DNA from: Chitinophagaceae bacterium | GTDB taxonomy: Bacteria > Bacteroidota > Bacteroidia > Cytophagales > JASGCU01 | Assembly (NCBI GenBank): GCA_030053935.1 | Contig: JASGCU010000017.1 | Coordinates: 1-33,424, forward strand | DNA: 33,424 bases | Direction: 5' to 3' | Shown here: piece after piece, positions 1-33,424 of the stretch | How positions within the stretch are numbered: the first letter of the stretch is position 1 | How the letters are laid out: each line of letters begins with the position of its first letter | The notes under the pieces: model-generated | The model's input: the letters and a program-made list of their open reading frames with translations, nothing else | Databases searched by the model: none | Told to the model about the DNA's origin: nothing | Translations under genes and position numbers: made by a program

Positions 1-202
1 TAATTTTAAAAGCCCCTTTACTTTTTATTGCACCTTCAAAAAAAATTTTGAATACCTCTTTTTTCCAACGGTCTTTATTTGGATGCTGTTCCCATATTTT
101 AGGGTCAGATGCTATTTCATACAATTCATCAAAATCCTTTTCTATTAAAGGATAAAGAATTTGTTTGTCGTTTTGCAATATAGATTGTATATTAAAATTC
201 AT
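1..202 (-). CDS. GNAT-family N-acetyltransferase, N-terminal part (cut by window edge)
   Basis: Reading leftwards from an ATG at 202 there is an uninterrupted frame of 67 codons that leaves the window at position 1. The protein starts MNFNIQSILQNDKQ and continues with LYPLIEKDFDELYEIASDP and KIWEQHPNKDRWKKEVF. This is the typical opening of RimJ/RimL-like GNAT acetyltransferases of Bacteroidota, including the 'ASDP.IWEQHP' signature. Such enzymes move an acetyl group from acetyl-CoA to an amine; the substrate cannot be told from this part. The acetyl-CoA binding motif would lie beyond the edge. It follows the VWA gene on the same strand after 147 bases, so it may be separately transcribed. 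Family call is from sequence resemblance only. Confidence 0.8.
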   Translation of the reverse strand, partial: MNFNIQSILQNDKQILYPLIEKDFDELYEIASDPKIWEQHPNKDRWKKEVFKIFFEGAIKSKGAFKI

Positions 203-349
203 TTCATTTTTCTTTGTTACTAACTCATAAATAAAGGAGTATTTTCAATGTTTTTTTCACACTCGTATGACTATATTTTTTTAAAACCAGTATGGATTAT
301 AATACAAATAGAAATGGTATTATATGCTTTCTTTTTGGTGTTTTTCTAT

Positions 350-2437
350 TTAATATCCACCTAAATACTTTCTTGTAAACCATTCTATGCTCAATAAAGC
401 GAGTGCTATGAGCAGTATCCATTCCCAATCTATGAGGGGCTTCAGTTCTTCTTGAGAAAATATATGGGGAGTAGATTTTATTTGTTCCAAATCTTTTTGT
501 ATTTGGGTAAATTGAGAAGGGTAGTAGAATTTTCCTCCTGTATTGTGTGCTATATTTTTTAATACTTGAAAATCAGCGGTGAGAGAGTTGGATTCTTTTT
601 GATATGTTTTTATGACAAATTTTCCTTTTTCGGTAAGTGTTTTTCCATTTATTTCTGTTTGAGCAGTAAAAAAATAAATTCCTTCGGGCAATGGTTTCAA
701 AACAAACTGTGTTTGCGATGGAGAGGTAGTAAAAGAATATTTTTTTTCTTTTTCTCCTTGTTTTTTTATTTTTATAAGGATTTCTTTGTCATAAATAGGT
801 TCATAAAGAGAGTTATAAACCTCTGTTTGTAAGGTGATAATTTCATTATCGGACATTTCATTTTTTAATGGGTACACTCTCAGTGGGCGTTTGTCTTCTT
901 TGGTGCTGATATATTGGATTGTCTTGAGAATGAGTTCGTCAAAAGCTTCTGCATTTTGGGTTTGTGCCAGTTCTTGTATTCTCCACATCCAAAGATTTTC
1001 TCCCAGAAAAATACATTGCTTGGGAATCCTGTCCTCAGAGAAGAGCCATAATGGTTTATTATTAGTAATGCTTCCTATTTTTTGAGACAAAAGGGTGTTA
1101 TATTTTTCTTCCATAATTATATCAATATATGGAACGGCAATGGGGATAAAATAGGTGTGAATTTTTTCTCTTACCGTGTTATTGAGGAGAAAAGGAGCAA
1201 AATTTTCATTCAAATGAGGGGAAATATAATCTATATCGTTGCGGATTTTTTTTATTTTTATGATAGAACCCGCTGTATGAAACTCTTCCCAAAGGGTATT
1301 GCTTCCTAATATATACCAAAGGGGTAGTTTTTGTTTTTTTGCAAATTCAAGGAGAGTATATAATTTTTTTTGATTTTCAAAAGGGTTGTGAAGAATCATA
1401 ATATCAAAGAGACCATCGGGAGGAGTGTTGTGGATAGTGGGAATATAAGTGGTTATTTCGTAGTTTTCATTTTTTTCTATTGCAGATTTTATTGCTTTTA
1501 TATCGGGATGGGGTGAGGAAGCGGCAATAAGTATCTTTTGTTTTTTATCTAATACATCAATATATATTTTAGAAGTATTATTGGTGGTAGATACTTCCCC
1601 GAGTAGAGGTTTTATGAAAATGGTATATTCTTGTAATCCGCTCTCTTGGGCAGGGAGGTTCATTTCTATCACAGAGAATTTTTTATGAGGGACAAATAAA
1701 ACGGTTTGTGTCTTTATTTCTTTGCCGTCGTGAAAGATCTGCACCACAGAACTTCCTTCCATTTCTTGATTGAGTATTTCTATTTTCAGGGGAAAGAGAT
1801 TATTTTTATAAACTATTTTATTAGAAAGGACTTGAGAAAGGGTAACATCTTTTTTAGGAATAGTATCGCCTACCCCTACGGTATATATTTTGGAAGGAAA
1901 GGGTATATATTCGGGAGATGCACCTGCATTATAGATTCCATCGGATGCAAATAGTATGCCTTCTATGTGGTGGTTTTCAAATTCTGTGTTCCATTCACTC
2001 ATGAGGGTAGAATAATCCGTTATAGTGTGGGTATAAGCAACGGGGTGAAAGTTTTCTATGTTTTTATTTTGGAGGGTTCTTTTCAAAACTTGAAATCCTT
2101 TTTTTTCCATAAAAAGAGAAATATCGTTGAGTTCTTTTTCTAACAGATGGGTTTTCACACTATCCGTTGCTAAAGGAATAGATAAACTATTATCTAAAAC
2201 GAATAAGAAATAAGGTTTTTCTATGGTATTATGAATTTTTTTGAAAAGAGGATTACATAAAAGAAGAGCAAGTAAAAAGACGACTGAAAACCGCAGACCA
2301 AATAAAATTTTATTGAGAAGTGGAGACCATCGTTTCTCTTTTCTATAGAGTAAAAAAGCATATAAAAATGATACTACAAGAGAGAGGATAATTTCCTCTG
2401 CAAAATGGTCAAATACAATAGATTCTTTGTCTAACAT
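350..2437 (-). CDS. VWA-domain integral membrane protein
   Basis: A 695-aa protein of a Bacteroidota type with two N-terminal membrane segments (about residues 13-31 and 45-65), a von Willebrand A-like domain at about 75-190, a long periplasmic region and a final membrane helix near 668-688. The metal-site motif DxSxS is visible as DNSLS (82-86), and a second MIDAS-like ASDG lies at 165-167. The residues after 190 look like beta-sandwich repeats. Layout resembles BatA-like or 'glutamine amidotransferase-like' VWA proteins of Bacteroidota, but I cannot assign a role. The gene stands alone: the terminator of the upstream serS operon lies between them, and I see no good TAnnTTTG promoter in the 330-base gap. 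Confidence 0.8.
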   Translation of the reverse strand: MLDKESIVFDHFAEEIILSLVVSFLYAFLLYRKEKRWSPLLNKILFGLRFSVVFLLALLLCNPLFKKIHNTIEKPYFLFVLDNSLSIPLATDSVKTHLLEKELNDISLFMEKKGFQVLKRTLQNKNIENFHPVAYTHTITDYSTLMSEWNTEFENHHIEGILFASDGIYNAGASPEYIPFPSKIYTVGVGDTIPKKDVTLSQVLSNKIVYKNNLFPLKIEILNQEMEGSSVVQIFHDGKEIKTQTVLFVPHKKFSVIEMNLPAQESGLQEYTIFIKPLLGEVSTTNNTSKIYIDVLDKKQKILIAASSPHPDIKAIKSAIEKNENYEITTYIPTIHNTPPDGLFDIMILHNPFENQKKLYTLLEFAKKQKLPLWYILGSNTLWEEFHTAGSIIKIKKIRNDIDYISPHLNENFAPFLLNNTVREKIHTYFIPIAVPYIDIIMEEKYNTLLSQKIGSITNNKPLWLFSEDRIPKQCIFLGENLWMWRIQELAQTQNAEAFDELILKTIQYISTKEDKRPLRVYPLKNEMSDNEIITLQTEVYNSLYEPIYDKEILIKIKKQGEKEKKYSFTTSPSQTQFVLKPLPEGIYFFTAQTEINGKTLTEKGKFVIKTYQKESNSLTADFQVLKNIAHNTGGKFYYPSQFTQIQKDLEQIKSTPHIFSQEELKPLIDWEWILLIALALLSIEWFTRKYLGGY

Positions 2438-2570
2438 TGCAGCTATAGTTAAGATTAAAAGGATATTTTTGGGTATTATAAAAAAAATAAAAGTGGTCCT
2501 GTCCTCATTTTTGTAAGATAAGTCATTTTTTTATTTTTTTGATGTTTTTTGTATTAATAGTGTATTCGTA

Positions 2571-2604
2571 TATAAAAAAATAAAGGTAGGAAAGATTCCT
2601 ACCT
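2571..2604 (-). terminator. Rho-independent terminator of the serS operon
   Basis: A perfect 9-bp stem, AGGTAGGAA/TTCCTACCT (2584-2592 and 2596-2604), with loop AGA, is followed on the minus strand by a T-rich tail (2571-2583). It lies 160 bases beyond the serS stop. The 327-base gap between serS and the VWA gene otherwise holds only a possible 26-codon ORF (2667-2747) and AT-rich sequence. Confidence 0.8.
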
Positions 2605-2666
2605 CTATAAAAGTTTGAGAAAATGAACTTTTGTTTGCAAAAATGCTTTGCGGTTTATCTTAGCAA

Positions 2667-2747
2667 TTATATCTGCTTCTTTTTTTTATATGGTTCTTGC
2701 ACCAGTTCTATAGTATGAATATAATGTATATAATTTTCATTATACAT
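2667..2747 (-). CDS. Possible 26-aa small protein after serS
   Basis: An ATG at 2747 opens a 26-codon frame (MYNENYIHYIHTIELVQEPY, then KKKKQI) ending in TAA. It starts 17 bases after the serS stop and before the operon terminator. AAGGA lies 4 bases upstream of the ATG, unusual in a genome where such sites are rare. The peptide is Tyr-rich with a basic tail and matches nothing I know. It may be a chance frame; only the AAGGA and its place inside the transcript support it. Confidence 0.25.
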   Translation of the reverse strand: MYNENYIHYIHTIELVQEPYKKKKQI

Positions 2748-2764
2748 TTCGTCCTTAATGTTCT

Positions 2765-4048
2765 TTATTTTACAGTGTATTCTATTATATTTTTTTTGAT
2801 ATATGGAATTATAGGTTTTGGGATAAGGATTCCTTTTGGGGTTTGGTTATTTTCATAAATTGCTGCCATTATACGCGGTAGTGCTAATGCGCTTCCATTG
2901 AGAGTATGCAGGAGTTGGTTTTTTTTATCAGTTTTATATCGTAGTTTGAGTCGGTTTGCTTGAAATGTTTCAAAGTTAGAGACGGAGCTTACCTCTAACC
3001 ACTTTTGTTGAGCGGCAGAGTATACTTCAAAGTCGTATGTAAGAGCGGAGGTAAATCCCATATCTCCTGCGCAAAGGCGAAGAATTCGGTAGGGGAGTTC
3101 TAAATTTTTTAGAAGCATTTCCACGTGTGCTTTCATTTCTTCAAGGGCTTTGTAAGAATTATCGGGTTTGGTTATTTGCACTATTTCTACTTTATCAAAT
3201 TGATGGAGGCGATTTAGTCCTCTCACATGCGCTCCCCAGGAACCTGCTTCTCTTCTAAAACAAGGAGTATAGCCGACATTTTTTATGGGCAGATTTTTTT
3301 CTTCCACAATTACATCCCGGTATAAGTTCGTAATAGGAACTTCGGCAGTAGGTATAAGATAGAGGGCGTCTTCGGTTACATAATACATTTGATCTTCTTT
3401 ATCGGGTAATTGTCCGGTTCCAAATCCTGATTCTGCATTGATGAGAATAGGGGGCTGTATTTCGTTATAACCTGCTTGTATAGCCATATCTAAAAAATAA
3501 TTTATGAGAGCTCGCACGAGGCGGGCACCGTCATTTTTATAAACTGGGAATCCGGATCCTGTTATTTTTGTTCCTAGTTCAAAGTCTATGAGGTCGTATT
3601 CTTTGATTATTTCCCAATGGGGTTTGGCATTTTTTTCCAAAATGGGTAGTTCTTGTGTTTGAAAGATAATCTCATTCTCTTCGGCGGATTTGCCATTTGG
3701 GACTGTTTTATGAGGGATATTAGGGATTTCATACAAAGATTCGTTCAGTTTTTTTTCTATCCCTATAAGTTCTTCTGATATTTTTTTGGTTTTGTTTTTT
3801 ATTTCGTTGTTTTCTTCTTTTAATTTTTGTATTTGGGAAGTATTCTTTGATTGCATCAAAAGGGCTATTGCTTTAGAATGTTCATTATTCTCTTGGAGTA
3901 ATGTATCTAACTCTTTTTTCAATCGTTTTTTTTCATTGTCGAGTGTTAAGATAGCATCTATTTTTTTTTCGGCGTCAGCGAAATTTCTTTTTTGTAAGCC
4001 TGTAATAATGTGTTCTTTTTTTTCTCTTATATCTGTCAGTTGGAGCAT
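2765..4048 (-). CDS. serS: Serine--tRNA ligase
   Basis: Class II aminoacyl-tRNA synthetase that charges tRNA-Ser (and tRNA-Sec where present) with serine, using ATP. The 427 aa match the usual 420-430. The N-terminal two-helix coiled-coil arm that grips the long variable arm of tRNA-Ser spans about residues 27-105 and is Lys/Glu-rich. The catalytic core shows TAEVPITN (234-241, serine pocket), motif 2 with FRREAGS...HQF (264-284) and motif 3 with ALPRIMAAIYEN (389-400). It is last in the run porP-like, adhesin, lipoprotein, serS, starting 10 bases after the lipoprotein stop. A terminator follows. Nothing abnormal is seen. Confidence 0.97.
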   Translation of the reverse strand: MLQLTDIREKKEHIITGLQKRNFADAEKKIDAILTLDNEKKRLKKELDTLLQENNEHSKAIALLMQSKNTSQIQKLKEENNEIKNKTKKISEELIGIEKKLNESLYEIPNIPHKTVPNGKSAEENEIIFQTQELPILEKNAKPHWEIIKEYDLIDFELGTKITGSGFPVYKNDGARLVRALINYFLDMAIQAGYNEIQPPILINAESGFGTGQLPDKEDQMYYVTEDALYLIPTAEVPITNLYRDVIVEEKNLPIKNVGYTPCFRREAGSWGAHVRGLNRLHQFDKVEIVQITKPDNSYKALEEMKAHVEMLLKNLELPYRILRLCAGDMGFTSALTYDFEVYSAAQQKWLEVSSVSNFETFQANRLKLRYKTDKKNQLLHTLNGSALALPRIMAAIYENNQTPKGILIPKPIIPYIKKNIIEYTVK

Positions 4049-4058
4049 TTTTAATAAT

Positions 4059-4607
4059 TCATAATAAGTTATTTTCTTTTTTTTCTATCAATTTTTCTAT
4101 TTTCATATCTGTAAAAAAAGCTTCTACATACTGTTCATCTTTGACTCGTATGTTTATTCTTCTTTTTCCATTTATTTGTGAGTGAATGGTTCCGTTTGGT
4201 GTCTGTACTGTTTGAAAATTGCTTCCGTATTTCTTTTTATATATATCTAATATTTTAATGATAAGTTTGTCTGCGTAGTATTGTGTATTCCAAGGAGCCC
4301 ATGGTGTGTACATATAAGTCACTTTCATTTTATAGATTCTATCTTCATAAAAATCGGGGTAAAACCACATCATTACTTCGGGTTGGATTTCTGTCATTGT
4401 ATATTCTATTTCCATATTTCTTGGTCCGTGGGTAAATATCTTTTCTCTGTTTTTTTCAGCACAGTAGTTATAAAAATCTTGTTTACGCATACCGAATGTA
4501 AAGTCAAAAAAGATAGTGTCGTTTTTTGAGTATGTTTGTGTTTTCGTATTACGTTCACAACTGATACTTCCCCATGAAATGAGGATTAAAAAAAGTATGT
4601 TTTTCAT
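4059..4607 (-). CDS. Small lipoprotein of unknown function
   Basis: A 182-aa protein with a short hydrophobic signal and a lipobox-like GSISC with the Cys at residue 17, so it is probably lipid-anchored in the periplasm or outer membrane. The mature part carries no motif I recognise. It is rich in Tyr, Met and Lys and has a beta-strand-like C-terminal half (IHSQINGKRRINIRVKDEQ). It sits 31 bases after the adhesin and 10 bases before serS in one apparent transcript. Placement could mean a part in the adhesin system, but co-occurrence with serS shows the neighbours are not all functionally related. Confidence 0.7.
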   Translation of the reverse strand: MKNILFLILISWGSISCERNTKTQTYSKNDTIFFDFTFGMRKQDFYNYCAEKNREKIFTHGPRNMEIEYTMTEIQPEVMMWFYPDFYEDRIYKMKVTYMYTPWAPWNTQYYADKLIIKILDIYKKKYGSNFQTVQTPNGTIHSQINGKRRINIRVKDEQYVEAFFTDMKIEKLIEKKENNLL

Positions 4608-4638
4608 TTTCTGTTTAGAATGATTATGTATTGTATTA

Positions 4639-7600
4639 TTAGCGGTATATAAGCACAGTGCCTGTTATATTTTCTGTATTTAATGTTCTGTCACTCTGCA
4701 CACAATCAAAAATATAGTAGTATACTCCTTGGTCTAATGGTGTTCCGTTTCCATTCAGAGTTCCATCCCAATCGTTTTTATATCCTTGTTTTTGATATAC
4801 AATTTTTCCTCTTCTATCAAAAATAATAAGGGTGCATGTTTGATTAAATTCTACATTATCCAAAATCCATAGGTCATCAAATCCGTCTCCATTGGGAGAA
4901 AAAGAGGAGTGAAAATATTTAGGAGAGGGGTCATTGTTGGTAAGATGTCCTGGTCTTGGTTCTTTATAAGGAATTATTTTTATACTTTTAGTAGCTTCTT
5001 GTTGGCATCCGTAGAGTGCATCGAATGCGTTTACTGTTATAGATTTTATGAGTGTATCGGTATTTAAAAAATCATAAGATTGGTAAGAAGCTTTGTATCT
5101 TATTTGATGTATTGGATCTGTTTTTATTTGAAATAATTTTAATTGTGCTGAATCTTTCCATTGTATAGGATATGTTTTATTTATATTTTCGATTGTTATT
5201 ACGACGGTATCATATTCGTTTACTATATTTTTTGAAAGAATGATTTGAGGAGTATTTTTTGGATATTCTCGGATTTTAATAGGAGTAATAGATTGGCATT
5301 GTGCTACGTCTGTTGTTAGGATTTTATATAATCCTGAGTCGGATACGGATAATGTTTTTTTATAGCTAATAATTTGTGTGGTATCATTGTCTTTTATCCA
5401 AATAAAGTTTTGGTATTCTTTAGTGATGCCATTTAGTTGTTCTTCTATTGTTAGAGCAGTATCTAATTCTATTATTTCGGTAGTTTCTCTACATTTTATA
5501 CCTATTATTGCATTATTTTCTATATCTGATATATCTTTTATTCTTTGCGTAAATTTTATTTTATTTACAACTGGTTCGGTTATTATCCGAGTAGTTTGTG
5601 TTTCAGAGTAACAATCTTTTACTTCGTTGTATCCTACTTCTACTTTAATATTTTTTTGTTGTACATCTCTGTATGTGTATTCAAGATTTGGAGTTATAAT
5701 ACTTGTATCCAAAAATTCATATTCTGGGTACCATTTGTAACTGAGGGTAAGTTTTTGAGTTTGTATACCTGAGGTATCTATGCTTTCAGGGGATACAGAA
5801 AATATTAAGGGGAGGTCTTTACATATTTTTGTATTTGTAGAATCGGGTAATAATTCCTCATCTTTTAGTTGTATGTGAATATTTGATGGGAGTAAAACAG
5901 GTTTATTCCGAAATATTATACTTCGAGAAGGGGATATATAACTACAATTGCGAGTAGACGCAGTAGATGTTTCGGATAGTTTTAGATAATATACTCCATT
6001 TTCTGTTACGGGGAGTGTATTTCCTCCATTAGAATCCACAAATATATCTTGCCCTTCTTCTTCGTTATCCTTATACCATTCATACTTATATCCTGGGTAA
6101 TAAGGAGCTCTAATAGTGTCTGTATTTCCTGCACAAGCATTAGAATTTCCAATATTGGGACTAATTTTGGGAAAAGATATGAGAGATGTTTTTATTTCTA
6201 ATACAGGACTTTGGCATCCATCTGTATTTATATAACTAAAGTAATATGTTCCTGCTTTATTTATGTTAAAGGGCTGTATAACAAATACTTTTTGTGATAT
6301 GGTAGATGCTTGTTGATTTTCTTCGGGTAATAAACCATCGTATGTTGCGGGAGTTGTCCATAAGTAATCTTTTATCGTTGAAGTAAAATTTGTTTGGGTT
6401 GGATCTTGAACCTTAATAACGAGTATCAATTGTTCGCCATCGCACTCACGTAAATTTTCTGGGGAAGTAGTTAATGTAGGAGCAGGAACAGATGTCGCAT
6501 CTTTTACATTTACGATAACGTTATTGGAAGAATCTACGCATCTATTAGTAGATACAATTACTTTTACGAGAAAAGTTTTTGCTGTATTTGATGGTATAAT
6601 AAATGTAGATGATGTGTCTCTAGGGTTAAGGGTTCTTGTGTTATTTGTATTTGTAATAACCCATTGGTATCTGTGTCCAATACTTGGAGTAGCATTTAAT
6701 TCTACTGTAGACCCTTTACATATAGTTATAGTATCTATTCCATTTGCTTTTGGATGTAATATCTTGGGTTTCAGACAATTATAGTTTGGAATAGTTATAA
6801 CACTATTACTATCCAGCCCTGTAGCTATTATATCGGGTTTCCCATCTCTATTGACATCTCCTATTTTTATATTTTTTGTATGTTGCCCTATATTTTCTAA
6901 TTCTAATACAGAAAAATCAGTTGAAGCAATTTCATTTGATGTGTAATTATTGATAATGATGCTGAGTGATTTATTGCTACCAATATAACCCGAAGTGATT
7001 ATATCTAATTTTTTATCCCCGTTTATATCTCCTAAATCTAATCCCCATGGATTACTTGGAATAGGTACCTTAATAGTAGAAAAAGTGAGATTCCTTCTAT
7101 TTTTCAATATATTGATATTCTTAGAGACGGAAGTAACAGAGTTCTCTGTAAATATGATGTCATTATAGTTATCATTATCTATATCTCCTACTATCAGATT
7201 CGTTACGTTACTGGTAGGTATAGTAATTTTATTTTGTGTATTAAATTTTATATTTCCGGGGGAGCTTTCATTCAGTATTATATGTACATCGTTACTATTT
7301 TTGGTAGAGAAGACGATATCCGGAAATAGATCATTATTCATGTCTTTTATTTCTAAAGAATATAAAGGTTCTTCATCTGTTTCTATACTTATAGGGGGAA
7401 GAAAAGAATATGTATAAATATTACTTTGGTTTTTAAATATTACTATAAATGTTTCAGGTATAATGGTAGCGATAACATCGGGTTTTCCATCTTTATCTAT
7501 ATCTTCTACAGCAATTTTTTGAGATGTTTTTCCGTCTTTGGTTCTTGCTAATGGGATAGATATAGTTTCAATAATGGGTATAGGATTTAATTGTATAGTA

Positions 7601-8325
7601 CCTCCGACTGATTCATTTCTAATAATTCTAATATAACGTCCTGGGGTAGGTTGTGCAGGTATACTGATGACCAATTCTGGTTTTGTATCTCCATTTATAT
7701 CTTTACAAATGATATGGTCAGTGCTATAGACAATATCTATTTGTTGAAAAAGAGAAAAAGAAGTATGCTCAGCACCGTTAGATTCATTTTTGAATATATC
7801 TATAGTTCTATTATTATGCGTCACAGCAATATCTTCTTTCCCATCATTATTAAAATCACATAAGCAGAAATCTTCTATTTTTTTTTCTGGTGGGATATTT
7901 AATAAGAATTTTTTTTTATTGTTTGGACTTATTTTTTCCATTTGGAAAGGACTACCACTATAGCTGGGAAAAAATATTTCCGAACTTTCTCCTATAAGAT
8001 TATTTCTACCATTATATACTGTGATATTTCCATGTGTGGCGTTGCCAGGAACTTTCACACGAATAAGGTTTTCAGAAGTAGAAATAACCTCTGCTACTGC
8101 ATCACGAAAAGTCACCTTTGCATGCTTAGTAGAATCAGGAAAGTTTAATCCTATCAAAGAAATTATTGTTCCCGGGGCAGAATGAGATTCGCTGATTTTA
8201 TTAATAATAGGGGCTTTTTGTGTACCCTGTGCTTCTACAAGAGGAGTAGCAAGTATCGTTGTGAGAGAAAAAAACAGAATATTCTTTATCTGTAGTTGCA
8301 TAAAAGGTTTTATTTTATTTTTCAT
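4639..8325 (-). CDS. Large secreted adhesin-like protein with T9SS type B sorting domain
   Basis: A 1228-aa exported protein. Order: signal peptide (about 1-33), an IPT/TIG-like Ig domain (38-118), seven FG-GAP/VCBS-type calcium-binding-like repeats between about 155 and 510 (for example FNNDGKED, DIDKDGKPD, GDVNRDGKPD), then Ig/PKD-like repeats with paired cysteines (about 520-1125), and a C-terminal domain (1140-1228) with SFSPNGDGFDDLW, FDRRGKIVY, NDWDGT and GVYYYIF. That last domain is the gliding-motility type B signal (CHU large-protein type) which sends proteins through the type IX secretion system to the surface. The gene begins 9 bases after a PorP/SprF-family gene, the usual pairing. 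A role in adhesion or gliding is inferred; no enzyme motif is visible. Confidence 0.9.
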   Translation of the reverse strand: MKNKIKPFMQLQIKNILFFSLTTILATPLVEAQGTQKAPIINKISESHSAPGTIISLIGLNFPDSTKHAKVTFRDAVAEVISTSENLIRVKVPGNATHGNITVYNGRNNLIGESSEIFFPSYSGSPFQMEKISPNNKKKFLLNIPPEKKIEDFCLCDFNNDGKEDIAVTHNNRTIDIFKNESNGAEHTSFSLFQQIDIVYSTDHIICKDINGDTKPELVISIPAQPTPGRYIRIIRNESVGGTIQLNPIPIIETISIPLARTKDGKTSQKIAVEDIDKDGKPDVIATIIPETFIVIFKNQSNIYTYSFLPPISIETDEEPLYSLEIKDMNNDLFPDIVFSTKNSNDVHIILNESSPGNIKFNTQNKITIPTSNVTNLIVGDIDNDNYNDIIFTENSVTSVSKNINILKNRRNLTFSTIKVPIPSNPWGLDLGDINGDKKLDIITSGYIGSNKSLSIIINNYTSNEIASTDFSVLELENIGQHTKNIKIGDVNRDGKPDIIATGLDSNSVITIPNYNCLKPKILHPKANGIDTITICKGSTVELNATPSIGHRYQWVITNTNNTRTLNPRDTSSTFIIPSNTAKTFLVKVIVSTNRCVDSSNNVIVNVKDATSVPAPTLTTSPENLRECDGEQLILVIKVQDPTQTNFTSTIKDYLWTTPATYDGLLPEENQQASTISQKVFVIQPFNINKAGTYYFSYINTDGCQSPVLEIKTSLISFPKISPNIGNSNACAGNTDTIRAPYYPGYKYEWYKDNEEEGQDIFVDSNGGNTLPVTENGVYYLKLSETSTASTRNCSYISPSRSIIFRNKPVLLPSNIHIQLKDEELLPDSTNTKICKDLPLIFSVSPESIDTSGIQTQKLTLSYKWYPEYEFLDTSIITPNLEYTYRDVQQKNIKVEVGYNEVKDCYSETQTTRIITEPVVNKIKFTQRIKDISDIENNAIIGIKCRETTEIIELDTALTIEEQLNGITKEYQNFIWIKDNDTTQIISYKKTLSVSDSGLYKILTTDVAQCQSITPIKIREYPKNTPQIILSKNIVNEYDTVVITIENINKTYPIQWKDSAQLKLFQIKTDPIHQIRYKASYQSYDFLNTDTLIKSITVNAFDALYGCQQEATKSIKIIPYKEPRPGHLTNNDPSPKYFHSSFSPNGDGFDDLWILDNVEFNQTCTLIIFDRRGKIVYQKQGYKNDWDGTLNGNGTPLDQGVYYYIFDCVQSDRTLNTENITGTVLIYR

Positions 8326-8334
8326 AGTTTAAAA

Positions 8335-10119
8335 TCATTGAACGGATAGAATAATAAGTTTTTTAAAGTATTTGTTTTTACTATATTTTTGTTTTTCTTG
8401 CATTACTTCTTCTTTATTATTTGATTCGAAAAGAAAAGTATGATATACGTTGGCTTGCCTATCAAATCCTATCTCTGGTAGAAAACCCATGTTAGATAAC
8501 ACGTCGGCATACTTCTGTGCTTCATTAAATGTTTTAGAAGATCCTACGACTAAGTAATTTCCCTCTTCCATGGTTAATAAATTATTCTCGGGATTAGCAT
8601 TTGCAGGTTCTTCGTTTTGTTTTACAGCATTTTCGGAAGAATTACCTACAGAAAGAACCCATGCTTTTCTAAAATTGGGCTTCCTTTGAAGTATTTTCAT
8701 TTCGTTGGTTGCATCTGAAAGATTTTGAGAAACAAACATATACACATAATAGAGGTTCTTTGCAGGAATATGCCCGATATCCGGTAAAAAACCTTGGTTT
8801 GATAAAGTATTCTCAAATCCTTGAGCAGCATTAAAAGAGGAAAAAGATCCTACTATTACATAATGGCCAGGATCCATATCTAGTATGTTTCCATTTCTTT
8901 CTGTTTCTTGAGGAACTATTTTTGGTAGATTAGGTTTTGTTATGGCAATTGGTTTTGTGATTACAACAGGAGTGGTATCTTCAGGAACAGTGGGAGTAGT
9001 GGTTTTTACAGTAAGAATGGGTTTGGGAACGGTTGAGGTAGTAGTGGAAATCTTTTTGATAGGTGGTTTTGGGACAGTAGCAACCGTTGTTTTTATTGGT
9101 TTCACACGAGTAACAGCTACGTTTTCAGAAAGAGTATCTGAATCATGTTTACTCTGTCCTATAAATCCCTTGCTATCACGTTTTCTGCTTCCTATATGTA
9201 TCCCAATATGTATCTCATGGCTCCCACCGGTTTTTAATTCAGACGAAGGAAAATCATAAGCATATCCAATAGCATATCTATGGGCAAATTTTATTCCCGC
9301 TAATAACACAAATCCAGCGTTTTGTCTATAAGAAGCGCCCACCCAGACTAAATGTTTTATATGAAAGATATTGGTAATTTCGTATTGGTTTGCCGCAAAA
9401 TTCGACTTACTAAATCTATACAGGGCGTGTGGCTCCCAAACCAATATATCCCTCACTAATATTTGCCTGTAGTTTGCCTTGAGTAATATATTATCTAAAG
9501 AATGGAACTTTACTTTCTCAAAAGTTTGAGTATTTATATTATCATGGTTGATAATATTCGGAATAGAAACTCCTATATTAAAATTATTGATGTGATAATT
9601 GATGCCAAAGGAGCCCAGCATATAAAAATTATTATATAAAGGAACAAGATTCGCCGCTCGAGGGTCTCTTGTGTTTAATGCTTTTTCGTCAATATACGAT
9701 GTGCCCACCCCTAAGGAAAGCCCAACTCGGATATAATGTCGAAAACTATTGAGAATTATCAAATAAGAACCTGCTACTTTCAAATAATTATCAGTAAGAG
9801 GTCCTTGAATGTCAGTAGCCACCTCTCCGCCGATGCTCAGTGGGGTATGCCCAACGGGAGAGTGAGCAATAAAATGAGCATAGTAAGGAGCGCCATTAAA
9901 CCCCACCCACTGCTGTCTATATGTTAGATAAGCGGCGAGATGACCTTCAACTCCCGCATAAGCCGGATTATAAAGGTAAGGATTTATAAAATATTGACTA
10001 AAAACAGGTGGCTGCTGTGCAAAACCTTTTGATAATAAAAACAACCAAAACAAGAGGAATATAAGATATTTTTTCATTCGCTTTTGAGTAAATGGAGTGG
10101 ATGGTATTTTTTTTGGCAT
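8335..10119 (-). CDS. PorP/SprF-family outer membrane protein fused to two SPOR-like domains
   Basis: A 594-aa protein. Residues about 15-35 are a signal peptide; 36-312 match the PorP/SprF family, seen in PVFSQYFINPYLYNPAYAG and YLTYRQQWVGF, with a predicted 14-strand-like barrel. Residues 313-410 are a Thr/Pro/Lys-rich linker. Two similar C-terminal units (416-491 and 518-593) each open with a 'GHY/NYLVVGS...F..A' strand-helix pattern and include GFLP(D/E)IG, which looks like SPOR peptidoglycan-binding domains. PorP/SprF proteins help T9SS substrates cross or attach to the outer membrane; SPOR domains bind denuded glycan strands. ATG at 10077 (MKKYLIFLLF) gives a more normal signal peptide than the first ATG at 10119. 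It leads the operon with the type B adhesin 9 bases downstream. Confidence 0.88.
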   Translation of the reverse strand: MPKKIPSTPFTQKRMKKYLIFLLFWLFLLSKGFAQQPPVFSQYFINPYLYNPAYAGVEGHLAAYLTYRQQWVGFNGAPYYAHFIAHSPVGHTPLSIGGEVATDIQGPLTDNYLKVAGSYLIILNSFRHYIRVGLSLGVGTSYIDEKALNTRDPRAANLVPLYNNFYMLGSFGINYHINNFNIGVSIPNIINHDNINTQTFEKVKFHSLDNILLKANYRQILVRDILVWEPHALYRFSKSNFAANQYEITNIFHIKHLVWVGASYRQNAGFVLLAGIKFAHRYAIGYAYDFPSSELKTGGSHEIHIGIHIGSRKRDSKGFIGQSKHDSDTLSENVAVTRVKPIKTTVATVPKPPIKKISTTTSTVPKPILTVKTTTPTVPEDTTPVVITKPIAITKPNLPKIVPQETERNGNILDMDPGHYVIVGSFSSFNAAQGFENTLSNQGFLPDIGHIPAKNLYYVYMFVSQNLSDATNEMKILQRKPNFRKAWVLSVGNSSENAVKQNEEPANANPENNLLTMEEGNYLVVGSSKTFNEAQKYADVLSNMGFLPEIGFDRQANVYHTFLFESNNKEEVMQEKQKYSKNKYFKKLIILSVQ

Positions 10120-10181
10120 AACCTAATAAGTGGGTATAGTTTATAATATTGACAAAAATATATCTTTTCTATGTAAAATAA

Positions 10182-10189
10182 CAAAGGTA
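10182..10189 (-). promoter_or_regulatory. Candidate -7 element for the porP-like operon
   Basis: TACCTTTG on the minus strand matches the Bacteroidota -7 consensus TAnnTTTG and lies about 63 bases before the first ATG. The closest TTG upstream is 26 bases away, longer than the usual 19-21, so the -33 element is weak. Confidence 0.4.
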
Positions 10190-10331
10190 TGCTTTTTTTT
10201 ATATTTTTTTGGATACAATTAATATAATTTACTCACAAACAAATAAGATATTATTCACAATAGACCTCTTTCATAATTGGTAATAGTATAGAGCATCTAC
10301 GGGGCTTAATTTCAAACCATATTGAATACAA

Positions 10332-10360
10332 TAAAAAAAGGTAAACTGATCAGTGGGGTA
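10332..10360 (-). terminator. Weak candidate terminator after the aminotransferase
   Basis: Minus strand carries the palindrome ACTGATCAGT followed, after TTACC, by seven T residues (10332-10339 region). It lies 33 bases beyond the aminotransferase stop. The stem is short, so this is a tentative call. Confidence 0.25.
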
Positions 10361-10392
10361 TCTATTATGACACAATCGGTTTTAGAACTCTT

Positions 10393-11559
10393 TTAAAGCG
10401 ATTCTAATTCTTTGAGTACTTTTACTAATGCAAAAATATCTTCTTCGGTGTTATAGACATTTCCTGATATTCGGAGAGAATTACCTCTGATAGAGGTGTA
10501 TACTTTATGTGTTTCTAATTGTTTCATAAGATTTTGCATATCTACATTGGGGGGAAGGGAAATACCTATAAGATGCTTGCTTCTAAATGCAGGTTCTTCA
10601 ATAGAAAAATTGCTTTTTTCTAAAAAGGTGAGAAGAGGTTGAAAAAGCGTGTTACAATAAGCTTCCATATTTTCTACACCCCATTCTATTATTTGCTTTA
10701 ATGCTTCGTCAAGCATGGGTAAAAGGATAAAGTTACTATATTCACCTACACTATAGCGTGCTGCACCTGACTTATACTCATCTGTATACTGGGTAAGTTT
10801 TGAAAAATACGCTGCATTGGTTCTGTTAAGCCATGATTCTTCAATGGGGGTTCCTTGATTGAAAGCATGAGAATAGAATGCAAAACCAATAGAATAAGGA
10901 CCGAATAACCATTTATAAGCTGGGCAAATGAGTGCGTCTATATTTGCTTTTCGGACATCAATGGGGCTAATTCCTACAGATTGAGTTCCATCTACGATAA
11001 AAAAAGCATCGCATGATTTACATTTTGCTCCAATATCTTCTAAAGAAAACTTTGTTCCGTCTGCCCAGTGGACAGAAGACATGACCACAAGAGCGGTTTG
11101 TACATTAATATTTTCTAAAATTCGAGTATTCCATTCGTTTCCTTTTTTCATAGTATGAGGAGTATATTCTATTACACGTAAGGTCTTATAATATTTTTGA
11201 CACCATTTTTTAATAGTATTATAGGCACTTGGGAATTCGTCTTTTATGATGATAACTTCTGTTTTTGTGGTAATAGGAACATTATTTATAGCATTCGAAA
11301 GTCCATATGAAGCCGATGGGATAATTGCTATATTATTCGTATGAGCATTTATGAGTGTTGCGGCTTTTTTTTTAACAGATTCTGCTGTTTCAAAAAAATC
11401 TTTTGGGGCTATATCTACGGGGTTTCTTTTCTTAATGAGTCCTTTTATTCCTGCATCTTCTACGGAACGTAGCAATGGAGACATATATGCACAGTTTAAG
11501 TAGTGAATATCTTCAGGTAATTGGAAGAGATGTTTTTGATGGTTCATTTTTTGTATCAT
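10393..11559 (-). CDS. Class V-fold PLP-dependent aminotransferase
   Basis: A 388-aa fold-type I PLP enzyme of the aminotransferase class V group (relatives: cysteine desulfurases, isopenicillin N epimerase, kynureninase). The PLP Lys is K216 in CPAYKWLFGPYS, the pyridine-nitrogen Asp and nearby Gln are D190 and Q193 in IVDGTQSVG, and the phosphate-binding turn is near ASYGLSNAI (83-91). The conserved opening LPEDIHYLNCAYMSP is typical of a Bacteroidota branch with undefined substrate. There is no cysteine-desulfurase active-site Cys loop that I can identify, so a SufS/IscS role is unlikely. It starts 9 bases after the MlaE-like gene, in one apparent transcript with it and the barrel-like protein. 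ATG at 11547 (MNHQ) is an alternative start. Confidence 0.88.
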   Translation of the reverse strand: MIQKMNHQKHLFQLPEDIHYLNCAYMSPLLRSVEDAGIKGLIKKRNPVDIAPKDFFETAESVKKKAATLINAHTNNIAIIPSASYGLSNAINNVPITTKTEVIIIKDEFPSAYNTIKKWCQKYYKTLRVIEYTPHTMKKGNEWNTRILENINVQTALVVMSSVHWADGTKFSLEDIGAKCKSCDAFFIVDGTQSVGISPIDVRKANIDALICPAYKWLFGPYSIGFAFYSHAFNQGTPIEESWLNRTNAAYFSKLTQYTDEYKSGAARYSVGEYSNFILLPMLDEALKQIIEWGVENMEAYCNTLFQPLLTFLEKSNFSIEEPAFRSKHLIGISLPPNVDMQNLMKQLETHKVYTSIRGNSLRISGNVYNTEEDIFALVKVLKELESL

Positions 11560-11568
11560 TTTATTTTT

Positions 11569-12300
11569 TTATGTAAGAAGTAGTTTTGCTAATACGAAAT
11601 CGGTTATGAGAATAGCGATGCAACTATTTGTAACGGCACTGGTGCTTGCCCTACCTACTTCTAATGCTCCGCCTTTGGTATTAAATCCTATAAAAGCAGA
11701 GATAGAAGTTATGAAAAAACCAAAAAAAAATGATTTGATGAGAGGAAAAAATACTTCAAAATTTCTAAATTCGTATTGTAATCCATACACAAAATCATAT
11801 CCTGTAATAAGATTGGTCAGAGTCCCTGAAACACTCCCTCCCAAAAAGGTTAAAAATATTGCTATAATAACTAATAGTGGATAGGTAAATACACTTGCTA
11901 TAATTTTTGGAAGCACTAAATAAGAAATAGAATTTATACCCATAACTTCTAAAGCATCTATTTGTTCTGTCACCCGCATAGTACCTAATTCGCCAGCTAT
12001 ATTAGACGCTATTTTCCCCGCAAATATGACTCCTGTAAAAGTAGAAGCCAACTCTGTTAATGTCATACTTCGTAATACATTTGATATGATATAACGTGGC
12101 ACAAAAGGACTCACCAAGTTATAAGCAATTTGTATAGTGGTAACCGCTCCTATAAAAAAAGAAACTATGGATACTAAAAAAATAGTATTATACCCTATTA
12201 GTATACATTCATCTCTTGTTCTGGTCACATATATCTTAAACTTTTCTCTTCTTACAAACAACTGCCCCAAAAACAACATATATTCACCTATTACCTTCAT
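11569..12300 (-). CDS. MlaE-family ABC transporter permease
   Basis: A 243-aa inner-membrane permease of the MlaE/YrbE family, which with an MlaF-type ATPase and an MCE-domain protein moves phospholipids between the inner and outer membranes. The family core is clear: LASTFTGVIFAGKIASNIAG, GTMRVTEQIDALEVMGI and a run of five or so membrane helices, with length close to the usual 245-260. The ATPase and MCE partners are not in this window; they usually follow directly, so here they must be encoded elsewhere. Instead the next gene, 9 bases on, is the aminotransferase, and the preceding gene is a barrel-like outer-membrane protein 33 bases upstream. Confidence 0.93.
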   Translation of the reverse strand: MKVIGEYMLFLGQLFVRREKFKIYVTRTRDECILIGYNTIFLVSIVSFFIGAVTTIQIAYNLVSPFVPRYIISNVLRSMTLTELASTFTGVIFAGKIASNIAGELGTMRVTEQIDALEVMGINSISYLVLPKIIASVFTYPLLVIIAIFLTFLGGSVSGTLTNLITGYDFVYGLQYEFRNFEVFFPLIKSFFFGFFITSISAFIGFNTKGGALEVGRASTSAVTNSCIAILITDFVLAKLLLT

Positions 12301-12333
12301 CTGTATGTCTCTGAAATATTTTTGAGTTTTATT

Positions 12334-13395
12334 TTATATGTTCTTTTTTTTCGTTACAATTTTCAAGGAATAGCCAATATAAGGGATAGGATATTCTAAA
12401 AAAGATGTTTCCATTCCTACTACCTTTACGCCAAAGTCAAAAGCATGATTTTTTTTCCCATATCTGGCACCTAATGAAAATGTATTAAAACTACCAAGAG
12501 TGGTAAGAGAAGAAAAGGCATTTTCTGCTATAATAGAAGTATTGGGTGTTATAGATAATGATCCCGATAGGGAAACAAAAGGGTATTCATACATTCTAAA
12601 CCCGGAATAAGTTCTGTACTCCGTATTCGCTCCTATGGATACAGATATATTTGAACGTTCATTTCCATAAGTAATTGTTCCATACCCAATCAGAGAAAAA
12701 CTATTGATGATAAAAGGAGTATAAAATCCCCATACTCCTCCTCCTACGTAGAGATTTTTTGCTATTGGAAAACTAAATTGAGGGTTTATATACAAAAAAC
12801 CATATCCAAAAATGAAAGGAAGGGGAATAAAAAAAGTTCCTACTCCCATGGAAACATTTTGGTTTATTCTAAAATGGAATGCATTAGCAAAAATAAGATT
12901 ATTTTGATAATACATTTCTCCTTCTTTGAGCGGAATAAGTGATTTTGCATAACAATAGTAGATATTTTTTTGTTCATTTACCACAAGCTCTTTCGTAAGA
13001 TTAGAAAGTTTTACAGGTTGGACGCTCATTAATTGAGATATTTTGAGAATCGTTTTACCTTTTAGATTATCTAAAAAAGAAATTTCATCTTTGTCTAGTT
13101 TTAGAAAATATCCTTGAAATGTTTTTCCATTATTTGTTTTAAAGATACACATTGCATTGGGGTATACTCGGGTTACTTCTTCTATATTGGAGGGGGAAAT
13201 TTCTATTTGTTTTATAATCATATCTGAAAAAATCATTTTTTCTTCTGTTTTTTCTAAAAATGTTCCAAAGAGTTCCATTTTATTTTTGAGTACTATAAAG
13301 TATACTCCTGAATCTATTCCATTTGCTTGAGAATAACCTTGATAATTGCAGTAAAATACGAGTAATGTAAAAACTATATGTATTTTTTTCTTCAT
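12334..13395 (-). CDS. Probable outer-membrane beta-barrel protein
   Basis: I take ATG at 13395 as the start because it opens a clean signal peptide (MKKKIHIVFTLLVFYCNYQG, cut near YSQ). The frame stays open to 13485, but that extension is hydrophobic, not signal-like, and would overlap the candidate promoter. The 353-aa protein has a strand-rich N-terminal third (LKNKMELFGTFLEK, a type seen in Bacteroidota proteins that sense or bind surface ligands) and a C-terminal half of alternating strands rich in Gly, Tyr and Phe (VGGGVWGFYTPFIINSFSLIG), consistent with a barrel. No catalytic motif is seen. It heads the operon with the MlaE permease, which would fit an envelope role; function is unassigned. 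Confidence 0.7.
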   Translation of the reverse strand: MKKKIHIVFTLLVFYCNYQGYSQANGIDSGVYFIVLKNKMELFGTFLEKTEEKMIFSDMIIKQIEISPSNIEEVTRVYPNAMCIFKTNNGKTFQGYFLKLDKDEISFLDNLKGKTILKISQLMSVQPVKLSNLTKELVVNEQKNIYYCYAKSLIPLKEGEMYYQNNLIFANAFHFRINQNVSMGVGTFFIPLPFIFGYGFLYINPQFSFPIAKNLYVGGGVWGFYTPFIINSFSLIGYGTITYGNERSNISVSIGANTEYRTYSGFRMYEYPFVSLSGSLSITPNTSIIAENAFSSLTTLGSFNTFSLGARYGKKNHAFDFGVKVVGMETSFLEYPIPYIGYSLKIVTKKKNI

Positions 13396-13487
13396 GAGTG
13401 TATGAAATGATACTATAAAATAAGTTATTTTCCAAAAATGCATTGTAAAAAAAGGTACAATAACATAAAAAGCATAAAAAAACAATA

Positions 13488-13495
13488 CAAATGTA
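13488..13495 (-). promoter_or_regulatory. Candidate -7 element for the barrel-MlaE-aminotransferase operon
   Basis: TACATTTG on the minus strand matches TAnnTTTG and lies 93 bases before the ATG at 13395. No convincing -33 TTG is seen upstream. If used, the transcript would start inside the 13396-13485 extension, which supports the shorter start. Confidence 0.35.
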
Positions 13496-13654
13496 TTTTT
13501 AGTGCTTTCTATTGCTTAATTTCTTAACATTTAGAAAATTATTTGTATTTTTTAGATTTTATTTATAATTATACTAAATAATATTCTTTTTTTATATTTT
13601 CTCAACTTTATTGACATAATTAAAATTATCTTTTTAATAAACTATAAAAAATCA

Positions 13655-14266
13655 ATGAAAATAATTGCAATAGGAAGAAATTATGCGGAGCATATACAGG
13701 AGCTGCAAAATGAAGTGCCCGAAGAACCAATAATCTTTATGAAACCCGAAACATCGGTTATAAAAGATAATAAACCCTTTTATTTACCTGATTTCTCTCA
13801 AAACATACACCACGAAATAGAAATTATACTCAGAATCTGCAAAGAAGGAAAAAACATAGAAGAGAAATTTGCACATAAATACTTTGATTCTATAGGATTA
13901 GGAGTTGATTTTACAGCAAGGGACTTACAAAATAAACTAAAAGACAAAGGGCTTCCTTGGGAGCTTTCCAAAGCATTTGATGGGTCTGCACCCCTCTCTC
14001 TTTTTTTTTCAAAAGAATCTTTTTCTGATATAAAAAATCTTAATTTTTCTCTTTCTATAAATGAACAGGTGGTTCAAAAAGGGAATACATCTATGATGTT
14101 ACATTCTTTTGAAAAAATTATATCTTTTGCCTCTCGATTTATAACTCTTAAGGTGGGAGATATCATATTTACAGGAACTCCAAAGGGAGTAGGAAAAGTA
14201 AAAGCAGGAGACGTATGTAAAGGATACATACAAGAACAATTAGTTTTACATTTTGAAATACAATAA
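13655..14266 (+). CDS. Fumarylacetoacetate hydrolase-family protein
   Basis: A 203-aa single-domain FAH enzyme, the size of YcgM and FAHD1. Family members are Mg-dependent acylpyruvate hydrolases or oxaloacetate decarboxylase/tautomerases. Metal ligands are expected in HHEIEIILRI (Glu54, Glu56) and GVDFTARDLQ (Asp85); the conserved LPWELSKAFDGSAP (100-113) carries the active-site Lys106, and GDIIFTGTPKGVG closes the fold. It is first in a plus-strand operon; the next gene begins 18 bases after its stop. Ile codons here are 17 ATA, 3 ATT and 3 ATC by hand count, which I use as one local reference for codon use. The precise substrate is not decided. Confidence 0.9.
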   Translation: MKIIAIGRNYAEHIQELQNEVPEEPIIFMKPETSVIKDNKPFYLPDFSQNIHHEIEIILRICKEGKNIEEKFAHKYFDSIGLGVDFTARDLQNKLKDKGLPWELSKAFDGSAPLSLFFSKESFSDIKNLNFSLSINEQVVQKGNTSMMLHSFEKIISFASRFITLKVGDIIFTGTPKGVGKVKAGDVCKGYIQEQLVLHFEIQ

Positions 14267-14284
14267 CCAATAACAATACGATTT

Positions 14285-15979
14285 ATGGAAGAGTCAAAAG
14301 AAATAGTATTTACAAAAGCTCAAGAATCACGTGCCGCTATAGAGCGTCTTTACATAGAAATGAGGCATATTTTTAATATAGGAATCCTTAAACCCTATAC
14401 TTCCTCAGGAAATCAACTCAAAGAAGCTCTTTTAACTATCAAACCCGAAATTTATGGAGCAATAAGCGATATTTCCAAGATAGAACTCAACGGACTAGCT
14501 TATGTTATAGAACGTTTACCAAAAGGAATAGAAGAATGCCGTTCTATTCGACTTGTATCAGAGGAAGGACTCCACAAATCAGGAATAGACCCCATAGTTC
14601 CTTACGCCCGAAAAAGAAACTGTTATAAGATAGGTAAAAATCAAATGTTCATAGAAATAACCCGAGGAAGAAGTGAAATCTATGATATATTAACTCACCT
14701 CACTTTCTTTTATAATGAAGCATGGAAAATCAAAAATCAATCAGAACTACATCCCATAGAATGGGCATATTTAGAAAATATTGTCCAACAACAAGAAACT
14801 ACCCCTCAAGATTTAGAACTTGCTTTTATTTATACATCAACTCTCTTGGGCAGGACTTATGAAGAAACCAAAAATATATTTTACCGATTACAAAATTCTA
14901 AATCCAGCAACAATGGACTGTTTTATATAGTATATTGGTTAGGAAAAAACGCCAAAGAATTAGAACCAGGAACGAATGATATAGAAATTACCTTCTCTCC
15001 CGCCCTCAGACAAAGGATTGGACATCATATCTATGGAGAAAAATTTGCCCATAAAATAAAAAAACACCTAGAAACAGAACATCTCTTTGATAGACCCTTG
15101 CATATTATCAGTGCAAATATGCACAGCTTTCTTAATACCCTCTATATATATGATGCTTTAAAGGAAAGAGACGAAGTAATCCAATATAGTGATATAGAAA
15201 ACCTCATACTCAATCTCAGTAAAGAAAAACATCTATCAGCCCAAATAGAAAAATTTGCATCTGAAAACGGAATGACTTTTATATCCGATACCAATGGAAC
15301 CAATATCTCCGCACAGATAATAGATATGAGCAAAGTCCCCATCCATAACATAATACCCGAAATAAAAATAGATACAGAACGTATATATAAAGAGAAACCC
15401 GTTCTTATTGTCATTGATTATGCCTTTGGAGAGCAAGCATACGAGATAATGGATGAACTCTTAAAGATATGGAAACAACCCCATAAGTCCAATGTTCATA
15501 TCAATGTAAAAACAATATCTATAATGGGAAAAGCAGGCATACTTCAGGGTAATAAAGGAGATATTATGATTCCCACTGCTCACGTATTTGAAGGGAGCGG
15601 GGATAATTATCCATTCAAAAATGAACTCACTCTCACTGACTTTCAAAACGATGCAGTATCTGTCTATGAAGGAAATATGATTACGGTGCTTGGCACTTCT
15701 CTGCAAAACAAAGATATTTTAGAATACTTTCATTCATCGTCTTGGAAAGCAATTGGCTTAGAAATGGAAGGGGCTCATTACCAAAAGGCAATACAAAGCC
15801 AATCCACTATACGCCATAACATCAGGGCAGATATAAAACTCCTCTATGCTTATTACGCTTCAGACAATCCACTTCTCACCGGGAACACACTTGCATCGGG
15901 CAGTTTAGGAATTATCGGCATAAAACCAACCTATCTCATTACTATTAAAATACTTAATAAGATATTTAACCTCCTATGA
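14285..15979 (+). CDS. Bacteroidota protein with nucleoside-phosphorylase-like C-terminal part
   Basis: A 564-aa protein that I believe belongs to the family called DUF6909, known from Bacteroidota without a function. The N-terminal half (about 1-250) is helical. A middle block (about 245-300) includes ALRQRIGHHIYGEKFAHKIK and LHIISANMHSFLNTLYIYDA. The C-terminal part (about 370-540) shows traits of nucleoside phosphorylases and MTA/SAH nucleosidases: a glycine-rich SIMGKAGILQGNKGDIMIP, the sugar-binding signature EMEGA (493-497) and an SD pair (526-527), where those enzymes carry the catalytic Asp. Whether it is an active hydrolase is unproven. It ends in TGA overlapping the next ATG by four bases, so the two are translationally coupled. 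Confidence 0.75.
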   Translation: MEESKEIVFTKAQESRAAIERLYIEMRHIFNIGILKPYTSSGNQLKEALLTIKPEIYGAISDISKIELNGLAYVIERLPKGIEECRSIRLVSEEGLHKSGIDPIVPYARKRNCYKIGKNQMFIEITRGRSEIYDILTHLTFFYNEAWKIKNQSELHPIEWAYLENIVQQQETTPQDLELAFIYTSTLLGRTYEETKNIFYRLQNSKSSNNGLFYIVYWLGKNAKELEPGTNDIEITFSPALRQRIGHHIYGEKFAHKIKKHLETEHLFDRPLHIISANMHSFLNTLYIYDALKERDEVIQYSDIENLILNLSKEKHLSAQIEKFASENGMTFISDTNGTNISAQIIDMSKVPIHNIIPEIKIDTERIYKEKPVLIVIDYAFGEQAYEIMDELLKIWKQPHKSNVHINVKTISIMGKAGILQGNKGDIMIPTAHVFEGSGDNYPFKNELTLTDFQNDAVSVYEGNMITVLGTSLQNKDILEYFHSSSWKAIGLEMEGAHYQKAIQSQSTIRHNIRADIKLLYAYYASDNPLLTGNTLASGSLGIIGIKPTYLITIKILNKIFNLL

Positions 15980-16281
15980 AAAAATCAATAGAAACACTGC
16001 GAAAAAGATGGAAACTCAACAGTGTAACAGATGTGTTTCTCGTTCTACTCGTATTCATTTTAACGGGAACAACTATAATGATAATTAAAAAGCCCATCCT
16101 TGCATCTTTCTCCCAAGAATCCAACATTCTCTTTTCGGTTATCTACTATATTTGTATCCTTCCTATCTATAATATTTTTCTCCTCTTCTATGGATTTTTG
16201 GTAGGCAAGTTCTCTTTCTTTTGGAATTATGAAAAAAACTTTTTCAAAAGAATATTCTACAGAAAGAATAAGAATACATAA
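15976..16281 (+). CDS. Small DUF6787-like membrane protein
   Basis: A 101-aa protein with a short cytosolic N-terminus (KKSIETLRKRWKLNS), two membrane helices (about 19-38 and 52-75) and a basic tail with FGYFLVGKFSFFWNYEK-like features (the actual text is YGFLVGKFSFFWNYEKNFF). It resembles the DUF6787 family of Bacteroidota, whose function is unknown. Its ATG overlaps the TGA of the 564-aa gene, so the two are almost certainly co-translated and possibly work together. A strong terminator follows within 30 bases. Confidence 0.75.
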   Translation: MKKSIETLRKRWKLNSVTDVFLVLLVFILTGTTIMIIKKPILASFSQESNILFSVIYYICILPIYNIFLLFYGFLVGKFSFFWNYEKNFFKRIFYRKNKNT

Positions 16282-16306
16282 TATTGCAAACGCATATCTC
16301 CATATT

Positions 16307-16333
16307 CCACGAATTAATTCGTGGTTTTTTTTT
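16307..16333 (+). terminator. Rho-independent terminator
   Basis: CCACGAATTAATTCGTGG is a perfect 18-base palindrome (7-bp stem, loop TTAA, or a longer stem with a tight turn), followed by nine T residues. It ends the FAH, 564-aa, DUF6787 operon. Confidence 0.9.
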
Positions 16334-16782
16334 ATTATAAATTTCATCGTGGTTTTTAATGGAAAATTGGCACTCATGAAAGTAGGGTTAACATGAAACA
16401 TATTCCTTACTCGGTTTTTCTCGAGAAGCAATACACATGGATTCATTTTGCCAAAGTTTTTTCTATGCCTCTGTATCCTTAGCAAACAAATATATTGTTT
16501 CATCTTTTTATTCTAAAAGAACACAAATATCTTTGCAACTATTAAAAAATAGTATTTTGGCAAATATTGGCAAATAATTATACAATTAATGTATAGTTTC
16601 ACTACGTTAGTATATAAATAATATTATAAAAAAAACAAAAGTATTTCAGTTTTTTTCTCATTTAAATTATTTTTTATGCTTTTATTACCTAAACAATCTT
16701 AAAAATAAAAAAAACTATCAGCGTTTGTATTTTATGAAAATATTCTTTTTTTAGCATTTACTGTATGTAATAAAAATTAAAA
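16334..16782 (+). other. Non-coding stretch before the IS481 relic
   Basis: No gene seen. On the minus strand a frame runs from 16503 into the preceding gene, but it has no recognisable family and its 3' half is antisense to the small membrane gene. The first 170 bases are less AT-rich than the rest and might be old degraded sequence; the remainder is very AT-rich. Confidence 0.6.
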
Positions 16783-16902
16783 ATGGCACAAGTATACCAC
16801 GAAAACGCAAAGACAAATAAAAATATTCGTTTAGAAATACAACAAAATAGAGATAAAATTATAAGGTTTTTTACTATAAAATTACTTATTAACAAAAATT
16901 AA
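16783..16902 (+). pseudogene. Relic of an IS481-type transposase N-terminus
   Basis: A 39-codon frame begins MAQVYHENAKTNKNIRLEIQ. IS481-family transposases typically open with M-G-Q-V-L-H-G-(S/N)-A-x-T-T-x-x-(I/V)-R-x-x-I-Q followed by a helix-turn-helix. The relic keeps M, QV, H, A, T, R and IQ in the same register. From residue 27 the sequence turns to low-complexity and stops at 16902, so no DDE domain exists. I see no terminal inverted repeats. This marks an old insertion beside the foreign-looking reductase pair. The match is from memory of the family. Confidence 0.55.
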
Positions 16903-16962
16903 CACTTTTTTTTCGTTTTTTTAAATAAAATTCAAAAAAAAAAATTATAATTTGTTTAGAAA

Positions 16963-17007
16963 ATTCAAAGATAAATGTTTTATATTCATGTTTGATTTAT
17001 TTTTGTG
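16963..17007 (+). repeat. Imperfect 45-bp direct repeat, copy A
   Basis: This stretch and 18865-18908 share ATTCAAA, ATAAATG, TATTCATGTTTGATT and TTTTTGTG in the same order with five mismatches and one gap. Copy A covers the leader of the aldo/keto reductase gene and contains a TATTTTTG element. The two copies bracket both genes. Confidence 0.55.
16998..17005 (+). promoter_or_regulatory. Candidate -7 element for the reductase pair
   Basis: TATTTTTG matches TAnnTTTG, 36 bases before the ATG at 17042. A TTG at the usual -33 distance is not seen. The element lies in repeat copy A; the corresponding site of copy B lacks the TA. Confidence 0.35.
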
Positions 17008-17041
17008 AAATAATATAATAATCTAATTAACATTATAAAAA

Positions 17042-18193
<1,152 letters not shown>

Positions 18194-18211
18194 TATATAA
18201 AAACAAAAATC

Positions 18212-18676
18212 ATGAAATATTTTTTTTTAACTATTATTTTTCTTTCACTAATATTTGTAATTCAGGTTTCAGCACAAACAACCGAGCCAAAGTCAATGAA
18301 AAATACAAATTTAGAACAAGAATTAAAAAACTTATCCAAAAAAAAATGGCTTTGGATGTCCGATAAAAATGTTGATTCTTTAACAGTTCTTTTCCACAAG
18401 CAATCTGTTTACGTTCATATGGGTGGAAGTTGGGGTAAAGAACAAGAAATCAATGTTATTAAAAACGGTGGAATTTGGTACAAAAATGCAGAAATTCAAG
18501 AAACTTCTATTCAAATTATTGATAATACAGCAATATTATTAAGTAAAATAATATTGACAGCCGTTGTAGGTGGAAAAGAAGTGATAAATACATTTATGGT
18601 AACGGAAGTGTTTATTAATCAAAATGACAACTGGAGATTAGGTTCATTATCATTTACAAGATTACTAACCCAATAA
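18212..18676 (+). CDS. Secreted NTF2-like (DUF4440/SnoaL-type) protein
   Basis: A 154-aa protein with a signal peptide (1-21, cut at VSA/Q). The mature part follows the NTF2-like alpha+beta barrel: helix with KKKWLWMSDKNVDSL, strand with SVYVHMGGSWGKEQEINV, then strands ending in VTEVFINQNDNWRLGSLSF. Members of this group bind or transform small molecules, but no catalytic residues can be named, so its substrate is open. It follows the Tat-exported reductase by 18 bases, so both act in the periplasm or beyond. Ile codons are 10 ATT, 5 ATA and 1 ATC, closer to the reductase than to the FAH gene. This family is often found as a single gene in integron cassettes of Bacteroidota. Confidence 0.82.
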   Translation: MKYFFLTIIFLSLIFVIQVSAQTTEPKSMKNTNLEQELKNLSKKKWLWMSDKNVDSLTVLFHKQSVYVHMGGSWGKEQEINVIKNGGIWYKNAEIQETSIQIIDNTAILLSKIILTAVVGGKEVINTFMVTEVFINQNDNWRLGSLSFTRLLTQ

Positions 18677-18715
18677 CTCTCACTACAGAAAAGGACATCA
18701 GGTAAGACAGGTTTT

Positions 18716-18810
18716 GCAAAAGTGGGGTGGACAGAAGTATATCATCTTTTGTTCCCCTTTTTGCTTTTTTGCCCATGCCGAACAGCGTTACTACTAAACC
18801 CCGTTATACG
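18716..18810 (+). other. Hairpin plus GTTATACG: possible integron cassette (attC-like) end
   Basis: After the NTF2-like gene comes an imperfect inverted repeat GCAAAAGTGGGG (18716-18727) / CCCCTTTTTGC (18754-18764), followed by T6, then AAACCCCGTTATACGTAATTT (GTTATACG at 18803-18810). A long imperfect hairpin ending in GTT-type core is what attC sites look like, and GTTATAC resembles an R' core, though its centre T breaks the GTTRRRY consensus. No integrase is seen. The alternative is a simple terminator. The stretch is clearly less AT-rich than its surroundings. The next 110 bases up to 18922 hold repeat copy B and nothing else recognisable. Confidence 0.35.
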
Positions 18811-18864
18811 TAATTTCACAAAATCCGAAACAGATAAAAATATAAAAAGGAAAAGGAAAATAAC

Positions 18865-18908
18865 ATTCAAAAATAAATGCTGTCTATTCATGTTTGATTG
18901 TTTTTGTG
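18865..18908 (+). repeat. Imperfect 45-bp direct repeat, copy B
   Basis: Second copy of the sequence at 16963-17007, lying after the reductase/NTF2 pair. It shares the 15-base block TATTCATGTTTGATT. Its right part forms a hairpin with a T tail, which copy A does not form as well. Confidence 0.5.
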
Positions 18909-18924
18909 GACAAACAATTTTTTT
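18897..18924 (+). terminator. Candidate terminator between convergent genes
   Basis: ATTGTTT (18897-18903) pairs with AAACAAT (18912-18918) around an 8-base loop and is followed by six T on the plus strand. It could end the reductase/NTF2 transcript just before the convergent TPR gene. The stem is AT-rich and weak. Confidence 0.45.
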
Positions 18925-20842
18925 ATAATTTATAACTCATAACTTTTATTCCTTTTTTTTGAGCTTTATCCCATATTTGCTTTGCTTTTTCTGTTTCTTT
19001 TTGAGCAATATATATTTGTATAAGTCGCTCATATAGTATTTTATTTTGAGGTTGCAATGATAAAGCTTTTAACCAACATTTTTCAGCCAAGGGAATGTTT
19101 TTTTCTGCTAATACAATATCTCCGAGAGCAAGCAGCACCGAAACCTGATGCGCATCTATGGCAAGAGATGTTTTATAGTATTTTTTAGCACTGTCTGTTT
19201 GTCCTTTTCGGAGAGCATAATCCCCTATTTTTTTATATATTTTGAAATATGTTTTGGATGTATCCAAAGCAGCAGCTTTTCTAAAATATATTTCCGCAGA
19301 GTCCCATTTATTTTCTTTTTCTAAAATATACCCATAGTTAGAAATCAGGTTTATATCCCGATTATTAATATTTACAGATCTTTTGAGAAGAAGTTTTGCT
19401 TTTTGATATTCTTTTTTTTTGAAATAAAAGAGAGATAAAAGATCTAGAGCATATAGATTATGAGAATCTATTTGTAAAATTTTGTGGAGGTATTCTGTAC
19501 TTTTTGTTGTATTACCCATTTGGTCGTAGTACATAGCAGACCATTTGTTGGGAGAAATCTTTTTGGGAGATGTTTTTGCGGCACTTGTCCAAAAGGTTTC
19601 TATACCCTTGAAATTATCCAAATGGATCCATGTAAGAATGAAAAAAATAGAAATTATTATCCCACCAAATATTTTTACTTTTTGTGGAGGAATCATGGCA
19701 GATACCTCACCGAGCAAGAATACCATACCTATTGCGGGCACGTATATTCTATGCTCCAAATAATCATATCTTCCATCGGTATAATAGATAAAAATGGGAG
19801 GAATAAGAAACACAAACCACCATACAAAAGCAAATAGAGAGGTGGTATAATTTCTTTTTTTAGATATAAACAACAAAAAAATGATGACTATATACAAAGC
19901 TACTCCTAAAAAAGTGGTAAAAGTATGAAAAGAAGGATATACAGAGAGATTATAAGGAAATAAAAACTTTCCCAATGCTTCAAAAAGGAATGGAACGTTT
20001 TTCAAAAATGCATCTACTCCTACTATTTCTTCTTGTTTTATGAGACCTCTTGCTATTTCGTCTGCGGAACGAAATTCCAATGCAGTATATCTTATGACAG
20101 CCCAAAGAATACTTATTAATACCCAAAGAATGGGAAAAAAGAGAAGTGTCTTATCTGTATTTTTATTTTGAAAATGAATGAAAAGAAAATAATAAACGGT
20201 ACATATGAGAGGAATAACGAGGGCAGTTTCTTTTACGAAGAGGGATATTGCATAAAAAATACAATGTATCCAAAAATATTTCTGCTGATTTATTTTTAAA
20301 AAAGAACCAAAATAAAAAAAACTGAGAATAGTAAATATACCTAAAAGAGTATCATTGCGGCCATAAACCCAACCTACCGCTTGAGTAAAAAGAGGATGCA
20401 CTGTAAAAAGAAGAGTGAGGATAAAAGCGATACTTTTTTCTTTTTTGAGAAATAATAACAAGCGAAAAAGCAAACAACAGCAGATAATATGATATATAAT
20501 ATTCGTCAGATGGTATAAATGGGGATTTATTCCCATATATTGAAAGTCAAGAATAATACTTCCAAAGAGTATAGGTCTGTAAAAACTTGACCAATAAGAT
20601 TCGTAAAAGCCACGAAAGAGATTATAAATATCAGAAAAGTATTTTTGATTATCTACTAATGTTCCTTTATCATCTAAACCCACAAAATCAAACCTGATTG
20701 CCTTGAGATAAAGAACAGCCCCAACAACTACAATACAAAAATAGAAACGCAGATTACTACTTTCTTTTTCTATAGTTTTTGGTTTCTTATGAGAAATGGT
20801 ATTTTTTTTCAATGTTTTATTATTAAAGTAGTTATTTTGCAC
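18923..20842 (-). CDS. TMTC-like polytopic membrane protein with TPR repeats
   Basis: A 639-aa protein with about ten membrane helices (50-430) and C-terminal TPR units (about 440-635). Features of the GT-C/TMTC type are VGLDDKGTL (Asp-Asp in the first loop), SSFYRPILFGS and HPLFTQAVGWVYGRNDTL. TMTC proteins are O-mannosyltransferases in animals; bacterial relatives are thought to glycosylate lipids or proteins, but this is inference. The start codon is GTG at 20842; there is no in-frame ATG nearby and a stop lies upstream at about 20863, so GTG is the likely start. The TPR units (LYALDLLSLFYFKKKEYQKA is one) suggest a protein-binding arm. Confidence 0.75.
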   Translation of the reverse strand: MQNNYFNNKTLKKNTISHKKPKTIEKESSNLRFYFCIVVVGAVLYLKAIRFDFVGLDDKGTLVDNQKYFSDIYNLFRGFYESYWSSFYRPILFGSIILDFQYMGINPHLYHLTNIIYHIICCCLLFRLLLFLKKEKSIAFILTLLFTVHPLFTQAVGWVYGRNDTLLGIFTILSFFYFGSFLKINQQKYFWIHCIFYAISLFVKETALVIPLICTVYYFLFIHFQNKNTDKTLLFFPILWVLISILWAVIRYTALEFRSADEIARGLIKQEEIVGVDAFLKNVPFLFEALGKFLFPYNLSVYPSFHTFTTFLGVALYIVIIFLLFISKKRNYTTSLFAFVWWFVFLIPPIFIYYTDGRYDYLEHRIYVPAIGMVFLLGEVSAMIPPQKVKIFGGIIISIFFILTWIHLDNFKGIETFWTSAAKTSPKKISPNKWSAMYYDQMGNTTKSTEYLHKILQIDSHNLYALDLLSLFYFKKKEYQKAKLLLKRSVNINNRDINLISNYGYILEKENKWDSAEIYFRKAAALDTSKTYFKIYKKIGDYALRKGQTDSAKKYYKTSLAIDAHQVSVLLALGDIVLAEKNIPLAEKCWLKALSLQPQNKILYERLIQIYIAQKETEKAKQIWDKAQKKGIKVMSYKL

Positions 20843-21001
20843 TACCAGCTGTGTATTACAAAACTATGAATCGTGTTTTTTTGCAAAAATTTATAATTAA
20901 GAGTAATTATTGTAATAAATAACTATAAAAAAATAAAATGTTTAAAAATTAAAAAAATAATATTATAATTGCTTTTACTTAAATAAATATATAAATATAC
21001 T

Positions 21002-22756
21002 ATGAATCAATTTTCAGAATTAGGATTATCAGAACCATTATTAAAAGCCTTAACAGATATGGGATTTGTTACCCCATCATCTATACAAGAAAAATCAATT
21101 CCTATACTTTTATCGAACGATAAAGATTTTATAGGACTTGCAAACACAGGAACCGGAAAAACAGCCGCATTTGGATTACCACTTTTACAAGCAATAGATA
21201 CCTCCATTGATAATACTCAGGCAATAATTTTATGTCCAACCAGAGAATTAGGACAGCAGATAGCAAAGCAAATGCAGGAGTTTGCAAAATATCTTTCTCG
21301 CGTAAAAATAGAGGTCGTATACGGAGGAGCATCGATTGTCAATCAAATAAAAGCAATTAGAAGCGGGGTGCATATTATAGTAGCCACTCCAGGACGGCTT
21401 ATAGATTTATTAGAAAGAAAAGTAGTTCGTTTAGAAAAAATAAAATACTTTATTTTAGATGAAGCAGATGAAATGCTTCAAATGGGATTTAAAGAAGCCA
21501 TAGATACTATCCTTTCACATACATCACAAGATAAACTCACATGGCTTTTTTCGGCAACTATGCCAAAAGAAATCAGACAAATTTCTAAAATGTATATGAA
21601 CAACCCTGTAGAAGTGTCTCTCACCGTCAATCAAACAGTCAATGCGAATATTGAACATCAGTATTCTGTAGTAAAAGCATCAGATAAAATAGAAGCCCTC
21701 AAAAGAATCATAGATAATGATTTAGAAATGTTTGGAATTATCTTTTGCAGAACCAAATTAGATACCCAACACGTAGCTACGGAACTCACAAAAGATGGTT
21801 ATCACGCAGAAGCCCTTCATGGAGACCTCTCTCAATCACAAAGGGACTATGTAATGCAAAAATTTAAGGCACATACTCTCCGGCTTTTAGTAGCAACCGA
21901 TGTAGCAGCAAGAGGCATAGATGTAAATGATCTTACCCACGTCATTCATTTTTCACTTCCCGATGATATGGATTACTACACTCACCGTAGCGGTAGAACA
22001 GCAAGAGCAGGAAAAAAAGGAATATCTATTTCTCTCATCACAAGGATGGATATACGCAAAATAAAATTTATAGAGCAAAGTTTAAAGATATTATTTCATA
22101 AAGTAAAAATACCAGGAACAATCCAAATTAGAAAAAACAGAATAACCCATTGGGCTTCCCGAATATTAGACGTAGAAATAAAAGAAAATCTTGCACCTGA
22201 AATCCTCCATCAAGTAGAAGCACTCTTAGAAACTATAACAAAAACAGAACTTATACAAAAATTAGTCACCTTAGAACTTGATAAACTCGGCTACACCAGC
22301 TCCGAAAGAGACCTAAACGACGATGCTATAGACAGAGATAGGGATAGAAAGGCAAGTTCTCCGTATGAAAAATATCCAAATGATAGAAACTCACGAAATA
22401 ATAGAAGTTCCTACAAGGGCGAAAACTCTTTTGATAAAAAATATAAAAATGATAATTCCTCTTATAGAAATAATGATACCGAAAGAGAATATTCAGAAAA
22501 GAGAAAGGCATACGAAATGACAAATTTTTCTATCAATATAGGACAAGCAGACGATATGAACAAAGGGGATTTATTACGTTTTATATGCGATACCACTAAT
22601 TTAAGAAAAGAAAATATTGGACTTCTCAATCTTCAAAAAAATGTTTCTCATTTTGAAGTAGATAAAAGATACGTAGAAAAAGTTATCAAATGCTTTAAAG
22701 GAATACGGTTTGAAGGGAGAGAACTCCGTGTAAATATGGAAAGTAAATATAAATAA
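21002..22756 (+). CDS. DEAD-box ATP-dependent RNA helicase, DbpA-type C-terminus
   Basis: A 584-aa RNA helicase. Q motif F5...Q29, Walker A ANTGTGKT (47-54), PTRELGQQ (79-86), DEAD (153-156), SAT (184-186), ARGID (303-307) and HRSGRTAR (328-335) are intact. After a helical domain, a charged Arg/Asp/Ser/Asn-rich linker (about 435-500) leads to a small RNA-binding domain (about 510-584), of the DbpA/CsdA C-terminal type, seen in SINIGQADDMNKGDLLRFI and the closing GRELRVNM. These enzymes remodel rRNA in ribosome assembly and mRNA in the cold. It leads an operon with a universal stress protein 12 bases downstream. I do not name it deaD or dbpA because the features are mixed. Confidence 0.95.
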   Translation: MNQFSELGLSEPLLKALTDMGFVTPSSIQEKSIPILLSNDKDFIGLANTGTGKTAAFGLPLLQAIDTSIDNTQAIILCPTRELGQQIAKQMQEFAKYLSRVKIEVVYGGASIVNQIKAIRSGVHIIVATPGRLIDLLERKVVRLEKIKYFILDEADEMLQMGFKEAIDTILSHTSQDKLTWLFSATMPKEIRQISKMYMNNPVEVSLTVNQTVNANIEHQYSVVKASDKIEALKRIIDNDLEMFGIIFCRTKLDTQHVATELTKDGYHAEALHGDLSQSQRDYVMQKFKAHTLRLLVATDVAARGIDVNDLTHVIHFSLPDDMDYYTHRSGRTARAGKKGISISLITRMDIRKIKFIEQSLKILFHKVKIPGTIQIRKNRITHWASRILDVEIKENLAPEILHQVEALLETITKTELIQKLVTLELDKLGYTSSERDLNDDAIDRDRDRKASSPYEKYPNDRNSRNNRSSYKGENSFDKKYKNDNSSYRNNDTEREYSEKRKAYEMTNFSINIGQADDMNKGDLLRFICDTTNLRKENIGLLNLQKNVSHFEVDKRYVEKVIKCFKGIRFEGRELRVNMESKYK

Positions 22757-22768
22757 ATTACATGTATT

Positions 22769-23623
22769 ATGATAAAAAGAATCGTAGTCCCTACCGATTT
22801 TTCTGAAGAAGCAAATTATGCCTTAGACAGTGCTATTTTATTAGCCGAAGAATACCGATCTTCCATAGATTTAATACATATAATAGAAGATAATACAAGT
22901 AGTATAGCAAAACTACTCGGTGAAGAGGATGAATTAGAAAACCCCCATCATCTCCGTATAAAACAAGTGGTATTAAAAAAAATGGAAGAAATTATCGATA
23001 CGAATAAAAAGTTCCAAGTGGAAATAAAGCCTGTGATAGAGGTTGCAAATAAATTCATAAAAATTATTGATATCATAAAATATATGAATACCAACCTGGT
23101 AATAATGGGATCCAAAGGATCAGATGGATTAGAAGAAGTATTTGTTGGTTCTAATGCAGATAAAATAACACGGTATGCGCACTGTCCCGTGATAACTGTT
23201 AAATATAGATGCGATTTACGGAAAATTAAAAATATAGTTTATCCAACAGATTTAGAGCAAGAACAAGAAGTGGTTATAAAACACCTAAAACACTTCCAAA
23301 ATCTTTTGAAAGCCCGTATACATATACTCAAAGTATACACATCTGCACTCAATGTAGAAGGAGAAGTAAAAACAAATATACACAAATATGCCGACTACTT
23401 TGATATAACAAACTATACAGTAAATACTATATTTGATGAAAAAGAATCAGAGGGGATTTTGGATTTTGCACAATCTGTAGACGCAGATATTATTGCTATG
23501 GGAACCCACTCTAAAAAAGGAATCTCTGCTTTTTTTGGTGGAATGATATCTAAAAATATAGTGAATCACTCCCCTATTCCCACATGGACAAAAACAATGG
23601 ATATTAATATTCCTACGTACTAA
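22769..23623 (+). CDS. Tandem universal stress protein (two UspA domains)
   Basis: A 284-aa protein made of two UspA domains (about 1-147 and 150-280). The first opens KRIVVPTDFSEEANYALDS and carries the ATP-binding loop MGSKGSDGLEEVFVGSNAD (G-2x-G-9x-G type), with closing strand CPVITVKY. The second opens NIVYPTDLEQEQEVV and has MGTHSKKGISAFFGG, so both may bind nucleotide, the second with a less exact loop. Usp proteins respond to starvation or stress; this one sits between an RNA helicase (12 bases) and an SDF symporter (37 bases) and may be co-regulated with them. Confidence 0.93.
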   Translation: MIKRIVVPTDFSEEANYALDSAILLAEEYRSSIDLIHIIEDNTSSIAKLLGEEDELENPHHLRIKQVVLKKMEEIIDTNKKFQVEIKPVIEVANKFIKIIDIIKYMNTNLVIMGSKGSDGLEEVFVGSNADKITRYAHCPVITVKYRCDLRKIKNIVYPTDLEQEQEVVIKHLKHFQNLLKARIHILKVYTSALNVEGEVKTNIHKYADYFDITNYTVNTIFDEKESEGILDFAQSVDADIIAMGTHSKKGISAFFGGMISKNIVNHSPIPTWTKTMDINIPTY

Positions 23624-23660
23624 GATACTAAAAAAACACCTAGCAAGCTCTTATAATATA

Positions 23661-24923
23661 ATGGAAATGAAAATAAAAAGCACTTCTCAAAGTTTAACAC
23701 TGCAGATTATCTATGCAATGCTTGTTGGTATTATGGTTGGTTATGGAGTTTATGAATTGAGTGAAAATAATTTCAAAAATGATTTTGCCCAAAATATCAA
23801 AATACTGACTGTTATTTTTTTGAGATTAGTTCAAATGATAATAGCTCCTTTAGTTTTTACTACTCTAGTCGTAGGAATAGCCAAATTAGGAGATTTAAAA
23901 ACAGTAGGAAGAGTGGGAAGTAAAGCATTGTTTTGGTTTTTATCCGCATCATTAGTAAGCTTATGCATAGGGATGCTGTTGGTAAATGTTTTTCAACCTG
24001 GTGCAGGAATAGGACTTGATAATGCTGATATAGAAAGTGCAAAAGATCTCATAAATAAGACCCAAGAATTCAGTTTTCAAAAATTTATAGAGCATGTGTT
24101 TCCCAAAAGTATGATAGAAGCTATGGCTCATAATGAAATTTTACAAATAGTCGTATTTAGTATTTTTTTTGGTATAGGAACCGCCAGCTTAGGAGCAAAA
24201 GGAAAACCGGTTATACAGCTCTTTGATTCTATTTCTCATGTAATATTGGTTATGGTAGGATATGTTATGAAATTTGCTCCGATTGGAGTGTTTGGGGCTA
24301 TATCTGCAGTCATTGCAACAAAAGGACTTTCTATTTTTTTATTCTATGGAAAATACCTCTTGTTCTTTCTTTTTGGAATAACGACCCTTTGGGCAGTATT
24401 AATGCTCATTGGATTTATTATTTTAAAAGGAAGGGTTTTTGATCTCTTGAAAGCAATAGCATCTCCTCTCATAATAGCATTTAGCACCACCAGTAGTGAG
24501 GCAGTGTTCCCAAAACTTACCGAAGTTTTAGAAAAATTTGGCTGTAAAGATAAAATAGTTGCTTTCATTTTGCCTCTTGGATATTCTTTTAATTTAGATG
24601 GGAGTATGATGTATATGACCTTTGCAAGCATAGCCATCGCACAAGCATACAATATCCATTTAGATTTAGGAACACAATTTACTATGCTCATAGTGTTAAT
24701 GCTCACCAGCAAAGGAATAGCTGGGGTACCAAGAGCTTCTTTAGTAGTAGTGACAGCTACCTGTGCTATGTTTCAAATACCTCCCGAAGGGATTGCCCTT
24801 ATCTTACCTATAGATCATTTTTGTGATATGTTTCGATCTGCTACCAATGTGTGGGGAAATAGTATTGCTACTACGGTAGTAAGTAAATGGGAAAAAAGTT
24901 TATCCCCCACAGAAAAAACATAA
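23661..24923 (+). CDS. SDF-family dicarboxylate/amino acid:cation symporter
   Basis: A 420-aa member of the GltP/DctA family (SDF superfamily), a trimeric elevator transporter that imports C4-dicarboxylates or acidic/neutral amino acids with Na+ or H+. Eight-plus helices are seen. Helical hairpin 1 has STTSSEAVFPKL, TM7 has YSFNLDGSMMYM (NMDGT-equivalent), and TM8 has DHFCDMFRSATNVWGNSIAT. In TM8 the Asp and Arg (D-M-F-R) and Asn of the substrate site are kept, but the cation-ligand Asp of GltPh (D405) is Asn. Last gene of the helicase operon. ATG at 23667 (MKIKST) is an alternative start. Confidence 0.95.
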   Translation: MEMKIKSTSQSLTLQIIYAMLVGIMVGYGVYELSENNFKNDFAQNIKILTVIFLRLVQMIIAPLVFTTLVVGIAKLGDLKTVGRVGSKALFWFLSASLVSLCIGMLLVNVFQPGAGIGLDNADIESAKDLINKTQEFSFQKFIEHVFPKSMIEAMAHNEILQIVVFSIFFGIGTASLGAKGKPVIQLFDSISHVILVMVGYVMKFAPIGVFGAISAVIATKGLSIFLFYGKYLLFFLFGITTLWAVLMLIGFIILKGRVFDLLKAIASPLIIAFSTTSSEAVFPKLTEVLEKFGCKDKIVAFILPLGYSFNLDGSMMYMTFASIAIAQAYNIHLDLGTQFTMLIVLMLTSKGIAGVPRASLVVVTATCAMFQIPPEGIALILPIDHFCDMFRSATNVWGNSIATTVVSKWEKSLSPTEKT

Positions 24924-25560
24924 CATATCAAAAAATATATAATCATACTCAGCCTCATTACCCCTTCTTGTTTTTTACTCAAAACATGGTATGGAATATA
25001 AATAGATATTCAGGATAACTATGAAAAGTTTAATTGGGTCATGTGCTAAACCATCCACCATTATATTTTAGACATGGTATCCCTATCAGAGATAGATACC
25101 CCTATTTTATGCTTATATTTGCTGAACTAAAAATATTATTGCAAAATCAAATATCTATTTGTAAATTATTATGAGACGAAAAAGAAATAAAAACGAGTAG
25201 TTGGAGAGTATTTTTATTTTTTTTATATAGTTTTGCTTGTTTATAATATTTGTTGTGATTATATTTTTTATTTGTAATATAGTATTTCTTAATTTCTTTT
25301 TTCCTAAGGTAACTACTCAGCTACTCTATTTGCTTGATAATCAATGATTTATAATATTCAAAATAGATACTCCCCATCTTATTTTTTCAAAAAAAAAATT
25401 GATTTGAAAATTACTCTCATAAAACAATCATTTTATGAGAATAATTATAATAAAATAAGTTTTTTATTATTCATAATTAAAAAATCAATACTCATTTTTG
25501 TTATTCTAAGATGCTCTGTAGCTCATTTTTATGAAAGAATGACGTTTCTTCATGTATATC
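24924..25560. other. Non-coding stretch between convergent operons, with two hairpins
   Basis: This 637-base gap between convergent genes has no gene I can support. GGTAT(cc)CTATC-AGA-GATAG-ATACC (25076-25100) is a good hairpin with a 2-base bulge, 153 bases after the SDF stop; it may be the operon terminator, though no T run follows directly. TCTCATAAAA/TTTTATGAGA (25415-25424/25431-25440) is a second, AT-rich stem. AACTACTC and its complement lie at 25311-25318 and 25195-25202. The rest is very AT-rich. Confidence 0.55.
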
Positions 25561-28041
25561 TTATAGTACTCTGTTTTTTTTTCTTTTGTTTATAAAAACA
25601 AAAGAGAGCATACCTGCATATATGAATATTCCTAAAATACTAAAAGGGATTCCCATTTGAACCATCTTATTAGTATATTTGAGTTCTAATTGGTATTTTC
25701 CTGCTTTTGGTAAGTATATACCTGTCATTCCGTTGCTGAGAATATATTTTTTATATTGATTCCCATTTGTATCTTGTATATCCCATCCGTTTTCATAAGG
25801 AATGGAGAAATACATCATTCTTGCTCCATTTACATTTACATTTCCTGTTATAAAAGTATGTGAAAAAGAGGTAATTTGGAACGCTTCCTGGTATAGTTTT
25901 TCTGTAAGCTGCTTATAAATATTCAAATCCAATCCCTGTGTTATTTCTGATATGGAAAGTTGGGAGATGGTTGATAATTCTGATACATCGGCATCTAAAA
26001 CAACAGCCGTCATGAGACTTATGTAATCTTTTTCATCGTTACTCATGGGTTCAAAACGAGTAAGAGGAAAAATTTTATCGTAGCAATACCCCAAAGGAAG
26101 TGCAAATTTATGTTTCCAAACGGTTACATCTCCAAGTGTAGTTAAGGAATCATGGGTAACCCTCCAAAGAGGAAAATTTACCTGCTTGGTTAAAAGGTAT
26201 TTTACACTATTCATTCCTTCTAAAAGAACTCTGTAATTAAGACCTGGTGCCCATCGGGTTTCTACCTCACTGTTTTTATTAATAATCCCGTAGAGTTTTT
26301 GATAATTAACGTAATATTTGGAATTAAACGAATTATAGCTGCTTGTTCCAAAATATTCTTGAGCCATTCCATCGTTCAAACTTCCATGTATAGCGAGAGT
26401 AGAATAATAATTTTTATCTACTCTATAAAAAAGCGAATTATCTATCTTTTTTATATACGCAATTGCTTCATTAGAATAATCATTATATCCTATTTTTTTA
26501 TGCAGGTCATCGGTAGAAACCAAATCTCTTCTGTTTACAGAAATGAAAGAAAAATAAGATAACTCTATCACACAAAAAAAGAAGAATGTAAAGAGAGAAA
26601 ACGAAATTTTTTTAGAAATCAATACCAATAGAAAGGTATATATACATAGAAGTATAGTAACAGAGAGGGTTAATGAAGAATCCATCGTATTTTTTCGGGG
26701 AAAATAGGGGTAATAAAGAAGTATGATCAGTACCGATAAAGTTCCTATAAGCAATGGTATATGGAGCGTTCCATTTTTTATCATCTTTTCTAAAGCAAAT
26801 ATAGCATAGAGAGTAAATACTAATCCTATGTAAAATGATACGCTTCTGTAATAATCACCCGTAAAGAACCAGAAAGCATATCGGAAGTAAGGAAAAATTA
26901 TAATAAGTATCCAAATTCCTAAAAATACTCCAAATACTATTTTTTGTGTGGTATTTTTGTTAACAAAAACCTGTGGAATGAGAAGCAAAGAGGCTATTCC
27001 GCAATAAAATTGCGGGGCTTCTAATATATTTTGCCATCCTCTAAACAAACTTCCACTTCCCAATATATCTGATGCAAACATACGGGTCATAGCCGTTCCA
27101 AATTGCAAAGAATCTGATAGTTTGAATATGGGCTGTGTCATCAAAAGAGAAGCAAGAGAATTTTCTCCACTCCCTCTTGGACTTTCTAACATCGTTCTTA
27201 TATGTTCAAATAAAAAAGGTGATGCTATTACTAAGCCAATAGATGCAACACCTGCTGTTTTTAAGAGAATAAAAGCATATTTTTTGAAAATAAAAGTGTT
27301 TTCTGTCTGAAAAAATCTCCAAGTAATATACAGGAATAGAAAAAGAGAGAGAACCAATAGGTTAAAGGGTCTTTGCATAGATACATATAGAATGGGTATC
27401 GGCAGAAGCCAATAGATATTTTTTTGGTATAGTTTTTCAAAGCCTAACAAAGTCAAAGCCATGAGTGTAACTTCTGTGGTAAATACTATCCATGCACCCG
27501 ATACTATATTAAATCCGCTAAAAGCATACAGCAAACCGCCTATTATACAAGAGGCATCTGATAGATCCATAGTTTTAAGATATTTATAAAATACTATACC
27601 GGAAATGATAATCTCTATAAAAACTATATATCCTATAAGATAAGGAAGATTTTCTTTATGCATGAAATAAGAAAGGTATTCCATTGGATCAGTAAATGTG
27701 AAGGAAAATATATTTTGCCCCATACCTGATGCAAAAGACCAAGATGGAATTCCATACTCTATTAAATAATTATGCAATTCTATAAGATAAGGAAAAATTT
27801 GATTGATTATATCACTTCCTATATCTTTAAAAAGGTATGTTTTTTTGAAAAACAAAAAATCATAGAAAATGAACAAGACCATGCCCAAAAATATACCCAT
27901 AGAAATCAATAGTTTCTTATTTCCTAAAGCACTCAAAAAAGAAACGTCAAAAAATTCTTTTTTTATATTTTGTGTTTTAACATTTTGCACCGATGTATTT
28001 GATGCATTGTTCTTTTTTTTATTACTGTTTTTTTTTAACAT
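25561..28041 (-). CDS. YfhO-family polytopic membrane protein
   Basis: An 826-aa protein with a charged cytosolic N-terminus (1-45), about 13 membrane helices to about residue 500, a large soluble domain (about 500-795) and a final helix near 800-820. The opening after the first helix has FKDIGSDIINQIFPYLIEL and SGMGQNIFSFTFTDP, the conserved first-loop signature of the YfhO family. The family resembles GT-C glycosyltransferases; in Bacillus YfhO is involved in lipoteichoic acid glycosylation, but its role in Bacteroidota is not established. The gene is last of a minus-strand run beginning at sppA, 53 bases after the pseudouridine synthase stop. Confidence 0.88.
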   Translation of the reverse strand: MLKKNSNKKKNNASNTSVQNVKTQNIKKEFFDVSFLSALGNKKLLISMGIFLGMVLFIFYDFLFFKKTYLFKDIGSDIINQIFPYLIELHNYLIEYGIPSWSFASGMGQNIFSFTFTDPMEYLSYFMHKENLPYLIGYIVFIEIIISGIVFYKYLKTMDLSDASCIIGGLLYAFSGFNIVSGAWIVFTTEVTLMALTLLGFEKLYQKNIYWLLPIPILYVSMQRPFNLLVLSLFLFLYITWRFFQTENTFIFKKYAFILLKTAGVASIGLVIASPFLFEHIRTMLESPRGSGENSLASLLMTQPIFKLSDSLQFGTAMTRMFASDILGSGSLFRGWQNILEAPQFYCGIASLLLIPQVFVNKNTTQKIVFGVFLGIWILIIIFPYFRYAFWFFTGDYYRSVSFYIGLVFTLYAIFALEKMIKNGTLHIPLLIGTLSVLIILLYYPYFPRKNTMDSSLTLSVTILLCIYTFLLVLISKKISFSLFTFFFFCVIELSYFSFISVNRRDLVSTDDLHKKIGYNDYSNEAIAYIKKIDNSLFYRVDKNYYSTLAIHGSLNDGMAQEYFGTSSYNSFNSKYYVNYQKLYGIINKNSEVETRWAPGLNYRVLLEGMNSVKYLLTKQVNFPLWRVTHDSLTTLGDVTVWKHKFALPLGYCYDKIFPLTRFEPMSNDEKDYISLMTAVVLDADVSELSTISQLSISEITQGLDLNIYKQLTEKLYQEAFQITSFSHTFITGNVNVNGARMMYFSIPYENGWDIQDTNGNQYKKYILSNGMTGIYLPKAGKYQLELKYTNKMVQMGIPFSILGIFIYAGMLSFVFINKRKKNRVL

Positions 28042-28094
28042 ATTTTGATAATGTTTCTATCTTTTTAATGTATGATATTCTTGTAAGTTTTTAT

Positions 28095-28985
28095 TTATGT
28101 TTCGTCTTCTTCTTGGGGGTTTAAGAAATAGGGAGATGGCTGCAGTTCAAAAACAAGTTTTTTTTTGTTTACAGGATGTAAAAATTCTATAAAAAAAGCC
28201 ATAAGACGTATTTTTCTTTTGTATTCAGAAGATGCTCCATATTTGTAATCTCCTACTATAGAACATTGTATATGCTGTAAATGTGCTCGTATTTGGTTTT
28301 TACGCCCTGTCAAGATATGAAGTTCTACTAGACAATAAGGAGGGATAATTTGTTTTACTTTATACAGGGTAATAGCTTCTTTTGCCTCGGGATGTGGTTT
28401 TTCTAATACAAACATTTTTTCTTTTTTTTCTATAAGGTAGTTATAGATATTTCCTTCGGGAGGGTTAGGGATATTTTCTGTTAATGCAAGATATTTTTTT
28501 TGAACTGTTCGCCAATTTTCTATAAAATAATGGAAGCATTCTTCTGTTTTAGCAAATAACATAAGCCCCATTACTTCCTTGTCTAATCTATGAATAACAA
28601 AAGCCCGTTTGTTTTTCTCTTTCAGATATTCATTTATGAGTTGATGCATGGTTGGTTTTCTGGTTATTTGAACTCCTGCACTCAATATACCAGATGGTTT
28701 TTCTACTACTATTAAAAAGTCATCTTCCCATACAATTTTAAAATTTGGTTTTTGAGTTATTGGTGTTTTTTCGTTCTTCTGAAGTAGTATATGTTGCCCG
28801 GCCAGGACGATAGTATTGAGTTTTTTTACTAATAATTCGTTGACCCATATATAAGAGTGTTTGGCTATTTTTTTTATATGTGTTTTATTTTTTGCTCCAT
28901 GCATTTCTAATAACTGATCTATAAGAGTAGCATCTCTTCGGGCTGTATATTTCATGTGGTGGGGTTTGAAAATTGATTTATTCAA
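28095..28985 (-). CDS. RluA-family pseudouridine synthase with S4 domain
   Basis: A 296-aa enzyme that converts uridine to pseudouridine in rRNA or tRNA. An S4 RNA-binding domain at about 12-70 (with IDQLLEMHGAKNK) precedes the catalytic domain: VVEKPSGILS (93-102), the active-site motif HRLDKEVMGLMLF with catalytic Asp135, and LTGRKNQIRAHLQH near the end. Classic RluA-family proteins have HRLDxxTSG, so the VMG after the Asp-Lys-Glu is a small deviation. Target site (RluC-like or RluD-like) cannot be told. ATG at 28955 (MKYTARRD) is an equally good start. It lies 83 bases after ndh and 53 before the YfhO gene. Confidence 0.92.
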   Translation of the reverse strand: MNKSIFKPHHMKYTARRDATLIDQLLEMHGAKNKTHIKKIAKHSYIWVNELLVKKLNTIVLAGQHILLQKNEKTPITQKPNFKIVWEDDFLIVVEKPSGILSAGVQITRKPTMHQLINEYLKEKNKRAFVIHRLDKEVMGLMLFAKTEECFHYFIENWRTVQKKYLALTENIPNPPEGNIYNYLIEKKEKMFVLEKPHPEAKEAITLYKVKQIIPPYCLVELHILTGRKNQIRAHLQHIQCSIVGDYKYGASSEYKRKIRLMAFFIEFLHPVNKKKLVFELQPSPYFLNPQEEDET

Positions 28986-29068
28986 AAAAAATGTTGGTAA
29001 CTATTGATTTTTAAGGGATACAGTTTTGAGGGTTTGAATTTTTAGAACCCCTCATGTGTATTAAAAAA

Positions 29069-30346
29069 TTATTTAACTCTCTGAAAGGTTCTCAGAATAA
29101 GTCGGATGCTTTTATCCGAATTCAAATAATTCCATGCGTAGTTAATGAAAACAATGATTCTATTTCTAAAATCAACTAATGCCATTATATGAACAAAAAC
29201 CCATATAAACCATGCGAATATTCCATAAAATTCCATGCTTTTTATGTTTACTACTGCTTTATTTTTTCCTATAGTAGCCATGGATCCTTTATCTACATAT
29301 TGAAAAGGAAGGAATGGTTTTTGTTTTGTTTTTCTATATAAATTTTTTGCCAGAAGTGTCGCATGTTGTACTGCAAGTGGTGCTACCATTGGGTCAGGTT
29401 TTGTTTTTTTGTCGGTTATTTGTGCTGCTATATCTCCTATGGCAAAGATATTTTCATATCCTTGTATTTGTAGATAATCGTTCACTTTTAATCTATTTCC
29501 GCGTGCAATAGCATTTGAATCTATGCCCGGTATGGTATTTCCTTCTACTCCCGCAGTCCATATAAGGGAAGAAGATAGTATTTTTTTTCCGTTATTTAAA
29601 TATGCGTATTGACCATCGTATGAATTTACAGAGGTGTTCAGATGAACATGTACCCCTAATGCTTCTAAATATTCTTTTGCTTTCTCTGATGTTTTTTCAG
29701 TCATTGCCCCTAAAAGTCTTGGAGCGGCTTCTATAAGATGGATGTCCATTCTATGAAAATCTAATTCTTTATAGTCATTGGGATATACATGGGACTTTAA
29801 CTCGGCGAGTGCTCCTGCTGTTTCTATTCCCGTAGGTCCTCCTCCTACTACTATGAGGTCTAATAGAGATTCTTGATGATCACCTATTTCTAGGTTTACT
29901 GCTTCCTCAAGGTTTTGTAAAAACATACTCCGAAGATTTAATGCTTCGTTAATAGTTTTCATAGATACGGAGTATTTTTTCACATCCTCTAATCCAAAAT
30001 AATTCGTTATAGAACCTGTTGCTATTACTAAATAGTCATAAGATACATGTCCTAAATTTGTTTCTATTTTATTTTCTTTGGGTATTATTTTGACTACTTC
30101 TGCCATTCTAAATATGACATCATATTTTCTAAATACTGTGCGGAATGGTGTGGCTATAGAAGTTGCTTCTAATTGCCCTGTGGCTACTTGATATAGTAAA
30201 GGTTGAAAGGTATGGTAATTATTCTTATCTATAAGAACTATCTGGTATCCTTTTTTATTTAAGTCCCTCGCTAACTTTAGTCCTCCAAATCCACCTCCAA
30301 TTATGACGACTCGTTTATAGGGACTATCGGGAATTGTTATTTTCAT
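29069..30346 (-). CDS. ndh: Type II NADH:quinone oxidoreductase (NDH-2)
   Basis: A 425-aa single-subunit membrane-associated flavoprotein that passes electrons from NADH to quinone without pumping protons. The N-terminal FAD site is VVIIGGGFGGLKLARDL (13-29), the second dinucleotide site is VVGGGPTGIETAGALAE, and GDIAAQ (FAIGDIAAQ) is the FAD-closing motif. APLAVQHA fits the quinone-site AxxAxQ pattern. The C-terminus (about 370-412) has hydrophobic and aromatic stretches with FYGIFAWFIWVFVHIMALV that anchor it to the inner membrane, as in bacterial NDH-2. The ATG lies 2 bases after the sppA stop, so they are co-transcribed. Confidence 0.95.
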   Translation of the reverse strand: MKITIPDSPYKRVVIIGGGFGGLKLARDLNKKGYQIVLIDKNNYHTFQPLLYQVATGQLEATSIATPFRTVFRKYDVIFRMAEVVKIIPKENKIETNLGHVSYDYLVIATGSITNYFGLEDVKKYSVSMKTINEALNLRSMFLQNLEEAVNLEIGDHQESLLDLIVVGGGPTGIETAGALAELKSHVYPNDYKELDFHRMDIHLIEAAPRLLGAMTEKTSEKAKEYLEALGVHVHLNTSVNSYDGQYAYLNNGKKILSSSLIWTAGVEGNTIPGIDSNAIARGNRLKVNDYLQIQGYENIFAIGDIAAQITDKKTKPDPMVAPLAVQHATLLAKNLYRKTKQKPFLPFQYVDKGSMATIGKNKAVVNIKSMEFYGIFAWFIWVFVHIMALVDFRNRIIVFINYAWNYLNSDKSIRLILRTFQRVK

Positions 30347-30348
30347 GT

Positions 30349-32127
30349 TTATTGAAATTCTATATTATAAGGGATGTACATATTTATTCCTTTGTATTGG
30401 TTTAATTTTTGCAGTTCTTTTTTATACGGATACAAAATTCCATATTTATTGCTCAAATAGATTTCTTCTGTGGTATTGGAAATTTTTTCCATTATTTGTT
30501 CTGCAAATGGTTTTGGTTTAGGAAAATACACTACATGATAACCACTATCTAAATGTGCTTTATGTGATGCTATTTGTATTGCTGTTTCTAAATTTCCTAT
30601 AACATCTACCAATCCTATTTTTTGTGCTGAATCTCCTATCCACACTCTTCCTCCAGCTATTTTTTTTAGGTTTTCTAAAGGGATACGTCTACTTTCTGAT
30701 GCTTTAGTAGTAAAACTTTCATAAGTATCATTTATCATATTCTGAATAGTAGCTTTTTCTAAGTCGGTTGGTGTGCTTGCGAACCCAGCACCTATTAGGC
30801 TGCTTTTCTTTCCTGTGCTTATTTCATCATAGGTGATTCCTAATTTGTTTTCTAAAAATCTATGAAAATCAAATAATATTCCTACAACTCCTATGGATCC
30901 AGTAATAGTATTTTTTTGTGCCACTATGGTATCGCAGGGCATTGCAATATAGTATCCTCCGGATGCTGCCACATCAGACATAGAAGCGATGCATGGTTTT
31001 ATTTTTTTAGTAAGCATTATTTCTCTCCATATTATATCCGAAGCCATTGCAGAGCCTCCAGGAGAATTGATACGGATAACTACAGCTTTTATTTTCGTAT
31101 TCTCTCTTGCTTTTTTAATTTCTTGGGCTAATGATTCAGAACCTATTACTTCATCTGTTGATTTTCCTGGCATAATAGTACCTTCAGCTATTATCACTGC
31201 TATTTGATTTTTTGAATAGTGTGTTTTTTTAACTGCTTTTATATATTTTTTAAGAGAGATGAACTGTATTTTTCCTTTTTCTGTTAAGGAACTTCTTTTT
31301 TTTAAAAATAATTCTATTTCATCTTCGTATCCCGTATTAGTAATGATTCCTTTCTTTACTGCATTTTTTGCGGATAGTATAAAATCATTATTAAAAATGT
31401 TTCTGAGTGATGTTTCGGATATATTTCTTGAAGATGCTTCTTCTTGAATCATTGTTGTATAAAGGGATTGTATAAGATCGTTTATTTGTATTTTGTTTTC
31501 ATTACTAAATTCTTTTCGGGTAAATTGTTCTCCGTAGCTTTTAAAATCTCCTACTTTGAATATCAATGGTTCTATTTCTAATTTATCAAAAGCACCTTTA
31601 AAAAAGAGAGAAGATGATCTGAAAGACCCTAATTCTACCATTCCTTCGGGGGTTACATAAATGGTATCTGCTGTAGAAAGTATATAATAATCGAGTTTTG
31701 AAATAACCTCACCATACCCATATATAAATTTCCCGGATGTTTTAAAATCCACAAGTGCATCTCTCACTTCTTTTGCGGAGGCAAATCCTGTTAGAAGGTT
31801 ATGAGATTGTAAGTATATTCCTTTAATTTTTGGGTCTGTTTTTGCTTCTTTGAGAGATATTAGTATATCTTTGAGAGCATATCCTTTATTATCAAAATCT
31901 TCATTGAGCAAAGAGATTATATCAGGTGAGTCTTCTGTTTTTTCAGAAATAGTTCCCGACATATCAAATAATAAAACAGAGTTATTTTTCACTTCTATTT
32001 TTTGGTCTTCATCGGGTTTGAAAACAGCTACTATCCCTATAATAAAGAGGAAAAAAAGAAAAACAAAAAAACATAATCCAATAATAGTACCTAAAATACT
32101 AGATAAAAGCGATTTAAAAAAAGTCAT
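30349..32127 (-). CDS. sppA: Signal peptide peptidase SppA, 67K type
   Basis: A 592-aa inner-membrane serine protease with an N-terminal membrane helix (about 9-35) and two tandem SppA domains, the long E. coli-like form (about 618 aa). It cuts leftover signal peptides after export. The Ser/Lys dyad is present: K196 in VGDFKSYGEQFTR (equivalent to E. coli Lys209) and S389 in SDVAASGGYYIAMP (equivalent to Ser409). RINSPGGSAMAS (352-363) is the conserved oxyanion region. A CAT-anticodon tRNA lies 59 bases upstream on the same strand and ndh starts 2 bases after the stop. Confidence 0.95.
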   Translation of the reverse strand: MTFFKSLLSSILGTIIGLCFFVFLFFLFIIGIVAVFKPDEDQKIEVKNNSVLLFDMSGTISEKTEDSPDIISLLNEDFDNKGYALKDILISLKEAKTDPKIKGIYLQSHNLLTGFASAKEVRDALVDFKTSGKFIYGYGEVISKLDYYILSTADTIYVTPEGMVELGSFRSSSLFFKGAFDKLEIEPLIFKVGDFKSYGEQFTRKEFSNENKIQINDLIQSLYTTMIQEEASSRNISETSLRNIFNNDFILSAKNAVKKGIITNTGYEDEIELFLKKRSSLTEKGKIQFISLKKYIKAVKKTHYSKNQIAVIIAEGTIMPGKSTDEVIGSESLAQEIKKARENTKIKAVVIRINSPGGSAMASDIIWREIMLTKKIKPCIASMSDVAASGGYYIAMPCDTIVAQKNTITGSIGVVGILFDFHRFLENKLGITYDEISTGKKSSLIGAGFASTPTDLEKATIQNMINDTYESFTTKASESRRIPLENLKKIAGGRVWIGDSAQKIGLVDVIGNLETAIQIASHKAHLDSGYHVVYFPKPKPFAEQIMEKISNTTEEIYLSNKYGILYPYKKELQKLNQYKGINMYIPYNIEFQ

Positions 32128-32186
32128 ATTAAAATTGTTTAATAATGGGGTTGATAAAATAAATGAATGGCTATTACTTAAAAAAG

Positions 32187-32260
32187 TAGCGGGAAGGAGA
32201 GTTGAACCCCTGACCTCAGGGTTATGAATCCTGCGCTCTAACCGCCTGAGCTATCCCGCC
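32187..32260 (-). tRNA. tRNA with CAT anticodon (elongator Met or Ile2)
   Basis: A 74-base cloverleaf. Acceptor GGCGGGA pairs with TCCCGCT (first pair G-T), D arm GCTC...GAGC, anticodon loop TTCATAA with CAT, T arm AGGGG-TTCAACT-CTCCT, discriminator A. CCA is not encoded. The anticodon stem CAGGA/CCCTG has an A-C mismatch next to the loop. It lacks three G-C pairs there and C1-A72, so it is not the initiator. I cannot decide between elongator Met and lysidine-modified Ile2. Confidence 0.93.
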
Positions 32261-32546
32261 GTGTATTTTCTGATACGTGCATCTCTTATTTTTGATACAT
32301 ATCATAAAGCATGCAATATAAAAATTTTTGTGATTATCTCTTATTATATAAATCTTGTGTATAAAATATGCTCTATAATTTATAAAATTATAAGTATTTT
32401 TCATTTTTTTATGTTTTTTTTTGAATATAATGGTAACTACTTAGTTAAAACTCCCTTTGTATCTTTTGTGTAAGAATAAAATAAAAAAAATATTCCATAG
32501 AGTCCCACTGTGAAAATTTGTGTTTCCCTTTATGAAACGAATAAAC

Positions 32547-32889
32547 TTATAATTGATTCTGTGTAGGATTAAACCATGATATTCTGTTATTCAAATTATC
32601 TGTTCGTAAAAGAAGAAGCGTATCTCTTGCCTTCACTCGTTGTCTTTCCGTTTTATAAATGCCATGTATGGTGTCAGTAATAAGGGATCTTACCTCTGTT
32701 TTTTCTGTATAGAGGACGAATAATAGTTCCTCCCTGAATAGATATAGGAACCTTGATGAGCGGAAGTGCTACCAAAGCTCCTATTACTAATACTAACAGT
32801 ATAATATGAATTATTTGTATTTTTGTGTTCCTGCGGTGCAGAAATGATTCGTAAAGATAGGTGGTATATTGTGGATTAATAGATAACAT
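32547..32889 (-). pseudogene. Frameshifted, truncated HlyD-type membrane fusion protein
   Basis: The first 63 codons from ATG at 32889 read as the N-terminus of a HlyD-family periplasmic adaptor: basic YLYESFLHRRNTK, one membrane helix (about 27-45), then VPISIQGGTIIRP. The frame then breaks at a run of six A (T run at 32699-32704). Dropping one A restores TEVRSLITDTI, KARDTLLLLRTDNL and NNRISWFNPTQNQL, the usual HlyD continuation, until TAA at 32547. So only about 113 of the usual 380-450 residues exist. Three family glycines are changed to Asp or Arg, so the frameshift is not simply a sequencing error. Such adaptors work with ABC exporters and TolC-like pores; no exporter is seen here. Confidence 0.8.
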
Positions 32890-32953
32890 TTGCTATGGTT
32901 TGAGTGCTGTATATATTGTGTTTTCTAATTATATTTTTGAGAAAGAACCAAAT

Positions 32954-32984
32954 AAAAAGAGATCTTTTTAATGCTCTCTTTTTT
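32954..32984 (-). terminator. Bidirectional-looking terminator
   Basis: AAAAAGAGA (32954-32962) pairs with TCTCTTTTT (32975-32983). On the minus strand it is directly downstream of the stop of the 48-codon ORF and is followed by a T-rich tail; on the plus strand it is followed by T residues too. Confidence 0.6.
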
Positions 32985-32987
32985 GTT

Positions 32988-33134
32988 TTAGAGTACTATT
33001 GTATATAAAAATAAGAGTATCGCTATGATAATGGCAATAGTTACCGTATGCTTATCTTGTTTCCAGTTGCTTATAATTGTTTTTTTAGAAAAATCAGTAT
33101 CTCAAAGAGACCTATCCATAATTTTATTATTCAT
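32988..33134 (-). pseudogene. 48-residue membrane ORF with an in-frame TGA
   Basis: From ATG at 33134 the frame reads MNNKIMDRSL, then TGA, then DTDFSKKTIISNWKQDK and a membrane helix HTVTIAIIIAILLFLYTIVL ending in TAA at 32988. The frame is open on both sides of the TGA and a terminator follows 3 bases after the final stop, which suggests a real gene once. TGA for TGG (Trp) would be a single G-to-A change, the same class of change seen in the HlyD relic next door. No start codon other than the first ATG or ATG at 33119 is seen, so it is probably broken. Family unknown. No gene is seen from 33135 to the end. Confidence 0.4.
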
Positions 33135-33424
33135 TGTTTTATTTAGTTTTTAATTGTTATATAAATTATTTTTTCTGAGCTCAGTATTAAGAATAATAAG
33201 GCAAAACAAACACCCGAAAAAGGCAGAAAATATTTAAGAACCTGTGATTGAGATGCAATATAAAATCCTATAGGTGGGTTCTAAAAATTGTTTTTTTTAG
33301 GTTTTAATCTTTAAAAATATAAGAACATATTTATATATTTAAAAAGTCAAAACAAAAGTACATATTTCGTTCTTATTAGTTTACATTTTTTCTAATTTTT
33401 CTAAAAAAATAGTTTGGGTTCATC

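Follow-up and report, generated by a model that had tools for sequence, protein, structure and literature searches.

A PorP/SprF barrel with two C-terminal SPOR-fold domains as a candidate self-anchored carrier of T9SS type B cargo

Introduction

The window analyzed here, a whole stretch of 33,424 nucleotides from a Chitinophagaceae bacterium, encodes a PorP/SprF barrel (P0001) that continues through a linker into two SPOR-fold domains and is followed by a gene for a protein with a T9SS type B sorting domain. We favor, with moderate confidence, the reading that P0001 is a type B carrier with its own wall anchor instead of PorE, and that it holds the downstream cargo static.

Related systems are described as given in the available portions of the papers cited. 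In Porphyromonas gingivalis, the barrel PorP holds the type B protein PG1035 and is tied to peptidoglycan via the lipoprotein PorE (PMC9143113). Static cargo has been proposed to be held by PorP plus PorE tied to the wall, and moving cargo by the carrier alone (PMC9143113, PMC12618676). P0001 resembles the PorP-PorE-PG1035 system in combining a PorP-type barrel, a type B CTD protein and a (here putative) wall-binding domain (PMC9143113, PMC7192894), but there an OmpA-type domain is carried on the separate PorE, whereas in P0001 a doubled SPOR is carried on the barrel's own C-terminus.

The SprF-SprB pair of Flavobacterium johnsoniae is similar in that a PorP-like carrier is encoded beside a dedicated type B cargo and has a periplasmic C-tail that decides its attachment (PMC12618676, PMC12635249). 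Because the SprF C-tail is the part linking to the GldK track (PMC12635249), the tail can be regarded as the part that determines where a carrier is attached, and by analogy it is this part that is replaced in P0001. The SprF tail joins the moving track through a Cys-X-Cys motif, whereas P0001 has no cysteine at all and its tail is made of SPOR domains. The order of genes also differs, being cargo then carrier in the F. johnsoniae pairs (PMC12618676) and carrier then cargo in the window. No paper on a SPOR- or OmpA-fused PorP was found in the portions of the open-licence literature that were available, and database architectures may already list the fusion. What is new here is the single-chain SPOR version; a PorP carrier with a wall tether is already known as a kind.

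Materials and Methods

Loci were chosen as fused by long open frames or a SPOR match and as unfused by short frames, and never by their neighbors. The resulting main set contained 111 SPOR-tailed PorP genes (mostly from the order of the window), 7 OmpA-tailed genes and 56 unfused genes. Note that some contigs duplicate the same DNA, such that the 111 genes represent 104 distinct barrels, with 103 in the tree after a length filter. Nine fetched regions without a PorP were left out of all counts, and genes fetched later in a phylum-wide search are outside the 111. Two long-tailed PorPs, both reaching a contig end and without a SPOR or OmpA match, were kept apart as “long”.

The SPOR-tail profile was built from 66 tails from other genomes, with both window rows excluded. 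Homologs of the cargo were searched with the sorting domain (CTD) excluded from the query. A PorE-like gene was counted as a neighbor if it was no more than two genes away and had the same orientation.

Results

P0001 is encoded on the minus strand by a 594-codon reading frame with no internal stops (Table 1). The original prediction described a PorP/SprF protein with a Thr/Pro/Lys-rich linker and two similar SPOR-like units that share the motifs NQGFLPDIG and NMGFLPEIG, and this description was borne out in each part. Both motifs are present in the translation. Of the 105 linker residues (aa 310-414), 19 are Thr, 13 Pro and 13 Lys, and pLDDT in this region is ∼40-50. The full AlphaFold2 model, based on an alignment of 65 sequences (mean pLDDT 80.9, pTM 0.60), consists of a 14-strand barrel at aa 61-309, the disordered linker and two βαββαβ domains. 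The N-terminal hydrophobic helix in this model suggests that the first 34 residues are likely a signal peptide.

Table 1. Coordinates of P0001, its presumed cargo and selected proteins at other loci. Positions without a locus prefix refer to the window.
Feature	Location	Strand	Basis
PorP/SprF-SPOR-SPOR fusion gene P0001, 594 aa	8335..10119	(-)	ORF
N-terminal region, aa 1-34, with hydrophobic helix aa 13-28	10018..10119	(-)	AlphaFold2 model
PorP_SprF barrel, aa 33-306, 14 predicted strands	9202..10023	(-)	Pfam and model
Thr/Pro/Lys-rich low-confidence linker, aa 310-414	8878..9192	(-)	Composition and model
SPOR domain 1 (SPOR1), aa 415-491	8647..8877	(-)	Pfam, own profile, model
SPOR domain 2 (SPOR2), diverged copy, aa 517-594	8338..8571	(-)	Own profile, model; alone below Pfam cut-off
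Presumed cargo, 1228 aa, with TIG, FG-GAP repeats, Ig_7 and CHU_C type B sorting domain	4639..8325	(-)	Pfam/NCBIfam
CHU_C / T9SS type B C-terminal sorting domain of cargo	4690..4908	(-)	Pfam/NCBIfam
PorP with two SPOR matches, adjoining CHU_C gene, other order	L302:8569-10821
PorP with two SPOR matches, adjoining CHU_C gene, other order	L313:7074-9185
PorP with two SPOR matches, adjoining CHU_C gene, other order	L301:9239-11362
PorE-like protein with PD40, CarboxypepD_reg, OmpA and N-terminal SPOR	L319:6887-9673	(+)	SPOR 25.8 bits, passes Pfam
PorE-like protein with PD40, OmpA, CarboxypepD_reg-like and N-terminal SPOR-like domain	L305:8791-11346	(+)	SPOR 16.2 bits, fails Pfam

Assignment of the barrel is supported by matches to PF11751 (PorP_SprF; aa 33-306, 185.7 bits against a cut-off of 22.3, E 1.6e-54) and to the NCBIfam PorP family TIGR03519 (185.4 bits against a cut-off of 90.55). 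Among solved structures, the barrel model aligned with FadL (3pf1_A, Z 24.1), with 8gl6_F (Z 23.9, 267 residues aligned), which we take to be PorV, and with 6h3i_F (Z 23.7), the latter two being chains of solved T9SS complexes. The model therefore has the FadL/PorV-like 14-strand form of the PorP/SprF family. By analogy with that family, P0001 is expected to export type B cargo from SprA and to retain it at the surface. In a tree of 167 barrels, the barrel closest to that of P0001 is from Imperialibacter (58% identity).

The original prediction called for a profile search and a structure prediction of the C-terminal region, and these returned a SPOR match and a SPOR fold, respectively. SPOR1 matches Pfam PF05036 at aa 418-488 (E 1.3e-6, 29.1 bits, cut-off 21). 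SPOR2 alone falls below the Pfam cut-off (12.9 bits, E 0.15), as it does in a search of its own genome (12.3 bits, E 0.473). The SPOR-tail profile scored 82.8 bits at aa 415-491 and 60.1 bits at aa 517-594, while the best of 1000 shuffled versions of aa 410-594 reached 8.1 bits. Alignment of the two units to each other gave a BLOSUM62 score of 152, as compared with a mean of 25 (s.d. 4.8, maximum 53) for 2000 shuffles. Chance or artifact as the origin of the fusion was rejected on the basis of these shuffle controls and of homologs with the same layout.

When modeled alone, SPOR2 adopts the canonical βαββαβ fold with a pLDDT of 95.5. Foldseek returned nothing for this model at E 0.001 or better, the top match being CwlC at 3.5e-3. 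Upon re-alignment of the Foldseek matches, 6ozd (exported protein) came first (Z 9.9), followed by CwlC (7.5), RlpA (7.0 and 6.8), DedD (6.8) and DamX (5.4), after which scores dropped to 4.6; SPOR structures thus occupy five of the six top rows. A sequence search of the PDB with P0001 or with SPOR1 alone gave no matches, and a PDB profile search gave only weak ones (CwlC, E 0.00074; FtsN, E 0.0096) mixed with unrelated proteins. P0001 shares the βαββαβ SPOR fold with CwlC, RlpA, DedD, DamX and FtsN, but those five act as lytic enzymes or in division, whereas P0001 is an outer-membrane barrel and is without the glutamine that contacts glycan.

This glutamine lies in the VQxGSF strand of studied SPOR domains, where it touches the glycan with help from a basic patch, and it is a preference rather than an absolute rule (available sections of PMC6895207). 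P0001 shows the Pfam match (SPOR1) and the fold of the SPOR family without the VQxGSF glutamine. With the column assigned via the VQxGSF motif, glutamine is present in none of 68 aligned tail rows, and V, I, S or M is found instead. It is also missing from all 11 other SPOR domains inspected in these genomes, including that of the window genome's other SPOR protein, so its absence seems to be a trait of the lineage rather than of the fusion. Due to this absence, neither wall binding nor a preference for denuded glycan can be transferred from E. coli or Pseudomonas. Neither SPOR1 nor SPOR2 has an arginine in the β3 strand. The end strand WVLSV, common to most tails, is kept in SPOR1, and its tryptophan is lost in SPOR2, so this copy may be weaker or altered. 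We regard the tail of P0001 as SPOR-fold domains with putative peptidoglycan binding.

The fusion was also looked for in related genomes, as had been suggested, and was found in 111 SPOR-tailed genes. When P0001 was searched against 58 relatives, with long frames followed up, at least 15 had a tailed PorP (nine SPOR, six OmpA). A scan of named genome contigs yielded 80 loci, and of the 82 PorP genes at these loci 69 are SPOR-tailed, the genera including Imperialibacter, Ekhidna, Marinoscillum, Reichenbachiella, Fulvivirga and Chryseotalea. In other orders of the phylum a PorP-SPOR gene was present in 15 of 20 fetched regions, including L301. Within the order, 119 of 390 genomes have a match to the SPOR-tail profile, and within the phylum 95 of 395 do; any SPOR protein, fused or not, counts in these tallies. 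A scan of genome contigs with a single protein gave 43 pattern matches and no relatives.

In 7 PorPs, the place of the SPOR tail is occupied by an OmpA-type tail. On the barrel tree, six changes are needed for the SPOR label and three for OmpA, at least two of each falling on well-supported branches, and wall-binding tails thus seem to have been gained or lost more than once. That the fusion is unique to the window genome was rejected, since the same layout is found in many related genomes. Uniqueness of the double SPOR was likewise rejected: P0001 is alone in this respect among the 111 main-set genes, but three more cases occur in other orders (G682, G565 and G503). Doubling has happened more than once, given the two-SPOR PorPs at L302, L313 and L301 (Table 1), and it is the only rare part of an otherwise widespread fusion.

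The fusion of the nearest relative (L178:6055-8901, plus strand) is 948 residues long. Its linker has a stretch of ∼300 residues with the pattern W.YVSEN.GAPI.R...EEG.TL.R.NAQGN, repeated twice, and shorter forms are seen at L052, L108 and L121.

The presumed cargo gene starts 9 bp past the end of the fusion gene on the same strand. Its product ends in a CHU_C / Bac_Flav_CTERM match, which is the type B CTD with which PorP/SprF carriers pair, and we infer that this protein is the cargo of P0001. The fetched loci contain 65 cargo homologs including that of the window, 62 of which align over at least 500 residues. A homolog lies directly downstream of 64 of the 111 SPOR-fused PorP genes (59 of the 104 distinct barrels) and directly upstream of none. 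Across the 80 named loci, no homolog turned up for any of the window's other genes between 350 and 13485, and conservation is thus confined to the carrier-cargo pair. The module label changes eight times on the barrel tree. A same-strand CHU_C neighbor accompanies 91 of the 111 SPOR-fused PorPs; most of those outside the module are preceded by an unrelated CHU_C gene, and 12, some of them at contig ends, lack both the module cargo and a neighboring CHU_C gene. At one module locus (L222:5992-7014), the PorP has no SPOR tail and ends after 41 residues, which reflects either loss or a MAG error.

Two other open reading frames of the window, both on the minus strand, are a 383-aa frame at 12334-13485 with no match in either Pfam or NCBIfam and a 695-aa frame at 350-2437 with sub-cut-off matches only.

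If the tail replaces PorE, fused PorPs are expected to be without a neighboring PorE-like gene. Such a neighbor was found for 18 of 56 unfused PorPs, for none of the 111 SPOR-fused PorPs and for none of the 7 OmpA-fused ones. In a subset of this count, the values were 0/49 for fused and 16/45 for unfused genes (Fisher p 1.4e-6, calculated with genes that are related by descent). Ancestry-corrected comparison provided only three supported independent pairs, and fusion occurred with PorE in no random pairing; shared descent may thus account for the pattern. Note also that 38 of the 56 unfused PorPs likewise are without an adjacent PorE-like gene. P0001 itself contains none of the PorE-type domains (TPR, β-propeller, CarboxypepD_reg, OmpA C-terminus), and it resembles PorE in anchoring role at most.

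Other combinations of these domains were encountered. L319, a flavobacterial-type locus from another order, has a CHU_C gene and a plain PorP, followed by a PorE that bears an additional SPOR domain at its N-terminus; L305 encodes a similar PorE-like protein (Table 1). Proteins of about 380-435 aa with a SPOR-like domain near the N-terminus are encoded at L110, L111, L113, L117, L118 and L119, and the same type is found at L090-L093, L097 and L275. Those scanned, from L111 and L119, have OmpA at the C-terminus and hence two wall-binding folds per chain. There are several copies per genome, some in tandem (L118, L119), in fetched regions without a PorP.

The window genome, an assembly of 156 contigs, encodes SprA and GldK above cut-offs and has ten CHU_C matches, nine of which are above the cut-off. 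P0001 is the sole fused one of its five PorPs. A PorP on contig C19 immediately precedes the GldK gene, and a PorP on contig C49 is two genes away from a PorE-like PD40 plus OmpA protein. With the latter and the fused P0001, the genome appears, judging from its gene content, to carry both the separate PorP/PorE arrangement and the fused one.

The Cys-X-Cys track motif is present in none of the tails (0/111 SPOR-fused, 0/7 OmpA-fused and 0/55 unfused), and it is therefore uninformative in this sample. Any cysteine in the tail is seen in 15 of 55 unfused PorPs. Two plain PorPs that share a genome (L048:5393-6415 and L049:7548-8477) each have a single near-C-terminal cysteine (LLCPVPFIF and TLCPSYF), which resembles the cysteine tails through which SprF or PorG is joined to the GldK track.

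Discussion

We propose that the barrel of P0001, embedded in the outer membrane, would receive the 1228-aa cargo from the SprA translocon through the cargo's type B CTD and then retain it on the cell surface. The even number of strands would place the C-terminal tail in the periplasm, where the flexible linker of ∼100 residues would bear two SPOR domains gripping peptidoglycan; it is this placement of linker and SPOR domains that would give the carrier a wall anchor of its own. One chain would thereby do the job of PorP and a separate PorE, and the cargo would be static and would not travel on gliding tracks. The original prediction held that such a barrel would tie a T9SS surface apparatus to the cell wall. 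A tether has gained indirect support from the OmpA-type tails in the same place of other PorPs and from the lack of PorE-like genes beside fused PorPs, but the item most likely to be tied is the single downstream cargo rather than the whole apparatus.

Alternatively, the SPOR domains could direct the carrier and its cargo to division sites and new poles instead of providing a general hold. The SPOR domains examined in other bacteria bind glycan that is free of stem peptides, a form enriched at the division septum (available sections of PMC6895207), and this together with the predicted SPOR fold of both units would suit this use, and two copies would raise avidity. We nonetheless consider such targeting unlikely, since the conserved glutamine is absent. 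Moreover, OmpA tails, for which no preference for septa is known, sit in the same place of other PorPs.

It is doubtful, in our view, that the domains have lost wall binding and now dock to a protein such as a T9SS or gliding component. RNP-like folds are frequently reused for protein contacts, and the lost glutamine, the missing β3 arginine in both units and the divergence of SPOR2 below the Pfam cut-off could all be understood in this way. However, OmpA tails in the equivalent position and the exclusion of PorE point to the wall, and another SPOR protein of the window genome is likewise without the glutamine. It is very improbable that P0001 is a normal PorP whose tail is incidental or in decay, or that it results from an assembly or frame artifact: SPOR2 is weak in Pfam and the genome is split into 156 contigs, but tails are conserved in 111 genes over many genomes (many from named strain assemblies), and P0001 is a single open frame with two domains predicted at high confidence.

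A broader idea, to which we give little credence at present, is that the PorP/SprF tail serves as a swappable address code. A cysteine would send the carrier to the moving track, PorE or OmpA to the wall and SPOR to division-site glycan, and the doubled SPOR of the window would specify septa or new poles. If this were true, Bacteroidota could pattern their secreted surface proteins in space.

To return to the favored reading, in which P0001 anchors itself and its cargo to the wall, wall-binding tails that belong to two unrelated folds and occupy equivalent positions, with no PorE seen beside them, provide independent comparative support for the proposal that static cargo is tethered. Tailed carriers reduce that proposal to a question about a single gene, in which the tail would decide whether the cargo moves. 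Such carriers further hint at a simple rule, read from sequence, for guessing which of a genome's T9SS surface proteins are static and which may be mobile.
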